In this document: piece after piece, positions 1 to 64,000 of the stretch
Layout: every line of letters begins with the position of its first letter
Numbering within the stretch: position 1 is the stretch's first letter
Assembly (NCBI RefSeq): GCF_009901585.1
Contig: NZ_WXYO01000001.1
Span: 310,001-374,000, forward strand
Reading direction: 5' to 3'
DNA: 64,000 bases
From: Poritiphilus flavus
Lineage (GTDB): Bacteria; Bacteroidota; Bacteroidia; Flavobacteriales; Flavobacteriaceae
Translations under genes and position numbers: made by a program
The notes under the pieces: generated by a model
What the model was told of the DNA's origin: nothing
What the model saw: only the letters and a program-made list of their open reading frames with translations
Databases searched by the model: none

Positions 1-2271
1 GATCTTAAAATCTTTGATCAATTGCTCTTTGATAAAATACCTCATATCGGTATTATCCTCTACAAGCAATACGGCAGGGATGTCACGCTCATCCGTGCCT
101 GTTTGGAAAGCGGAGGATCCTGATATTTCATGCTGATATTCGGAGGGCTTTTCTATGAATGGATCTTCGCCGGATTTTATCTCTTCAACCGGAAGATGTA
201 TTTTAAAGGTGGTTCCCTTGCCCAGTATACTGGAAACGGTGATGGTGCCGTCCATAAGTTCTACCAGATCTCTGGAAAGTGCCAGTCCTATGCCGGAACC
301 TTCATTCTCTCTGGTGGAGCTGCCATCCACCTGATAGAAACGATCAAAAACAAAAGGCAGTTTTTCCTGGGGTATTCCCTTTCCGGTATCAGAAACGATC
401 ATTTCCAGGCCCGGCGGACCATAAGAGGCGGTAAAGGAAACCGTAGCTCCATCTTCGCTAAATTTAAAGGCATTACCCAATAGATTATAGGCTATTTTTT
501 CCAATTTATCGCGGTCAAAGGCAGCCCAAAGTGTGGTTTGAGGAATTCGGACCCTGTAGTCTATTTTTCGTTGGGCCGCATGAGAATTAAAGGAGGAACA
601 GGCGGCTCTCAGGCATTTAAACATATCCCCTTCCGTAGGTTCTAATTTTAAGCTACCCTCATCTATTTGTGACAGGTCCAGCAGTTGGTTCACCAGTTTT
701 AAAACCCTGTTAGAATTACGCCGTATCATTTTTACGGTATCCTGGCTTAATTGTTCTTCAGGATGCTGTTCCAGCTGTTCAATGGGGCCCTGGATCAGCG
801 TGAGAGGTGTTCTGAACTCATGGGAAATGTTCGCAAAGAAGCTGGATTTTAGGCGGTCTAACTCCTGTAACTTTCTATTTGCTTTTTGTTTTACGCGATA
901 TTGATTATATAAAAGAGCGGCAAGTAGCAGAATTACAATGGAGAAGGCAATGATTCCATTGCGTTCATTGACCCTTTTGTTGAGCTGTAGGGCTTGCAGT
1001 TTCTTATCGGACTCTAAAAGCGCTATTTCCTGGGTTTTCTGTTCATTTTGATATTTGGCTTCGATGTCGCTTGCCAGTTCCCTTTTTTCTTTGGTATAAA
1101 TACTGTCTTTAAGCTCTGTATAGGCCAGCAGGTTGGTATAGGCCGCATCCGCATTTCCCTCTTCCGCAAAGATCTGTGACAAACTTTGATGGACTTCCAT
1201 GGACAGCACATCCAATGCAATACCATCGGCTACGGCCTTTGCCTTTTGGAGATGTTCTTTTGCTTGCTGGTTTTTATTGAGTTTATGGAAACAGCGAGCT
1301 ATTTCCTGGTGTGTATGCCCAATATTCACGGAATCGTCTACTGAAATGGATATCTCCAATGCCTGTTGATAATAACCCAAAGCTTGCTGAAATTCTTCTT
1401 TTTCCCAATAGATCTTGCCCATGGTATACTGACCAAATGCCACACGCTTTCTGTTTCCCAGGCGCTTGTAAATTGAAATGGCATTCAGATTGGCGGCTAT
1501 GGCCTTATCGAATTCTCCTCTTTTTCTATAAACGATGGATAAATTATAGGAGGAAAAAGCCCTTGCAGCCTGGTCATTGATTGCCTTGGCAAGGCTGTCC
1601 GCTTCCAGCAAATAACGTTCGGCACCGTCCAGATTGTCCATACTGCGATATACAAAGCCAATATTGCCCAGTATGAGGATATACCGTCTGGTAGCCCCAG
1701 CCTCTTTAAATATCCTGGCCGCCTTGGTGTAGTATTCCATGGCTTTGGTATACTCAATGGTCTGGGTATGAATAGCGCCTAATACATTGTAGGCATTCCC
1801 AATCTGGATCTTATCGTCAATCTCGCTTGCCAGTGCGACGCATTTCTCCAGGTACTCTTTTGATTTTTCAAAATTGCCTTTCTCCCAATAGGAACCTCCC
1901 AGGGTGGAGTAGGCCGTTGCCTGCCCTTTATAGAAGTTAATTTCCTTAGCCAATGACAAAGCCAGATTACTGACAACCACCGAGGAATCTACCATAGACT
2001 GGGTCCTAAGGAAATTGCTATAGTGATTGTAACTGGTAACCTTAAGCTGATCGTTATCGGTCTTGAGAGCAATATCCAGTGCCTTTAGCATGGATTCTCT
2101 GGCCTTATCCCTCGAAGTATTGGCTTGAGTGAAAGCCAGTTGATGCAATATTTTTACCCGGCTGGTATCGTGTTTGGCTTTACGCAACTCCAATTGCAGG
2201 CTATCTTCTTTTTCCTGAGAAAACATCAAGCAAGAAGACAAAAGACAACACAAGAAGAGTAACCGCCTCAT
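1..2271 (-). CDS. Hybrid two-component sensor kinase with TPR repeats (3' end outside window)
   Basis: The ATG is at 2271 and 757 codons are visible before the window edge. In order: a signal peptide of about 20 residues, TPR-like helical repeats (about 60-390), a coiled coil, one membrane segment (about 435-455), a HisKA domain with SHEFRTP (phospho-acceptor His about 484), a HATPase domain with N box NLLGNAF and G boxes DTGKGIP and GSGIGLAL, then the beginning of a receiver domain (VLLVEDNTDMR near 740). The receiver continues off the edge; by analogy with the paralogue at 16475-19621 an AraC-type DNA-binding output domain is expected but not seen. Such inner-membrane hybrid sensors usually control a nearby polysaccharide or stress locus. 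The ligand is unknown. Confidence 0.93.
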   Translation of the reverse strand, partial: MRRLLFLCCLLSSCLMFSQEKEDSLQLELRKAKHDTSRVKILHQLAFTQANTSRDKARESMLKALDIALKTDNDQLKVTSYNHYSNFLRTQSMVDSSVVVSNLALSLAKEINFYKGQATAYSTLGGSYWEKGNFEKSKEYLEKCVALASEIDDKIQIGNAYNVLGAIHTQTIEYTKAMEYYTKAARIFKEAGATRRYILILGNIGFVYRSMDNLDGAERYLLEADSLAKAINDQAARAFSSYNLSIVYRKRGEFDKAIAANLNAISIYKRLGNRKRVAFGQYTMGKIYWEKEEFQQALGYYQQALEISISVDDSVNIGHTHQEIARCFHKLNKNQQAKEHLQKAKAVADGIALDVLSMEVHQSLSQIFAEEGNADAAYTNLLAYTELKDSIYTKEKRELASDIEAKYQNEQKTQEIALLESDKKLQALQLNKRVNERNGIIAFSIVILLLAALLYNQYRVKQKANRKLQELDRLKSSFFANISHEFRTPLTLIQGPIEQLEQHPEEQLSQDTVKMIRRNSNRVLKLVNQLLDLSQIDEGSLKLEPTEGDMFKCLRAACSSFNSHAAQRKIDYRVRIPQTTLWAAFDRDKLEKIAYNLLGNAFKFSEDGATVSFTASYGPPGLEMIVSDTGKGIPQEKLPFVFDRFYQVDGSSTRENEGSGIGLALSRDLVELMDGTITVSSILGKGTTFKIHLPVEEIKSGEDPFIEKPSEYQHEISGSSAFQTGTDERDIPAVLLVEDNTDMRYFIKEQLIKDFKI

Positions 2272-2384
2272 TTCAATAGTGTTAGCTATACAAGATAAGT
2301 TTTTTTATGGTTTAGGCTGGGGGAATGAGATGTGATTTTTTTAAGGCCTGTGAATTGGCACCTGTTGAGAAAATCTATGGTTAT

Positions 2385-3574
2385 TTACTGCTCGGAAGAA
2401 GGAATCCTGACGGGTGAAAGAGAATCGAGCTCTTTCTGTTTCTGGTCATAATAGTCCATTAAATCGCTTAAAAATATCTTCTCATATTTAATCTTGACGT
2501 AGGTTTTGGCTAGCTGGGAAGTATAATCTTCATCTAAAGGATTTAGGGTCTTGAAATAGACAAGTTCACCATCAATTTTAGTTTTATTCACATAAACTTC
2601 TTCAATCTGCCCTATTAATTTCACAATTTCGTTTTTAACTTCTTTGGTGCCTTTTGAGAAAATACTGTCTAAGTATTTGGCGGAGTTATCGAGATTTTTT
2701 TCAAAAACCTCTAAACGCTTTTTCTCCTCATGAATTGGCATTGTTATCATGTCCGTAATTCCTTCGTTTAGTGCAAATGAGTTTGCAAAATCACGAAACA
2801 CTGGATCGGAAGAAAAAGAAGAATCATCAAATGTAGAATTGAAAAATACAGTGTAAAACATAAATTCATTATTAAATGTTACTTCTGTAAACCTACATTC
2901 CTCAAAGAGAACCGGCGTGAACGCAAAATAGTTTTCGAAGGCAGGATTCCCTAATGGATTTTGAAAATTCAATCTTCCTTGAGGGATTCCCCTAAAATTG
3001 CATTCATTAAAGGTCACCATGTTGAAATTCACATTTTTGAAAGTTACACCATCAAAATCAACATTGTTAAACTCAATGTTTTGAAACAAATTCGACTCAT
3101 TTTGAAAGCTACCGTGGAGAGTAAAATTGTTTAGGCGAATGGTATTTATAGTATCTAGTGAACGGTAGATATGGATATAATCAATCAAGGCTTGTCTAAC
3201 TATGGATGGAGACTTTGTTTCATCGGCGTTTAACGTTTCCAATTGTTTTTGAAGATCTCCGGAAATCAATTGTTGCTTAAAAAATTGGTTCTGTTCTCGA
3301 AAGTGAGTGTTCTGTTCTTGAAGGATGGTGGTTTGCCATATTAATACACCTATACTAAGTAGAGCAATCAGCCCCCCTGTGCCGGCAACGACTGCAGGGG
3401 AAAAGAATAACCGCCAAACAATGGCCTTTTTGCCGGCAGTTGCTGTTCTTCATCGTCGGGCCATTTCTTCTTACGATAGAGGTAATTGGTTATAACATGG
3501 ATGGGGCGATGTTCTTGTTCAATCAGGTTAGTCTCTACATGCTTTAATCGTTGGTCAAGATCTTTGTTGGACAT
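2385..3574 (-). pseudogene. Pentapeptide-repeat-like membrane protein, split by a -1 frameshift
   Basis: Two overlapping frames look like one gene. The upstream frame starts at ATG 3574 (MSNKDLDQRL), runs 68 codons and ends at 3368. Moving to the -1 frame at the A5 run (complement of 3427-3431) gives a continuous product: a basic stretch, one strong membrane segment (AGTGGLIALLSIGVLIW, about nt 3330-3390), a Gln/Glu-rich coiled coil, then a series of FxNVxF-type short repeats (nt about 2830-3130: EFNNVDFDGVTFKNVNF) typical of pentapeptide-like beta helices, and a helical C terminus. The downstream frame alone has no ATG before the repeats, only a TTG at 3269, which would omit the membrane segment. 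Either a real frameshift mutation, a sequence error in the A run, or programmed slippage on A-AAA-G. Function unknown. Confidence 0.7.
3427..3431 (-). other. Frameshift point (A5 run) inside the pentapeptide-like gene
   Basis: On the minus strand the codons read CCG GCA AAA AGG. A Lys tRNA on AAA could slip back one base onto another AAA, and reading would continue AAG GCC ATT GTT TGG into the frame carrying the membrane segment. One additional A would also join the frames. Confidence 0.55.
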
Positions 3575-3876
3575 GTATCAATAACTTTGAGTTGGCTTCT
3601 ATAAATATAATGGTTAATCGTCAAATTTTTCCGTATGGGTTGTCTTGACAAGGGCTTATGTCCGGAGTAAAGCTTAAGTAATCTCGCAAGGAGTAAAAGA
3701 AGGTGGAGTTTATGGGGATAAATGTACTTTCAGAATGCTTCTATTTGACATAAGAATTATTATAGTACAATAGAATATTTCGTCATTTCAAGGCATCCGA
3801 CACCACTTATGTGGACATATGGACCATTTCGAAATTAAGCTCTTCATTAGATTTAGTATTTTGTAGTAAAAGATTT
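3575..3876. other. Intergenic region with no gene seen
   Basis: AT-rich spacer between divergent genes; it should hold the promoters for both. A 12-bp semi-palindrome CCACTTATGTGG lies at 3803-3814 and recurs at 16280-16291, near the other end of the accessory island. No RNA gene or convincing small ORF was found. Confidence 0.4.
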
Positions 3877-4614
3877 ATGATGAAATGGACTAAATATCAA
3901 AAAGTGCTGGTAGGACTGGATATAATTATCGATGCACTTAAGATCATTGCTGTTCTTCTCATTTTGTATGGTGTTATTCTAGATCACAAATTTGATTTGA
4001 TTGGTAAATCGATGTCAGTAGTACTGGCGTTGCTTAGTTGGGGGATATCCCTATATCTAAGGTTGAACAGAGATAATATCATAAAAGGCATTATAGCACC
4101 TGTGGTTATTCCAATTCCTTACGCGACAGTTGTTCCAGATGGGCCTCCAGAAAACACCTTAACCGGTATCGTATTTATCCAAGAGCTTTATGTAAAACAA
4201 GATATCCTAACAGTGAGATTTTTGATTAACGATGATAAACCATGTTATGTTCATCCATCGGTTTACGACCACGCTCATAAAATGGATTTTGAAAAGGCGA
4301 ATGAGAGGGATATCCCTATTACGCCAAGATGGAAAGATGACACTTTTGATATGCAACTTATAAATTTGAACGATTTAGATCTCACTGAGGCACAAATGAA
4401 CAAGGAAATCAGGCTGGTAGTACGTCTATTGTACACCTCTTATTTTAATGTAGGGGAGGATCATTTTAGCAAACCTCACAGAAGAGCAAAAATTCAAGCT
4501 GGCGAGTTTACAAATCCGGATGTTTGGAGAGAAGACACCAAGTTTTTTGAGGGCTCTTTTCAATCAAAAAAGTTTAAAATGTACACGCGCAAAATATTAG
4601 AAAAGTGGAGCTGA
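3877..4614 (+). CDS. Hypothetical two-helix membrane protein
   Basis: A 245-residue product from ATG 3877 (MMKWTKYQKV). A longer reading from GTG 3811 is possible but adds a non-conserved-looking leader. Two membrane segments lie near the N terminus (VLVGLDIIIDALKIIAVLLILYG, about 9-32, given here in part as KIIAVLLILYG; and SVVLALLSWGISLYL, about 45-62), followed by a soluble domain of about 170 residues with alternating beta strands. No motif was recognised. It stands alone on the plus strand between minus-strand genes. Function unknown. Confidence 0.75.
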   Translation: MMKWTKYQKVLVGLDIIIDALKIIAVLLILYGVILDHKFDLIGKSMSVVLALLSWGISLYLRLNRDNIIKGIIAPVVIPIPYATVVPDGPPENTLTGIVFIQELYVKQDILTVRFLINDDKPCYVHPSVYDHAHKMDFEKANERDIPITPRWKDDTFDMQLINLNDLDLTEAQMNKEIRLVVRLLYTSYFNVGEDHFSKPHRRAKIQAGEFTNPDVWREDTKFFEGSFQSKKFKMYTRKILEKWS

Positions 4615-4687
4615 AAATATTCTCTTATGCTATTTCAAAATTTTAACCGTTGGTAAAATAATAGTTACATTTTCTTAATTATATATA

Positions 4688-5656
4688 CTACCGCAGGCTG
4701 GTTTGCTCGATCCACTTACTTAGGTCTTTTCCATCTAACGAACCGAGCTTGTATTTTCGCTGTTCCACAAATGCAAAGGCATCTCTACTAAGTCGACTGG
4801 TGGTAACTATCATACCTTTGCTGGCTTTATATTCATCAACTGCCCAGGCTAATTCTCTAACTTCAGAAAGAGTAACGTTCCTTTGGTTATTATATCGCTT
4901 TGCTTGCCATATTGACTTAATCACGCCTATGTTTGGATCAATTTTTTTACTTATTACATCTATTCCACCATCACGAGACTTTTTCGTAACAATTGTATCC
5001 CAACCATGTTTTTCTAACAATGCACCAATCAATAGTTCAAATTCGTAAGGGTCAATATTTTGAAGTTTTGAGAATCCCTTTTTAATGAGGAAATTAGCTG
5101 TAAGAATTATTGATTCTGGGGTATATCCTTTATCGCTTAGTTGTGATTCAATAATTGAATTTTCAGGTAAAATTATTTTCGAATCAATTAAGTCCGAATA
5201 GTTTTCTCGTGTTTGCCATGCCAGTGTTGCATGCAGCCATGCAGGATGATTGAAGGCCAATCTACATGCAGCTCTAAAACGACTTTTTAGAATTTCATAT
5301 TCTTTTTTGCTATGGTTACTTGACCAAACATTTCTCTCCGCACCAATTGTCAGCAAATTCGCCCATTCATGAATCTCTGGGTCTATAGGAATTTTATTAT
5401 CCACTTTTTTACAATCCCTTAGCCACCACGCCGCATGTGGTAATTCCGCATTATTAATGAATCCTGTCCCCGGGTGTAGTCCCTGCCTCTTTAATGAATT
5501 ACGGAAAATAGGTAACGTTTTGACACATTCTTCTTCTAATATTCTATAAAACTGATTCCAATAATATGTTTGCGGATCATCCTCCTTATCAATGTTCCAC
5601 CAGGATTGCGATTTGTCAATTAAGTTGCTAAAATCGTCCACGTAATCAAACTTCAT
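4688..5656 (-). CDS. Mrr-like restriction endonuclease domain protein
   Basis: 322 residues. The C-terminal part (about 200-320) carries a PD-(D/E)xK core of the Mrr_cat type: YEFELLIGALLEKHGW (Glu about 206), DGGID (Asp about 233) and a WQAKRY strand (Gln-Ala-Lys at 251-253), followed by SKGMIVTTSRLSRDA. The N-terminal 190 residues are helical, Trp-rich and not recognised, and may be a specificity or partner-binding module. Mrr-family enzymes cut modified DNA; others have been recruited to phage defence. It lies 7 bp upstream-to-downstream from the next minus-strand gene (5664-6125), so the two may be co-transcribed. The nuclease fold is fairly certain; the role is inferred. Confidence 0.8.
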   Translation of the reverse strand: MKFDYVDDFSNLIDKSQSWWNIDKEDDPQTYYWNQFYRILEEECVKTLPIFRNSLKRQGLHPGTGFINNAELPHAAWWLRDCKKVDNKIPIDPEIHEWANLLTIGAERNVWSSNHSKKEYEILKSRFRAACRLAFNHPAWLHATLAWQTRENYSDLIDSKIILPENSIIESQLSDKGYTPESIILTANFLIKKGFSKLQNIDPYEFELLIGALLEKHGWDTIVTKKSRDGGIDVISKKIDPNIGVIKSIWQAKRYNNQRNVTLSEVRELAWAVDEYKASKGMIVTTSRLSRDAFAFVEQRKYKLGSLDGKDLSKWIEQTSLR

Positions 5657-5663
5657 GTTTTAA

Positions 5664-6125
5664 TTACAACCTCTTTAAGATGATTTTTCCCTTGGATTCA
5701 CAGCGTTCAGGATCATCATCATCGCAATAAAGCTGATGTATTCTTTCAGATGACTTTAATATCATCCTTTCTCCATCAACGTTATTAACATACAGGTTCT
5801 TTTTCTTTTTTATGAAATAATGAGGGCGCGCTTTTGGATCGTTGTTGTTGGAATAAATAAGCGTGTCTCCATCTTTTACGATAGTAGCGCGATGTCTCAG
5901 CGGATCACCAGTATAGTTACCACCGAGAAGTGTTTTTCCATTCCAAACCCTATCAGATACTTTACCATGTTGTTCCCATATGGTTTGCTTAGCTAGGGAA
6001 TCGTAATAGTCCGGAGTGAAAATTTTTATTGGACCAATATTTAAATAGCTTAAAACGCCCGCCACTGCGGCCATGAAAGCCACGAAGCCTACTATAGATT
6101 TTATGACGTTGTTACTGTTGGCCAC
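5664..6125 (-). CDS. Hypothetical membrane-anchored small protein
   Basis: 153 residues. One N-terminal membrane segment (IVGFVAFMAAVAGVLSYL, about 10-28) followed by a 120-residue soluble domain, probably outside the membrane, with several short beta strands and an acidic, Cys-containing end (YCDDDDPERCESKG). It ends 7 bp before the Mrr-like gene, suggesting a two-gene transcript. No family recognised. Confidence 0.72.
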   Translation of the reverse strand: MANSNNVIKSIVGFVAFMAAVAGVLSYLNIGPIKIFTPDYYDSLAKQTIWEQHGKVSDRVWNGKTLLGGNYTGDPLRHRATIVKDGDTLIYSNNNDPKARPHYFIKKKKNLYVNNVDGERMILKSSERIHQLYCDDDDPERCESKGKIILKRL

Positions 6126-6139
6126 TGCTTATTTGAACT

Positions 6140-6312
6140 TTAGTTTATTTCTAAAATTGATTTAACCAATTCTTTATTTGCCTCATCAGCTGCTTCCAAA
6201 GGTCTTTTTTTAACTTCTAAAGAAAGATTCTTTGCTGACAGATGTTCCCCTTTGTTTTGGCTGTTCCGATTTCGTCAATATATATTATATTCCTCACCGC
6301 TCTTAAACTATT
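6140..6312 (-). pseudogene. Remnant of an unidentified gene, frameshifted
   Basis: The spacer between two genes contains coding-like sequence in two frames joined at a G4 run (complement of 6247-6250). The upstream piece reads RNIIYIDEIGTAKTKG and the downstream piece EHLSAKNLSLEVKKRPLEAA, ending at TAA 6142-6140. The joined frame would be about 57 codons and has no start codon. It looks like the C-terminal tail of a lost gene. The family was not identified. Confidence 0.35.
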
Positions 6313-6361
6313 TTACCCTTTTCCTGAATAAGACACGTATCTAAAATTCTATTTTTTTATT

Positions 6362-7345
6362 TTAAATATTGGCAGAGATAACATCGATGATAAAACGCCT
6401 AACCTTATCCCCGAAATATGGAGTCATCATTATCTTTGGCCATCTATGATATTTAAAACTATTGACACCATTAATGTACTGTATTCTTGAAAATTGAGAA
6501 TTTGGGTTAAATCCATTCAGGATAATTTTTTTGGGAAGATTGTTGCTTGGATTTATAAGCATGGGACCACCACTTGACCCTCCTGTTAAATCATTTTTGT
6601 TTTGTGCTTCATAGGTTCCATCCCAAAAATGACCATCGCCATGAAAAGTAAATGGTGAATAGGCAGGTGGCCCTCCATCAACAATTTGGTTATTTCCATT
6701 AAACGGTACTTGTGCTGGATATGAGCATCCCCACCATCCATAATGACTATATTGCGAACGTGGCTTCGCACCCCAGGGTATGTCTACAACCACCCCATGA
6801 TAGCCTGTATTTGATATGGGTGTTTTAAGCTTAAGAATAGCTAAATCAAACTGAAAAAGACCAAGTTTAGTCCAACCATCCATAATAAAGGCCTTCTCCG
6901 CTTGAACGTTTAATGTGTGTTTGGGGAAATTGGGGGAAAAAATAATGTTTTCGTGGACATCATTGGATTTACCTGGAGATACACAATGACCAGCTGTCAA
7001 AACAAAACCTTCACCAATTAATGAAGCGCTACAGGAATAATTTTTGCCTTGATAGGAGCTAAATAATCTACCTGATGCATTATAAGGATAGTGTTTATGA
7101 GAAATATCGCTAGTTATAGACCAACGGTCATCTAAAAGTAAAATTTCGTCGGGCTGTCCTTCAATATCTTCCCAAACTCGTGTTGAAGAGCTTTTGGGAA
7201 ACTGTTCCCAACTATAATCAACAATGTCATCAATTGACTCTCGAATATTTTTATTTTCGTTTTTTTTAAGAATCGGAAGCGGACAAGGGATAGCATCAAT
7301 TGTAGAATCACTATTATGATTTATTTCAAAATTTTCTGTTTCCAT
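6362..7345 (-). CDS. Trypsin-like (V8/S1B-type) serine protease
   Basis: 327 residues with a full chymotrypsin-fold triad: TAGHC (His about 120), FDLAIL (Asp about 167) and TGGSSGGP (Ser about 258, GxSGGP signature). No signal peptide is visible: the first 90 residues are acidic and polar and may act as a propeptide or targeting region, so the protease may be cytoplasmic or exported by another route. Cytoplasmic trypsin-like proteases without a signal are often effectors of bacterial conflict systems, which fits the island setting. It is followed on the same strand (upstream side) by a Cys-rich small protein and a membrane protein. Alternative: a secreted glutamyl endopeptidase relative. Confidence 0.88.
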   Translation of the reverse strand: METENFEINHNSDSTIDAIPCPLPILKKNENKNIRESIDDIVDYSWEQFPKSSSTRVWEDIEGQPDEILLLDDRWSITSDISHKHYPYNASGRLFSSYQGKNYSCSASLIGEGFVLTAGHCVSPGKSNDVHENIIFSPNFPKHTLNVQAEKAFIMDGWTKLGLFQFDLAILKLKTPISNTGYHGVVVDIPWGAKPRSQYSHYGWWGCSYPAQVPFNGNNQIVDGGPPAYSPFTFHGDGHFWDGTYEAQNKNDLTGGSSGGPMLINPSNNLPKKIILNGFNPNSQFSRIQYINGVNSFKYHRWPKIMMTPYFGDKVRRFIIDVISANI

Positions 7346-7412
7346 TACTATTAATTCTTTAGCTTATACAACTTTTGACTTAATTTCATTTCAAATATAG
7401 ACACCTTATTGG

Positions 7413-7802
7413 CTAGCAATTCCCCGGACATCTTGCATACCAACAACAGAGTCCATCACAAGAAGGAAGACGCATACAGTAATATGTTTCACAATATCTT
7501 CCACTACTGTCAACCATACACCAACAAGCATGCCCGCAGGCACTCTTGCTGTTAGGGGATTCAACTTTTTCTATCTTAACTCCTGATGAAAAGCGTGTAA
7601 TTCTTCCGTCATTTATCCTTATCACTTCTTGAATGATTTTAGTTTGAGAGTCTTTATCAATATCTAAAAAATCCGGGGCAGCGTACACTAAAAAAGTGGA
7701 TTTATCAAGTTTATATTTTCCCTCTGATTTAAAAGCATCAAAGGAAATATAGGTTGTTATTTCTTTGAAACCTTTGTCTTTAAGTTGAATTAATTTGTAC
7801 AT
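7413..7802 (-). CDS. Small protein with a Cys-rich C-terminal tail
   Basis: 129 residues. The N-terminal 85 residues form an ordinary alpha/beta-looking region with no signal peptide. The last 40 residues hold ten cysteines with aromatic residues between them (ACGHACWCM, YCETYYCM, GLCCWYARCPGNC). Such a leader-plus-Cys-rich-core layout is seen in some peptide natural-product precursors and in Zn- or disulfide-stabilised toxins, but no family is recognised. It lies 67 bp from the start of the trypsin-like protease on the same strand, and 19 bp from the next gene, so co-transcription is likely. Confidence 0.72.
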   Translation of the reverse strand: MYKLIQLKDKGFKEITTYISFDAFKSEGKYKLDKSTFLVYAAPDFLDIDKDSQTKIIQEVIRINDGRITRFSSGVKIEKVESPNSKSACGHACWCMVDSSGRYCETYYCMRLPSCDGLCCWYARCPGNC

Positions 7803-7821
7803 GTCACTCTGTTTGAATTTA

Positions 7822-8670
7822 TTAATTGCTTTTCGCTATTTCATAAATCTCATTTACTATTTTGGTTTTAATTCCCCCTTCTCTTCCTAAGGTTTCGTTT
7901 CGCGCTTTATCGTAGCTCCATAGGTAATCTACTTTGTAATTTTTGCTTAGTGATAAGTTTGAGTATGTTCCATTAATATATAGATATAGTTCTTTGACAT
8001 CTTTCGTGGTATTTGTTAAGGGGCTATGCATGGTTGTCATTATTATACTGTATTCCCTTAAAAATATTGGTTTTTCCAACTTTTTGAGACCATTTTCAAA
8101 TTCGATCAGTAAGTAGCATTGGATATTGAAATTTGTTGACCCAGCCCCAAGACTTTCTATGGTAATATCGTACCTATCGATGTCCTGATTGTAATAAATT
8201 CCAGACCACTTACTTGATCGACTTCTTATCAAGATTATAGGATCTTTTTCATTGATTATATTAGTCACCTTAGGGGACTTTGAAAGAGTATTAATAGTAT
8301 TCTTTAAAGTATCAATCTTTAAGTTTTGATTTGAAAATGCTATAGCTAGGCTATTAAACAAAGTACTACTCGCTGAATCGACTCCTTTTTTGATACTAGC
8401 CGTTATTATTGAATCTCTAATAAGTTGCTCCTTTCCTATAATCTTATCTTTATTATAAAGTCCATTTTGATTATTAAATTCTTGTAAAATAAGTAGAATA
8501 AGTATTGCCAACAGCACACCCGCAGTAATACGGCCTCTTATAGTTATTCGCTCAAAAAACCCATCGTATGAATTATTTGTCAAAGCTCCTTTTGTTGATA
8601 GAAAAACTATCCAGCCGGCGAGAATGCCATGCACAATTACAAAATATATGTTTGGGATGTTCCATTTCAT
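7822..8670 (-). CDS. Hypothetical membrane protein
   Basis: 282 residues. Two N-terminal membrane segments (YFVIVHGILAGWIVFLS, about 9-25; GVLLAILILLILQEF, about 50-65), then a probable coiled coil (about 75-140) and a beta-rich soluble domain (about 145-270). No motif recognised. It is 19 bp upstream of the Cys-rich gene on the same strand. It could be the membrane component of a small operon with the protease, but that is inference from spacing only. Confidence 0.7.
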   Translation of the reverse strand: MKWNIPNIYFVIVHGILAGWIVFLSTKGALTNNSYDGFFERITIRGRITAGVLLAILILLILQEFNNQNGLYNKDKIIGKEQLIRDSIITASIKKGVDSASSTLFNSLAIAFSNQNLKIDTLKNTINTLSKSPKVTNIINEKDPIILIRSRSSKWSGIYYNQDIDRYDITIESLGAGSTNFNIQCYLLIEFENGLKKLEKPIFLREYSIIMTTMHSPLTNTTKDVKELYLYINGTYSNLSLSKNYKVDYLWSYDKARNETLGREGGIKTKIVNEIYEIAKSN

Positions 8671-8738
8671 TTTATAGGTTCTAGCATATCAATTTTTGTT
8701 AGTTTAATTAGACAATATTCTCTTTGTTTTGTTTGAAA

Positions 8739-8996
8739 TCACGACTGAAGAAGAACACTTTGAAGTCCCCCCTTTTCTAGTGTGATATACCGAGGTGGTT
8801 CATACCTGTAGTACTCGATACTTAATTCATTCTCAACAGGATGTAATAACTCACATTGAATTTCATCCATGGAGTCAGCTGAATCAAATTCAGTTTCTTT
8901 GACTAAATAGAAATTCTCTTGTTGTAGATCCATTACCAAATTCTCGCCTTTACCTATAAAGCCGGTAGGAGTAAAATCTTTTCTTTTTGTATTCAT
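8739..8996 (-). CDS. Small hypothetical protein
   Basis: 85 residues, acidic, soluble, no signal peptide or membrane helix. Contains YYRYEPPRYITLEKG near the C terminus. Its ATG (8996-8994) overlaps the stop codon of a 50-codon frame upstream (8993-9145), suggesting translational coupling. Function unknown. Confidence 0.55.
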   Translation of the reverse strand: MNTKRKDFTPTGFIGKGENLVMDLQQENFYLVKETEFDSADSMDEIQCELLHPVENELSIEYYRYEPPRYITLEKGGLQSVLLQS

Positions 8997-9145
8997 CGTC
9001 CTCGATTAATAATCGCCCTTTGCGCTTGAACAGGGCTGAAAATTGTAACATTATTCACTTTATCATATGTAATAAAAATTAGCCTGGGATAGTTTACATA
9101 TAATTTAGAATCCTTTTCTTCTACATCTGCATGCGCTTTTATCAA
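8993..9145 (-). CDS. Possible 50-residue protein with TTG start
   Basis: Open frame of 50 codons from TTG 9145 to TGA 8993. The TGA overlaps the ATG of the next gene (ATGA). Residues such as KLYVNYPRLIFITYDKV have a normal soluble-protein composition. AGGA directly precedes the TTG. It may be a real short gene or the tail of a decayed one; no ATG is available. Confidence 0.4.
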   Translation of the reverse strand: MIKAHADVEEKDSKLYVNYPRLIFITYDKVNNVTIFSPVQAQRAIINRGR

Positions 9146-9170
9146 TTCCTATGATTATTCTTGAATCAAA

Positions 9171-9743
9171 TCAATGATTCTTCTGGATAGGCTTAATTGC
9201 TTCATCAATCGCATAAAATTGTTTTTTTAAATCTGTAAATTGTACGCGTACTTCAGTCAAATCAAAGTCCAGCCCGTGTTCGGAAATTTCTTGATTTACA
9301 CTATTCAATGCATTTGTAGTCTTTATAAACCGTTTTTGAAGATTGAGCGCCCTATCTATCGTTTTGGGTTTCACTATTTGGAGAAGCCATAAAAGATAAA
9401 GTATTGCTGCAATAAAAATGCAGCTAGTAATAATTATGATTGCCGCAAACGCAATCATAATATTAGTAGCCCTATTGTCAAAGACTTCTCCCGCATCATT
9501 GTGGTACGCTTCATGACAATGGTTCCATCCATCAACAGGATAAAAGGTGCCGTCGATTATATTTTGAAACCAACGCCAGTACCAAGGGACTTTTCCTTCA
9601 GGATAATAATGATGATTGTAAAACCCTACCCTTGCGGAAATTGTGTTGTCGGGATTACCGCCTGCAATTGCATTTCCCAATTGGTCCACTGATACGAAAA
9701 TATTGGAGACAAACTTCCAAAGTCTTGATTTATTCGTTATCAT
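9171..9743 (-). CDS. Hypothetical membrane protein
   Basis: 190 residues. A soluble N-terminal part of about 90 residues rich in Trp, His and Tyr (NHHYYPEGKVPWYWRWFQN), one long membrane segment (IMIAFAAIIIITSCIFIAAI, about 96-120) and a C-terminal helical region of about 65 residues. No family recognised. First gene of the minus-strand group 9743-6362. Confidence 0.68.
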   Translation of the reverse strand: MITNKSRLWKFVSNIFVSVDQLGNAIAGGNPDNTISARVGFYNHHYYPEGKVPWYWRWFQNIIDGTFYPVDGWNHCHEAYHNDAGEVFDNRATNIMIAFAAIIIITSCIFIAAILYLLWLLQIVKPKTIDRALNLQKRFIKTTNALNSVNQEISEHGLDFDLTEVRVQFTDLKKQFYAIDEAIKPIQKNH

Positions 9744-9973
9744 GATTAATCCTTTAAATAGACTTTTGCATTTTTAACCGGCGTTTCACATAATCCCAAA
9801 TACATCCATTGATTTTATGATATCTGCGAATAGGAGAAGTTTTAAAGGCTTCTCAAATCTCATATAAGTGCTCAAACAAGAATTTTACTTCTGGCACTGA
9901 AAAAAAATAAATATAAGAGGGGATAGTTTCACAAGAGAAGGAGCTCATGAATATTAGAATAATTATGACATAA

Positions 9974-9999
9974 AAAAATACCCATTCATGGGTATTTTT
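9974..9999. terminator. Bidirectional hairpin terminator candidate
   Basis: A 12-bp perfect inverted repeat with a 2-base centre (AAAAATACCCAT / ATGGGTATTTTT), ending in T runs on both strands. It directly follows the stop of a minus-strand remnant frame and would end transcripts from either side. Confidence 0.6.
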
Positions 10000-10090
10000 A
10001 AGACTAACATTGCGGAGATAGCCAAAGCAACTTAAGAAGTTCCTTATCCATCTGATCGCTAAGGTAAACTCGCAAAATATTTCTCGGACA

Positions 10091-10128
10091 AGGGACTGCG
10101 GGTCTTATGGCCTGTGGTCCCTTTTTTT
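10091..10128 (+). terminator. Hairpin plus T7 terminator candidate
   Basis: AGGGAC at 10091-10096 pairs with GTCCCT at 10117-10122, followed by a seven-T run. No plus-strand gene precedes it, so it may belong to a lost transcript or a small RNA. Confidence 0.4.
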
Positions 10129-10145
10129 AAGCCCATCATGAACTT

Positions 10146-10310
10146 CTAAAATTCAGCATGTATTCTCTGATCTAAGCCTAATTCCGGATTAAGTTCTCCT
10201 TCTACCCTTAGTTTTATTCTGTCTCCGTTAAGTACTCTGGCCTCGTCTAATGAAATGTTTTCATTATTTAAGATAAAGTAATTAAACTTCGAAAAACCTA
10301 AGATTCTAAG
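10146..10310 (-). pseudogene. Remnant reading frame, C-terminal tail of a lost gene
   Basis: 55 open codons without a start codon, ending TAG 10148-10146. The translation has a typical beta-strand composition (SLDEARVLNGDRIKLRVEGE) and differs from random AT-rich sequence. Family not identified. It shows that the region has lost genes. Confidence 0.33.
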
Positions 10311-10417
10311 TTAATTAACTGAGCCGATTGTCCTGATATAGTCATTTGCATTAGTATCATGTGTTTGTTAGATATTCATCAAATCAATCAATTATCTTTA
10401 TTAACTTAGGTTAATCC

Positions 10418-13400
10418 ATGAAACATTTTAACGCCTTTATTTCATATTCCCATCAAGCAGATGACATATTCGCCGAGGCGCTTCAAAGTGCATTACAAAA
10501 ATTCGCCAAACCTTGGTATAAAAAACGTAATCTCGAGATATTTCGGGACGAATCAAGTTTAACGGCTTCGCCACATTTATGGAAAAATATTACTGAGGCA
10601 TTAGATGCGTCGGATTATCTTATCCTTTTGGCATCTCACTTATCTGAAAAGTCTAAATGGGTTGATAAGGAAGTTAAGTATTGGTTGGAACATAAATCGA
10701 TTGATACCATACTAATAGCTCTAACAGAAGGAGAAATGAAATGGGATGAACACAATAATTGTTTTCAAAATCCTGATAATAATTCACTACCGCCTACATT
10801 GGACGACAAGTTTCATGATGAGCCATTTTATATTGATCTTAGAAAATCAAAAACGGAAGAAGACCTTTCGTTAAATAACCCCATTTTTAAAAAGGAAATT
10901 TTAAAATTAGCCGCTGAACTACATAACAAGTCTCCGAATGACTTGGCAAGCGAAGAAGTATCCGAACATCGCAGAATGATAAGGATTCGGAATGGGGCCA
11001 TTGCAATGCTATTGATATTATTCCTGGCTGCTATAGGCTTAATGATTTATGCATTTGGCCAACAAGCTATTGCAGTAGAAAAAACCAAAATTGCGAATGA
11101 ACAAACTAAAATTGCCAAGGAACAGGCTAGAATTGCCAGAGACAGTTCTGATTCTGCCCGGAGACAGCGTCAAATTGCGAGAGACAGTTCTCTTGCAGCC
11201 ATGGAGCAAAGAAATATTGCCGTAAAGGAAAAAGATAATGCCGTTAGACAAACTAAAATTGCGAATGAACAACGGAAAATCGCAGAGACGCGATCACTTG
11301 TTGTCCAATCGAAGGCTCTCGAGGAGGCGGATCCAACGCGTGCGCTACGTCTGCTCGAGCAGGCACATTATCTAAAACCCTCACCGGAGATCTCTTACGA
11401 AGTTGCACGCCTCTTCTACAATCTTAGCCAACGACAGGCTTTTCTTATGACAAGTGAGATTGTACCAAACCATACCGGTAGGTCAGCGGTATCTTTAGAC
11501 GGAAGCTTGATAGCCAGTTGGACCGAGAATGGAAATGATGCGTTTGTATGGAGTCGTGATGGGGAGCTACAGGCAACACTTGTGAATCGAGAACCGTTGA
11601 GTGCGGTCAGATTTCTTCCTTGTAGCCATTCTCTCCTTACAGTATCAGCGAGTGTCAAGATATGGTCGGCGGATGGCACCTTGAAGAGTGAGCTTCCCTT
11701 TGACAGAGCTCCTTTCGACATGGTTTCACTTCCGGATGCCAAAGGTATTGCCCTGGGCTTTGATGAGAAGCTGATTTTCCTAGATCACAATGGACAGCCT
11801 TATAAAGAGATCCCACTTCCTAGATTCATGCACAAGCTGCGCATATCAAAAGATGGGAACCGAATTGTGACTTGGAGTCGGAACTATCATCTGGGACAGC
11901 TTGCAGAAGCTTATCTTATCAACAGCAATGGTCAGCGGCTTGGAAGCCTGATCCATAAGAATTCAATAGATCGTTCCTGGATCCTACGCAACGGTAGGGT
12001 TTTGACGTGGGGAGGAGACAGCTTTGTTCGCATCTGGGATGGAATGGCTAAGCTCATCTTGGAGATTGGAGACCTTGCCGAGGTAGCGGTTTCGGCGGAT
12101 GGTCGTCAAGTCGCACTCTTTTGGAAATCAGGGCAATTGGGCTTCCTAGACATTGCAACGCTGCATATAGCGAAGAAATCAAACCTCAAACTTGTGCGGG
12201 GTGCGACTTTCTCCGAAGATAGTTCGCGGCTAGTAGTTTGGTTTCAGGATTCATCCGTTATGTTGCTGGATGGTAAAGGGAAGGTCTTAAGTCAGTTTAA
12301 TCATGGAAAAGCACCAATCGTTAACGTAAGGGTATCAAGTGCTGGACGCCGAATACTGACTTGGGACGAGAGAGTTGTTAGAGTCTGGAACAATCAGGGT
12401 GATCAATTGGGGGAGATGGCACACGATCACCGTATTGATGCAGCCAATTTTCTAAATGAGGGAGATCAAATCATCAGCTGGGAAGGAGTCGGACCTGGGG
12501 GTTTGGTAGAGGACGGCGTCTTCAAGGCTCGACTATGGGAAGCGGATGGGAAGCTTATAGGAGAAATGTACCACCAAGCAATGATCCGGGGAGTCAACCA
12601 ACATTCTGAGGATGGCTCGATCCTGACGTGGGCTCACGATGGAATTGTCAAGTTGTGGCGAAAAGTCAGCTATATAAAAAGGGTTGATTTACCTGTACGG
12701 GTATTTCCCGATGGCGCTTTGTTCTCGGACGATGATAAACGCATTCTGGTTTGGTTTGAGAACGGGCTTGTGAAGCTTCTGAATGCACGGGGCCAGCTTA
12801 TTCGTGAAGTGAAACACTCCGGACCGGTAGCCGGGGCGCAATTTGTTGGCGATCGATTCCGGTCATGGACCTCCAGAGGTGAGGTGTTCATATGGGACCA
12901 TCTCAAGGAGTTGATTAGAGTTTCCAGACCACAGGGATCTAATGGTATTTCTTTCGCTACTAATGCTAATCGCTTCATCACTTGGTCGTTGCAGCAGGCA
13001 ATCATATGGGATGGACCAGGTAAGGTGATCGAAGAGCTTTCGGTCAAGGATATACGGGGAGCAGTTATTACACCAGACGGGGGCAAGGCAGTTATCTGGG
13101 ATTCGAAAGGGGACGCTATATTATGGAGTGAGTCTGAAGACATAGTTGTCAAGATTTCTCACGATATACGCGGAATAAGCAAAGTGCACTTCTCATCTGA
13201 TGCAAAGATTATCCTTTTTCACACTTATGCCCCAGGGAATGTTGAGCACCCGGTTACTCTGCGGCGGTGGGATGGCGGAATAATTGCCGACCTTGCCCAC
13301 GTGGACGACCCCTTGCGCGCAATGTTTGTTCCAAATCAGCAAAAACTATTGACTTGGTGGGGGGGAAAAGCACCGGCTAAGCTCTGGGGATTTGATGGAA

Positions 13401-14005
13401 AGTTGATTTCGGCCCTCACACATGGCGAGAAAGTGGGTGTGAATAATCTTCGTGTATCCAGTACGGGTCGCACCTTTGTCACGTGGGTGCCTGGCAAATA
13501 CAATTATAGCCCGGCCGAGGTGAAAATCTGGGACAGGCGGGGTTTTGTGGTTGCCACGTTACCACACCCAACTAGTATCGACGAAGCGAGCATCGATTCA
13601 AAGGATTCCTATATATTCACTAGAACTCATGCAAACTGGATCAGGATCTATAACATAATGGGTAAACTGGTTGGCGAAGTGAATCATGGAGATGACATTA
13701 GCGGTGCGAAATTCCTTAATAATTCAGAAAGTCTGATGGTTTGGGGAAGCGGAGTAGTAAGAATATTAAACTACAACGGAGAATCGATTATGGAGGTCAA
13801 AAACTTACCGTCCCGAATTCTCACTATCTCTAACAATGAAAATACCGCAGTAACATCTTCATATAACGGACTCGAACTCATTCTCACACCGAAGGGAATC
13901 TTGCAATGGTTGGAGACAACTGACTTTTATCGACTAAGCATCGAAGAGATGAGGACCTTCGGCATCACCGAGCCAACGGACAGAGGAAATAAATGGCCAA
14001 AATAG
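10418..14005 (+). CDS. TIR domain - membrane segment - heptad linker - WD40-like propeller protein
   Basis: 1195 residues. TIR domain at about 1-160 (FNAFISYSHQADD at the start; SKWVDKEVKYW with Glu85 in the position of the NADase catalytic Glu), one membrane segment (about 193-213), ten consecutive 7-residue repeats of the type TKIANEQ/ARIARDS (about 223-292), a short helical segment (EEADPTRALRLLEQAHYL), then more than 800 residues of WD40-like beta-propeller repeats with xVKIWSADG, VRIWDGM and VKLWRK strands. Bacterial TIR domains cleave NAD+ or make signal molecules; the propeller probably senses a partner or ligand. The first 290 codons are AT-rich while the propeller is clearly GC-richer, with the break at the end of the heptads (nt about 11290), which suggests fusion of parts of different origin. 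It stands alone on the plus strand. Confidence 0.9.
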   Translation: MKHFNAFISYSHQADDIFAEALQSALQKFAKPWYKKRNLEIFRDESSLTASPHLWKNITEALDASDYLILLASHLSEKSKWVDKEVKYWLEHKSIDTILIALTEGEMKWDEHNNCFQNPDNNSLPPTLDDKFHDEPFYIDLRKSKTEEDLSLNNPIFKKEILKLAAELHNKSPNDLASEEVSEHRRMIRIRNGAIAMLLILFLAAIGLMIYAFGQQAIAVEKTKIANEQTKIAKEQARIARDSSDSARRQRQIARDSSLAAMEQRNIAVKEKDNAVRQTKIANEQRKIAETRSLVVQSKALEEADPTRALRLLEQAHYLKPSPEISYEVARLFYNLSQRQAFLMTSEIVPNHTGRSAVSLDGSLIASWTENGNDAFVWSRDGELQATLVNREPLSAVRFLPCSHSLLTVSASVKIWSADGTLKSELPFDRAPFDMVSLPDAKGIALGFDEKLIFLDHNGQPYKEIPLPRFMHKLRISKDGNRIVTWSRNYHLGQLAEAYLINSNGQRLGSLIHKNSIDRSWILRNGRVLTWGGDSFVRIWDGMAKLILEIGDLAEVAVSADGRQVALFWKSGQLGFLDIATLHIAKKSNLKLVRGATFSEDSSRLVVWFQDSSVMLLDGKGKVLSQFNHGKAPIVNVRVSSAGRRILTWDERVVRVWNNQGDQLGEMAHDHRIDAANFLNEGDQIISWEGVGPGGLVEDGVFKARLWEADGKLIGEMYHQAMIRGVNQHSEDGSILTWAHDGIVKLWRKVSYIKRVDLPVRVFPDGALFSDDDKRILVWFENGLVKLLNARGQLIREVKHSGPVAGAQFVGDRFRSWTSRGEVFIWDHLKELIRVSRPQGSNGISFATNANRFITWSLQQAIIWDGPGKVIEELSVKDIRGAVITPDGGKAVIWDSKGDAILWSESEDIVVKISHDIRGISKVHFSSDAKIILFHTYAPGNVEHPVTLRRWDGGIIADLAHVDDPLRAMFVPNQQKLLTWWGGKAPAKLWGFDGKLISALTHGEKVGVNNLRVSSTGRTFVTWVPGKYNYSPAEVKIWDRRGFVVATLPHPTSIDEASIDSKDSYIFTRTHANWIRIYNIMGKLVGEVNHGDDISGAKFLNNSESLMVWGSGVVRILNYNGESIMEVKNLPSRILTISNNENTAVTSSYNGLELILTPKGILQWLETTDFYRLSIEEMRTFGITEPTDRGNKWPK

Positions 14006-14339
14006 AATTTTTAAGCCGATGATCACTTTTGTGGTTTCTATGGCAGAAGTGACTTTTTCCAAAGCCCAAAGTTAATTTAAAGGTTCTAGAATTGTCTTCT
14101 AAAACGAACCTTTTATGGAAGCAGTTGAGTATATTTAAACGGTTGTTAAAACAAAGAATAAAGAGGGTAAGGTATAAAATGTGAACAGGGATTATATTGC
14201 CTGTAATTTGACATAATGAAAGTTATAGTACAGTTTCATTTTATAACAAAGAATATCAAATACTCACCATTTTAGGCTAAATATTTGAAGTTAGCGAAAA
14301 GCAGAAATGAATTGTAGCCAGTGTTAGCCACTATTTTTG
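14006..14339. other. Intergenic region, no gene seen
   Basis: 334 bp of AT-rich sequence between the 3' ends of two convergent genes. Short repeats of GGCTAAC/TAGCC type occur near 14270-14335, but no hairpin with a T run, RNA gene or coding frame could be supported. Confidence 0.3.
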
Positions 14340-15008
14340 TTATTTAATCCTAACGTACTCGTTAGCTTTTTCCCATAAAATTCGATTCTTTTCAAACCAA
14401 GTTTCCATAAATACTGAATCCGTCCAGATGTTCCTGTCCTCAAACCCAATTCTAGGGAGTTCAGGGATTGAATCATAATCCTTGAATAGACTTAAATATA
14501 CTGGTTTAGGAGGCCATGGATTTTCGTCTACAATTTTGATTATTTGTTGAAACTCTAGATAAATATCCTGATCAATTTTATTCTTATTGGCAATTATGAA
14601 ATTTTTATTGCGCAACCATTCCTTTTGTCTTTGGCTATCAACAGCTAAATCTGGTATTTTGACATATCTAAATTCAGCAGGGATAACTGGCGGCCTATAT
14701 TTAAGGGTGATTTTATCTGTATTTGGACTATACTGTCGTATTCTCTCTAATGAATCTTCATCAAGAAAAATCTCAAATCTATAACTGAACTGGGTGATTT
14801 GTCTAAAGTCCGCTAAATGTTGAATTGCTATGTAATACTCATAATTCTCTTTTAGCAACTCCTTTTGAAACCTATAATCTAAATTGTCTTTAAAGAATAG
14901 CTGTTGAAACAAAACCACACTAAATCCACTTGCAAGAGCGATCAATAGACTTTTAAACAAGTCAAATCTTTTTTCTCTTGATTTGTCTTTTCTTTTATCC
15001 TTACCCAT
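14340..15008 (-). CDS. Hypothetical membrane-anchored protein
   Basis: 222 residues. A very basic N terminus (MGKDKRKDKSREKRFD), one membrane segment (LLIALASGFSVVLFQQLFF, about 21-40) and a helical, charged domain of 180 residues. No family recognised. It is 20 bp downstream of the GIY-YIG gene on the same strand, so a three-gene transcript with 15029-16157 is likely. Confidence 0.7.
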   Translation of the reverse strand: MGKDKRKDKSREKRFDLFKSLLIALASGFSVVLFQQLFFKDNLDYRFQKELLKENYEYYIAIQHLADFRQITQFSYRFEIFLDEDSLERIRQYSPNTDKITLKYRPPVIPAEFRYVKIPDLAVDSQRQKEWLRNKNFIIANKNKIDQDIYLEFQQIIKIVDENPWPPKPVYLSLFKDYDSIPELPRIGFEDRNIWTDSVFMETWFEKNRILWEKANEYVRIK

Positions 15009-15028
15009 CTAATATTATTTAAGCTTTA

Positions 15029-15499
15029 CTAGAACATTGTCCAATCTGGGTCCTCTGAACCATACTGACCATTCAAAGGCGGTAGTTCACCAAATTGAAT
15101 CACGTAATTTTCCAAGCGCCTGCTTTCCTCATATTTTGGACGATCATATTGAAATAGGGAAACATAGAGGTTATTCACATCAATTTTTTTCCGAATTCGG
15201 AAGAACTTTTTATTCAATGTTTTGTATCCTTTGACAACCGGCCGTTTCTGTTCCGATTTTGAGTTCTCCATAATTGTTTTTTGTAGATCACTGACCCTTT
15301 TTAGCAAAGCTTTCTTTGTGCACCCGATGTATAGAATTCCTTTGTCATCTGCTCCAAACAAGCGGCTAATCGTTCTTGGATTTGAACCATCAAAATAATA
15401 GAGTTCATACACTCCTTTTTCATAACAATCCGGATATTTCAATTTAACCTCCTTTTTGAACTCGATTTTATCCTGGTCTATTGGAATATAAGGCTGCAT
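15029..15499 (-). CDS. GIY-YIG nuclease-fold protein
   Basis: 156 residues, about the size of a bare GIY-YIG domain. Motifs: GVYELYYF (GIY position), GILYIGCTKKALLKRV (YIG plus the conserved Arg), RRLENYVIQFGE (metal-binding Glu) and PPLNGQYG (conserved Asn). The first strand is separated from YIG by an unusually long insert (about 25 residues). The family includes repair, restriction and homing nucleases; without a partner domain the exact role cannot be set. The island setting fits defence or mobile DNA. Confidence 0.72.
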   Translation of the reverse strand: MQPYIPIDQDKIEFKKEVKLKYPDCYEKGVYELYYFDGSNPRTISRLFGADDKGILYIGCTKKALLKRVSDLQKTIMENSKSEQKRPVVKGYKTLNKKFFRIRKKIDVNNLYVSLFQYDRPKYEESRRLENYVIQFGELPPLNGQYGSEDPDWTMF

Positions 15500-15545
15500 T
15501 TTCGATCGCTTATTGACATTTTACTCTATGAATTCTAATTCACCG

Positions 15546-16157
15546 CTAAGGTTTCGCACGAAACTTGTTCGCGATTATCCAATAGAAGCTTATAAGTAAG
15601 GTGGCCAATGAAAGTGATATTATTGCATAAATAATATACCTGTTAGATTTATATGGTTTAATTTTTAAAATATCATTAAATGATAATTCATAGCTTCTAA
15701 TTATAGAGTCATTGTTAACTATTATCTGCTTAAGCAATTTCACTTCATCATTCCTGTTTTTCAATTCTCTTTCTTTTAACTCAAGGTGATCAAAACACAT
15801 AGCCCCATATAGTACAGCAAGTCTCGTACTGTCGCCATATTTAGTTTTACTTTGATTTATAACTTCTAATGAATCGGAAATTAACTTTAAGCGCTTCTTA
15901 TTTAAGTCGTCTATTCTTACCAGCTCATTTTCATAATATTCGGTAACCTCATTTATTTTGTTATACCAAATCAGATTGTCGTTTTGCCTTAAATTATTAA
16001 TTTCTTCGGTTTTGGTATCCCGGTCAATTTTCAGCATCTCAATTGTAGAATATAGTACTTGATCATGCTTTTCATTACTCACCAAGCTAATTGTAATGAT
16101 GATTGTGACAGCACTTGCTATCGTGGCGATGTAATTCCAATTAATGGTATGTTTCAT
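15546..16157 (-). CDS. Hypothetical membrane protein with periplasmic coiled coil
   Basis: 203 residues. Membrane segments at both ends (IATIASAVTIIITISLVS, about 8-26; YIIYAIISLSLATLLISFYW, about 172-195) and a long, charged helical region between them. The layout resembles a spacer or sensor between two membrane anchors. No family recognised. First gene of the likely 16157-14340 transcript. Confidence 0.68.
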   Translation of the reverse strand: MKHTINWNYIATIASAVTIIITISLVSNEKHDQVLYSTIEMLKIDRDTKTEEINNLRQNDNLIWYNKINEVTEYYENELVRIDDLNKKRLKLISDSLEVINQSKTKYGDSTRLAVLYGAMCFDHLELKERELKNRNDEVKLLKQIIVNNDSIIRSYELSFNDILKIKPYKSNRYIIYAIISLSLATLLISFYWIIANKFRAKP

Positions 16158-16474
16158 ATTTGCTTGCAGAAAGTTGGGGGCCGCTCATGTTAGACTCGAT
16201 AGGCCCGCTGGTCACCTATTAATTTTAAACATTTCCATATTTAGCAATATGGAACTATATTTTCCGTAGCCTCAGTCGGCCACTTATGTGGTCTTCTTGA
16301 ATAAATAATCCAACGATATTGGGGAAGGATAAGAAGATAGGGTTTTTTACTAAAAAGATTACAACTAGAAGAATATTTTCTGCATATAGTGTACCATATT
16401 TTCTTCTTCAAGCCGCCATTTGGATATGGGGCTAAAGCAAATTCAGAATTTATTTTTCCCACATTCCGGTGGAA
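16158..16474. other. Intergenic region at the right edge of the island
   Basis: 317 bp. Holds the CCACTTATGTGG 12-mer (16280-16291) also present at 3803-3814. A 73-codon frame on the minus strand has no gene-like composition and is not called. Nothing else seen. Confidence 0.35.
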
Positions 16475-19400
16475 TCATCCGGAATATTCCGAAGGAGTCT
16501 GCCCAAACAATTCCTTAAATCGCTTGGTAAAGTAGGAGAGGTTGTTAAATCCTACCTGATAGGCAATTTCAGAGACGTTGCCTGCCTTTTTTTGGAGCAA
16601 TTGGGCAGCCCGCTTTAATCTAAAATCCCGTACAAAATCCTGGGGCGACTGATCAATCAAGGCTCGCATTTTACGGAACAACTGTGTTCTGCTCATTCCA
16701 ATTTCACCAGCCAAATCCTCTACGCTGAACGTTGAGTCATCCAGGTGTTTTTCCACGAGAGTTACCAGTTTTTCAAGAAACCGTTCATCAGCTGAGGTTA
16801 CGGCAAGAGCCTTCGGTTGCAAGCTTAGTTGTCTACTGTATTTTTCGCGTAACTTTTTGCGTTGTGCGATGAGATTTTTTATCCGCGCCCTTAGCTCCTT
16901 TTTATCAAATGGTTTTACTATATAAGCGTCAGCACCGGTCTCTATCCCCTCTACCTTGGAGACTTGTGAAGCTAGAGCAGTGAGGAGTATTATTGGGATA
17001 TGGCTGGTCTTTTCATCTTCCTTCAGTTTTTTGCACAGTGAGAGTCCGTCCATATCCGGCATCATTACATCACTGATGATCAAATCAGGAATTGTACGTT
17101 CTGCTATGTTAAAACCTTCAGATCCGTTGACAGCCTCCTGAATGTTATATTCCTGGTATAGCTGCTTCTTTATGTAACGTCTAACGTCGTCATTATCCTC
17201 AACGACAAGCAGTAGCGGAAGATCCTTTTTAGCAGGCTGGTCGCTCTGCACTTCGGGACTTTGATATGAAGACCTTATTCCTGTGTCCTTTGAAGCCGTT
17301 GTTATTGAACGTATTGAAACGATTTCTTTCACGTCGAAAGCTGCTTTGGCAATGGGCAACGTCAGCGTAAAAGTCGTGCCTTTGGACAGCTCGCTGTCAA
17401 CGCTAATACTTCCATGATGGAGTTCAGTAAGTTCTTTTACCAATGCCAGTCCAATACCAGTTCCTGTTTTTGTGCCATTTCGGAAGGCGTCGGATTGATA
17501 GAAGCGGTCAAAGATCTTGTCCATTTCCGGACCTGACATTCCAGTTCCTGTATCCTTTACTTCAATTTTAACCGATTCACTCCCATCCTGGGTTGAATTC
17601 ACAAGCGATGCCCTAAAATGAACACTTCCGTTTTCAGGAGTGAACTTGAAGGCATTGGATAATAAGTTGTTAATGATCTTTTCCAAAGCATCGCCATCAA
17701 ACCAACCCATTGCAATGGCATCGGAAATGTCTGCCTGGAAAGCAATGTTTTTATGTTCGGCCCAGGAATCAAAGGAAGCAGCAATGGTTTTCAAAGAAGT
17801 GTTCAGATTATCTTCGGAGATCTGTAGCGGCAAAGTTCCTGATTCCAATTTAGCCAGATCCAATAGCTGGTTTACCAGGCCCAGGAGTTTTTCGCCATTT
17901 CTTTTCATTAACTCATAACTCTGTTTGTGCTCCGGATCTTCCGAAGGGGATGACAACAGATCCTTTAACGGGCCCAGGATCAGGGTAAGTGGGGTGCGAA
18001 ACTCATGAGAGACATTGGCAAAAAAACGCGACCTGAGCTGCGCAAATTCGCGCTGCTTTTTGTTGGCCACCTCTTCGGAGCGCAACTTTGTTTTGTAGTT
18101 TCTGAACAACAGTAAGGAAATGATAAGAACCGAAAATATCCCTGCCAGCAAGAGGTTTCTTTGGGTGGTATTTTGTTTTAGCAAAGCTTCCTGGGCCATA
18201 ACTTCTGCTTCTTTCAGTTCTCTTTCCGTAGTCAATAACTGAATTTGCTGGTCTTTTTTGGCAGTTTCATATTGTATCTCCCTGGCGACAATGTTTTTGT
18301 TGGCCTCATCATCAAAAATGCTGTCCTTTAGCAGCCGATACTGCTCGAGGTAGGTGAGGGCCTCGGTTTCATTTCCGATACTTCTGTGAAGCTCATATAA
18401 TGCAAAGGACAGTTTGCTTTTTATGTCTTTGGAGTCAGTCAGCCGGGAAATATTCCAACCCTCCTCCAGGCTTTTCCTGGCCTCTGAAAATTCTCGTTCA
18501 CGAGCCTGTAAGGAACCTAACTCGTAGAGCGAAGTCGCCAGGTTAAAATTGTCTGTTTCAATGACTTGTTTTAGTGCAATACTTTTGTTGAGAAATGAGA
18601 TCCCCTCAGAGAAACTCGTCTTTCCGTGCAATACTCCCAGGCTATGGTAATTGAGGCTAAGTAAATCCTTAAAATCACTTTCCTCGGAAAGTTTGAGGCT
18701 TTTATCAAAGTAATAAAGGGCAGAATCGCGTTTTGCATACTTGTCCATCACTACACCAAGACTGTGATAGTTGGAAGCCGTGAGCCTCGCATCCCCAACT
18801 TCCTCACTATGGTGAAGTGAAGCTCTATAATATTTTAGAGCACTGGCGTAGTTCTCCATGTTTTCATAAACCCCCGCTATATTTTCAAAGCAACTGGCCA
18901 ACAGGTAGTGGTCTCCTTCTTCTTCAAAGACTTCAAGAGATGCAAAAAAGTCCTTTAGTGCCAGATCAAAGTTGCTGTAGTTCCACTGGATAGTGCCCAG
19001 GTTAAAATTGACCTTTGCGACCGACAAGTAATCCCCCGCATGTTCAAAATAGGGAATGGCCGCTGTAAGATTCTTATAGGCCTTCTGATTGTCTCCTTTA
19101 TACAAATAGACCGCACCGATATTTAAGTAACCATCCGCAATGCCAAGTGTATCCCCTAACTCTTGTCGGTAGGCAAAGTCTTTTTCATAATAAGAAATGG
19201 CCTTGTCATATTCGGACACCGAGGCATGTAAAAGACCTAAATTGTAATTAATATCATGTACTCCATCCAAATCCCCAATTTGATGGAACAGCTTTTGCCC
19301 TTTTTCGTAATAAAAAACACAACTGTCCATAACTCCGGTGTACAGAAAATAAGTCCCCTTGATCTTATTTGCTGAAGCCATACCGTAGACATAATCCAGT

Positions 19401-19621
19401 TTTGAGGCAAGTTTTGAGGCTTTTTTTGCGTAGAGGTATGATGTGTCCAGGTTTACTCCCCTGTAGGCATTGGCCATATCCAACAGCAGTTTTACTTCTG
19501 TCGAGTCCTTTTGACCATGTTCTTCAAGTACGGTGGCTAAGCTGTCTATTTTGTCCCTTAATTGGGCGCGTAGAAGGCAACAATTCAAACAAATAAGACC
19601 AAAAAGGAAGTATTTTCCCAT
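16475..19621 (-). CDS. Hybrid two-component sensor: TPR - histidine kinase - receiver - AraC output
   Basis: 1048 residues, all parts of a one-protein phosphorelay. Signal peptide (about 1-19), TPR repeats (about 35-400, YNLGLLHASVSEYDKAISYY type), coiled coil, membrane segment (LLLAGIFSVLIISLLLF, about 480-500), HisKA with SHEFRTP (His about 539), HATPase with NLLSNAFKF, DTGTGMSG and GTGIGLALV, receiver with phospho-acceptor Asp about 851 (ISDVMMPDMDG), and a C-terminal AraC helix-turn-helix pair (EIGMSRTQLFRKM, VGFNNLSYFTKRFKELF). The TPR-type sensor domain is different from the classical Y_Y_Y/propeller sugar sensors. It is divergent from the lipoprotein/DUF1080 genes at 19829-22621, with an inverted repeat in between, so they may be its targets. 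Confidence 0.95.
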   Translation of the reverse strand: MGKYFLFGLICLNCCLLRAQLRDKIDSLATVLEEHGQKDSTEVKLLLDMANAYRGVNLDTSYLYAKKASKLASKLDYVYGMASANKIKGTYFLYTGVMDSCVFYYEKGQKLFHQIGDLDGVHDINYNLGLLHASVSEYDKAISYYEKDFAYRQELGDTLGIADGYLNIGAVYLYKGDNQKAYKNLTAAIPYFEHAGDYLSVAKVNFNLGTIQWNYSNFDLALKDFFASLEVFEEEGDHYLLASCFENIAGVYENMENYASALKYYRASLHHSEEVGDARLTASNYHSLGVVMDKYAKRDSALYYFDKSLKLSEESDFKDLLSLNYHSLGVLHGKTSFSEGISFLNKSIALKQVIETDNFNLATSLYELGSLQAREREFSEARKSLEEGWNISRLTDSKDIKSKLSFALYELHRSIGNETEALTYLEQYRLLKDSIFDDEANKNIVAREIQYETAKKDQQIQLLTTERELKEAEVMAQEALLKQNTTQRNLLLAGIFSVLIISLLLFRNYKTKLRSEEVANKKQREFAQLRSRFFANVSHEFRTPLTLILGPLKDLLSSPSEDPEHKQSYELMKRNGEKLLGLVNQLLDLAKLESGTLPLQISEDNLNTSLKTIAASFDSWAEHKNIAFQADISDAIAMGWFDGDALEKIINNLLSNAFKFTPENGSVHFRASLVNSTQDGSESVKIEVKDTGTGMSGPEMDKIFDRFYQSDAFRNGTKTGTGIGLALVKELTELHHGSISVDSELSKGTTFTLTLPIAKAAFDVKEIVSIRSITTASKDTGIRSSYQSPEVQSDQPAKKDLPLLLVVEDNDDVRRYIKKQLYQEYNIQEAVNGSEGFNIAERTIPDLIISDVMMPDMDGLSLCKKLKEDEKTSHIPIILLTALASQVSKVEGIETGADAYIVKPFDKKELRARIKNLIAQRKKLREKYSRQLSLQPKALAVTSADERFLEKLVTLVEKHLDDSTFSVEDLAGEIGMSRTQLFRKMRALIDQSPQDFVRDFRLKRAAQLLQKKAGNVSEIAYQVGFNNLSYFTKRFKELFGQTPSEYSG

Positions 19622-19773
19622 GTTTTGTAAATGGAGGTTGTCGGCATTACCACTAAGTTAATGCTAATATCCATCCATTCAACATTTTAAGAACTTATCC
19701 ATGCAGGTATCCTAAGTACCAGAAAATGGAACATCCGTGGCAAAGGAACAGCTTAGGTGCCAATACTTTTATC

Positions 19774-19797
19774 AATACTGTTGACATTGACAGTATT
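19774..19797. promoter_or_regulatory. Inverted repeat in the divergent promoter region
   Basis: AATACTGT - 8 bases - ACAGTATT, perfect 8-bp arms, with the outer ATC/GAT and a further CAATACT copy at 19761-19767 nearby. It lies 32 bp upstream of the start at 19829 and 150 bp upstream of the kinase start at 19621. Spacing fits an operator for the AraC-type output domain of the adjacent hybrid kinase; binding is inferred. Confidence 0.45.
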
Positions 19798-19828
19798 CAG
19801 TTGATAATAACCCTTAAAATTCAAAGTC

Positions 19829-20350
19829 ATGGAAAAAAAGAATCACATTTTGGTCCTTAAAAAGTTTAGATATTTCCTATGTACAGTTTTATGTATAGCC
19901 ATGGGAGCGCTATTAACATCTTGTAGTGAAGATGACGAAGGTCCGGATTGTTCCCTTCAGGGCACAAATTTGTCGGTTTCCGACATTTCAGGTAATTGGA
20001 ACGCGACCACCGCAAACTTCGGGTTGGACGTGACGGGGCCGGTACAGGAAATCGATGTTGTGGCAGAAGGAGGTAGTGTTACCCTGAGCATTCAGTCAGG
20101 AGGTAGGTTTACCCTCAGTATTTCTGAACCTGGAGAGCCAAGTGACAACTCTTCCGGAAGTCTTTGTTTCGATGAAGACCTATTGATCGTCAATTTTGAT
20201 GAGGATGGTCCGGATGAGTATGAGTTTTTCGCAATTCAGTTCAATTCAGGTAGCAATACCTTAACTATTGAAGGCCCCACTACTTTCGATTTTGATGGTG
20301 ATGGTCAGCAGGAACCTGCGCGAGTACTTTTAGTATTAACCAGAAGTTGA
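19829..20350 (+). CDS. Putative lipoprotein
   Basis: 173 residues. Signal peptide with lipobox (GALLTSC, Cys about 32), then a beta-rich domain rich in Gly/Ser/Asp beginning with ISGNWNATT. This size and the W-x-x-T opening resemble the small lipocalin-like or DUF-type lipoproteins common in Flavobacteriia. Similar in architecture to 34544-34957 (there LVGTWSGEISG). Exported to the cell envelope. Function unknown. Confidence 0.8.
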   Translation: MEKKNHILVLKKFRYFLCTVLCIAMGALLTSCSEDDEGPDCSLQGTNLSVSDISGNWNATTANFGLDVTGPVQEIDVVAEGGSVTLSIQSGGRFTLSISEPGEPSDNSSGSLCFDEDLLIVNFDEDGPDEYEFFAIQFNSGSNTLTIEGPTTFDFDGDGQQEPARVLLVLTRS

Positions 20351-20477
20351 ATAATTGTTCGTTTTGTTCATTTCTTATGGTTTACGATAAATTACTTCTT
20401 AAATTGAACTACCTTTTTGTGTAATGCGACAGGAAACTAAGCAAATCAAAAAGGCACACCATCTAGAACTAAAGAAA

Positions 20478-21107
20478 ATGAAAAGACGAATTATCTTTCC
20501 GCTGGCCCTGCTATTCACTTTTTTAACCCAAGGTCAATCTACAAAAGAATGGATCCCATTGTTCAATGGGAAAGACTTAAAGGAATGGAAGGCCAGTGAA
20601 AATCCAGGTACCTTTTCCGTCGTAGACGGGACCATTAAGGCTGCCGGTCCACGTGCTCATTTGTTCTATCAGGGAGAGTTGCAAAATCACGAATTCAAGA
20701 ATTTTGAGTTCAGGTGCCAGGTAAAAACCATGCCAGGATCCAACTCAGGAATTTACTTTCATACCAAATATCAGGAAGAAGGGTGGCCCAGTAAAGGTTA
20801 TGAAGTGCAAGTAAACAATACTCAAGAGGACTGGAGGCGAACAGGCAGTCTGTACGGCATTATAGATACCAGGGAAACTTATGTTAAAGATAATGAGTGG
20901 TATACCGAATCTATCACCGTGACGGATAAGCGTATTGTTGTGAAAATAAACGACATTGTCATTGTAGACTACACTGAGCCTGAAGATCCGGTTCGTGGCG
21001 AAGGCGGTAAGGCCAGAATATTGTCTCAGGGCACCTTTGCCCTTCAGGGGCATGACCCGGGCAGCACCGTTTTCTACAAGGATATTGAAGTAAGGATCCT
21101 TGAATAA
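20478..21107 (+). CDS. DUF1080 protein (3-keto-disaccharide hydrolase family)
   Basis: 209 residues from ATG 20478 (MKRRIIFPLALLFTFL), chosen because it starts a signal peptide; the frame is open 18 codons further back. After export the protein begins with EWIPLFNGKDLKEWK, the hallmark of DUF1080, and contains NSGIYFHTKY, YEVQVNN and ALQGHDPGSTVFYKDIEVR, all typical of the jelly-roll fold. Members hydrolyse 3-keto-glycosides after oxidation of the sugar by a Gfo/Idh/MocA enzyme, which matches the Tat-exported oxidoreductase 44 bp downstream. Periplasmic or outer-membrane location. Confidence 0.9.
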   Translation: MKRRIIFPLALLFTFLTQGQSTKEWIPLFNGKDLKEWKASENPGTFSVVDGTIKAAGPRAHLFYQGELQNHEFKNFEFRCQVKTMPGSNSGIYFHTKYQEEGWPSKGYEVQVNNTQEDWRRTGSLYGIIDTRETYVKDNEWYTESITVTDKRIVVKINDIVIVDYTEPEDPVRGEGGKARILSQGTFALQGHDPGSTVFYKDIEVRILE

Positions 21108-21151
21108 TCCCACGTAGTTTCCATCACCAAAAAGAAAAAACTAATTTAAAA

Positions 21152-22621
21152 TTGCCCACAGTGTCAACTAAAAACCAATCTCAAAAATCTCGAAGAAAAT
21201 TTATCAAGAATAGTGTAATAGCGTCTTCTATTTTTATAGTACCACGCCATGTACTAGGTGGTCAGGGATACCTTGCCCCAAGTGACCGTCTTCATTTGGC
21301 TGCTATTGGCGCCGGTGGTAAGGGAGCTAGTGATATAGCCAACGCTTCTGTCAATGGCAGAGAGCGGGTTGTGGCCTTGTGCGATGTAGATTTTTCAGGA
21401 TCAGCCAAGAGATCTGTGGAACGATTTCCTAAAGCCAAGTTATACGATGATTACCGCAGGATGTTGGATAAGCAGAAAAACATTGATGCGGTAACAATAT
21501 CCACTCCAGACCACGTGCATGGCCCGGCCGCAAAGGCTGCTATGGAACGGGGCATTCATGTCTACGTTCAAAAGCCTTTGACACACAATATTCGTGAGGC
21601 ACGTATTCTTACCGAATTGGCTCGCGAGAAAAAGGTGGTCACCCAGATGGGCAATCAAGGCGGTTCCAACCCATTATTAAATATGGTTCAGGATTGGGTC
21701 GATTCTGATAAACTTGGAAAGATCGCCAAGGTCCAGGTCTGGACCAACAGACCTGTCTGGCCGCAGGGTTATGCTATGCCGGAACCGGATGCCACCCAAA
21801 AGCCGGAGGCACTAAAATGGGATCTTTGGTTAGGGCCTGCATCCGAAAGGCCTTATACCCCAAACCTCCATCCCTTTAATTGGAGGGGCTGGTGGGACTA
21901 CGGTACAGGCGCCCTGGGTGATGTAGGTTGTCATTTGATCGATATCCCCTTCAGAACCTTGGGCCTGAAATATCCAACGGATGCCGAGTGCAGCGTAGGT
22001 TCCGTATTCACACAGATGTGGACCCCTGATTATCACCCTGAAGGTGCTCCGGCAACGTCTTTTATTACCCTGCATTTTGAGGCAACAGACAAGAGCAAAG
22101 CACCTATTGAAATGACCTGGAGTGATGGAGGCATAAGACCCTCTCATCCGGACATCATACCCTCAGAATATGGTATTGGTGGCACCAATAGCGCCAATGG
22201 AGTGCTTATTATCGGTGAAAAAGGTATTATCTCAACAAATATCAATGATAGTTCTCCCTTGATGCCAAAGTTGTTCCTGAACGATGGTACCATGGAACTC
22301 GGCCCTGAGATTGAGGATAATGAAGAACCGGAATATGGGCATCAACGCAAGTGGGTGGACGCCTGTAAGGCCGGATTTGATAGCGAAGAACACAAGGGCC
22401 TTACCTCATCTTTCGACTATGCAGGGCCTATGACAGAGACTGTTTTGATGGGCAATCTGGCGATACGAAGCTATATGCTAAGACGGGAACTCCAGGAAGG
22501 GCAAATGGAGTTCTTTGGTAGAAAAAAGCTGTTATGGGACGGTGAAAATATGCGGATCACCAATCTGGAAGAGGCGAATCAATTTGTAAGCAGGGAGTAT
22601 CGCGAAGGCTGGAAAATGTAA
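21152..22621 (+). CDS. Tat-exported Gfo/Idh/MocA oxidoreductase
   Basis: 489 residues from TTG 21152; GTG 21161 is an equally good start, and no ATG precedes the signal. N-terminal twin-arginine signal (SRRKFIKNS), then a Rossmann domain (AAIGAGGKGASDI; VVALCDVD), the conserved VTISTPDHVHGPAAKAAMERG and YVQKPLTHNIREA (Lys of the family EKP-type motif) and a C-terminal alpha/beta domain with DVGCHLIDIPF. Periplasmic members oxidise sugars at C3 or use tightly bound NAD(P). Its pairing with DUF1080 indicates the 3-keto-glycoside route. Substrate unknown. Confidence 0.92.
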   Translation: MPTVSTKNQSQKSRRKFIKNSVIASSIFIVPRHVLGGQGYLAPSDRLHLAAIGAGGKGASDIANASVNGRERVVALCDVDFSGSAKRSVERFPKAKLYDDYRRMLDKQKNIDAVTISTPDHVHGPAAKAAMERGIHVYVQKPLTHNIREARILTELAREKKVVTQMGNQGGSNPLLNMVQDWVDSDKLGKIAKVQVWTNRPVWPQGYAMPEPDATQKPEALKWDLWLGPASERPYTPNLHPFNWRGWWDYGTGALGDVGCHLIDIPFRTLGLKYPTDAECSVGSVFTQMWTPDYHPEGAPATSFITLHFEATDKSKAPIEMTWSDGGIRPSHPDIIPSEYGIGGTNSANGVLIIGEKGIISTNINDSSPLMPKLFLNDGTMELGPEIEDNEEPEYGHQRKWVDACKAGFDSEEHKGLTSSFDYAGPMTETVLMGNLAIRSYMLRRELQEGQMEFFGRKKLLWDGENMRITNLEEANQFVSREYREGWKM

Positions 22622-22760
22622 CTTGCTAAACACAGGTCCGTGTAATGAGCTATTGACCTGACGCTCGGGTCAGCCCGGACGAGTAATCCCGAATGCCTGA
22701 TATGAAGTCCATTACCTTCTTAATCGTTCGAATGAGGTTGGAAACCCTTCAAAGATCAGT

Positions 22761-24188
22761 CTAAAAACTTCTATATTCTGAGTCTAAATATTTGTTCGCT
22801 TCTTTTTCCGTGAACGCTCCTTGCTCCGCATTCCAATGAAGTGTTTTACCCGGAAAACGTCCGGCTATTACACCCAATAGTATGGTTTCTGTCAGTTTTG
22901 AAGCATACGAAAAAGGCGCGGTACAGGTATCTTTTCCCAGGCATGCATCAATAAACTGATGATAGTGTTTTGGACCTTCCGATTCATAATTACGTATCGG
23001 TTCGCCCATATCATACGTACTGTGCACCTGTGATATCTCTTTGGAAATGTCTACATATTTTCCATCGACGATTTTCCTTGGCAATTGCATAAAATGAGGC
23101 AACAAGAGACGTCCTTGTTCACCGACAAACATCGCTCCTTGTTCTGGTAATTCCCCCTCTTGAGCTTCTTTGGCATTCAAGGACATTTTATCCTCCATCG
23201 ACTGCTCTCTTTTATCTGACATGCCGTCTTTTTCTGAAATCGATCCGGGTAATTTTAGATCCTCATGCATTTTAGGAACCCCCGGGCCATCATACCAGAT
23301 CCATTTCAGGCTCTTCGCGGTGTATTCTGTACCCGGAAATTCGTATGTGACCGTATTATTCTCCGGATACGCAAATCCATTGGGTTCTCTACATTCGTTT
23401 TTAATGGTGAGCGGTACATCTAAAGCAAGCGCATTATACGGAGTGTCAAAAATATGCACCCCCATATCTCCTAAGGTTCCACAACCATAATCCACTAATT
23501 TTCTCCAGTTACCAGGATGGTAGTAGCCCTTTTTATAAGGTCTTTCCTGGGATGTCCCCAACCAAAGATTCCAATCTAAACTATCGGGAACAGGGTCACT
23601 TCCCTGTGGAGTTGGACCATTGTATCCCCAATTTTTGGGGGACCATGCATGAACCGTATGAACTTTGCCGATAATACCCGATTGTATGAGCAACGTAGCC
23701 AATTTATAATCATAAAAGGAATGAACCTGTATACCCATCTGGGTTACCAGATTCATTTCCTCAGCTAGTTTGCGCATAACCCTTGCTTCAGTAACATGAT
23801 GTGTCAAGGGTTTCTGGCAGTAAACCGGTTTGCCCATCTTCATTGCCGTTATCGATGCCGGAGCATGCGTATGGTCTGGGGTTGAAACTATTACCGCATC
23901 GATCTTATCACCCATGGTCCGTAATAATTCCCTGTAGTCGGAAAATGTCTTGGCCTCAGGGAACATTTTTTTGGCGGCCTTAAGGTAATTGGAGTCTACA
24001 TCGCAAAGCGCGGTAACTTTCACTTGACTATGAGAAGAAATTGCCTTTAAGTCCTCAAATCCCATATTACCTACCCCTATGTGTGCTGTTCGGACCTCAT
24101 TTAGTGTATTGTACGGCCATGCCCACGAAGGCAAAATAGTGAGCGATGAAACTGAAAGTATGGACTTTAGAAAATCTCTTTTGTTCAT
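22761..24188 (-). CDS. Gfo/Idh/MocA oxidoreductase with export signal
   Basis: 475 residues, a paralogue of the protein at 21152-22621 facing it across a 139-bp spacer. N terminus MNKRDFLKSILSVSSL is a Tat-like signal with KR in place of RR. Rossmann region (IGVGNMGFEDLKAI; VTALCDVD), VIVSTPDHTHAPASITAMKMG, YCQKPLTHHVTEA and DMGVHIFDTPYNAL are clear. Probably another periplasmic sugar dehydrogenase or a cofactor-containing isomerase of the same pathway. Substrate unknown. Confidence 0.92.
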   Translation of the reverse strand: MNKRDFLKSILSVSSLTILPSWAWPYNTLNEVRTAHIGVGNMGFEDLKAISSHSQVKVTALCDVDSNYLKAAKKMFPEAKTFSDYRELLRTMGDKIDAVIVSTPDHTHAPASITAMKMGKPVYCQKPLTHHVTEARVMRKLAEEMNLVTQMGIQVHSFYDYKLATLLIQSGIIGKVHTVHAWSPKNWGYNGPTPQGSDPVPDSLDWNLWLGTSQERPYKKGYYHPGNWRKLVDYGCGTLGDMGVHIFDTPYNALALDVPLTIKNECREPNGFAYPENNTVTYEFPGTEYTAKSLKWIWYDGPGVPKMHEDLKLPGSISEKDGMSDKREQSMEDKMSLNAKEAQEGELPEQGAMFVGEQGRLLLPHFMQLPRKIVDGKYVDISKEISQVHSTYDMGEPIRNYESEGPKHYHQFIDACLGKDTCTAPFSYASKLTETILLGVIAGRFPGKTLHWNAEQGAFTEKEANKYLDSEYRSF

Positions 24189-24403
24189 AATCGAAGTAGT
24201 TATAGTTTTTTAATTTTTGTATCCTTAAACCATATGGGGCTGGCATGGTCTTGCAATCCAAACTGGTTCCTAAAGTTAATATATTGATGGTTAGCTGGTT
24301 AAAAAGATTGGATTTTTTCAATTTCCTACTTCCTTTATCACTATATCGTGACGTATAGTTCTCCCTTCCAGAACCTCTTTTCTACTTCTTTTTAGAGCTG
24401 GTT

Positions 24404-25180
24404 TTACTCTTCACTATGCCTTATCTCGTCAAATGGAGAGTTTTTATTCTTCCTGAAATCGAAGCTGCCATAGAAGAACAGTCGCAAAGTATGATTAAGA
24501 TTGTAAACATTACCTGCAGCGAGTTGCTGATAGACCATCATATATCCACAATCCACTTTCCAATTCTTATTTAATTTATGCTTTATGCCAACAGTCAACC
24601 TGTTCTGGTTAAAGGTATTAAAGACCACATCTTCACCAAAATTAAGGTGTATTTCATTGGCTAATATTAATTCTGTGGGTCCGTCCTGTTTAAAGGGAAA
24701 TCCGGCACTGACCAGAAATCGAAGGCGGTTGACAAAAAAATCGTCGTTTAAGGATTGACCATCCATCACATTGTTGAAAAAGCGTTGCTCTATTCTAATC
24801 CTGAATAAGGCGTTCAGCTTTTCATAGCGTCTGGATAAACTTAACTGCTGGTAAATTCTATTCTCGTTTTGGAAATTGTCCCAGTCACCGGTTGGAGTCA
24901 ACCAAAGGTGCGCATAACCCGCTGCTAACCGTAGATTAGCATTTAAATAGTACTGGCCGCCAAAACGAAGGAAGTAGAAATTCGGGTCCGCTACAAAATT
25001 GTTTCTGCGAATATGAATATCATTCAATATGGCCCAACGACTGGCAATTCTGAATAGATTATTGGTTGAAATCCAAAATTGAGCATTTTCATTTACCACT
25101 CTTTCAGGTAACTCCTGACCATAAGATGAGGGACCTGACAAAAACAATACTAAGGCTGCAGCAATAACGAAAGATCTCAA
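24404..25180 (-). CDS. DUF2490-type outer-membrane protein
   Basis: 258 residues from TTG 25180, the only start that includes the signal peptide (SFVIAAALVLFLSGPSSYGQ). The mature part has amphipathic strands (AQFWISTNNLFRIASRW, RLAAGYAHLWLTP, ISLSRRYEKLN-like patterns), an internal NRLRFLVSAGFPF strand and an aromatic end typical of small beta-barrels. DUF2490 members are outer-membrane proteins of unknown function. It directly follows the truncated kinase fragment in the same frame. Confidence 0.75.
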   Translation of the reverse strand: MRSFVIAAALVLFLSGPSSYGQELPERVVNENAQFWISTNNLFRIASRWAILNDIHIRRNNFVADPNFYFLRFGGQYYLNANLRLAAGYAHLWLTPTGDWDNFQNENRIYQQLSLSRRYEKLNALFRIRIEQRFFNNVMDGQSLNDDFFVNRLRFLVSAGFPFKQDGPTELILANEIHLNFGEDVVFNTFNQNRLTVGIKHKLNKNWKVDCGYMMVYQQLAAGNVYNLNHTLRLFFYGSFDFRKNKNSPFDEIRHSEE

Positions 25181-25204
25181 CTGAATTAATTTGAAGCAGC
25201 AAAT

Positions 25205-25372
25205 TTAGTAGTTGCCGATATATCTTTTCATCGTTTCAACGAAAAAGCTTTCTCCTTTCCCGATATTTTGACATATCAAATCGACATCAATAGGCCATAC
25301 CACATCTATACCATGCACATTTTGACATCCGGTAGCATCGTCATCGATAATGATGAACTGATCTTTATTCAT
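25205..25372 (-). pseudogene. N-terminal fragment of a four-carbon acid sugar kinase
   Basis: 55 codons from ATG 25372 to TAA 25205. The ATG overlaps the TGA of the upstream glycoside hydrolase gene (ATGA), as in a normal operon. The start FIIIDDDATGCQNVHGIDVV is the typical DDDPTGxQxVHxxxVL opening of the four-carbon acid sugar kinase family (DUF1537; OtnK, DtnK, OiaK). The intact family has about 400-450 residues, so nearly all of the protein is missing, and the next gene starts 24 bp further on. Known members phosphorylate D-threonate, L-erythronate-type acids or 3-oxo-isoapionate. A deletion remnant is the simplest reading. Confidence 0.65.
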
Positions 25373-27054
25373 TCTTTGGTTTTTTCAAAATGAAACAATA
25401 CCGCTCGTGAATCGGGTGAATCAAACAGGAACTCACCATTAGCATTTTCGGCGATCACTTTTTTCTCCATCGCAATCGCATCGAATCGGGTGACAGTCCA
25501 GTTTCCTTCTGGAAGAAATGCATGAATATCTTTAACGGCCATATTCGTACCGAGCAAAAAGGCGTCTTGTCCCGCGTGCATGGCCCTGAAGTCCTCGCTC
25601 ACCTCATAGAATATAGCCGTCCTGGAACCAGGAAAGCCTTTCTTGTAGCTCACATCGGTGGCGAAACTTGGTTCCATTTTCCAAAATCCGATATTTTCAT
25701 CTATCTGTTGACGGAACCATCTGAGGTTATCAGCGGAAGTGTGCTCTTCGGCGCTGAAGTTACCAGAGAAGTAATGGCCCTCTTTGGATGACGGGTGCTT
25801 ATAAGCAGTAGAACCATAACCCCCACCCAGGAACGCACCTAAAATGGCTTCAATTACATCACCTTCTGTCCAACCATCTCCTGCTCCCTCATAGGCTAAC
25901 TCGTCATTGAAAACGGGTTTGCGATCTCCTATCCAATAGTTAAGGTTATTGCAGTCCGCTGAATTTTTAATGTATTTCATTTTGTTTTGGATGATGATAT
26001 GATCGTTCCAGTCATCCGGAATGTTTAGCCGATGATGCCAGTGACCCTGGTCAGCATGGACACTCAGTGGAAGGTTGTATGGCATTAAATCTCTGGTCAC
26101 CTCTCCTACCTGAACCATATATCCCGGTGTAAATTTTGGCTTTCTTATATCGTATTCATTGGAGAGGCAAAGCCATACATTTGGATAACTTCCATACCTG
26201 GCGATAATGTATTTCAGAAATGGTTTATAATCTCCTCCATTTTCACCAGCGCGCAAGGGTGATCGCGCATTTTCAGAATCAGGACCATTCATAATCACGT
26301 CGGCAATCACATCACTGTCATAGCAGGTTTTTACCGCCAGGTCAACACGCTCCATAAACCACTCAGGGTTGGGGCGGTGACCAAAATCCCCATTATCCGT
26401 AGGTTTTCCAGAAGAATCAAGGAAGGGCTTCTCCGTGGGATGTGGATAGATATCTCCGGTAATGGCAAACCTCAGTTTATTAAAATATGCCGCACTTTGT
26501 ACGGCATCATCCAGAATATTTCCACCTGTAGGTTCAAGGTTCTTCTTCGTCTCCGACAAAAACGAATACATCGTATTCCCAATGATATAGGGGTGCGATC
26601 CGTCAGACCTTTTGTACCATCGCTGACCTTTGGATTCCGCATCTACAGACCAAAAGCCGGAATGATCGGAAGAACTACATTCTAGTGTATAACCCTGTTG
26701 TTGGCCTTCCAGCTTTATGTCATTGGAAGTGACTTCCGCGAGCATCCATTTGCCCGGTTTGGTCGGGCAAAACCGTACCTTGAATACATCGCCTGAGGCT
26801 CCTCCTTTCCCATCCCCATCATAGAATCCATAAATTTTGTAGGACGGTTCCCCGCTTTCATGGACCCATTTTGTGACTAATTCTATGTCCCTTACAGGGT
26901 TGTCTGTAGCCTTATACTGCGATCCGTTGAACTGAAGTTCCACCACTTCATATTGGCGTGCTTCCTGGCCAAAAGAGACATCAATAAAAATGAGCAGTAA
27001 TCCCAAAAACAGATATTTGGTTCTACAGATGACCTGGTAGATGGCTTTTCTCAT
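25369..27054 (-). CDS. DUF5060-containing glycoside hydrolase (clan-A like)
   Basis: 561 residues. Signal peptide (about 1-29), N-terminal DUF5060 beta-sandwich (YEVVELQFNG; YKIYGFYDGDGKGG; VRFCPTKPGKWML, about 30-130), then a TIM-barrel glycoside hydrolase domain (HPYIIGNTMYSFL onward) and a C-terminal beta domain. Candidate acid/base Glu is in LCLSNEYDIRK and the nucleophile Glu in VFNDELAYEG. Related DUF4038-type families include GH140 apiosidases; the exact activity is not readable. Only 1 bp separates it from the dehydrogenase gene upstream, and its stop overlaps the truncated kinase. Exported. Confidence 0.82.
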   Translation of the reverse strand: MRKAIYQVICRTKYLFLGLLLIFIDVSFGQEARQYEVVELQFNGSQYKATDNPVRDIELVTKWVHESGEPSYKIYGFYDGDGKGGASGDVFKVRFCPTKPGKWMLAEVTSNDIKLEGQQQGYTLECSSSDHSGFWSVDAESKGQRWYKRSDGSHPYIIGNTMYSFLSETKKNLEPTGGNILDDAVQSAAYFNKLRFAITGDIYPHPTEKPFLDSSGKPTDNGDFGHRPNPEWFMERVDLAVKTCYDSDVIADVIMNGPDSENARSPLRAGENGGDYKPFLKYIIARYGSYPNVWLCLSNEYDIRKPKFTPGYMVQVGEVTRDLMPYNLPLSVHADQGHWHHRLNIPDDWNDHIIIQNKMKYIKNSADCNNLNYWIGDRKPVFNDELAYEGAGDGWTEGDVIEAILGAFLGGGYGSTAYKHPSSKEGHYFSGNFSAEEHTSADNLRWFRQQIDENIGFWKMEPSFATDVSYKKGFPGSRTAIFYEVSEDFRAMHAGQDAFLLGTNMAVKDIHAFLPEGNWTVTRFDAIAMEKKVIAENANGEFLFDSPDSRAVLFHFEKTKE

Positions 27055-27055
27055 A

Positions 27056-28033
27056 TTAAACGAAATTTGGGTTTATTGTATGAATCATCGGTTTGCCGGA
27101 TAGCCCTTGGATGATATTATGTGCACATATCTCGCCCATTTTTTTTCTTGTTTCCATAGTCGCAGATCCTATATGTGGTGTGACCACCACATTGCTCATA
27201 GACAATAGTGGGTTATCGGACCTCATGGGTTCCGGATTGGTCACATCCAGTCCGGAACCCGCTATTTCCCTTTGGTTTAAGGCTTGGATGAGGTCCTCTT
27301 CGACATGGATACCCCCTCTGGCCGCATTAATGAAGAATGCGGTAGATTTCATTCTTTGAAACGTCTGTTTATTAAATATTCCTGCGGTGCGCTCCGTAAT
27401 CGGGCAATGAGCAGAAAGAAAATCACTACTTTCAAGCAGGTCTTCCCAACTCACATACGCTGCACCTAGTCTGTCTTCCACTTCCTCGTTTCGATTCCTG
27501 GAATTATAAATGATCTCCATATCAAAGCCTAGTCTGGCCTTTTTAGCTACAAGACTGCCAATCCGTCCCATCCCGAATATTCCGAGTGTCTTTCCCGAAA
27601 GATCTGTACCTAAATGCTTCATCGGATCAAAATGTGTCCATTCTCCACGTCTTATGGCCTGATTGGCCGATAGGATATTCCTTGAACACGCCAGCAGTAG
27701 CGCTATGGTTAATTCGGCCGTTGAGTTACTCAAAACCTCGGGAGTATACCCTATAGGAATCCTTCTTCTATTCGCCTCAGAAAGATCAATATTTTCAAAA
27801 CCTACTGCGTAATTGCTGATCGCGCGTAATTGAGGACATGATTTAAAAAAGAAGGCATCAAGCTTGTCTCTTACAAGACTGATCAATGCACAGGCCTCTT
27901 GACAATTTTCAATGACCTCTTCTTGAGAAGGTCTTCGATCCTCCTTCCATTTTTTCGTTCTCAAACCAGCTTCTTCCAGTAGCTGGAAAGTTACCGGATG
28001 AACAGGACCTGAAATGAAAACTACTCCGTCCAT
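27056..28033 (-). CDS. D-2-hydroxyacid dehydrogenase
   Basis: 325 residues, normal length. NAD(P)-binding motif GIFGMGRIGSLVAKKA (about 150-165), catalytic Arg/Glu/His of the family in NAARGGIHVEEDLI and VVVTPHIGSATMETR, with the substrate-loop VGFENIDL near 80. Similar to glyoxylate/hydroxypyruvate and 2-ketogluconate reductases; reduces 2-oxoacids with NAD(P)H in the cytoplasm. In an operon with a glycoside hydrolase and a (decayed) acid sugar kinase it may act on a sugar acid. Its ATG lies inside the 3' end of an upstream decayed frame. Confidence 0.92.
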   Translation of the reverse strand: MDGVVFISGPVHPVTFQLLEEAGLRTKKWKEDRRPSQEEVIENCQEACALISLVRDKLDAFFFKSCPQLRAISNYAVGFENIDLSEANRRRIPIGYTPEVLSNSTAELTIALLLACSRNILSANQAIRRGEWTHFDPMKHLGTDLSGKTLGIFGMGRIGSLVAKKARLGFDMEIIYNSRNRNEEVEDRLGAAYVSWEDLLESSDFLSAHCPITERTAGIFNKQTFQRMKSTAFFINAARGGIHVEEDLIQALNQREIAGSGLDVTNPEPMRSDNPLLSMSNVVVTPHIGSATMETRKKMGEICAHNIIQGLSGKPMIHTINPNFV

Positions 28034-28363
28034 TCTAAAACTACTATAGATGTTTCAGCGCCTCTCCTGCCCTGCAAAACCTGTTTCCCCGCTGTGTAAT
28101 GCACTGACTCCAGATCATCTTTAGCACTAAGCTTGTACTTGAGTTTATAAACATCTGTTGATTCCGGTATTCTGAGCCTAAATAATCAAGGTATTCACAA
28201 ATTTCTTTTTCCGAATAGTTTGTTTGAGCTATTTCTCTGGCCCAGTTCCTTATTCTTTTTAGTTTTAACTGGTTATCAGTCTCTAATTTAAAATCAATAA
28301 TTCTTTTGACATCATTTTGATCAGATAAAGTGGGAAATTGATTTAATATAGTGCAACAAGCAT
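28021..28363 (-). pseudogene. Decayed gene remnant upstream of the dehydrogenase
   Basis: Two overlapping coding-like frames without starts. The upstream one (28363-28044) is helical and charged (RIRNWAREIAQTNYSEKEIC); the downstream one (28185-28021) is beta-rich (DVYKLKYKLSAKDDLESVHY ... VVLEWTE) and its TAG overlaps the dehydrogenase ATG region as expected for an operon neighbour. Neither part was identified. The two halves may be one frameshifted gene or pieces of two. Confidence 0.38.
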
Positions 28364-28539
28364 GGAATTAGGAGAATCCTTCTCCTCAAATAGTGATTTT
28401 TAGTTGTTTTAATTAAGGGAATACAGCTATCGTCTGAATTTTGATTTAAAACAACAGCATTGTCCCTTGATGTTAGTTCTGAATTTATAAAGTTCAAAAA
28501 AAACCACTATAATAAGGCTACACTGATTTAGACCAAAAA
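28364..28539. other. Spacer before the permease gene
   Basis: Contains a 6-bp stem with a 3-base loop (28371-28385, GGAGAATCCTTCTCC) and an AT-rich stretch before ATG 28540, presumably the permease promoter. No gene seen. Confidence 0.3.
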
Positions 28540-29754
28540 ATGAGTGAAGCCAAATTGAAAAGATCCATTTCCTTGCCCGTATTATTTCTCTACGGTTTGG
28601 GCACCATGGTTGGAGGTGGTTTCTATGCCCTTTCTGGAAAAGTAGCAGGCATGGCTGGAATGGCGGCCCCTTTATCATTTTTACTGGCCGGTCTTTTGGC
28701 CTTTTTAAACGTATTCACCTTTGCGGAGCTTTCATCGCGATACCCCGCAAGCGCAGGTGAAGCCAAATATGTGTATAAAGCTTTCGGGAGTTCCTTGTTC
28801 TCCGGTCTTATCGGGTGGATGGTAATCCTTACCGGTGTGGTGTCCGCGGCCACTCTCTCGGTAGCTACCATTACTTTTTTTCAGGAGCTGGTAATCGTAC
28901 CAGAGGCGTTGGGACTAATTGTGCTTGTTGTACTGATGGGACTTATATGTGCATGGGGAGTGGGGGAATCCGTAAAGGCTGTTATGGTAATTACCATTAT
29001 TGAAGTGGGAGCTCTCTTTTATATTTTCTTTTCAAAGGGAGAAAACCTGTCCCGAATCTCTGATATTCTTCTTGACCTTAACCCCCAGTCTATGGATGGC
29101 TTTCCACTTTTTGGGGTAGCATCCGGGGCATTTTTGGCATTTTATGCCTTTATCGGTTTTGAGGATATGGTAAATATGGCCGAAGAGGTAAAGCAGGTGA
29201 AGACCAATTTGCCCAAAGCTATGATATGGGCAGTGTTGGGGACCACTTCATTATATGTGTTAGTGGCAGCGACCATGGTCACAACCGTCGATCCGGCTGA
29301 ACTTGCAGAAGTCAATGCTCCCTTGGCCAAAATAATAGAGGGTGACGGCCATGTGGTGAGCAGGATTTTTGTCATAATAAGTATGCTTACAGGAATCAAT
29401 GGGGCCTTAGTTCAAATAATAATGTCATCAAGGGTACTGTATGGACTGGGGAAGGAGAAAAGGGCTCCAAAGCTTCTGGCTAAAGTGCACCCGAAAACCA
29501 AGACTCCTATACGTTCGACTGTTTTGGCCACAGCTATTGTCCTGGCCCTTAGCTTGTTCTTTCCCCTGGTAGGATTGGCAGAGGCGACCAGTTTTCTTAT
29601 CCTGGTTATTTTTTCTGTATTGAATGTGGCCCTGATCATTATAAAAACCCGGGGAGACGCGGTGACGAAGGATAGCAAGATATATCCCATTTGGTTGCCC
29701 TATGTGGCATTAGTAGGTTGCCTTGGGATCCTAAGTTTTAAAATAATGGGTTAA
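28540..29754 (+). CDS. APC-family amino acid permease
   Basis: 404 residues and about 11-12 membrane segments. Starts with a short polar tail then VLFLYGLGTMVGGGFYALSG, the conserved G-rich first helix of APC transporters; SFLLAGLLAFLNVFTFAELS and SRYPASAGEAKYVYKAFG are also characteristic, as is IGFEDMVNMAEEVK in helix 6. Inner-membrane uptake or exchange of amino acids or related amines. Single-gene unit, divergent from the decayed operon. Confidence 0.9.
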   Translation: MSEAKLKRSISLPVLFLYGLGTMVGGGFYALSGKVAGMAGMAAPLSFLLAGLLAFLNVFTFAELSSRYPASAGEAKYVYKAFGSSLFSGLIGWMVILTGVVSAATLSVATITFFQELVIVPEALGLIVLVVLMGLICAWGVGESVKAVMVITIIEVGALFYIFFSKGENLSRISDILLDLNPQSMDGFPLFGVASGAFLAFYAFIGFEDMVNMAEEVKQVKTNLPKAMIWAVLGTTSLYVLVAATMVTTVDPAELAEVNAPLAKIIEGDGHVVSRIFVIISMLTGINGALVQIIMSSRVLYGLGKEKRAPKLLAKVHPKTKTPIRSTVLATAIVLALSLFFPLVGLAEATSFLILVIFSVLNVALIIIKTRGDAVTKDSKIYPIWLPYVALVGCLGILSFKIMG

Positions 29755-29858
29755 GGTGTGCTTTCTTTTACAAACCATCCTCTTACCCACCCATTTGTCG
29801 AACGGCAATCATTTATTCCAACTTTTCAGATCCCGGATATTTATAATTCATAACTTCT

Positions 29859-31283
29859 TTATAATGATGATGCCCACATAATCCAGGGTGTTGCAAGCAG
29901 GAAGATTGCGGTATTCAGCACCGTGATTACAGCACCTTGTTTATAGATATCCCTTGATGGTAAAAAGCCACTCCCGACGAATAAAACATTGGAACTGGAA
30001 GCCTGGGGCGTAATCGCGGCAAATAAATTGGTAGCGAACGAGAGCATAAAAGCCATTAGTGCAGCGGGTACTCCGGCACTGACGGCTACTTGTAAAAAAA
30101 CAGCGTACAATGCAAGCAAATGCGCTGTCTGACTCACGAACAGATAGTGTATCACAATATACAGTATTATAAGCAAGATGTAAACACTAACCCAATGATA
30201 GCCACCTAGATAGGTTGCTAACTGAGCGCCAAGGATCTTCATAAACCCCATATCGTTCAATGCCGTACTCATCATATACAAAATGGCAAACCATACATAT
30301 GTTTCGAGCGCATCACCAGCACCTTGCCGGATATTTTCAATAGTGTATACATTGGCCAATATAAGGACCGATAATCCTAGAAAGGCCACAATAGCCAGAT
30401 TGATATTCAATACCGGAGAAAAAGCCCAAAGGAGAATCATGCCCAAAAATGTACTGCCCATGATCCATTCCTGTGTGCTCAGAGGACCCATTTCCTGCAG
30501 TCCCTTCCTTGCCATTTCGGGTGCTTTTGGTGTATATTTATTTTCAGGTGGAAACAGTTGGTATAATACGAAGGGAATGGCTATAAGTGCGATAATACAG
30601 GGAACCGAAGCCACAAAGGCCCAATTCCCAAAATTCATATTTACCCCAAATTCGGCAGCAATTCCGGCACCTACGGGATTGGCTGCCATACCGGTTAGCC
30701 ATAGGGCAGAACTTATAGTTTGACTGGCTACGTACGTCATCATTAGATAAGTTCCAGTTCGCTTTCTCCGTTCAGGGGTGGGTAGAGACCCGGTGTCCAG
30801 GGACAAGGCATGGACTATGGGATACATGATTCCCGAGCGAGCCGTGTTGCTAGGGATAGAAGGTCCAAGAATGGTATCTGTAACCACAAGGCAATACCCC
30901 AAATTTAAGGTCGACTTCCCAAACCGTCGAATGAGCAGAAAGGCTATCCGCCTTCCCAATCCCGATTTAATGACTCCCTTTGCGACCAAAAAGGCTGCCA
31001 ATATCAGAAGAATAAAACTTTCGGAAAAACCGGAAAAAGCTTTTTCGGGTGGAAGGACCCGTAACATGACAACTGCTACCAAGGCAATAACAGATGCCGT
31101 AAAAATAGAAAGGGCCTCAAGTAAAACGCCTATGATAGCTGTAATAAAGATGGCAAATAAGTGCCAGGCATCCGGAGAAATATTCCAGGGAATTGGAAGA
31201 TGCCAGATTACTATACCAATTGCCAGGGTGATAATTCTTTTTATCCAAAGTGATTTCTGATGGTTTTTTGATGGTTCTTCCAC
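29859..31283 (-). CDS. DASS/SLC13-family anion (dicarboxylate) transporter
   Basis: 474 residues, about 12 membrane segments. N-terminal half has LILAAFLVAKGVIKSGLGRR and TDTILGPSIPSNTARSG (first SNT substrate/sodium motif); the C-terminal half has FATNLFAAITPQASSSNVLF (matching second motif). This is the DIT1/CitT/2-oxoglutarate translocator branch: Na+-coupled import or exchange of di- and tricarboxylates. It could move an organic acid product or substrate of the neighbouring genes. Confidence 0.9.
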   Translation of the reverse strand: MEEPSKNHQKSLWIKRIITLAIGIVIWHLPIPWNISPDAWHLFAIFITAIIGVLLEALSIFTASVIALVAVVMLRVLPPEKAFSGFSESFILLILAAFLVAKGVIKSGLGRRIAFLLIRRFGKSTLNLGYCLVVTDTILGPSIPSNTARSGIMYPIVHALSLDTGSLPTPERRKRTGTYLMMTYVASQTISSALWLTGMAANPVGAGIAAEFGVNMNFGNWAFVASVPCIIALIAIPFVLYQLFPPENKYTPKAPEMARKGLQEMGPLSTQEWIMGSTFLGMILLWAFSPVLNINLAIVAFLGLSVLILANVYTIENIRQGAGDALETYVWFAILYMMSTALNDMGFMKILGAQLATYLGGYHWVSVYILLIILYIVIHYLFVSQTAHLLALYAVFLQVAVSAGVPAALMAFMLSFATNLFAAITPQASSSNVLFVGSGFLPSRDIYKQGAVITVLNTAIFLLATPWIMWASSL

Positions 31284-31421
31284 TGATGTTCGCCTCTTTT
31301 GGTTTGATTAAGTTCTAACTTTTTCCGTGTACAGAAATCAATATTTTCCTGGTTTGATCATCTAATCTTTTATCTGAACTTTCCCAACGATTTTTGTAGG
31401 CTTCTTAACGCTTTAAGTCAT

Positions 31422-33098
31422 TCAATCCTTTATGATTTTCAAATGACTATTTGAGCCGGTCATTTGCCATTGACCCAAGGACATCGGGATATTTCCAATC
31501 TCATTTAGGGTATCAAAAAAATCTTTCAAAACAAAGGGCTTGTTTTGAGACTCCTGTATTCTGGCATATTCAGCCATCGTATTTTCCATTAAGTATTTGC
31601 CGGTAATATAACTTGTTCCATATCCTGGTTGACGTAAATACAAATGTTGCTCAAAAATGAGTAGCTCTTTTTCCGTTTTCATCCAACCCCTGGGTGTATA
31701 TTCACTATGAATACCTCCGGCTTCTTCCATGGTCATTTCATTGGCATGGGCATATAATGAGCCTAAACCCCTGGCAGCACGTTGTGCAATCATGATGTAT
31801 ACAATCTCTTTGGTTCTTGGGCTATCATCATACAAACCAGCTTGCATAAACATTTCTTCAACCGCGGTAGCTACTCCTTCATTTCTTGAATCGAAAATAT
31901 TGTACAACAAAGGTCCTCTTCTAATTTCACTCTTCCGAGGCTCATTGTCCATGCGCGCCAATTCAAACCAATGGTAAAAATGTGAGAACAGAGGTCTGGG
32001 GTCGTAATGCTGGCCAATCCTGAAAAAGTTTCGCTTCTCCCGGGGGATATACTCACCCAAATGCTCGCGCAAAGCCGGGTCAAAATACGGTTTCACGCTA
32101 AGGATGTCTTGTTGGTCTAAAAAGTCCATCAGGCTTTTAGCGGCCGCATCGGCCATTTTATTATAGGCTTCCGGGGATTTTGCATCAACCAACTCCGGTA
32201 GATTTCTATTTCGGTGTTCTTCTAATTTTAAGGAAGACCAGGCACGGGCGAGTTCCCGTTTCAGGATCATCACTTCGTCCTCCCAGGTCAAAGGCACCAG
32301 GTGTACATTTTGCAAATACCAGGTATAATTCTCTTTGCCAATTCCTGAAGGACCCGTTTTTGATTTGGATTCAGCATCTAACCAGAAAGCCAGGTCTTTT
32401 GTGGACACAAAGGCTTCATCAATAAGCCTCAACAATTCGGCATCATCCTGAAGTGATGCTTCTTCTTTCAGTTTTTCCAGATCCTCAACCTGAGTCCGAA
32501 TGTCTCTGATTCCAGCCACCCAAAGATCTTTGGCATTTCCGGTTAGATTTTTCTTTGCCTGAGTATTGAGCGGGGCAATAACTTTCAGGTCTGTCATAAG
32601 CCGCTGCCTTTCTTCTGTTGACAAGGGAAAGGTATAGGTCCATAGTTCGGTTGTACTGTGATGCGTAGGGCCTTCGTGAGCCGGCACATCACTTCTATAG
32701 GTCCAAACCGATTTATAGAATGCAGGATCACGAATCCAGGGCTTTAATACGCGGTGGTTAAAGTCGTAGCCGTTCATCTCCGCCCACACGATCATCCAGT
32801 CTACCCTATTTTCAACCGGCCAATTCGCAGTATCTATTTTCTTTAGGCTTTCCTGCAATTCGATAAACCGTGGCCATCGTTTTTCAAAAGTTTGTACCGT
32901 ATAGTCTGGAACCCCATCAAGGAGAGGTGGTTTTTCAAATGTTCTCCATTCCCTGAATAAAGCAACCAATTCCGGATAATCATTAGACGTGAAGTTTTCT
33001 GTTTTAGTTTGTTCTTCCTTGGCTCTTTCTTTCTTATTAGATTGGCAGCTAATGAAAAGTGCAAGCAAAAGAGGAAAAATGAAGGTATTTGCTCTCAT
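31422..33098 (-). CDS. DUF885 family lipoprotein
   Basis: 558 residues. Lipoprotein signal (LLALFISC, Cys about 18), then an all-helical body. Conserved DUF885 blocks: [56 protein letters not shown] and [17 protein letters not shown]. The family is related to M3-type metallopeptidase folds and usually carries HExxPGH-like and EGW elements; here the HE motif is not obvious, so catalysis is uncertain. Cell-envelope location. Confidence 0.85.
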
Positions 33099-33301
33099 AT
33101 TTTTTCGGGATAAATTCAGGCTGGCCGCAATGAAGATTAACTTATTTTTAGAAATGTAAAATACAATCCTAGACTACCAAAATAGCGTTTAATCAGGGTA
33201 TTTGATCATCTAATATTAATTCGAATCCTTAATTTGAACATAGCTACGATTTCAGCATGGCAGATGTTTAGAATTTTCAGTATTCCCCGTGCTAACCTTA
33301 C

Positions 33302-34204
33302 TTATTCCAAAACCGTTTGAACCCCATTTTCCAAAGAATAAAGCGCGTCAATCTCGCTTTGCGACAGCGCCTTGTTGTAAATGGATAAATCGTCCATAAG
33401 TCCAATATAGCTTAGTCCTAAAAAGATGTTGGACCGATCTAATTCCCAACTAAAGGGATCGGTAATATTGGCTCTGGTTCCCTTTAATTCACCGTTTATG
33501 TAAAGGGAAGCTTCGCCTTTTTCAGTATTCAATCCGGAAAAATTGATAAGTATATGTGTCCATTCCCCTTTGGCAAAAGGAGGGTCTTTCACGGGTACCA
33601 GTTGTGGAAGAAACAGATCTTCCTCGTCTTCCAATCCTTCGGGGTTCCAGATATTTCGATCTCCGATCATCCCCAATCTGAAATCCCTGGGGTTATTTTG
33701 AGTAAAATCTACCCAAATGGCAGCATCGTTATAAGTAACGTCCGTAATTTGAATGGGATCACAGTAGCCAGGTTCCAAATCGGTGGCTGGGTCAAGACTT
33801 AACCAAAAAGAAATGGCGCCATTCCAGTTCTTCTCACTGTATGCTATGTTTCCGGCACTGGGATAGTAGATATATCCTTTGCTACGCTCTGTAAATTGGA
33901 GCCCATCACCGTATTTGCCCTTTCCCTTCTGGCGACTAATATCCGCCTTGTGCAGGCCAACTTTGGAAGAATCGAGAGCGCTTCTGTCAGCAACCGTATA
34001 CATCAGGGAATCTCCAACCGAAAAATCGGCATTGACCCCGGTATCAAAAGAGGCATAAAAGGTAAGTGCCTCCTTTAAACTGTCCGCTACTGTCATTTCT
34101 TTAACCTCCTCTTTTTTGACATTTTTCTCTTTACAGGAGGTTAATCCTATAATACATAGCAGAACGATTACTGCAATGTATTTTGCTAGATAAATTTTGT
34201 TCAT
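33302..34204 (-). CDS. LamG/concanavalin-like lipoprotein
   Basis: 300 residues. Lipobox LIGLTSC (Cys about 24), a short linker and then a LamG-type jelly roll: LTFYASFDTGVNADFS, the late AISFWLSLDP, EWTHILINFSG and GEASLYINGELKG, ending with GLMDDLSIYNKALSQSEIDAL, which is the standard last strand of LamG_3 domains. Such surface lipoproteins bind or sometimes cleave polysaccharides. It neighbours the DUF885 and glycoside hydrolase genes. No catalytic residues claimed. Confidence 0.88.
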   Translation of the reverse strand: MNKIYLAKYIAVIVLLCIIGLTSCKEKNVKKEEVKEMTVADSLKEALTFYASFDTGVNADFSVGDSLMYTVADRSALDSSKVGLHKADISRQKGKGKYGDGLQFTERSKGYIYYPSAGNIAYSEKNWNGAISFWLSLDPATDLEPGYCDPIQITDVTYNDAAIWVDFTQNNPRDFRLGMIGDRNIWNPEGLEDEEDLFLPQLVPVKDPPFAKGEWTHILINFSGLNTEKGEASLYINGELKGTRANITDPFSWELDRSNIFLGLSYIGLMDDLSIYNKALSQSEIDALYSLENGVQTVLE

Positions 34205-34543
34205 GGGTAAACGTGTTCAAAATGATCCGACTCCTAAAGTAGACAATTAATACATATCGTAATAAGAATATATAACAATTGAGTCCGAAGTATTCAATAG
34301 TGCCATAATTAGAATCTTAAATCGAACTAGCTGTAATGTAGTTGACACCATTAACACCGCGTCCGCGGCCATCTATAACCAAAAATGCAGCAACTAACTT
34401 CTCAGATCCAAGATCATAAGCGACACTATTCTCCTATCATCTGGCACTAAACTCCTAGTTTCCGGATGGGCTTACGGATAGCTTTGTCTACTGAATTAGG
34501 ATCAAAAAATGTTCCCCGCAATTAAATAATAGCTAAGAACATT
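34205..34543. other. Intergenic region, possible gene trace
   Basis: 339 bp between divergent genes. A 38-codon minus-strand frame (34317-34433) without a start codon reads like coding sequence (LVAAFLVIDGRGRGVN) but is too short to call. The rest is AT-rich and should hold both promoters. Confidence 0.25.
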
Positions 34544-34957
34544 ATGATGAAAAAAAGAAACATTTCCATTTTGTGGATAGTATTATTCGCTTTTATGGCA
34601 TGTTCCACAAACAGCGAAGAGGAAGAAATGCAGCAAGTTCTCGAAGAGATAATTGACCCTGCCCTGGTAGGTACCTGGTCTGGGGAAATATCAGGTTCCT
34701 TTGGCGATGCAACCGCAACGTTCATATTGAAAAGTGATGGTAAGACAGATCTGACTGTGGAGGAGGGCTCATCGAACTATTGTCCGATACCCAATCTGAG
34801 ATGGTATGTGCTGGGCACCAATTTTAAGATGCAAGGTAATGATCAATGCCATGGTACATTGGTCAATTTCAATGCACCCTACTCCAAAACAAAGCTGGTG
34901 GGCAACTGGAGCGCTTCAAGTGGAAATAGCGGTTCGTTTACCCTAACCAAACAATAG
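34544..34957 (+). CDS. Small putative lipoprotein
   Basis: 137 residues. Basic start (MMKKRNI), hydrophobic stretch and lipobox-like FMACS (Cys about 20), acidic linker (NSEEEEMQQ), then a beta-rich domain starting LVGTWSGEISG and ending GSFTLTKQ, with two cysteines that could form a disulfide. Resembles short lipocalin-like envelope lipoproteins. Function unknown. Confidence 0.75.
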   Translation: MMKKRNISILWIVLFAFMACSTNSEEEEMQQVLEEIIDPALVGTWSGEISGSFGDATATFILKSDGKTDLTVEEGSSNYCPIPNLRWYVLGTNFKMQGNDQCHGTLVNFNAPYSKTKLVGNWSASSGNSGSFTLTKQ

Positions 34958-35246
34958 TGTCCGTTCGTTTAATGAGGTATTTAGGTTATAAAAGCTAATA
35001 TGGCTAAAACATTGGGTTTAGCATCAGTCGTTTATTTGAACTATTATGGGTCTTCATCACAGTTGTCCATCTACAAATCCACAAATTTGGACTCTTTGAT
35101 GGCTACATATTGGTGTTAAGAAGTGTTAGGGCAGATCCTGCTATGCTATCATTCTAGGGCTACGGAGAGAAATCTGGTTTTAAACTTATTATCAACTGAT
35201 ATTCAATTTTATTTCCAATTTCGAAAATTACAGAGTCTTTAGCCAT
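34958..35246. other. Intergenic region, nothing found
   Basis: 289 bp between convergent 3' ends. No clear terminator hairpin, RNA gene or coding frame was seen. Confidence 0.25.
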
Positions 35247-36752
35247 TCATTCATTTTCTCGTATAACCGATATGGCTATTTCACCCTCGTCTGTACTGGT
35301 CACAATATCCAGGAGCCCCTCTTCTGCCATGAGTGAGAGTGGCTCACCGTATACTCCTGTAACGGGATTTAAGGTTTGGATTTTAAAGCTACCCTCTCCG
35401 GTCCTCAATTTTAAGTTCACGTTTTCGGTCCCTACGGTTCTTAGATAAATGGCATAAACGTCCTTACCGTCCGATAGCATATAAGGGATTAGACCCTTAG
35501 AGTTTTCAATACGTTCCGAATCCGGTCTGAGTGTTTGCAGCTCAAAACCGTGAAGAAAATCGGATAAAGTCTTTAATTGTTTTCTCAATGCTTTACTGCC
35601 ACCGCCCGGCGCCTCGTAAATTCCTGTTCCGTCTTCAAAACCCTCATAAAATGAATAGTCCAAATTATTATAAAGCCCTCCTCCACTGAGCATAAACCGC
35701 CAGGCCTGCCTTCTATATACCTTATCTTCAGAACCTGCAAAGCCAGACTCGTCAAAACCGATAAGCTTATTGTAATGATAGTTCCAACTGACGGCCTCTG
35801 GCCAGGCATAATGGAAGTTAAGGATATCAATAGTATCATCTACTTCGGGAATGGGTGCTTTAAAATTGGTATAATTCTGCGCAATTAAATGCTTTTTCGG
35901 CAAATCATTTTCAGTTGTCCTTATCTCAGCAGCCACCCGTTCCTGCCATCTTAAGGACGCTTCATTGGCTAAATCGGCCTTTAGAGTCCAGTTAATGGAA
36001 TCTAATTCTTCCTTGTTTACTATATTATATACAGCAACCCCAAGATCCGCCCAGGGTTCGTTCTGGATTTCGAAAAAGAAATTGTCAAATTCATTGAGTT
36101 CAACTGCCATTTTTTTCACGAAAGCAAGTTGGTAATCCAGAAGCGATTGGTTGTCCAGAGTGTGAGCTTCCAAACGGCTTATCCTATCCGTAATATTGAT
36201 ATTATTCTTTGGGTTTTGAGGTATAATATCCCAATGCTCGTCGCGATAAATTGAAGAAAACAAAGTAACCTCAACAATTATATTATGTTTTGCCGCTTCG
36301 GACATAAGATCTTTTAACCGTTTAAAATAGTCCTCGTTCCAGGTAGCCAAATCGTACTTGAATTCTCCGGGAGAATCCGAAGATACAATTGCCCAGGGTG
36401 TAATGCGTTTGTCTTTTTCGGGAGCCAGGGTATTCTGTTGAATACCAAAACTCTCTCCCTGAATTTCGTAATAGGTTCCTGTGAAAATCCGGGTGTAATT
36501 CATGCCCTCGGCTGCAAGGGTCTCTAAGTATTTTTTATAATCAAATTCAAGGTTGATCAAGGCCCCATAATGCTCTGCAGAGGTAATCAGCACATGGGCC
36601 TTTCCTTTGAACAAAAAGTAATGAGGGTTTTCAGGATGTAATTGAATCGGGCCATTAGTAGGAATATCGCTAGTCGTTTCCTTTTTCTGTGTTTCACAGG
36701 AAATCAACACCATCAATATTAAAAGGCAAAGAGATTTTCTTATCATGAGCAT
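35247..36752 (-). CDS. Clan-A type glycoside hydrolase, lipoprotein
   Basis: 501 residues from ATG 36752 (MLMIRKSLCLLILMVLISC), chosen over a frame extended to 36833 because it begins a lipoprotein signal. TIM-barrel features: ITSAEHYGALINLEFDYKK, GMNYTRIFTGTYYE, EVTLFSSIYR, FFFEIQNEPWAD (acid/base Glu after strand 4) and LIGFDESGF (probable nucleophile Glu after strand 7), followed by a beta-sandwich tail (IYLRTVGTENVNLKL). This is the GH5/GH140-like layout; the family number cannot be read with certainty. Surface or periplasmic. It is divergent from the sugar ABC transporter operon starting at 36980 and may supply its substrate. Confidence 0.8.
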   Translation of the reverse strand: MLMIRKSLCLLILMVLISCETQKKETTSDIPTNGPIQLHPENPHYFLFKGKAHVLITSAEHYGALINLEFDYKKYLETLAAEGMNYTRIFTGTYYEIQGESFGIQQNTLAPEKDKRITPWAIVSSDSPGEFKYDLATWNEDYFKRLKDLMSEAAKHNIIVEVTLFSSIYRDEHWDIIPQNPKNNINITDRISRLEAHTLDNQSLLDYQLAFVKKMAVELNEFDNFFFEIQNEPWADLGVAVYNIVNKEELDSINWTLKADLANEASLRWQERVAAEIRTTENDLPKKHLIAQNYTNFKAPIPEVDDTIDILNFHYAWPEAVSWNYHYNKLIGFDESGFAGSEDKVYRRQAWRFMLSGGGLYNNLDYSFYEGFEDGTGIYEAPGGGSKALRKQLKTLSDFLHGFELQTLRPDSERIENSKGLIPYMLSDGKDVYAIYLRTVGTENVNLKLRTGEGSFKIQTLNPVTGVYGEPLSLMAEEGLLDIVTSTDEGEIAISVIRENE

Positions 36753-36979
36753 GGAGTTTTGACCATATCCAATATGATATGTGGACGCTTTGAAATTATG
36801 ATCTTTCTGTGCATGCTTATGGGATTTTTTCATTTTCCAATGACGCTTTTAGATACTATTTTATCCACAATGATAGGGAATAAATAGACTTGAGGGCTTC
36901 AAATGATAAAATCGGACAAGTATTGGAAAAATGAATGGGGTTTAGGTCATTTGGAATAGACTAGATTTAATAAGATCAA

Positions 36980-37954
36980 ATGGGTGCCATGGCTGGAATA
37001 TCAAATTCTAAATCGGGTTTTATTATCTATCTGTGTGTTGGATATTACCTCATCATGGCGGTCCTGGCTCCCGGCTTCTTTACCTTGAACAATACGATGA
37101 ATCTATTGTTCAACCTATTGCCATTATTGATCATCGCGATTGGGCAAACCTATGTAATGCTCACCGCTGGCATTGATTTATCGGTAACCTCCATTGTAGC
37201 TATGTGCAGTGTGTTAGGAGGTTTTATGATGAGCAGTGATACTGGACTTTTTCAGTCGGAATTCGCAGCCATACTGTTCGGAATATCGACTATGCTGCTA
37301 GGAGGTGCTCTTATTGGAACCATCAACGGCTTCGCAGTGGCAAAATTAGGCATGCCGGCATTTATGGTAACCCTCACAACAATGATATTATTCAGCGGTT
37401 TAGCCATATGGCTTACTCAATCCCAAAACCTGTACAATTTACCCGAGGCTTTTATTGATATGCCCTATACTTCTTTACTTGGTATTCCTATACCAGTATA
37501 TGTGGGGTTATTGGTAGTGCTTGTTGCCTATTTTTTGTTGAACAGAACGATTTTCGGAGAATGGATATATGCGGTTGGGGCAAATACCAAAACCGCAAAG
37601 ATTTCCGGGGTCAACGTTCCAAAAACTATCGTCCTGGTCTATGTGTTTAGCGGTTTGTGTGCGGCGGTTGGGGCCATATTATATACCGCTAGATTGGAAA
37701 CCGGTTCTCCCGTCATGGGCCAGAACATCCTTCTGGATGTCATAGGAGCGGTAGTTATAGGGGGCACCAGTTTGTTTGGTGGAAAAGGAAAAATAGCATG
37801 GACTTTTTTTGGTGCACTTTTTATGACGCTGTTGGATAACAGCCTCAATCTTTTGAATCTATCTTTCTTTATCATCATGGTGGTCAAAGGAAGTGTTATT
37901 CTAGGCGCCGCGATTCTGAATACTGTTTTGGAAAAATCCTTAAAAGCTACTTAG
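36980..37954 (+). CDS. RbsC-type sugar ABC transporter permease
   Basis: 324 residues, about 8-10 membrane segments. Contains QTYVMLTAGIDLSVTSIVA, the conserved RbsC motif, MPAFMVTLTTM and a C-terminal GAVVIGGTSLFGGKGK. First gene of a tightly packed operon (1-bp gap to the ATPase gene). Forms the membrane channel with the second permease at 39473. Substrate: a pentose-like sugar, proposed D-apiose. An AATAAGATCAA 11-mer immediately precedes the ATG and recurs in the AraC operator region at 45914. Confidence 0.93.
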   Translation: MGAMAGISNSKSGFIIYLCVGYYLIMAVLAPGFFTLNNTMNLLFNLLPLLIIAIGQTYVMLTAGIDLSVTSIVAMCSVLGGFMMSSDTGLFQSEFAAILFGISTMLLGGALIGTINGFAVAKLGMPAFMVTLTTMILFSGLAIWLTQSQNLYNLPEAFIDMPYTSLLGIPIPVYVGLLVVLVAYFLLNRTIFGEWIYAVGANTKTAKISGVNVPKTIVLVYVFSGLCAAVGAILYTARLETGSPVMGQNILLDVIGAVVIGGTSLFGGKGKIAWTFFGALFMTLLDNSLNLLNLSFFIIMVVKGSVILGAAILNTVLEKSLKAT

Positions 37955-37955
37955 G

Positions 37956-39470
37956 ATGTTGCTAAAGATGAACAAAATATCCAAGAGCTTTGGTGAAGTA
38001 GCCGTACTGAAAAGTATTGACCTTAAACTGGAAAAAGGCCAGTTGCTGGGATTGGTAGGGGAAAATGGCGCCGGAAAATCAACACTGATGAATATCCTGG
38101 GTGGTCTTTTCGCTCCAAGCCGCGGAACAATGGAATTGAATGCAGAACCCTTTATTCCTAATTCACCAAATGATGCCCTGAAAGCGGGTATTGCCTTTGT
38201 GCATCAGGAGCTAAATCTGTTCACCAATTTAACAGTTATGGAGAATCTATTCATTTCAGATTTTCCAAAAAAGAGCATGTTGGGGCTTTCCTTTTTGGAC
38301 CGGAAAAAAGCCATTCGAAAGACCGATGAACTTCTATCCGAAATGGGGCTTTCCATTTCCCCACTTGCCAAGGTAGACCAACTAACGGCGGCCCAGCAGC
38401 AATTACTGGAAATCACTAAGATCCTGAACAACTCCCCACAAATCATCATTTTTGATGAACCAACTACTTCACTGACCAGATATGAAACAGAAAAGCTTTT
38501 CTCATTAATCAGGAAATTAAAAGCAGATGGTACTGGCATCATTTATATAAGCCATAATCTGGAAGATGTGATGTTGTTGGCAGATCAGATAATGGTACTT
38601 AGAGATGGTCAACTGATCTGTCAGGAGGACAAAACTGCCCTTAGCATTCCAAAATTGGTCAAAGCTATGGTCGGTAGAGACCTGGACCAGTACTTTCCGA
38701 GCAGAACTACAATGCCTGCTGAGGAAAATTTGTTAGAAGTGAAGCATTTGTTCGGAGGACTGGTGCAGGAGGTCTCTTTTTCGATAAGGAAACAAGAAGT
38801 CCTTGGATTTTACGGCTTGGTCGGCGCAGGGCGTTCAGAGCTAGCCCGTTTACTTTATGGTTTGGACCCATTTACAAGCGGGAATATCCGTTGGAAACGG
38901 AACAAAATATCAAAACCTAGTCCTACCAAATGGGTGCATGAGGGAATGGCTTTTCTAACTGAGAACAGAAGGGAAGAAGGTCTGATGATACAACAGTCCA
39001 TAGAAAAAAATATTCAACTTGCCGGACTAACAAAAGAGCGTAGCTTAGGGAATCTTATCCCCAAGCAGATAATCAAGAATAAGGTCAGGCAACAAGCCAA
39101 TGCCAATAAGATTAAGTATCATGATATTTCACGACAAGCAGTTGCCACACTTAGTGGTGGTAATCAACAAAAAGTGGTTCTCGCTAAATGGTTATTGTTA
39201 GGTCCGGAGCTATTGATATTGGACGAACCTACCAAGGGTATTGATATTGGAGCCAGACATGAAATTTACACTTTGACCAACAATTTGGTTAAGGCCGGTT
39301 CCAGTATTCTTTTGATATCGTCTGACATTGAAGAGTTAATAGGGCTATGTGATCGAATTTTGGTGATGAGCGAAGGTCGGTTAACCAAGGAGTTTCAAAA
39401 GGGTTCCTTTGACCGGTCGAACATATTAGCGGCGGCATTACATGGCCAGGAAAAAGATGAAAAGCGATAA
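37956..39470 (+). CDS. RbsA-type sugar ABC transporter ATP-binding protein
   Basis: 504 residues with two fused nucleotide-binding domains, usual for the CUT2 family. First domain: Walker A GENGAGKST, Walker B IIIFDEPTTSL. Second domain: degenerate P loop GLVGAGRSEL, signature LSGGNQQKVVLAKW, Walker B LLILDEPTKGID. Energises import with the two permeases and the binding protein that follow. Starts 1 bp after the permease stop and ends 2 bp before the next start. Confidence 0.95.
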   Translation: MLLKMNKISKSFGEVAVLKSIDLKLEKGQLLGLVGENGAGKSTLMNILGGLFAPSRGTMELNAEPFIPNSPNDALKAGIAFVHQELNLFTNLTVMENLFISDFPKKSMLGLSFLDRKKAIRKTDELLSEMGLSISPLAKVDQLTAAQQQLLEITKILNNSPQIIIFDEPTTSLTRYETEKLFSLIRKLKADGTGIIYISHNLEDVMLLADQIMVLRDGQLICQEDKTALSIPKLVKAMVGRDLDQYFPSRTTMPAEENLLEVKHLFGGLVQEVSFSIRKQEVLGFYGLVGAGRSELARLLYGLDPFTSGNIRWKRNKISKPSPTKWVHEGMAFLTENRREEGLMIQQSIEKNIQLAGLTKERSLGNLIPKQIIKNKVRQQANANKIKYHDISRQAVATLSGGNQQKVVLAKWLLLGPELLILDEPTKGIDIGARHEIYTLTNNLVKAGSSILLISSDIEELIGLCDRILVMSEGRLTKEFQKGSFDRSNILAAALHGQEKDEKR

Positions 39471-39472
39471 GG

Positions 39473-40447
39473 ATGAAGTGGATCTTGAACAAAAATATGC
39501 AGCGCCTCCTCGACAATTCTACAATGGTCCTATTTGCGTTGACCGTTCTCTTTTTTAGTTTGCTGTCTCCAGAGTTTTTTTCCTTTAATAACTTTTTCAA
39601 CATTCTGGTGCAGGGAGCCGCACTCGCGATTTTGGCCACCGGTATGACGTTTGTATTATTGACTGCCGGCATTGACCTATCTGTAGGCTCTATCATGTTC
39701 CTGGTAGGGGTGATTTCCGGAAAAATGGTCGTTTCGGGGTTGCCCTTGTGGTTTGCCGGTGTTATCGTACTAGGCATTGGTCTTGCATTTGGGTTTGTAA
39801 ATGCCTTGTTTATTTTTCGATTAAAAGTAATTCCGTTTATCGTTACCCTGGCGACTTTCTACGCAGGGCGTGGTCTGGGACTTTTAATTTCGGATACCCG
39901 GGCCATTAATTTACCTGAATCACTTCTAAAATTAGGATCCGGTAAAATCTGGGGTATTCCTGTTCCCATTCTCCTGATGTTGATTGTAGTCTTCCTGGCG
40001 TACTTCATCCTGACCAGAACGAACTTTGGAAAGCACGTTTATGCGGTAGGTCATGACCCTGAGAAATCGAGAAAAGCGGGTATTTCAGTGAATAGGGTTT
40101 TATTGAAAGTGTATTTGATCTGCGGTTTCTGTGCGGCATTGGGCGGTCTTGTGGCAATCTCACAACTAGGGGCCATTTCCCCTACTTTTGGGTTACAAAG
40201 TGAGTTTATGGCCATAGCAGCGGCCATTTTGGGAGGAACCAGCCTGTTTGGCGGGCGCGGTAGCGTGTTCCCCGGTACCCTGATCGGGGTCCTTTTGATT
40301 CAGTCCATCCAAAATGGATTGGTCATGATCAACGCCGACCCTTATCTGCATCCGCTGATTACAGGAAGCATTATTTTCTTAATTGTCATGATAGACAGCT
40401 TGCAAAACATGCGAAGAAAAAAAGCTAAAAAACTGGGATTGAATTAA
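39473..40447 (+). CDS. RbsC-type sugar ABC transporter permease (second)
   Basis: 324 residues, paralogue of 36980-37954. Conserved TGMTFVLLTAGIDLSVGSI, VIPFIVTLATFYAGRG and AAILGGTSLFGGRGS. Two different permeases in one CUT2 operon suggest a heterodimeric channel. Confidence 0.94.
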   Translation: MKWILNKNMQRLLDNSTMVLFALTVLFFSLLSPEFFSFNNFFNILVQGAALAILATGMTFVLLTAGIDLSVGSIMFLVGVISGKMVVSGLPLWFAGVIVLGIGLAFGFVNALFIFRLKVIPFIVTLATFYAGRGLGLLISDTRAINLPESLLKLGSGKIWGIPVPILLMLIVVFLAYFILTRTNFGKHVYAVGHDPEKSRKAGISVNRVLLKVYLICGFCAALGGLVAISQLGAISPTFGLQSEFMAIAAAILGGTSLFGGRGSVFPGTLIGVLLIQSIQNGLVMINADPYLHPLITGSIIFLIVMIDSLQNMRRKKAKKLGLN

Positions 40448-40460
40448 AACGAGATCAATA

Positions 40461-41441
40461 ATGGGGTACAAAGGTTTAATCGCGCTTTTAGGTATATTCA
40501 CTTTATTTTTTTCTTGCAGACAGCCCAAGGAGAAAACATTAATCGGGATCTCATTTGAAACGCTACAGACAGAATACTGGGTGGCCAGCATTGATGCTTT
40601 GAAGGCCAGTTGTGAGGAAAACGAACTTGACTACCTGGAGGCGGTTGCGAACAGCGACGCCAACCGACAATTCGAGCAGGTAAATAATTTTATTTCTCGT
40701 GGGGTAGACGGTATTGTCATAGCCCCCAAAGATGCCCATACGGTGATTCCCATCATCAAGGCAGCCAATCGGGCTGGTATCCCTATTGTGGTTTATAACC
40801 GATTACCTGCGTTGAATAAAGGTACCTATACGACAATAGTGGCCGACAATTATGAAATCACCAAAAAAACCGTTCGCTATATGGGTGATTTGGCCAGGAC
40901 GTCCGGAAAGAAATACAAAGCGATGATCCTAATTGGGGATTTAGGAGATACCAACGCTGTTATGAGAAGGAAAGGTTTTAACGATGCGATTCGCGAATAT
41001 TCAGATGTTATTGAGCTAGTTGCTGAAGTACCGACAGAATGGAACCAGGAAAAAGCGCTGGCTGGAGTTACCAATGCGCTTCAGGCAAACCCTGATATCG
41101 GGTTCATATTCTCCTCTTCCGATTTTCTGTTCCCTTCGGTGATTTCTGCCTTAAAAAACGCTGACAAATACTATCCCATAGGTCATGAAAAACATATCAT
41201 ACTTGGCGGGTTCGATGGAGACGCAATGGCCTACAAGATGCTAAAAAGTGGCCACCTGGATGTAACCGGTGTTCAGAATGTCTACTACGAATGCGATTTG
41301 GCTCTTAGAGCAATTATGGGTATTTTGGAAGATAAGCCATTAGATCGAATTCTTATTGACCCCGGCTTCATTATCCACCAGCAGAACCTTGAACAAATGT
41401 CCACCTACATGTGGGGTGCAGGGCTCAACAGTACAGAATGA
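40461..41441 (+). CDS. Sugar-binding lipoprotein of the ABC transporter (Peripla_BP_4)
   Basis: 326 residues. Lipoprotein signal (LFFSC, Cys about 16), then the RbsB-like fold: IGISFETLQTEYWVASIDAL, DANRQFEQVNNFISRGVDGI, VIAPKDAHTVIPIIKAANRA and GIPIVVYNRLP, with the second lobe from VADNYEITKK. The Peripla_BP_4 (PF13407) family contains the D-apiose-binding proteins of other bacteria. Its TGA overlaps the ATG of the next gene. Confidence 0.92.
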   Translation: MGYKGLIALLGIFTLFFSCRQPKEKTLIGISFETLQTEYWVASIDALKASCEENELDYLEAVANSDANRQFEQVNNFISRGVDGIVIAPKDAHTVIPIIKAANRAGIPIVVYNRLPALNKGTYTTIVADNYEITKKTVRYMGDLARTSGKKYKAMILIGDLGDTNAVMRRKGFNDAIREYSDVIELVAEVPTEWNQEKALAGVTNALQANPDIGFIFSSSDFLFPSVISALKNADKYYPIGHEKHIILGGFDGDAMAYKMLKSGHLDVTGVQNVYYECDLALRAIMGILEDKPLDRILIDPGFIIHQQNLEQMSTYMWGAGLNSTE

Positions 41442-43156
41442 TACAGCAAGGCCACTCCATAATCTTGAATGCAGGCAAGTTGCACATGCTTTTCGAAAAC
41501 GGCTTTCTTCGTTATGTGCGTCTTGGAAGAGAAGAATTTGTTCGCATGATCTATTTTGCAGTACGAGATGCAAATTGGGGCACTGTTCCATATCGTATAG
41601 AGGGAATCTCTACCCAGGTAGACGACAAGGCCTTTGAAATCTCTTATGAAGCTATTTGTCAACAGGGGGAGATCGATTTTCGGTGGAAATGTAATATTGT
41701 CGGAAAAGAAAATCGTATTTTCTTCAGTATAGCAGGGCGGTCGCATAGTAATTTTTACGCCAACCGAATTGGTTTTTGTTTATTACACCCGATCAGGAAC
41801 CACGCGGGCTTACCCATTGAGATCGAACATTCCATTGGAAGAACAAACAGCTATAGTTTCCCGGAGAACGTAAGCCCACATCAGCCCTTTACGGACATCA
41901 GTAAAATGGAATGGGAACTTGAATCAGGTAGCGCATTCCTTGACTTTAAAGGGGCCGGTTTTGAAACGGAAGACCAAAGAAATTGGCTGGATGCATCCTA
42001 TAAGACCTATTGTACTCCACTGGAGCTACCATTTCCTGTATTGGTCAGGCCGCAAGACGAGGTAAGCCAGTCCATTTTGCTGAAGGTTGAGCCAAAACCC
42101 TCGTTTAAAAAACACGGCTTTTCCAATAAGCACTTCCTATCCATTTCAGATAACCACAGCCCTCTGCCCGCTATCGGGCTGGAATCTAATAAAGATGCTC
42201 TCAACCCCTGGACTATAAACAGATTAAAGGCCCTGAAATTAAGCCATGTCAGGGTTGAATTGAAATTTGATCTGGAATCCTGGCAAACAGATCTTAAATT
42301 GCGTTGTGCTCAAGCCAATATGCTGGGGGTACCTATATCCCTGCTGGTATTTGCGAATGAAAACAGAACATTATTAAGTGAAAGGCTCTCTCAGATAGCA
42401 TGGAGCACCTTTGATATTTGCGAGGTCACCGTAATCGACTCCCAAAACAAATCGGCTGGCGAAGCATTCCTGGCATCTGTGCTTCCTGTTGTAAAAAGCT
42501 TTTTTCCGAACATCCCTTTGGGTAGCGGAACAGACTTTTACTTTGCCGAATTCAATAGACAAGCTCCCCCCATGGATGAGCTCGATTTTTGTTCGTTTTC
42601 AGCAAACCCCCAGGTTCATGCCTTTGATAATAGGTCCATTATGGAAACGGCATCCTCTTTTGAAGATGTAACAAAAAGCGCAAAAATACTTTCCGGGGGA
42701 AAGCCTGTACACATCTCCCCCATCACCTTAAAACCCAGATCCAATCCGGATGCCACAGAAGAACTTTCTTCAGAGCGTCAAATACAAATACGGGTAGATG
42801 AAAGGCAAAAGGGATCTTTGTGCGCCCATTGGACGTTGGCTTCCATCAAATATTTGTCAACAGCAGGAGCTGCTTCGGCCAGCTTTTTTCAAACTACCGG
42901 CAATGAAGGTCTGCTAAGACAAGAAGAAAAGCGAGTATTTCCTGTGTTCAAAATCTTCGAGTTTTTAGGGCGATATAAAGGCGGGCATTTGATACATTCT
43001 TTCAGTTCATCACCGCTGGAGTTTGAAGGGTTGGTATTGCGATACAAAGAAAAGATCTATGCAGTCCTGGCGAATTTTACCGCTGAACCGATAACTATAA
43101 ATTTCCAGGACAAATCCATCACATTGAAGGCCAGAGAGCTGAAGTTCCTGGAGTAG
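41438..43156 (+). CDS. ApnL-like protein, candidate D-apionate lactonase
   Basis: 572 residues from ATG 41438, overlapping the TGA of the binding-protein gene (ATGA). No signal peptide, so cytoplasmic. The N-terminal beta domain has GFLRYVRLGREEFVRMIYFA, VRDANWGTVPYRIEGI and NRIGFCLLHPIRNHAGLPIE; the central part looks like a TIM barrel (LSHVRVELKFDLESWQTDL, PLGSGTDFYFAEFNR) and the C terminus is a beta-sandwich. This architecture and the neighbours (Gfo/Idh/MocA dehydrogenase, ApnO-like, OiaC-like, CUT2 transporter) match my recollection of D-apionate lactonase, about 600 residues. The lactonase call rests on memory of the family plus context and was not checked by alignment. Confidence 0.55.
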   Translation: MIQQGHSIILNAGKLHMLFENGFLRYVRLGREEFVRMIYFAVRDANWGTVPYRIEGISTQVDDKAFEISYEAICQQGEIDFRWKCNIVGKENRIFFSIAGRSHSNFYANRIGFCLLHPIRNHAGLPIEIEHSIGRTNSYSFPENVSPHQPFTDISKMEWELESGSAFLDFKGAGFETEDQRNWLDASYKTYCTPLELPFPVLVRPQDEVSQSILLKVEPKPSFKKHGFSNKHFLSISDNHSPLPAIGLESNKDALNPWTINRLKALKLSHVRVELKFDLESWQTDLKLRCAQANMLGVPISLLVFANENRTLLSERLSQIAWSTFDICEVTVIDSQNKSAGEAFLASVLPVVKSFFPNIPLGSGTDFYFAEFNRQAPPMDELDFCSFSANPQVHAFDNRSIMETASSFEDVTKSAKILSGGKPVHISPITLKPRSNPDATEELSSERQIQIRVDERQKGSLCAHWTLASIKYLSTAGAASASFFQTTGNEGLLRQEEKRVFPVFKIFEFLGRYKGGHLIHSFSSSPLEFEGLVLRYKEKIYAVLANFTAEPITINFQDKSITLKARELKFLE

Positions 43157-43157
43157 T

Positions 43158-44177
43158 TTAATCCAAACGGATCAGCATGTCTTCCTCTGCTGATTCATAA
43201 CTTTTCCAAACCAGTTCTACCGTTTTTAAGTTGTCCGCCCCGGTGGTCTCCGCCTCTCCTCCTTTTAAACCTTTCAAGATATCCCGTTGACAATCTACTA
43301 TACTGGAATGCACAACAGCGTATTCCGGGTCGGCCCAAGGATAAACTTTTGGCCTTATAACCTCAGAAACTGTTCCGCCAGAGGTAGTGGTTTTAAGGGT
43401 ATAGTCGTGGGTCAGTGCCAAAGATCCCCTGGATCCTTCCACCGAGACCAGTACCTGTGGAAACGATTCTTTTTCCAGTTTTGAGGCGTATGACATTTCT
43501 GCAAAGCACGTCATCTGGTTTTGCATCTTCATCAGTACATTGGCCACATCTTCTCCTCTTATGTTTTTGTTGATACGGCGGGTCGTACAATACAAGCTTT
43601 GAGCCTCACCAAACAAAAATCGGCAAACATCGAGTACATGCGATCCAATATCCGTGAGAATAAAATGGTCCAATTCGGCCAGAAAGGGTTGGTTGTCAAA
43701 GACCGGGAATGCGCTACAGAAAGATACCCTTGCCTTAAATGCGGTTCCGATCACCCCGGAATCCATAACTTCTTTCAATTTTCGGATGGGCGCCTGCCAC
43801 CTGAAATTTTCGTTGATAAAGAACTTTACTCCCTGGGCTGAACATATGGAAACTAATTCTTGAGATTCCAGTAACGAGGGTGCCATGGGTTTCTGGCAGA
43901 CAATATCCAGGCCATGTTCCGCAGCCATTTTTGCCAGGGGTAAATGGGTTTCCGCATTGGTGCAAATATCGACAAAGTCCAAATCCTCATTTGCAATTAA
44001 CGCTTCCGGGCTATCATATATAGCGGGTATCCCAAAAGTTTGGGCAAGCTTTTCAGCTTTGGACCTTGTTCGATTATAGGCCGCGACGCATTGAACTCCC
44101 TCAAGTTCCTGCCAGCCCGGGATTTGAAAATTCGCCCAAAATCCAGTACCGAAAATCGCAAATTTCAGTTTTTCCAT
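43158..44177 (-). CDS. Gfo/Idh/MocA dehydrogenase, candidate D-apiose dehydrogenase
   Basis: 339 residues, cytoplasmic. Rossmann start AIFGTGFWANFQIPGWQEL, CVAAYNRTRSKAEKLA, DFVDICTNAETHLPLAKMAA and VCQKPMAPSLLESQELVSI (family Lys), then TDIGSHVLDVCRFLFGE of the C-terminal domain. Convergent with the ApnL-like gene (1 bp between their stops). In characterised apiose pathways the first step is NAD+-dependent oxidation of D-apiose to apionolactone by a Gfo/Idh/MocA enzyme; the assignment here follows from context. Confidence 0.88.
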   Translation of the reverse strand: MEKLKFAIFGTGFWANFQIPGWQELEGVQCVAAYNRTRSKAEKLAQTFGIPAIYDSPEALIANEDLDFVDICTNAETHLPLAKMAAEHGLDIVCQKPMAPSLLESQELVSICSAQGVKFFINENFRWQAPIRKLKEVMDSGVIGTAFKARVSFCSAFPVFDNQPFLAELDHFILTDIGSHVLDVCRFLFGEAQSLYCTTRRINKNIRGEDVANVLMKMQNQMTCFAEMSYASKLEKESFPQVLVSVEGSRGSLALTHDYTLKTTTSGGTVSEVIRPKVYPWADPEYAVVHSSIVDCQRDILKGLKGGEAETTGADNLKTVELVWKSYESAEEDMLIRLD

Positions 44178-44243
44178 TCCAATTCACATAATCGACTTAC
44201 TATCATCTATGCTCAAAAACTGCTCTTTCCTGACAGTAGCTCA

Positions 44244-45077
44244 TTATTTAGTTGTTATATCCTTTACCTGTTCCTTAATGTCATCCATTTCAAAGATTCT
44301 TTGCCAATTTTCTTTAAACAAAATTGGTTTTGCCCGTTTACTGATTTTATAGGCAGCATCTGAAAACGACCCATTCACCTCTTTAAACAAGACCGCGATC
44401 TGAATTCTTAAATGTCCCATTACAAAATCTCTTGCTGCGGGCTCAGGTACACCGAGCTCTAGCACTTTGTCATAACCTTCTTTTACGACTTCCATGGCAG
44501 TTTGGGCGAGAGTCTCTACCATCGCCGGTTCCAAAATGGCCATCTGCTCCAGCGTAATTCGGTGTGTTTTATCGATGGGGGCGTACATTTGTTGTGAAAT
44601 CGTTTCTCCAAGCTCATAATGGTCTTCCGATCCGTGCATTAAGGCCACCACAATGGATTGTTTAGCGCTTATCCCTCCATAAAAGTCCCTAAAATCGCTT
44701 TCGGTTGCTTCCCAATTAAAGATCCCGGGATGACAAGGATGTGCAATAACATAACCTAAATCTTCTCTGTGTGTGATAACTCCATCCAAAGGCGCGGCCG
44801 GATCTAAGGTCAACACCAGTGCTCCCGACTTCATTTGCGGAATCACGGTTTCTGAAATGGCTCCAATAGCGACATCCGGCACAGCCAAAATTACCACATC
44901 TGCGAGGGGAATCTCTTCATTAGCACTGCTAATGTTGACCCCTCTCTCTTTTAAGTTTTGTATTCCCTGGTCCGAAATTTCCACATATTTGACATTGTAT
45001 TCGGGATGTTTTAGAAAATTATCGGTAAGCCGACACCCCATTTTACCGCCGGCTCCCATTAATACTATCTTTTTCAT
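44244..45077 (-). CDS. apnO: ApnO-like D-apionate oxidoisomerase
   Basis: 277 residues. N-terminal Rossmann fold (IVLMGAGGKMGCRLTDNFL; DVVILAVPDVAIGAIS) joined to a C-terminal helical domain of the phosphogluconate-dehydrogenase-like type (IVVALMHGSEDHYELGE, EQMAILEPAMVETLAQTA, AARDFVMGHLRIQIAVLF). HPCHPGIFNW lies in the linker. ApnO oxidises and isomerises D-apionate to 3-oxo-isoapionate with NAD+. It is 1 bp from the TIM-barrel gene upstream. Gene symbol given from family layout plus context; experimental support is absent. Confidence 0.68.
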   Translation of the reverse strand: MKKIVLMGAGGKMGCRLTDNFLKHPEYNVKYVEISDQGIQNLKERGVNISSANEEIPLADVVILAVPDVAIGAISETVIPQMKSGALVLTLDPAAPLDGVITHREDLGYVIAHPCHPGIFNWEATESDFRDFYGGISAKQSIVVALMHGSEDHYELGETISQQMYAPIDKTHRITLEQMAILEPAMVETLAQTAMEVVKEGYDKVLELGVPEPAARDFVMGHLRIQIAVLFKEVNGSFSDAAYKISKRAKPILFKENWQRIFEMDDIKEQVKDITTK

Positions 45078-45078
45078 G

Positions 45079-45900
45079 TTATTCCGTTTTTGCTATGATT
45101 TTTTTTAGATATGAAATGCTTTCCCCGGCCCACAAATGCTCCCGCTTTATGGTTTCTTCCAACGTATTTAAATAATCTGACCAGACTTCTAAGGTTATTG
45201 AAATCAACTTTAGATTTTTAGCTAGAAAATCAATGAGGAAAGGAATGTCAATGATTCCTGTTCCGGCAGCACAACCTAACACCTTGAATCCCATTTTGTG
45301 TTCGAGTCTACGTATTGTAATGTCCTTGATGTGCAAGTTTACAGTATAAGCTCCCAAATTGCGAATTACCTCATGTATACCTTCGCCTGCTCCCAGGGAG
45401 TTGGCGGTATCCAAACATATCCCGACGTACTCCGGGTCTGTGCTTTCAACGATTTTGGCCAGGGAGGCCGAGGAAAGACGGTCATGGTTTTCAATTGCCA
45501 GTACAATTTCTCGCGATTTAAGTAAAGGCAGAAGCTCTTTAATGATTTCGATTATCCTTTCTACTTTAGGTTCATAATCCACATCATCAATAACTACCCT
45601 GATAAAGGGCGATCCAAAAGAGGAAGCGATTGGGACGAATTGTTCTATGCGCGCTTTGGTCAAACGCCTGGTGCCTACCTCGATTTGTACGCCCTCTTCC
45701 TTTGCCAAACCCACCAGCGACTCAAGTGCTTCGGATGAGAAATCCTGTAAGGGTATATTATCCCCTATCTGTAATCTGTCTACTCCGAATTCCACCGCTT
45801 TCTGTATCAATGCTTTTGCATTGCTGAGATTTCCATGAGAATCCTCCGGGCTGCCTACGGTCCAGGGAAAAGTATATGAACTGATACCCAACTTAGTCAT
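45079..45900 (-). CDS. Sugar isomerase/epimerase TIM barrel, candidate 3-oxo-isoapionate decarboxylase
   Basis: 273 residues, AP-endonuclease-2/xylose-isomerase-like fold: LGISSYTFPWTVG start, DRLQIGDNIPLQDF, IVLAIENHDRLSS (metal-binding Glu), GICLDTANSLGAGEG (metal-binding Asp), NLHIKDITIRR and ISITLEVW near the end (last metal Glu). OiaC enzymes of the apiose pathway belong to this superfamily and decarboxylate 3-oxo-isoapionate to L-erythrulose. First gene of the operon 45900-43158; its start lies 21 bp from a perfect inverted repeat. Confidence 0.85.
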   Translation of the reverse strand: MTKLGISSYTFPWTVGSPEDSHGNLSNAKALIQKAVEFGVDRLQIGDNIPLQDFSSEALESLVGLAKEEGVQIEVGTRRLTKARIEQFVPIASSFGSPFIRVVIDDVDYEPKVERIIEIIKELLPLLKSREIVLAIENHDRLSSASLAKIVESTDPEYVGICLDTANSLGAGEGIHEVIRNLGAYTVNLHIKDITIRRLEHKMGFKVLGCAAGTGIIDIPFLIDFLAKNLKLISITLEVWSDYLNTLEETIKREHLWAGESISYLKKIIAKTE

Positions 45901-45910
45901 GGCATAAAGT

Positions 45911-45967
45911 TAGAATAAGATCAAGGCCCGGGATATCATCGGATTTGCCTATATTTATCTTATTCTA
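45911..45967. promoter_or_regulatory. 11-bp perfect inverted repeat between divergent promoters
   Basis: TAGAATAAGAT (45911-45921) and its exact complement ATCTTATTCTA (45957-45967) with 35 bases between them, in the 117-bp gap between the catabolic operon and the AraC regulator gene. Two half-sites of this size and spacing fit a dimeric AraC-type activator. A further AAATAAGAC lies at about 46002-46011, and AATAAGATCAA recurs at 36969-36979 before the transporter operon. Confidence 0.6.
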
Positions 45968-46017
45968 TCCTAAAATGTGCCTTAGAAACCAAATCGGGCA
46001 AAATAAGACCAAATATA

Positions 46018-46896
46018 ATGACCTCTAAACCCGCCTTAAGACATATAAACCATCAAAAACATTGCTCATTTGTTATTAAGGAAGGGCCTTTTGATCTACA
46101 TACCAGTTGGCATTATCACAGTGAATTGGAGATCATGTTCTTTAAAAAAGGTAGGGTTGCCGCCATGATGGGGAATCGATTCACCGAATTTAACGAGGGT
46201 GAAATGGTACTATTGGGCCAGGATTTTCCTCATGTGATTTTTGAGCATTCAGATAAGTCAAGCCATTTAAACAACCAACCAGAAGGAGTAGTTATACAGT
46301 TTAGAGATGATTTCGCCGGCAAGGACTTCTTTAGAATACCGGAAATGGCAAGAATCCTTGCACTCTTCTCCAGGGCAGAAAACGGAATTCACTTTGACCA
46401 AAAGACTACGGCGAAGGTAAGGCGGTTTATCGATGGCATCTCAAAAAGAAACAGTACTCGCCAATTCCTGGATCTCTTGGAAATATTGATCGTACTTTCA
46501 GAAGAGAAAAGCCCGACTTTGTTGGCCACCAAGACGAAATATAACCGTTCAGAGCTGGATGAGTACCGAATGCAGCTCGTAAAGGAATACATTTATAAGA
46601 ATTTTAGAAATAAGATAAAACTCTCAGAGGTAGCTGAGTTAGTAAGTATGACCGAAACCTCTTTCTGCAGATACTACAAAAGGCTCACCTTAAAAAGCAT
46701 GACGCAAACATTGAATGAAATACGTATTTCCTATGCATGTGAATTGCTGCAAAAACAGCATACCAATGTTACGGAAGCATGTTATCAGAGTGGTTTCACT
46801 TCCCCTACTTTTTTTAGCAGAGTGTTTAAAAAAATTGTGGGCATGCCCCCATCGGCCTATAAATCATACGAAGGCAAGCAGGTAATTAGGTGGTAA
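46018..46896 (+). CDS. AraC-family transcriptional regulator with cupin sensor
   Basis: 292 residues. N-terminal cupin-like ligand domain (FDLHTSWHYHSELEIMFFKK, with the two His of the jelly roll, and EGEMVLLGQDFPHVI), C-terminal double helix-turn-helix (KLSEVAELVSMTETSFCRYY; ACYQSGFTSPTFFSRVFKKI, MPPSAYKSY). Typical size for sugar-responsive activators. Divergent from 45900-43158 and probably the regulator of that operon and of the transporter operon. Confidence 0.93.
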   Translation: MTSKPALRHINHQKHCSFVIKEGPFDLHTSWHYHSELEIMFFKKGRVAAMMGNRFTEFNEGEMVLLGQDFPHVIFEHSDKSSHLNNQPEGVVIQFRDDFAGKDFFRIPEMARILALFSRAENGIHFDQKTTAKVRRFIDGISKRNSTRQFLDLLEILIVLSEEKSPTLLATKTKYNRSELDEYRMQLVKEYIYKNFRNKIKLSEVAELVSMTETSFCRYYKRLTLKSMTQTLNEIRISYACELLQKQHTNVTEACYQSGFTSPTFFSRVFKKIVGMPPSAYKSYEGKQVIRW

Positions 46897-47116
46897 ATCG
46901 GTGTTTACCGTAATAAAAATGAAGGTTCTTTGGAACCAAAATCCATAAAGTATAAAAAGCCCTTCCTAAACTGGCTGGAACCAAAAAATCCATCTCAGGC
47001 ATAGCGTGGATTTTTCGCTGTAGTTATTGGTGGATTCTTGCCTTGGAGAACGAAAAATCAGTTATATTTCGAGCTGTAATTCAACCTCTGAAAACCACTT
47101 AAAGCACTACCAACCC

Positions 47117-48358
47117 ATGGATTACTTTGCAATCACCAGTGTACTTGTTTTTATCTCGGCCTTATTCGGGTACATCAATGCCAGATTTATCAAATTACCC
47201 AATACTATCGGGCTTACGCTGATCACCATAATCTTTACCCTGGCAGTCTTTGCCCTGAGTTATTTTGACGATACCTTACTGCGGGCGGAACGCTTTATTA
47301 TTTCCAGCATTGACTTCAAGGTTGTATTGCTGGATATAATGTTGAGTTTCCTGCTCTTTGCGGGAGCTTTACATACTGATTTGCAAAAGCTAAGGGAACA
47401 AGGATGGCCGGTGTTGGTGTTCGCCACCTTTGGTGTGCTGGTCTCTACTTTTCTGGTGGGCACAGGGGTTTATTATTTGTTGATGCTGCTAGGGCTACAG
47501 GTTGAGTTTATTTATTGTCTGCTCTTTGGGGCCTTGATTTCTCCTACAGATCCCATTGCGGTTCTGGGAATCCTAAAAAAGGCAGGTGCCCCAAAAAAAC
47601 TTGAGATCAAAATTGTAGGGGAATCCCTTTTTAACGACGGGGTTGGTGTGGTGATCTTTTTAACCATTTTTGGCCTGGCCAGCGGCTCGGGAAACAGTTT
47701 CTCCTTCCACGATATATTGGAGTTATTCGCGGTTGAAGTATTTGGGGGATTACTGCTTGGACTATTCCTGGGATGGCTTACTTTTCGATTACTTAAAAGG
47801 ATTGACGATTACAATATTGAGGTGATCATTACCCTGGCCACCGTAATGACGGGTACGCTGATCGCTACCCATCTTCACGTCTCCGCGCCCCTTGCCATGG
47901 TGGTGGCAGGTCTTTTTGTGGGTGGCAATAAGATCAGAAAACAGTCCATGTCTGAACTAACAGAAGACTATGTAGACAAATTCTGGGAGCTGATAGACAT
48001 TTTGCTGAATACGATCTTGTTTGTCCTTATCGGAATGGAGATACTGGTTTTAGACTCCAAACCGATTTACGTTTACGCGGGATTATTGGCTATACCTCTC
48101 GGATTGATCTGCAGATACCTGTCCCTTATCGGTCCGGTGCTTCTCTTCCGAAAAAGGCTGGATTTTGTACCGAATACGGCCGTAATAATGACCTGGGGCG
48201 GACTTCGCGGTGGAATTTCAATCGCACTGGCCCTGGGGCTTACGGAAGCTATGGAGCGCGATCTTTTCCTGGTAATCACCTATTGCATTGTGATCTTCTC
48301 CATACTGGTACAGGGACTTACAGTAGAAAAATTGATAAAGAAACTGCAGTTGAAGTAA
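47117..48358 (+). CDS. Na+/H+ (CPA1/NhaP-type) antiporter
   Basis: 413 residues from ATG 47117 (MDYFAITSVLVF), chosen because it starts the first membrane helix; a frame from 47027 adds a polar leader. About 12 membrane segments; LISPTDPIAVLGILKKAGAP and IVGESLFNDGVGVVIFL are the two conserved ion-binding motifs (the ND pair), and MTWGGLRGGISIALALG is the late conserved helix. Exchanges Na+ or K+ for H+ across the inner membrane. Confidence 0.93.
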   Translation: MDYFAITSVLVFISALFGYINARFIKLPNTIGLTLITIIFTLAVFALSYFDDTLLRAERFIISSIDFKVVLLDIMLSFLLFAGALHTDLQKLREQGWPVLVFATFGVLVSTFLVGTGVYYLLMLLGLQVEFIYCLLFGALISPTDPIAVLGILKKAGAPKKLEIKIVGESLFNDGVGVVIFLTIFGLASGSGNSFSFHDILELFAVEVFGGLLLGLFLGWLTFRLLKRIDDYNIEVIITLATVMTGTLIATHLHVSAPLAMVVAGLFVGGNKIRKQSMSELTEDYVDKFWELIDILLNTILFVLIGMEILVLDSKPIYVYAGLLAIPLGLICRYLSLIGPVLLFRKRLDFVPNTAVIMTWGGLRGGISIALALGLTEAMERDLFLVITYCIVIFSILVQGLTVEKLIKKLQLK

Positions 48359-48447
48359 ACAACACCCTATCGCTTTGGCGCATGCGCATTGACAGGAATT
48401 TGAATTGCAATTCCCATCCGGCTATCCATTAGGTCTGATCAGAAGGA

Positions 48448-49116
48448 CTAAACCTTGTTACCGTCATTTTTTAAAAGATTGAAAAACTCGGCACGCCTAT
48501 CCTCATTTTCAAATACGCCGCCATAGTCCAGGGTGGTGGTATAACTTTCCTTATCCTTGATGCCTCTGGAGGAAACACATAAGTGCCTGGCATGTACAAC
48601 AACGATGACATCCCGCGTACCCAACACCTCCTGAAGGTCTTTAAGAATCTGAAGACAGAGACGTTCCTGAACCTGTGGCCTGTGGGAGTAATAATCAACT
48701 AAGCGGTTTATTTTGGACAAGCCCACTACCTTTTCTCCAGGAATGTAACCCACATGCGCCTTCCCTGCGATGGGTAAGAAGTGGTGTTCACAGGAGGAGT
48801 CTATAGTGATATCCTGTTCCACCAGCATTCGTTGATAACCGTAAGTATTTGGGAAGGTAGAGATCTTTGGCTTGTTTTTAGGATCCAGACCGTAGAACAA
48901 TTCTTTAACATACATTTTGGCAAAGCGGTATGGAGTTCCCGACAGACTTTCGTCTGAAAGGTCTAAACCCAACTCCTCCATTATTTTGGAAAAATGGAAC
49001 TGAATATTGCTGATTTTCTCCGCATCCGTATGCGCAAATGCATCTTCTCGCATAGGGGTTTTGAGGGAAGTGCCAATATGGTTGTTCCCTATAACCTCTA
49101 TTTTGGATTTATCCAT
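48448..49116 (-). CDS. folE: GTP cyclohydrolase I (type IA)
   Basis: 222 residues, usual length. Catalyses GTP to 7,8-dihydroneopterin triphosphate, first step of folate and pterin synthesis. Zn ligands are all present: SSCEHHFLP (Cys, His) and ARHLCVSSRGI (Cys); GEKVVGLSKINRLVDYYSHRPQVQE is given here in part as GLSKINRLVDYYSHRPQ, the conserved block before helix 5. Ten bp downstream of the MerC-like gene, and so probably driven by the same promoter at 49614-49641. A zinc-dependent enzyme under a proposed zinc repressor suggests this is a spare copy. Confidence 0.95.
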   Translation of the reverse strand: MDKSKIEVIGNNHIGTSLKTPMREDAFAHTDAEKISNIQFHFSKIMEELGLDLSDESLSGTPYRFAKMYVKELFYGLDPKNKPKISTFPNTYGYQRMLVEQDITIDSSCEHHFLPIAGKAHVGYIPGEKVVGLSKINRLVDYYSHRPQVQERLCLQILKDLQEVLGTRDVIVVVHARHLCVSSRGIKDKESYTTTLDYGGVFENEDRRAEFFNLLKNDGNKV

Positions 49117-49126
49117 AAAGACAGAT

Positions 49127-49546
49127 TTAATGTGTTATGTGATCGGCACAACAATGCTCATCCTCACATTGGCAATAGCGACGATTGTAAAAATGAAGAA
49201 AGATCAGACCTATGGTAGGAAGATATATTACTTCCTCAGCAAGACGCCACAATTCTAATTTCTCATTGATTATGATCAAAGCCAATGCGCCCCATAAACC
49301 CCAGAAGGCATATCTCACCCACTTTTTAGAAGTTTTCCTGGCCGACCAGTACACAGCGAAAAATGAAATAAGCAGAAAAGTCAAATCCAAAGTTCCCCAC
49401 CACCAGGGATGTACCTCTCCTGCAACCGCCGAACCCGCCTGGGCTACGAAAAGGAGTGGCGTTGCTATACAGTGTACAAAACACAGGCTACTGGCCATTA
49501 CTCCAATAAAGTCGGATTTGGAGGTCAGATTGACTACTTTCATCAT
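49127..49546 (-). CDS. MerC-domain membrane protein
   Basis: 139 residues from ATG 49546; TTG 49552 is also possible. Four membrane segments with MASSLCFVHCIATPLLFV, the CxxxC-like/His motif of MerC-type proteins, and a Cys/His-rich tail (CQCEDEHCCADH). MerC proteins are small inner-membrane carriers of heavy-metal ions; in Bacteroidota they are often next to Fur-type regulators. With the palindrome upstream and the zinc operon on the other side, a zinc-related role is likelier than mercury. Confidence 0.85.
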   Translation of the reverse strand: MMKVVNLTSKSDFIGVMASSLCFVHCIATPLLFVAQAGSAVAGEVHPWWWGTLDLTFLLISFFAVYWSARKTSKKWVRYAFWGLWGALALIIINEKLELWRLAEEVIYLPTIGLIFLHFYNRRYCQCEDEHCCADHITH

Positions 49547-49613
49547 GAGCAAAAACTCATTTTAAGGTTAGACAATACGAAACTACTCTGTAGCCCCGAT
49601 CATAATATCTGCG

Positions 49614-49641
49614 CAAAAGTAGTCTATTTTTGTAAATGCAA
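49614..49641 (-). promoter_or_regulatory. Minus-strand promoter of the merC-like/folE genes
   Basis: Flavobacterial type: TTG (-33; complement of 49639-49641), 17 bases, TACTTTTG (-7, TAnnTTTG; complement of 49614-49621). The -33 lies inside the left arm of the palindrome. Confidence 0.6.
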
Positions 49642-49655
49642 CTCGGTTGCATTTA
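49633..49655. promoter_or_regulatory. Palindromic operator, probable Zur box
   Basis: A 23-bp perfect inverted repeat: 10-base arms TAAATGCAAC / GTTGCATTTA around TCG. It is in the 139-bp gap between the divergent merC-like and ABC genes and covers the -33 regions of both promoters, so one repressor could block both. Fur-family sites have this size and symmetry, and a Fur/Zur gene ends the plus-strand operon. Confidence 0.75.
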
Positions 49656-49672
49656 TATTTCTTTTACTTTTG
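49647..49672 (+). promoter_or_regulatory. Plus-strand promoter of the zinc ABC operon
   Basis: TACTTTTG (-7) at 49665-49672 and TTG at 49647-49649 inside the right arm of the palindrome; the 15-base spacing is a little short. The start codon follows at 49686, so the leader is very short. Confidence 0.5.
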
Positions 49673-49685
49673 CAAAAATGTTCTG

Positions 49686-50312
49686 ATGATCAAGACATCA
49701 AATCTGAGCTATGCCTATGAAAATGGACAAGAGTTCACTTTCCCTGATATAGACCTGGATCCAGGGGATCATCTTCTTGTAATTGGCCCTTCCGGGGTTG
49801 GCAAGACAACCCTGCTCTACCTTATGGCAGGCCTTTTGGCTCCTTTGGATGGGACCATATCCATTGCAGGAACTGACTTACATTCTTTGGCCCTTAATAC
49901 ATTGAATAAATTTCGGGGGGAGCACATAGGTCTTATCTTTCAACAATACCACTTCATCAAATCCCTGAATGTTTCAGATAATCTTCGCCTAAGGCAAAGT
50001 TTCCCTAAGAGCGCGAATGACAAAAAGAGAAGACTGGAGCTCGCCGAGCGCTTAGGACTGGCCGATCATCTCCATAAGAAAGTAACGGCCTTAAGTCAGG
50101 GACAGCAGCAAAGGCTTTCCATTGCCCTGGGACTCATCCACAGGCCTAAAATCGTTTTTGCAGATGAGCCCACTTCCAATTTAGATGATCTGAATTGTGT
50201 AAAGGTCATCGAGCTACTTAAGGAAGAGGCCGAAATATGTAAGAGCAGCTTATTAATTATTACCCATGATATGAGGGTAATGTCGCATTTTCAAAATCAG
50301 GTCGTACTATGA
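49686..50312 (+). CDS. LolD/MacB-type ABC transporter ATP-binding protein
   Basis: 208 residues from ATG 49686 (MIKTSNLSYAYENG); a longer frame would start inside the operator. Walker A GPSGVGKTT, Q loop LIFQQYHFI, signature LSQGQQQRLSIALGL, Walker B IVFADEPTSNLDD. The family powers FtsX-like permeases that act on envelope substrates. Its TGA overlaps the start of the permease gene (50309). In Zur regulons of gamma-proteobacteria (the zrg genes of Vibrio) a COG1136 ATPase occurs with COG0577 and DUF3299 proteins, the same set as here. Confidence 0.93.
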   Translation: MIKTSNLSYAYENGQEFTFPDIDLDPGDHLLVIGPSGVGKTTLLYLMAGLLAPLDGTISIAGTDLHSLALNTLNKFRGEHIGLIFQQYHFIKSLNVSDNLRLRQSFPKSANDKKRRLELAERLGLADHLHKKVTALSQGQQQRLSIALGLIHRPKIVFADEPTSNLDDLNCVKVIELLKEEAEICKSSLLIITHDMRVMSHFQNQVVL

Positions 50313-51565
50313 AGCTGAGTTATCTTGCTTACAGGAATATGATCTCCAAACCGCTCAACCTGATCTTGAGCCTGATGTTATTGTTGTTGAGCGTTTCATT
50401 AGTGACGTTTGTATTACAACTCAGCCAGCAATTGGGAGGGCAACTCAACAAGAACATCGCGCCTTTTGATATGGTTGTTGGCGCAAAGGGCAGTCCTTTA
50501 CAACTGGTTTTGTCTTCCGTACTGCACGTTGATGTTCCAACCGGTAATATTAAATTGGAGGAAGCCAAAACCCTTCAAAAACACCCATTTGTTCAGATAG
50601 CCATCCCTGTTTCCTATGGCGACAACTATAAAGGCTTCCGTATTCTAGGCACAGAACCCGGGTATCTGGATCATTACAATACCCAACTATCCCAGGGAAA
50701 ACTTTATAAAAGATCTTTCGAAGTAGTGGCCGGGAGCAATGTCGCCCGCCTGTTAGATCTAAAGGTTGGAGACCAGTTCGTTAGTTCTCATGGGCTGGCA
50801 GCTTCCGATGTTGATGTTCACGATGATCATCCTTTTATCATAACCGGGATCCTGGAGCCCTCCGGCACAGTGGTAGACCAGCTGCTGATTACCAATCTGG
50901 AAAGTATCTGGGATGCTCATGACCATGCGGAAGACGATCATAAGGAGGAAGGAGGTGATCACGATGAGGGAGAGCGTCATGAAGAGGATCACGATCATGA
51001 GGGGGATCATGAGCATGAAGATAAAGAGATAACCTCATTACTTGTAAAGTTCAAAAACCCGCTGGGCATGGTTCAACTTCCCAGATTCATCAATGAGAAT
51101 ACTTCCATGCAGGCAGCATTGCCTAGTTTCGAAGTACAGCGACTAATGGGACTGCTGGGTTCTGGGGTGCAAACTATAAATGGAATCGCGTTAGCCATCC
51201 TTTTAGTTTCCGGATTGAGTATCTTTATTAGTCTCTTAAGGACTATCCGGGAACGAAGACAGGAACTGGCACTTTTAAGAACCTACGGCCTGGGAACTGG
51301 ACAACTTCTTGGATTGGCCCTTCTGGAAGGACTATTTTTGGCTCTTATAGGATTTGTACTAGGATGGGTTCTGGGTAGGTTAGGGCTTTGGGCAGTTTCC
51401 CTTTATACACAAAAATCCTATGGATATGCCTTAGAAATATTAGGACCAGATACTACGGAATCAGTGCTGTTTGGCCTTATTATTGTATTAGCGGTAATTG
51501 CCACCTTGTTGGCTTCTCTTTCGATTTTCAAATTAAATGTTGCTAAAACTTTATCAGATGCTTAA
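50309..51565 (+). CDS. FtsX-like ABC permease with His-rich periplasmic loop
   Basis: 418 residues. One N-terminal membrane helix (about 15-37), a periplasmic domain of about 230 residues, and three C-terminal helices with GLSIFISLLRTIRERRQELALL and YGLGTGQLLGLALLEGLFLA typical of the FtsX fold. Between about 204 and 240 lies a stretch very rich in His, Asp and Glu (segments HDHAEDDHKEEGGDHDEG and HDHEGDHEHEDKE), an expected zinc-binding loop. Overlaps the next gene by 8 bases. Confidence 0.92.
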   Translation: MKLSYLAYRNMISKPLNLILSLMLLLLSVSLVTFVLQLSQQLGGQLNKNIAPFDMVVGAKGSPLQLVLSSVLHVDVPTGNIKLEEAKTLQKHPFVQIAIPVSYGDNYKGFRILGTEPGYLDHYNTQLSQGKLYKRSFEVVAGSNVARLLDLKVGDQFVSSHGLAASDVDVHDDHPFIITGILEPSGTVVDQLLITNLESIWDAHDHAEDDHKEEGGDHDEGERHEEDHDHEGDHEHEDKEITSLLVKFKNPLGMVQLPRFINENTSMQAALPSFEVQRLMGLLGSGVQTINGIALAILLVSGLSIFISLLRTIRERRQELALLRTYGLGTGQLLGLALLEGLFLALIGFVLGWVLGRLGLWAVSLYTQKSYGYALEILGPDTTESVLFGLIIVLAVIATLLASLSIFKLNVAKTLSDA

Positions 51566-51998
51566 ATCATTTTTAGTCGTTTTGTTCGTAACTTTTAGCT
51601 ACTCGTTGGTGGTGGCCCAGGACCAGTTGACGTGGGAGGATTTTGCCGATGTCAGTTTTGAACCCGTATACAGCGAGGAATACGGGGTGCATTTTTTGAT
51701 GCCCAAGTTTGGTGAGAAAATAAGATCATATAGAGGAAAAGAGGTAAGTATAAAGGGATACTTTTTGGATATTTCCGGTAGCGGAGAGGTATTTTTAGTG
51801 TCTCAAAACCCAATGGCGTCCTGTTTTTTCTGCGGAGCCGCAGGACCGGAAACCATTGTTGAAGTGCTCTTTAAGGAAAAGCCCGCTTTTAAGACGGACC
51901 AGATTGTAGTGGTTACCGGAGTGCTGGAACTCAACGCCAATGACGTATCCCATTGCAACTATATCCTGGAAGGGTCTAGCGGTAAATTGGTTAAGTAA
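51558..51998 (+). CDS. DUF3299-like secreted protein (copy 1)
   Basis: 146 residues from ATG 51558, inside the end of the permease gene. Signal peptide (FLVVLFVTFSYSLVVAQ), then LTWEDFADVSFEPVY, KEVSIKGYFLDISG and FLVSQNPMASCFFCGAAGPE. The W-E-D-F opening, the G-Y strand and the late Cys-x-x-Cys replace the usual DUF3299 (COG3495) pattern VPYFGACIHxPPPPPNQ. The CFFC pair could bind metal. Paralogue of the next gene. Confidence 0.78.
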   Translation: MLKSFLVVLFVTFSYSLVVAQDQLTWEDFADVSFEPVYSEEYGVHFLMPKFGEKIRSYRGKEVSIKGYFLDISGSGEVFLVSQNPMASCFFCGAAGPETIVEVLFKEKPAFKTDQIVVVTGVLELNANDVSHCNYILEGSSGKLVK

Positions 51999-52003
51999 AG
52001 AAA

Positions 52004-52441
52004 ATGCGTTTATTTCTTATCATAGTGTTGTGTTTGATCGGAACAGAAATCCATGCTCAAACCCTTTTGAGCTGGGCTGATCTATCTAATGGTATTTCTT
52101 GGGATACCCCCTCACCGGAAACCTATTTTCCAGAATTCCAGGAAGCCAATTTTTCATACAAAATGAAAGGCCTGGAAGGAGAAAAGGTGATTATCACAGG
52201 CTATTTGTTGGTTATGGACGTCAAAAGGTCGGTGTACCTTCTTTCGAAAAATCCTATGGCCTCCTGTTTTTTCTGTGGTAATGGTGGTCCTGAAACTGTT
52301 GTCGATCTGCAATTTGATGAGAATCCTCCCTTTGAGATGGATGAGTTGATTTCAGTCCAGGGCTTACTTCGGTTGAACCCTGATGATCCGAATGCCTGTT
52401 ACTATAAAATTGAAAAGGCGGATGCCGTGAGCCTTCGATAA
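52004..52441 (+). CDS. DUF3299-like secreted protein (copy 2)
   Basis: 145 residues, 5 bp after copy 1. Signal peptide (LFLIIVLCLIGTEIHAQ), LLSWADLSNGISWD, GEKVIITGYLLVMDV and LLSKNPMASCFFCGNGGPE, colinear with copy 1, so the pair arose by tandem duplication. Exported; probably acts with the His-rich permease in zinc handling (inference). Confidence 0.78.
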   Translation: MRLFLIIVLCLIGTEIHAQTLLSWADLSNGISWDTPSPETYFPEFQEANFSYKMKGLEGEKVIITGYLLVMDVKRSVYLLSKNPMASCFFCGNGGPETVVDLQFDENPPFEMDELISVQGLLRLNPDDPNACYYKIEKADAVSLR

Positions 52442-52451
52442 GCTGGAAAAT

Positions 52452-52856
52452 ATGAAAGAAGTAGATTACAAACAGCTTTTAGAACAAAAGGGACTGAAAA
52501 AAACCAAAGTCCGGATGACCTTGATCCGGCATTTTGTCCATTTGGATCATGCCCAGTCCTATAGTGACCTGCAAGCCGCATTGGTTAAAGAATTAGACAA
52601 GTCTACCCTATACCGAAATCTCACAAGTTTTGAGCAGGCAGGCATCATCCATCGAATTAACGACCATTCCGGAGTAGCTAAATATGCCTTTGGAGAATCT
52701 CCGATTGAAGGCGACGATCATGCCCACTTTGTGTGTGAGTGTTGCGAAACAGTATATTGTATGGAGACACCGGCTCCAGGTGAATTCAATGTCCCTGAAG
52801 GATTCAAAACGAACAAGGTGCAAACTATAATCAGGGGTATTTGTGCCGATTGCTGA
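52452..52856 (+). CDS. Fur-family repressor, probable Zur
   Basis: 134 residues. Winged helix: LKKTKVRMTLIRHFVHLD, LDKSTLYRNLTSFEQAGII and the wing HRINDHSGVAKYAFG; dimerisation part with DDHAHFVCECCETVYCME (His and the Cys-x-x-Cys of the structural site) and the C-terminal CADC. Fur, Zur and PerR are hard to tell apart by sequence; the operon content (His-rich zinc ABC system) points to Zur. Last gene of the 49686-52856 operon, allowing autoregulation through the palindrome. Confidence 0.85.
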   Translation: MKEVDYKQLLEQKGLKKTKVRMTLIRHFVHLDHAQSYSDLQAALVKELDKSTLYRNLTSFEQAGIIHRINDHSGVAKYAFGESPIEGDDHAHFVCECCETVYCMETPAPGEFNVPEGFKTNKVQTIIRGICADC

Positions 52857-53051
52857 AAACACCCCCGGGATTCCATCAGTAATGAAAACACCTAATTGTT
52901 TTAACATTCCGGTTAAATACAAACACTATACTGGTTCCGAAGAACCAGGCCCATGGATCTTCCCCCAGCTCAAATCAATTCGCCCGATAAACAAATTATC
53001 AAATACCTGGCAGGCACTCCGGGTATTCATCTAACAAAATAGAATTTCACT

Positions 53052-54731
53052 ATGCCATATAATCGCAGAAAATTTATCAGCTTTTTAGGTAAGGCCAGTA
53101 TGGGAACCGCTATTTTACCTCCTTTTATTAGTAGTTGCGGGAACCTAGCAGATCCAACAGAAAAAACCATGGAAACCGGTCAGGGCGTGTTGGACAGGTT
53201 AAAGCAATTGAAGCTCGAGGGGCTCGCCCCGTCGAATAAAGACGATCTCCTGATGGCCAAAGGTTTAGACTATCATGTGATCGTACGCTGGGGCGAAGCG
53301 CTTGGTCCAAATGCCAGTTTTGGCTATAACAATGATTTCACCTGCTTTTTACCTCTTAGCGATGACGATCCTACCGATGGTTTGCTTTGGGTGAATCACG
53401 AATATGTCAATCCCCTTTTTGTTTCAGGCTTCGATCCCACCAAATATGAAAATCCCGACGAACATCGAACAAAGGAGCAAGTGGATAAAGAAATGTACAA
53501 TGTCGGCGGAAGCATTGTACGTATAAAACAGACCAATGGCAAATGGAATATCGTAAAGAACGATGCTCACAATCGCCGTATTACCGGAAAAACACCCATA
53601 GCGCTTAATTGGGATCATCCAATCAAAGGGGCTAAGACCGTAATTGGAACAAATAGTAATTGTTCAGGCGGAATTACCCCATGGAATACCTTTCTGACCT
53701 GTGAGGAAAACTACGATAGCTTTTTTGGAGAAACGGTTTATGATCTGGACAACCAGGCTCAACACCGTCCCAGTGAAGAAGGTTGGGAAAGATTCTACCC
53801 CTATCCCCCTGAGCATTATGGTTGGGTAGTGGAAGTAGATCCAAAGGACGGATCAGCCCAAAAGCACGTAGCAATTGGCAGATACGCCCATGAGTGTTGT
53901 ACGCTTTACGAATTGCCGGACAAACGTGTAGTGGCCTATTCCGGGGACGACAAAAACAATGAGCATTTGTACAAATTTGTTTCGTCTGAACCCGGTTCTC
54001 TAAAAGAGGGAATACTTTATGTAGCAGATACCGTAAATGGGCAATGGCTGGCCCTGGATTGGGAAAGCCAAACTGCGCTACAGGAAAGATTCAAAGACCA
54101 AACCGAAGTTCTGGTCCGCTGCCGTGAGGCTGCCAAGATCCTGGGTGCCACAGCGCTGAATCGTCCGGAGGATATCGAAATAGACCCCATTAGTGGAAGC
54201 GTATTCGTCTCGCTTACGAACAATACGGATAGAAACGATTTCCACGGTTCCATATTAAAAGTAGAGGAGACCAATGGGCAGTACGATTCCTTAACTTTTA
54301 AAGCTTCCACCTTTATGGCTGGCGGAGAGGAAAACGGTTTTTCCTGTCCAGATAACCTGGCTTTTGATATGGCCGGGAATTTATGGTTCACCTCAGATAT
54401 TTCCGGAAGCAAGATGAACAAAGACGGTCCCTACTTACCCTTTAAGAACAATAGTCTATTCGTAATTCCACGTCATGGAAAAGATCAGGGTAAGGTCATT
54501 CGCCTGGTTTCAGCCCCCAATGATGCGGAGCTTACCGGTCCCTGGTTCTCACCGGACGGAAAGACCTTGTTTTTAAGCGTACAACATCCCGGCGAGCAAA
54601 CCACAGATCTTAAAAACCCGACCAGTAAATGGCCTTTTGACGAAGATGGATTACCAAAACCCGCAGTGGTAGCTATTACCGGTGACCTCATAGAAAAACT
54701 AAACAAACTGCATCTTTTGGAACGAGCCTGA
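53052..54731 (+). CDS. PhoX-like (DUF839) phosphatase-family protein
   Basis: 559 residues. Tat-like signal with a lipobox (RRKFISFLGKASMGTAILPP, then SSC), then the PhoX/DUF839 beta-propeller: LLWVNHEYVNPLFVSG, NCSGGITPWNTFLTCEENYD, RYAHECCTLYELPDKRVVAY, RPEDIEIDPISGSVFVSLTN and FSCPDNLAFDMAGNLWF. PhoX members are Ca/Fe-dependent alkaline phosphatases outside the inner membrane; many relatives are uncharacterised. Single gene, 195 bp after the Fur gene. Confidence 0.9.
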   Translation: MPYNRRKFISFLGKASMGTAILPPFISSCGNLADPTEKTMETGQGVLDRLKQLKLEGLAPSNKDDLLMAKGLDYHVIVRWGEALGPNASFGYNNDFTCFLPLSDDDPTDGLLWVNHEYVNPLFVSGFDPTKYENPDEHRTKEQVDKEMYNVGGSIVRIKQTNGKWNIVKNDAHNRRITGKTPIALNWDHPIKGAKTVIGTNSNCSGGITPWNTFLTCEENYDSFFGETVYDLDNQAQHRPSEEGWERFYPYPPEHYGWVVEVDPKDGSAQKHVAIGRYAHECCTLYELPDKRVVAYSGDDKNNEHLYKFVSSEPGSLKEGILYVADTVNGQWLALDWESQTALQERFKDQTEVLVRCREAAKILGATALNRPEDIEIDPISGSVFVSLTNNTDRNDFHGSILKVEETNGQYDSLTFKASTFMAGGEENGFSCPDNLAFDMAGNLWFTSDISGSKMNKDGPYLPFKNNSLFVIPRHGKDQGKVIRLVSAPNDAELTGPWFSPDGKTLFLSVQHPGEQTTDLKNPTSKWPFDEDGLPKPAVVAITGDLIEKLNKLHLLERA

Positions 54732-54816
54732 CCCCCAGCTTGTCGGATTTGGGATCGGACAAAGAAGAAAAACCAGATCTTAAGAACCTGGCTTTTCTTC
54801 GATCTTTCCAATAGAA

Positions 54817-55644
54817 TTACTCTTTAAGCGTCACCGTTCTGGTGACCTGATTAAATGGTCCTGGAATCAAATTTCCTTCTCCGTCTATTAACTCCAACTG
54901 AATGGTCACTTCACCCATTGGTAATCCCCTGACTATATGGGGAGCCCATTCAGAAATCGTAAATTCATTACCGTTTATTGTTGCCCTAACCTTATTCCCA
55001 TTCTCTGAAAGCGTGGTATTCAACACAAAAAAATCTAACATCAGATTCTCCGTATCTGCACCGGAATATTCTCCTTTTGGCCGACTGTAAATCAACGTTG
55101 GGGACTCCATGTCCAATCCTAAAGTGTCTTCGGCGTCCGGGCCTACGACCATCTTCTTCACCACTACCGACCTCTCATTCTTGACAGATTCGTGGTATGA
55201 ACGACTCAGGAAAGCAACCAAATGATGCACTCCATTCGGAATCTCCTTCGCGAAGGCTGGCTCATAATGAGCGGAATAGGGTTGGTTATTCAAAATAAAG
55301 TGGATGTGCTGCCCCTTACCCGAATTGGCCAGCCGCTCAGCGTTAGGGCCCGAGGTTTGTGCCCCAAGTTCGTAATTGTTCATTGTAAAATTAAAGTTGA
55401 CTTCTCCTCCATCTGCAATAGTGGTGTTTTTGGGTTCTTCCAATTGCAGAACAGCATCAGCATAGGCCGGGGAACCTTCCAGTTTTTCCAGGGTAATTTG
55501 CGGGGCTTCGCTTTCCATGGATCCCTGCATTTCTCTGTCCCTGGCACTGTCCACGCTGGAATCCTTTTTCTGCTGCTTGCAGGAGACCAAAACAACAGCT
55601 AAAAGAATCAGGCTCATAATAATAGGTGGTTTATTCATTTTCAT
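54817..55644 (-). CDS. Putative lipoprotein
   Basis: 275 residues. Lipobox VVLVSC (Cys about 22), acidic linker, then beta domains: VNFNFTMNNYELGAQT, HIHFILNNQPYSAHYEPAF, NGVHHLVAFLSRSYHESVKN. The His-containing strands resemble the small DUF4399-like domain; not certain. Likely envelope protein. It lies 29 bp after the next minus-strand gene (55674-56642), and the two may be co-transcribed. Confidence 0.75.
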   Translation of the reverse strand: MKMNKPPIIMSLILLAVVLVSCKQQKKDSSVDSARDREMQGSMESEAPQITLEKLEGSPAYADAVLQLEEPKNTTIADGGEVNFNFTMNNYELGAQTSGPNAERLANSGKGQHIHFILNNQPYSAHYEPAFAKEIPNGVHHLVAFLSRSYHESVKNERSVVVKKMVVGPDAEDTLGLDMESPTLIYSRPKGEYSGADTENLMLDFFVLNTTLSENGNKVRATINGNEFTISEWAPHIVRGLPMGEVTIQLELIDGEGNLIPGPFNQVTRTVTLKE

Positions 55645-55673
55645 TTCTATTGGATTTAATTGTTACTAAATAT

Positions 55674-56642
55674 TTAATGGTAGTCTTTATATAAGTTTTC
55701 TAAGTTCCAGATGGATTCTTTACCGCGATTCGTAATTGTGATATTTCCAAGTTTTATCACACTAAAATCCTCAGCGTTTATACCGCAATGTATTCGGGTA
55801 ATACGACTAAATTCAACGGTATTCGAGGGGCTAATATTTATGGTTATGTCACCGCTGCCTATGCTAAGTCTGTCACCTTTTTTTTCCAGAAGCCTACAGC
55901 CCAAAAACCTCAATTCCTGACCAATGCGTTTATAGTCTTCCGGGGTACAGCTTAAAGAGATCTCCCTGATCCCCTCAAAGAGGCGATCTTTGCTATACGA
56001 CTGTTGCAGGAAGTCCTCACGCGAATAGTCCGGGTGCTCTTTGTGATACAGGCTGTCCAGAAAAGCTGGGTTGTAGAATGCATACCAGGTATCCAACCAA
56101 CTACCTGCACTAGGGGAATAAAAGGCTTTGAACCAGGTGGCTTCCTGATTTCCAATCGGCATATCTACAACTTCTGAGTTACTCAAGTAAGAACTTCCCG
56201 CCTGTTTCAACCTGGGTTTCACTCCCAAATGAAAATGTTCTCCTTTATTCCGTAGTGAAAATCCAATACCGCTTTTCCCAACCGGCTCTTTATATTCGTT
56301 ATGAGGTCCCAGAATTTCAATATAGTGCCTGTGCCCCCTGAGGTAACAGGAAGTCGATTGATCATCTATAACGTCAAAATCAGGTAAGCCCTTGTCAATG
56401 AATGCATATGAGTTTTTCCAGGAAGTATTCTGAGTCAGATCAGCGTATGAACTGCTATCCAGTACCACATAAAGGTGGTCAAAAAGTACCTCTGAAACGT
56501 TTTTGCCAAAAAGCGCATCAATCTTTGCGTGGTCTATCTTTGTCGATGTAACAGACGGGTTGTTCTCCTGACATGAGACTAAACCAGTTAAAAATGCGAC
56601 TAGCAGACAACAAGGCCCGAATATTCTAACTAAATATCTCAC
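55674..56642 (-). CDS. DUF5829-like lipoprotein
   Basis: 322 residues. Signal with lipobox TGLVSC (Cys about 25). Body typical of DUF5829: LFDHLYVVLDSSSYADL, RGHRHYIEILGPHNEYKEP, KSGIGFSLRNKGEHFHLGVK. The early D-H-x-Y-V pattern and E-I-x-G-P resemble the glyoxalase/VOC-like fold. Function unknown. Transcribed away from the TonB receptor. Confidence 0.78.
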   Translation of the reverse strand: MRYLVRIFGPCCLLVAFLTGLVSCQENNPSVTSTKIDHAKIDALFGKNVSEVLFDHLYVVLDSSSYADLTQNTSWKNSYAFIDKGLPDFDVIDDQSTSCYLRGHRHYIEILGPHNEYKEPVGKSGIGFSLRNKGEHFHLGVKPRLKQAGSSYLSNSEVVDMPIGNQEATWFKAFYSPSAGSWLDTWYAFYNPAFLDSLYHKEHPDYSREDFLQQSYSKDRLFEGIREISLSCTPEDYKRIGQELRFLGCRLLEKKGDRLSIGSGDITINISPSNTVEFSRITRIHCGINAEDFSVIKLGNITITNRGKESIWNLENLYKDYH

Positions 56643-56696
56643 AAAAACTTCTTCTATCTGAATCCATGGTACTCATTTAGGGCTAATTTGACGATC

Positions 56697-56876
56697 TCAG
56701 GCATTTACCAAAGCCCTTTTTGAATCGCTTGTAATTATCAAATAATCGAACTCAATATTATGAGCTTCTTCAATTTGCAACTGCAGTTGAAGCCGCAAAA
56801 TGTCTTCTGTTCTAATACGGAAAGTATGTGAGGTTCCATTCAGTAGAAACGCGGCAAAACATTCCTCAAAGGGGGC
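56697..56876 (-). other. 59-codon open frame following the TAA of 56877-57188
   Basis: In the same frame as the upstream gene, directly behind its TAA, 59 codons stay open up to TGA 56699-56697. The translation looks protein-like (SHTFRIRTEDILRLQLQLQI; FDYLIITSDSKRAL). It has no ATG; possible starts are CTG or TTG. It could be a short separate gene, a stop-codon mutation in a longer gene, or chance. Confidence 0.3.
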
Positions 56877-57188
56877 TTAACCCCGGGCAATGGGGGAAGG
56901 AGGAGGCCGGGAGAATAGAATTGCCGGCGTAGCCGTGTTTGAAAGCACAGGACCAGGAAATATGGCCTTTCTTTCGAAGAGAATTGGTGTGGAAATAACC
57001 TGATCAGCAACAAAGGGAGGGTACAACATTTCCATTTGCTGCCCTTCTATGGCCTGTAGGCATAGCTCGCAATGAGCCATTGGATCAATTGAGGAATCCT
57101 GATGATCGTAGATATGGAAAGAAGAGATCTTTATCAGCAACAAGCCTAAGAGAATAAAAGCGAAACTACTTCTAAAGACCTTTTTCAT
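56877..57188 (-). CDS. Small exported CxxC protein
   Basis: 103 residues from ATG 57188 (MKKVFRSSFAFILLGLLLIK). A hydrophobic N terminus acts as signal or anchor, followed by FHIYDHQDSSIDPMAHCELC (His/Asp-rich with Cys-x-x-Cys, a possible metal site) and a Pro-rich end. Divergent from the TonB-dependent receptor gene; a metal-related link is possible but not shown. Confidence 0.6.
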   Translation of the reverse strand: MKKVFRSSFAFILLGLLLIKISSFHIYDHQDSSIDPMAHCELCLQAIEGQQMEMLYPPFVADQVISTPILFERKAIFPGPVLSNTATPAILFSRPPPSPIARG

Positions 57189-57492
57189 ACCTGACAAATT
57201 TACAAAAAAAGGTCTCAAAATGGTCTTTGCCTCCAGTTTACAGATGAGAGTTTTGCTTAGATTTTAATAAAGGATAAGAAAATCTAAAACGGATCACCCA
57301 TGTTTAGCATAAAACAAATGCGGGATCCACACAACTTATCCTCGAATAATCCCGAGTATTACATCTGTTTTCTACCCCATGTTTTTTTTATCTACTTTTT
57401 TTCCGAAGGCGGGTATATATCTTCTTACAACCTATCCTTATTGATATAAAAGGGAATCATAAGATTCAGAACTAACCACTTAAAACGACTTT

Positions 57493-60393
57493 ATGAATCA
57501 AAAACATTTATTGGTATTTGGCCTGTCATTTCTGCTATCCAACACAACCATCTTTGCAAACTATTTAGACGCCAATGGCACCGTCAAAATACAGGATTCG
57601 GTTTCCGGTATGGTAACAGGACCCGGGGGAGAGCCGTTGCCTGGCGTCAATATTGTAGAAAAAGGAACATCCAATGGAACATCCACAGATTTTGACGGTA
57701 ATTTTGATTTAAAGGTCAGTAGTTACCCTGCAATTTTGGTATTCTCATCGGTTGGGTATTCAACCAAAGAAGTAGCTGTCTCAACTGCATCCAAAATCAC
57801 TGTAGTACTTGACGAAGGCGTACAATTGGAAGAAATTATCATGGTTGGGTCACGTGCCCTGGCCAGAAGTTCCACCGATACGCCCTTGCCGGTTGATATA
57901 GTCGGTGTAAAGGAACTGCAGAGCACAGGGCAAATGACTTTTGACAAAACATTGCAGTACAGAATACCGTCGTTCAATACGGTACAAACACCCGTGAACG
58001 ATGCTACATCGCTATTGGACCCCTACGAAATTCGGAACATGGGTCCGAGCCGAACTCTTATTTTGATCGATGGCAAACGCAAAAACCTTAGCGCGCTTTT
58101 ATACGTTCAGACCGCACCGGGTCGGGGAGAAACAGGTGCAGACATTTCTGCAATTCCCATAGATGCCATTAAAAGGGTGGAGATTTTACGCGACGGGGCA
58201 TCGGCGCAATATGGATCTGATGCCATTGCCGGGGTCATCAACATTATCTTGAAAAATGACACAGAATACAGTTCTGCAACACTCAGAACAGGCATCACCT
58301 CAGAAGGCGATGGTGAGGTATTCGGAATAGCTTTAAACAGTGGTGCACCGCTAGGGGATGACAAAGGGTTTATAAACTATACTATCGACTTTTCAAAAAC
58401 GAGTCTGTCCAACAGGCCCGGCAAGGTCGATGCCGGTGGCGAGATAAGTGATTTTACATCGGGGTCGCCGGAAGATATCGCTTTTGTAAACGAATTCCTG
58501 TCCAGAAGGCCCGATGCAGGAAACATCAATGGTTCTCCGGAAACGACCAGTGCCAAATTTCTTGTAAATGGGGGCATAGATCTAAGCGATGAATCTGAGC
58601 TATATTTTAATGCGGCCTATGTCTATAAAAAAGTCAACAGTTTTGCCAATTACAGGACACCTTACTGGCGCGATATTGAAGATTTTCCGTACCTGGGAAA
58701 CTTCTTTCCGGGCAATAACCCAAACAACCAGGGAACCAATACCGATAACTATGGAAACACTTTTAACGCCAATGGTTATGATGGTTACGTACCGACATTT
58801 GATGGCGATCTAAACGATTATAACGGCACCATTGGCTTTAAAGCTTCCAAAAATGACTGGTACTATGATGTTAGTTTAACCGTGGGAGGCAACAAACAAA
58901 CTTACAAAGTGGAGAACTCACATAACAGAAACGAAGTGTTCTCCCCTTCAATCTGGAACGATATAAATGGTAATGGTATCCCTGACCCCGGAGAGCAGAC
59001 ACCCAGCTCAAGACTTTACCAGGAAAACAGTGCTATTAGGTTTGATCCGGGAGGCTCACAATTCAACCATGTGGTAGGTAACATAGATATTTCCAAAAAA
59101 CTGACGGACAATATAAGCATTGGCTTTGGCGCTGAGTTTAGAAGTGAGAACTTCACCATTATTGAAGGTGAACTTGGGTCTTATGATGGAGGTGGGGCAG
59201 ATTCCTTTGCCGGGAACAGACCTGAGAATTCAGGCAGTTTCAACAGATATAATTTTGGAGGATATTTTGATCTGGCCTGGGACATTTCAACAGATTTTCT
59301 TCTTAATGGTACAGTACGTACCGAAAACTATTCTGACTTTGGAAATGCCTTCGTATGGAAATTGAGCTCGAGGTACAAGATTGATGACAGCTTCACTCTC
59401 CGAGGGTCGCTCTCCACTGGTTTCAGAGCCCCAACACTTCACCAGATATTTACCCAAAAGACCCAATACCGTTTCGTTGCAGGACAGGGAATACAGGTTG
59501 GAGGATTCGTCAACAATGTCTCACCACAAGCCAGAATTCTTGGTATTCCTGAGTTAGATGCGGAGGAATCGGTTAATTTTACGGCAGGATTTGGTGCCAG
59601 ATTGTCTAGTAACTTCAACTTTACCATTGACTATTACAATATCCGCATCAAAGACAGAATTGTATTAAGTACCGAAATTGAACCAACCGATGCGGGAAAT
59701 ACAGCGCTTGATGATATTTTAAGCTCCAACAACCTCTCGGACTTAAGCTTTTTTGTAAACGCGTTGGATACCAGAACTTCAGGCATAGATCTTGTGACCA
59801 GTTATAAAAATATAGGTCTTGGAGATGGCAACCTGGACTTTAACCTTGCAGGTAACTATACTATTAATAATGAACGTGACGGAGCGGTCAACAACCCATC
59901 TCTTGTAGAGGATGCCAATCAATCCGTAGTTAATGCTACCCAGGAAGCATTGTTCTTTACCTCAAGGCCAATAACAAAATGGATTTTGGGGTCAGACTAC
60001 GAAATTGGTAAGTTTTTATTCTTGTTGAACAACACCTATTTTGGAAAGACCACTTTTAAACAACAAGGGCTGGATAGCAATCTGAGAACGGAGTTCATCC
60101 CAAAAGTTGTTACTGACCTGGGAATAAATTATAATGCAACCGATAAGATGACTTTGGCCTTAAACATCAATAACATTTTGAACGTTTTGCCCGAATGGCA
60201 ATTCAAAGCCGAAAACGCCACCGGACAAGCTATTATAAATGATACATCAACAAATGCCTTGGGGTTAAGACCCATTGATGTGCAATCCAACCTGATTACA
60301 TTTAACCAAAGGTATTCCCAAATGACCTATGATGGCTTCCATTTTAGTCAGCTGGGTACCTTGTTCAATTTATCACTCAATTATAGTTTTTAA
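57493..60393 (+). CDS. TonB-dependent receptor
   Basis: 966 residues. Signal peptide (about 1-24), a carboxypeptidase-like repeat (VSGMVTGPGGEPLPGVNIVE ... FSSVGYSTKEVAV, about 36-110), plug domain (GPSRTLILIDGKRKNL, EILRDGASAQYGSDAIAGVI), and a 22-strand barrel ending in LGTLFNLSLNYSF with a terminal Phe. No SusD gene is next to it, so metal chelate, vitamin or peptide uptake is as likely as glycan. Barrel region has FRAPTLHQIF, typical of the iron/cobalamin receptor branch. Outer membrane; energy from TonB. Confidence 0.95.
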   Translation: MNQKHLLVFGLSFLLSNTTIFANYLDANGTVKIQDSVSGMVTGPGGEPLPGVNIVEKGTSNGTSTDFDGNFDLKVSSYPAILVFSSVGYSTKEVAVSTASKITVVLDEGVQLEEIIMVGSRALARSSTDTPLPVDIVGVKELQSTGQMTFDKTLQYRIPSFNTVQTPVNDATSLLDPYEIRNMGPSRTLILIDGKRKNLSALLYVQTAPGRGETGADISAIPIDAIKRVEILRDGASAQYGSDAIAGVINIILKNDTEYSSATLRTGITSEGDGEVFGIALNSGAPLGDDKGFINYTIDFSKTSLSNRPGKVDAGGEISDFTSGSPEDIAFVNEFLSRRPDAGNINGSPETTSAKFLVNGGIDLSDESELYFNAAYVYKKVNSFANYRTPYWRDIEDFPYLGNFFPGNNPNNQGTNTDNYGNTFNANGYDGYVPTFDGDLNDYNGTIGFKASKNDWYYDVSLTVGGNKQTYKVENSHNRNEVFSPSIWNDINGNGIPDPGEQTPSSRLYQENSAIRFDPGGSQFNHVVGNIDISKKLTDNISIGFGAEFRSENFTIIEGELGSYDGGGADSFAGNRPENSGSFNRYNFGGYFDLAWDISTDFLLNGTVRTENYSDFGNAFVWKLSSRYKIDDSFTLRGSLSTGFRAPTLHQIFTQKTQYRFVAGQGIQVGGFVNNVSPQARILGIPELDAEESVNFTAGFGARLSSNFNFTIDYYNIRIKDRIVLSTEIEPTDAGNTALDDILSSNNLSDLSFFVNALDTRTSGIDLVTSYKNIGLGDGNLDFNLAGNYTINNERDGAVNNPSLVEDANQSVVNATQEALFFTSRPITKWILGSDYEIGKFLFLLNNTYFGKTTFKQQGLDSNLRTEFIPKVVTDLGINYNATDKMTLALNINNILNVLPEWQFKAENATGQAIINDTSTNALGLRPIDVQSNLITFNQRYSQMTYDGFHFSQLGTLFNLSLNYSF

Positions 60394-60450
60394 ACGTTTT
60401 TTCTGTTTGAATCAGAAGTGTTTAACGAAAACCAAACTAGTATAAATAAA

Positions 60451-60478
60451 GAAAATCAGGCCGTTGGGCCTGATTTTC
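60451..60478. terminator. Strong bidirectional terminator
   Basis: GAAAATCAGGCC - GTTG - GGCCTGATTTTC: 12-bp perfect stem, 4-base loop, T/A runs on both sides. It lies between the convergent TonB receptor gene and tRNA-Leu. Confidence 0.85.
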
Positions 60479-60484
60479 AATAAG

Positions 60485-60568
60485 TACCTCGGGTGGGAAT
60501 CGAACCCACACGGTATTGCTACCACTGGATTTTGAATCCAGCGCGTCTACCAATTCCGCCACCGAGGC
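60485..60568 (-). tRNA. tRNA-Leu (anticodon CAA)
   Basis: 84 nt on the minus strand without encoded CCA. Acceptor GCCTCGG (60568-60562) pairs with CCGAGGT (60492-60486, G-U end pair) with discriminator A. D-arm GGCGGAATTGGTAGACGC, anticodon stem CTGGATT-CAA-AATCCAG, a long variable arm and T-arm GTGGGTTCGATTCCCAC, as expected for the class II tRNA-Leu. Confidence 0.95.
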
Positions 60569-60578
60569 AAAACTCCTG

Positions 60579-60614
60579 AGCGGCTACCTCCCGATAGGTA
60601 TCGGGACCGCCGCT
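60579..60614. repeat. REP-like nested hairpin next to tRNA-Leu
   Basis: Outer arms AGCGGC / GCCGCT and inner perfect arms TCCCGATA / TATCGGGA around GG. TCCCGATA-type palindromes are frequent intergenic elements in flavobacteria (recollection). Not followed by a T run, so not a usual terminator. Confidence 0.55.
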
Positions 60615-60624
60615 GAGGCAAAGG
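60608..60624 (-). other. Second copy of the tRNA-Leu 5' end
   Basis: The minus-strand sequence CTTTGCCTCAGCGGCGG (17 bases) matches TTTTGCCTCGGTGGCGG at the start of tRNA-Leu in 14 of 17 positions, after which it passes into the REP-like hairpin. It may be a decayed tRNA duplicate. Confidence 0.4.
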
Positions 60625-60680
60625 GTCTGCAAAACTAAAAAATACTTGCCAGACGCAAAATTAAAATCTCACTTTTATAC

Positions 60681-60710
60681 TTTAGCAACCCAAATAAATT
60701 TTTAAATTTG
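60681..60710 (+). promoter_or_regulatory. prs promoter candidate
   Basis: TAAATTTG at 60703-60710 matches the TAnnTTTG -7 element; a TTTAG at 60681 could serve as a weak -33. It leaves a leader of about 70 bases before ATG 60786. Confidence 0.4.
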
Positions 60711-60785
60711 CACCTCCTTTGCGAAAAGGGGGTCCTGTCCCGGTTTTAAAGGCCATTGAGGCAGGAAGGTTTACAAGAGATAGTT

Positions 60786-61727
60786 ATGTCCTATACCGTT
60801 CCGGAACCAAAGATTTTTGCATGTACTCAGAGTGCCGTATTAGGTGAGAAGATCGCCCAGGCTTATGGTACAGAGCTGGGGAATGTCATTTTTTCCCGTT
60901 ACAGTGATGGGGAGTTCCAGCCTTCCTTTGAGGAATCCGTACGCGGAGCCAGGATATTTATCATAGGTTCTACGAATCCCGGATCGGAAAACCTCATGGA
61001 AATGTTACTGATGCTGGACGCAGCGAAACGCGCATCAGCCAGACACATTACCGCGGTGATGCCTTATTACGGATGGGCGCGGCAGGACAGAAAAGACAAG
61101 CCCAGGGTTCCAATAGCGGCCAAACTGATAGCCAAAATGCTGGAAGCGGCAGGAGCAACCAGGATCATCACAATGGACCTGCATGCGGATCAGATCCAGG
61201 GATTTTTTGAAAAGCCTGTAGATCACTTGTTCGCTTCTACCCTCTTCCTACCCTATCTGAGAAACCTCAACCTTGAAAATCTGACCATTGCTTCCCCGGA
61301 TATGGGTGGTTCTAAAAGAGCCTATGCCTATTCCAAAGCGCTGGAAAGCGATGTGGTCATCTGTTACAAGCAGCGAGCCAAGGCCAACGTTATTTCGCAT
61401 ATGGAACTGATCGGGGATGTGGAAGGAAAGAATGTGGTCCTGGTGGACGACCTTGTGGATACCGCGGGTACCCTTACCAAGGCCGCAGACCTCATGATGG
61501 AAAGAGGTGCGGTCAGTGTACGGGCCATTACAACACATGGATTGCTATCGGGAAATGCTTATGAGAAGATAGAAAATTCCAAATTAGAAGAGTTGATCGT
61601 TACAGACTCTATCCCGATCACTATCAAAAGCGATAAGGTAAAGGTTCTCAGCTGTGCTGAACTCTTTGCTGACGTGATGCACCGGGTGCACCACAATACC
61701 TCTATCGCCTCAAAATTCTTAATGTAA
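60786..61727 (+). CDS. prs: Ribose-phosphate pyrophosphokinase
   Basis: 313 residues from ATG 60786 ([16 protein letters not shown]), the normal length; an upstream in-frame ATG would add ten atypical residues. Makes PRPP from ribose 5-phosphate and ATP for nucleotide, His and Trp synthesis. Motifs: [35 protein letters not shown] (catalytic flexible loop and Arg), [12 protein letters not shown], and the PRPP loop [17 protein letters not shown]. Cytoplasmic. Probably co-transcribed with rplY and pth. Confidence 0.97.
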
Positions 61728-61750
61728 ATTTTAATTTATCTAAATACGTA

Positions 61751-62425
61751 ATGAAGTCAATTACAATCAAAGGATCAGAAAGAGAAAGCGTGGGCAAGCG
61801 TTCAACGAAGGCCCTACGTAATGCTGGAAAGGTCCCTTGCGTAGTATACGGAGGGGATAAACCATTGCACTTTTCAGCAGATGCACTCGCGTTCAAAAGT
61901 TTAGTGTACACCCCCAACGCCCACACTGTTGTGGTTGATTTGGATAGCGGTACCAAAGTGAACGCTGTAATGCAGGATATTCAGTTCCATCCGGTAACCG
62001 ATGAAATACTGCATATTGATTTTTACCAGTTGTTCCCGGACAAGCCGGTTACCATGAACATCCCTGTTCGCCTCCAAGGAAACTCTCCCGGGGTACGAAA
62101 TGGTGGTCGTTTGTTGTTTAGAAAAAGAAAGCTTACCATCAAGGCACTTCCGGACAACCTGCCTGATTTCTTCAACGTGGATATCTCCAAACTGAAGATC
62201 GGTCAGAATATCTCCGTGGATTCGCTATTGAGTGACGATTTTACTATCCTCCACCCAGACAGCACAGTTGTTGTACAGGTTAAAACAGCCCGTGCCGCTA
62301 TTGTCGTTGAAGATGAAGAGGAAGAAGAAGGAGTGGAAGGAGCAGAAGCTGCTGAAGGCGCTGCTGAAGGTGCTGAGGCCCCTGCAGCTGAAGGTGCAGA
62401 AGCCCCTGCCGAAGCAACGGAATAA
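61751..62425 (+). CDS. rplY: Ribosomal protein L25 / general stress protein Ctc
   Basis: 224 residues. N-terminal L25 5S-rRNA-binding domain ([30 protein letters not shown]) joined to the C-terminal Ctc/TL5 domain ([32 protein letters not shown]). The last 30 residues are Glu/Ala-rich ([15 protein letters not shown]), a flexible tail common in flavobacterial L25. 23 bp after prs and followed by a terminator-like hairpin. Confidence 0.96.
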
Positions 62426-62444
62426 CAATTATCACAATTATGCG

Positions 62445-62487
62445 AAAGCATCCTGTCCTGATGTAAATCGGGATTCAGGATGCTTTT
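62445..62487 (+). terminator. Long hairpin between rplY and pth
   Basis: AAAGCATCCTG (62445-62455) pairs with CAGGATGCTTT (62476-62486); the loop has another near-palindrome (TCCTGAT / ATCGGGA with a G-U pair). Only a short T run follows, so it may be an attenuator or processing site rather than a full terminator. Confidence 0.6.
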
Positions 62488-62511
62488 GTACTTTTGGGCT
62501 TTTAGAAAACT

Positions 62512-63144
62512 ATGATTTTCCGATTCCTTCGATCTGTTTTTGCTAAAAAGAAGTTCATACTAGAGCATACGGAACCCATGAAGAAGTATTTAATAGCCGG
62601 CCTGGGGAATATTGGGCCAGAATACCAGGAAACCAGGCATAACATAGGGTTTCAGATACTTGATGCGCTTGCTGAAAAACAGGAATTCTCCTTTGCAACA
62701 GACAAACTTGGCGACCTGGGGAACTATAAGATCAAAGGTCGCAATGTACTATGCCTGAAACCTTCCACCTTTATGAATCGCAGTGGCAAGGCGGTAAAAT
62801 ACTGGATGGAAAAGGAAAAGATCCCCATGGAAAACGTTTTGATCGTTACGGACGATATCAACCTTCCCTTTGGCAGCCTACGCCTTAAAGCAAAGGGTAG
62901 TGATGGTGGACACAATGGCCTGAAAGACATACAGAATATGCTGCAAACCACAAATTACCATCGCTTTCGGTTTGGGGTGGGCTCAGATTTTGCACGCGGC
63001 AGACAGGTAGACTATGTTCTAGGTAAATGGTCGGAGGAGGAAGCGAAATCGCTTAAAGAACGCCTGGCAAGAGCAACCGAACTGCTAAACTCCTTTGTGC
63101 TGGCCGGGCCTAAGATCACCATGAATCAGTACAACGGTACCTAG
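62512..63144 (+). CDS. pth: Peptidyl-tRNA hydrolase
   Basis: 210 residues from ATG 62512; a second start at 62578 ([13 protein letters not shown]) gives the 188-residue core. The short basic N-terminal extension is common in Flavobacteriia, so the longer form is kept. Active-site residues: [14 protein letters not shown] (catalytic His), [15 protein letters not shown] (Asn), [10 protein letters not shown] (Asp) and [12 protein letters not shown] (second His/Asn). Frees tRNA from stalled peptidyl-tRNA. Confidence 0.95.
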
Positions 63145-63147
63145 TCC

Positions 63148-63825
63148 TTACAAAACCCTGAAAGAATAAACCCCGGAATCCGAACTGTTCCCTTCCTCAT
63201 CTGTAGTGACGATCTTCCAGTAATACACGGTCCCGGAAACCACTACAGCAGATTGTTGTGATGCCGTTGCGCCCGGCGAAGCCACCAGATTTACCGGAGG
63301 ATTCACGGTGTCCAGGTAGATATCATAGGTAGAAATATCCCCATCCACATCAGCGCCTGTCCATTCCAATGTTACCTCATTATTTGAATCGGCTGCTACC
63401 GAAGCCCCGGAGGTTGGCCTTACTATAGTCGCCGGAAATGGGGCATAGGTGGTTTGAGTCCCTGCATTGTAAAACTGCCAGGTTTCACTGCTTGCAGTTA
63501 CCTGCGTATTGGAATTACGAGACAAGACCTGCCAGGAATAGGGCGTTCCCTTCTGCAATGTCAACTCCGCAGAAGGGGTCTGTGTACTTACACTCTGGGT
63601 TGCAGAAGTATTTAAATTGGTAGCGCGTAATTCGTAGGTTTCCGTATGATTGGAAGCCTGCCAGCGGAATTCTACCAGGCTGGTGGTCTCATTCTGATCC
63701 ACACCGGTTGTACATTCCGAATTCTGTAGCGGAAATTCCAAAATGGCAGCTTCTGGCGGCTTGGGATCATCCTTTTTACAGGCCATGATCGCTAATACTA
63801 ATAGGAAAACCAAGCTTCTGCTCAT
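63148..63825 (-). CDS. FN3-like repeat lipoprotein
   Basis: 225 residues. Signal with a loose lipobox (AIMAC, Cys about 16), then two fibronectin-type-III-like domains (VEFRWQASNHTETYELRATN with late SWQVLSR; VTLEWTGADVDGDISTYDIY with late YYWKIVTTDEEGNSSDS). Probably a surface adhesion or assembly lipoprotein. Its ATG overlaps the TGA of the T9SS protein gene upstream (ATGA), so the two are co-translated. Confidence 0.82.
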   Translation of the reverse strand: MSRSLVFLLVLAIMACKKDDPKPPEAAILEFPLQNSECTTGVDQNETTSLVEFRWQASNHTETYELRATNLNTSATQSVSTQTPSAELTLQKGTPYSWQVLSRNSNTQVTASSETWQFYNAGTQTTYAPFPATIVRPTSGASVAADSNNEVTLEWTGADVDGDISTYDIYLDTVNPPVNLVASPGATASQQSAVVVSGTVYYWKIVTTDEEGNSSDSGVYSFRVL

Positions 63826-64000
63826 CGTTTTACAAGTTTATAAGTTTCCCTTCCTCCTTCCATACGGAGGTTAACAAAATAGAGCCCTGCAGCGAGTTCA
63901 GACATATCTATCGATATCTCACTCTCCCCGACCAAATTATAGCTTCGCGCTTTAATGAATCTTCCATTAGCGTCAAAGACCTCAACATTCACTGTACCGG
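63822..64000 (-). CDS. C-terminal end of a T9SS-exported protein (partial)
   Basis: Only the last 58 codons plus stop are in the window; the gene continues past the right edge. They form a type A por secretion tail: VEVFDANGRFIKARS, the middle ISIDMSELAAGLYFVNLRM and the end GRETYKLVKR. Such tails direct proteins through the type IX system to the surface. The effector part is not visible. Confidence 0.85.
   Translation of the reverse strand, partial: GTVNVEVFDANGRFIKARSYNLVGESEISIDMSELAAGLYFVNLRMEGGRETYKLVKR

Follow-up and report, generated by a model that had tools for sequence, protein, structure and literature searches.

We propose that a Zur-like repressor, the product of 52452-52856, uses as its operator the palindrome at positions 49633-49655 of the window (the whole 64-kb stretch of DNA analysed here) and that the palindrome acts as a zinc-starvation switch for the two divergent operons on either side of it, a reading to which we give a probability of roughly 0.8. 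The layout is known in other bacteria; what appears unusual here is the putative repressor and, among its predicted targets, an unexpected relative of mercury transporters. The site would be an operator of the Zur type whose core had been predicted before, used here in another phylum, on another set of genes, by a variant regulator.

The palindrome and the two operons that it separates

The palindrome is flanked on the minus strand by merC and folE, which lie 10 nt apart, and on the plus strand by five genes (ABC ATPase, permease, X1, X2, and a Fur-family gene) that span 49689-52856. Because neighbouring genes of the plus-strand set overlap or are separated by at most 10 nt, they probably form one operon; the last of the five matches PF01475, in agreement with the earlier note, which had the ABC operon end with a Fur/Zur-type gene. 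The features of the locus, together with a second Zur-like gene of the same genome, are as follows.

48448..49116, minus strand: FolE, GTP cyclohydrolase I (PF01227, E 7.1e-58; above the cut-off of NF006824)
49127..49543, minus strand: MerC-family small membrane protein (PF03203, E 3.1e-19, 70 bits against a cut-off of 27.6)
49614..49641, minus strand: predicted merC-folE promoter (TTG at 49641-49639, 17-nt spacer, TACTTTTG at 49621-49614)
49633..49655, no strand: predicted Zur-type operator, 10-3-10 palindrome TAAATGCAAC-TCG-GTTGCATTTA
49647..49672, plus strand: predicted ABC-operon promoter (TTG at 49647-49649, 15-nt spacer, TACTTTTG at 49665-49672)
49689..50312, plus strand: ABC transporter ATPase, LolD/DevA-like (PF00005; below the cut-off of 25 NCBIfam models among the matches listed)
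50309..51565, plus strand: FtsX/MacB-type permease with a His/Asp/Glu-rich loop (PF02687, PF12704)
51552..51998, plus strand: X1, small OB-fold protein with a signal-peptide-like N-terminal helix and a conserved MASCFFCG (AF2 pLDDT 82)
52004..52441, plus strand: X2, paralogue of X1 (34% identical)
52452..52856, plus strand: Fur-family regulator, Zur-like (PF01475, E 7.5e-14, above cut-off)
G000:C17:243668-244060 (locus L131 7669-8061), minus strand: second Zur-like paralog, FALCLNC in its sensory region

The earlier note had described a perfect palindrome of 23 bp. Its position and both 10-bp arms are exact, but the 3-nt centre, TCG, is not self-complementary, and the spacer is therefore asymmetric; the 17-bp core of the box, ATGCAACTCGGTTGCAT, lies at 49636-49652. 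No other perfect 10-bp-arm palindrome with a 3-nt spacer occurs in the window. When spacers of 0-8 nt were allowed, 20 dinucleotide shuffles averaged 1.45 listings and the window gave 8, which fall at 4 distinct places, so that the palindrome is modestly improbable and not decisive alone. The further perfect palindromes with arms of at least 10 bp are at 9974-9999, 9434-9460, and 60451-60478. Unlike the shuffle statistics, the conservation of the palindrome in related genomes is what we regard as decisive at the level of sequence.

Searching genome contigs with the regulator protein, we obtained 13 loci, of which 12 encode regulators with 60-80% identity and come from Flagellimonas, Allomuricauda, Ulvibacterium, and other Flavobacteriaceae or MAGs, and the 13th is a Saprospiraceae contig at 41%. 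An equivalent palindrome adjoins a merC-like gene in all 12 close relatives, with the exact TGCAACNNNGTTGCA core in nine of them and one change in L022 and L027; in the L016 box, TGCGAC...GTCGCA, a matched change in both arms preserves the symmetry. The other flank of the box is an ABC operon ending in the regulator in 11 of the 12 and the regulator itself in L022; a gene of the 52452 type is co-located with the box in every one of the 12. As in the window, folE follows merC in five close relatives (L017, L018, L021, L023, and L026). The distance from the centre of the box to the ABC start codon is 40-47 nt in the window and in the 11 relatives with the ABC gene alongside. In the Saprospiraceae contig, a weaker form of the box separates a MerC-like gene from the regulator gene.

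When the window and 11 relatives were compared without gaps, 15 of the 20 arm positions proved identical in all 12 sequences. Around the arms, identity drops to 4-8 of 12 at many positions and is high at two TAnnTTTG elements and at A/T runs. This pattern also bears on the idea that the palindrome is a transcription terminator or an RNA hairpin and no protein-binding site, as might be thought from a simple terminator scan, which lists 49631-49657 as a stem followed by TTTCTTTTAC. We consider this extremely improbable: the promoters on its two sides are divergent and no gene reads into the palindrome, the letters of the arms themselves, beyond their pairing, are near-fixed, and elsewhere the box adjoins zur genes in either orientation.

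Promoters of Bacteroidota follow a -33/-7 pattern. The predicted minus-side promoter, with its 17-nt spacing, fits this pattern well, and the plus-side spacing of 15 nt is short. Among the relatives, the distance from TTG to TACTTTTG on the plus side varies from 10 nt (L021 and L023) to 17 nt (L018), so that the GTTG need not be the -33 element there; the TAnnTTTG element of this promoter is retained. The palindrome had been placed on both -33 elements by the earlier note; it does cover the -33 region of both promoters, but a well-spaced -33/-7 pair is seen on the minus side only.

Other copies of the box and the proposed link to zinc

A 19-mer scan of the own genome found one perfect site, with every other site carrying at least two mismatches. 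We also used a sequence-only model of the box (R1), built from 25 boxes, to score 150 of 2524 first-look candidates in the own genome (4.99 Mb). Among these 150 candidates, R1 matched at E <= 5 in two places, the window box (E 5.5e-6) and G000:C17:244066-244090 (E 0.011), which lies directly upstream of the second Zur-like gene. The earlier note had held that its reading would suffer if the motif stood upstream of many unrelated genes; with two such places among the candidates scored, the motif is not scattered in this way. Applied to eight relatives, R1 gave between one and four boxes in each at E < 1e-3. Two looser searches of the own genome were set aside: the 15-mer TGCAACNNNGTTGCA with 2 mismatches was too permissive (115 forward against 52 reversed-control matches), and the 19-mer with 3 mismatches gave 25 matches against 8 in the control. 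Six other places in the own genome match the 15-mer with 1 mismatch; five are within open frames (L002-L005 and L006, the last by coordinates within a FolE gene), and one is the C17 site.

Across 149 genomes of the family (own included), the 19-mer AATGCAACNNNGTTGCATT with at most 1 mismatch occurs at 17 sites in 15 genomes, against 1 of 149 for the reversed control; the box, at this stringency, is absent from the other 134 and so is not general in the family. Twelve of the 17 sites are immediately beside a merC, Zur-like, ABC, or COG0523 gene. The remaining five adjoin an S46 peptidase (G029 and G160), a lipoprotein-dcd pair (G124; we take the second gene to be dcd from its sequence), a homologue of a lipoprotein-like protein of the window (G134), and a G117 gene, the start of which resembles the carbonic-anhydrase-like gene of L122. 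Class-wide, the exact 17-mer was found at 52 sites in 43 of 395 genomes, with 5 control matches, and several of these sites fall within open frames. Thirty of the 52 loci were fetched, and 15 of them (own included) have a TonB receptor, COG0523, Fur-family, merC, ABC, or folE gene within 600 nt; none of these was recognized within that distance in the other 15.

With respect to curated models, the box-linked ZigA relative scores 564 bits against NF038288 (below the cut-off of 600), the ZnuD-like TonB receptor 130 bits against NF038289 (below 950), and the carbonic-anhydrase relative 115 bits against NF047901, the model of a metal-independent carbonic anhydrase (below 350); the box-linked HisI matches PF01502 at E 9e-26. 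A ZigA-size COG0523 gene is present in five of nine genomes compared and has the box in front in four of the five (not in G081). The four genomes lacking one have one strong box each (G000, G079, and G084) or two (G082); in the own genome, no ZigA-size COG0523 gene was found, and the single PF02492 match sits in a 1161-aa frame. Taken together, the genes that stand by the box in other Bacteroidia (Zur-like, merC, folE, ZigA-type COG0523, ZnuD-like receptor, and hisI) have the appearance of a zinc-starvation set. We note that hisI (PRA-CH) is beside the box at L115 1540-2113 (by similarity to L128) and at L128 12850-13372 (by Pfam). Further, in six relatives (L112, L116, L117, L118, L123, and L125), merC, zur, or a TonB receptor is preceded by two boxes 38-40 bp apart, which suggests that two dimers may bind the DNA there; the window has a single box.

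The core itself provides a second link to zinc. In the portion of PMC545781 drawn on here, Rodionov et al. (2004) gave ATGCAACNNNGTTGCAT as the predicted Zur site for znuABC-zur of two species, Desulfovibrio vulgaris and D. desulfuricans, and the window core fits this predicted site. Common to the two systems, as far as that portion describes znuABC-zur_D, are the 17-bp core, the 3-nt spacer, and the location upstream of a metal ABC operon that ends in its own Fur-family gene. The window differs in belonging to another phylum, in having a LolD/FtsX-type ABC system in place of znuABC (no znuABC-type gene was recognized among the genes examined here), and in its single box for two divergent operons, with merC and folE opposite. 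In the literature searched, we found no published parallel closer than the Desulfovibrio site. In known Zur regulons, according to the sections of PMC6103462 used here, a single Fur-family repressor controls zinc ABC uptake, a COG0523 GTPase, a FolE-type enzyme, TonB receptors, and HisI paralogs, and hisI2 is a listed target in Pseudomonas protegens; the window locus is alike in its gene classes and differs in that its FolE has zinc ligands. Sequence comparison finds at this locus the arrangement that marks Zur control, a palindromic operator that overlaps the promoters of zinc genes, often including that of the regulator's own gene.

Neither "Bacteroid" nor "Flavobact" occurs in the main texts of the Zur reviews PMC6103462 and PMC8000910, where "merc" appears in a reference author name only. 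The open literature searched (including the accessible parts of PMC9976891, PMC11960050, and PMC3516566, with subscription papers and RegPrecise outside its scope) yielded neither a Zur site nor a Zur regulon from the Bacteroidota, and Zur is mentioned in papers on Porphyromonas gingivalis Fur, in the parts available (PMC6613475 and PMC4222909). The present locus offers a concrete predicted Zur operator, with a list of putative targets, for a phylum that the main texts of the two reviews leave unnamed.

From the small number of boxes in the own genome, the zinc-starvation genes by the box elsewhere, and the fit of the core to the Desulfovibrio Zur site, we infer, as the earlier note had done, a compact two-sided zinc-starvation switch. 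When zinc is sufficient, a metal-loaded repressor dimer would occupy the box, cover the -33 regions, and shut both promoters; upon zinc starvation, the repressor would leave the box, and both operons would be turned on. The starved cell would then make the ABC ATPase/His-rich permease/OB-fold system and the MerC-family protein, both probably for zinc acquisition, as well as the extra FolE and more of its own repressor. The parts of this scheme that we infer are that the signal is zinc, that the metal-bound protein is the one that represses, that the regulator acts on its own operon, and that the ABC system and the MerC-family protein serve in transport.

The regulator and its possible rivals

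The regulator has a structural Cys4 site (C95, C98, C131, and C134) that is invariant in 14 of 14 sequences, and the 20 residues that precede its H90-A-H92 contain no cysteine. When 50 aligned sequences with an HxH..C..C motif were compared, 36 had a cysteine within the 20 residues before the motif, and the 14 that had none were 13 window-type proteins and L071; a 51st sequence, a canonical Fur, is without the motif. The 13 window-type regulators form one clade (support 99/99, the bootstrap being not fully settled), and L071 is placed as its sister on a long branch. According to the sections of PMC6103462 used here, substitution of the sensory cysteine (C88S in Escherichia coli Zur and C79S in Streptomyces coelicolor Zur) abolishes sensing or binding, and the sensory ligands can vary from one Zur to another. 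In our reading, the regulator is Zur-like and its sensory site has been rebuilt, the conserved residues His67, His90, His92, and Cys103 being candidate ligands, and we suggest that proteins of the window type work like Zur, as a variant of it. Occurring in nature and lacking the customary sensory cysteine, such Zur variants would lend themselves to work on how the metal site of Fur-family sensors changes.

Against NF008646, the sole Zur-named model among the matches listed, the regulator scores 20.4 bits (cut-off 167), which is no better than its scores against Fur and PerR models, and among the matches listed no Fur or PerR cut-off was passed either. Its AF2 model (pLDDT 84) has the Fur fold. 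Structures of all three kinds (Fur, PerR, and Zur) match it, and Zur ranks below the other two: the best match is the Fur 1mzb (Z 13.2, rmsd 4.8, 125 aligned), and the Zur 4mtd_B reaches Z 11.9 (rmsd 3.2, 129 aligned). By sequence as by fold, the nearest solved structures are those of Fur and PerR rather than Zur. These structures, along with the missing sensory-region cysteine, the naming of MerC for mercury, and the resemblance of the box-linked TonB receptor of L128 to siderophore receptors, could indicate that the switch answers another metal (iron, manganese, copper, or mercury) or peroxide by way of a Fur-family regulator with changed specificity. However, a separate canonical Fur is present in the genome, the box partners elsewhere are a ZigA-type GTPase, a ZnuD-like receptor, HisI, FolE, and a carbonic-anhydrase-like gene, and the same core marks znuABC-zur in Desulfovibrio in the part of PMC545781 considered here; we therefore think it very unlikely that the signal is other than zinc.

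The own genome has three Fur-family genes, namely the canonical Fur, the window gene, and the C17 paralog. The latter keeps cysteines in its sensory region (FALCLNC), and phmmer aligns this stretch with RCSEHHHH of Mycobacterium tuberculosis FurB; the paralog also has its own weak related box (C17:244066-244090), which is within 10 nt upstream of its called start, and G081 and G084 also have such paralogs, each with a related adjacent site that scores weakly (E 1.9 and 2.1). A point absent from the earlier note, as is the missing cysteine of the regulator, is that this second paralog might read the box too. The main zinc sensor at the box could even be the C17 paralog, in which case the 52452 protein, having lost the cysteines, would answer another signal or only tune the switch. 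We regard this as unlikely on three grounds. First, the only Fur-family genes found in G079, G085, and G134 (PF01475, E <= 0.001; the stated completeness, for G134 alone, is 99%) are canonical Fur and the window type, yet these genomes have 1, 4, and 3 strong boxes, respectively, so that the window type is the probable reader of the box there, barring a missed gene. Second, the arms at paralog-type genes (two examples) read TTA[A/T]TGC[A/G]AC, not TAAATGCAAC. Third, the co-location of the 52452-type gene with the box throughout the close relatives counts against the paralog as main sensor. The C17 paralog is divergent from what appears, from its sequence, to be a thioredoxin-reductase-type FAD oxidoreductase, and N-termini similar to that of this oxidoreductase stand by the box in L235 and L243.

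What seems new in the preferred reading, in which the 52452 protein reads the box as a zinc-responsive repressor, is a clade of regulators without the sensory-cysteine region needed by the Zur proteins of E. coli and Streptomyces, and the recurrence of a MerC-family protein as a partner of the box. As a tentative extension, which we hold to be possible but rather doubtful, the Zur-like clade of Flagellimonas/Allomuricauda-type bacteria may have dropped the sensing cysteine and read zinc through the rebuilt site (candidates His67, His90, His92, and Cys103) while the ancestral operator was kept, and its MerC-family target may be a zinc importer, such "mercury transporters" being zinc-starvation transporters by origin.

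Gene products of the two operons

The window MerC-family protein is like the MerC mercury transport proteins in scoring above the curated Pfam cut-off (PF03203) and differs from them in its setting, since no mer operon gene was recognized beside it and predicted zinc-starvation genes are found instead. Asp11, Cys21, His24, Cys25, and His117 are invariant in all 24 aligned homologues (24 of 25; L017 dropped out of the alignment, and L022 and L027 were not included). An alternative TTG start of merC is at 49552. With the merC-like gene at the box in every close relative, the MerC family appears to be a recurrent partner of the box.

The genome has four FolE-family genes, and in the alignment all four contain CEHH and a second Cys, which we take to be the zinc-ligand positions of the type I enzyme (CEHH...C). 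A reading of the extra FolE as a zinc-sparing enzyme of the FolE2 kind (zinc-independent GTP cyclohydrolase) was therefore rejected.

On the plus side, the permease loop has 9 His in the 40 residues from residue 197. Of 11 close operons (the window among them, and L019 omitted because of a split match), nine have 9-17 His in the richest 40 residues of the permease, and L020 and L024 have 5 and 7, respectively; in 11 more distant operons, the count ranges from 3 to 14. X1 and X2 belong to no Pfam family, and SCFFCG is invariant in their family. A Foldseek search with the AF2 model of X1 returned OB-fold proteins (best E 5e-4, TM-scores near 0.4), and a profile scan of 24 family members gave weak DUF1980_C matches in seven (best E 0.009). 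In the part of PMC9817125 used here, the Vibrio ZrgABCDE operon is a Zur-controlled zinc uptake operon with an ABC ATPase, a permease, and the small ZrgE (DUF3299); shared with the window are the ABC ATPase and permease in a Zur-type operon with small proteins alongside. No ZrgA (DUF2796) was recognized at the window locus, and any kinship of X1/X2 with ZrgE would be conjectural: the profile scan gives no support to an assignment of X1/X2 to DUF3299, with no match in 24 members at E 10 with filters on.

The X family is present in 40 of 295 Bacteroidia genomes. ABC and permease genes are both clustered with an X gene in 15 of 20 fetched regions (the X gene of L221 being known from the X-family genome search only), the permease alone is found in L218, which starts at a contig end, and L220, and neither is found in L219, L225, and L226. 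A palindrome search upstream of 15 distant ABC/X operons showed the box or a close form in L211, L221, L222, and L229 and no common palindrome in the other 11, which implies that the ABC/X operon uses other sites or none in much of the class. Our reading would tie the MerC family and this widespread ABC/OB-fold system to zinc starvation.

Two further genes lie beyond the regulator. A PhoX-type alkaline phosphatase (53052-54731) begins 195 nt downstream of it, and in G019 (L116) the merC-folE pair behind the box is followed by a PhoX with 74% identity to it. Since PhoX enzymes do not require zinc, 53052-54731 may be a zinc-sparing phosphatase of the same set. The lipoprotein-like protein at 54817-55644 (minus strand) has no match to a family in either Pfam or NCBIfam. 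In G134, the box immediately precedes the gene of a homologue (L120 5195-5986), and further homologues are near boxes in L122 and L129.
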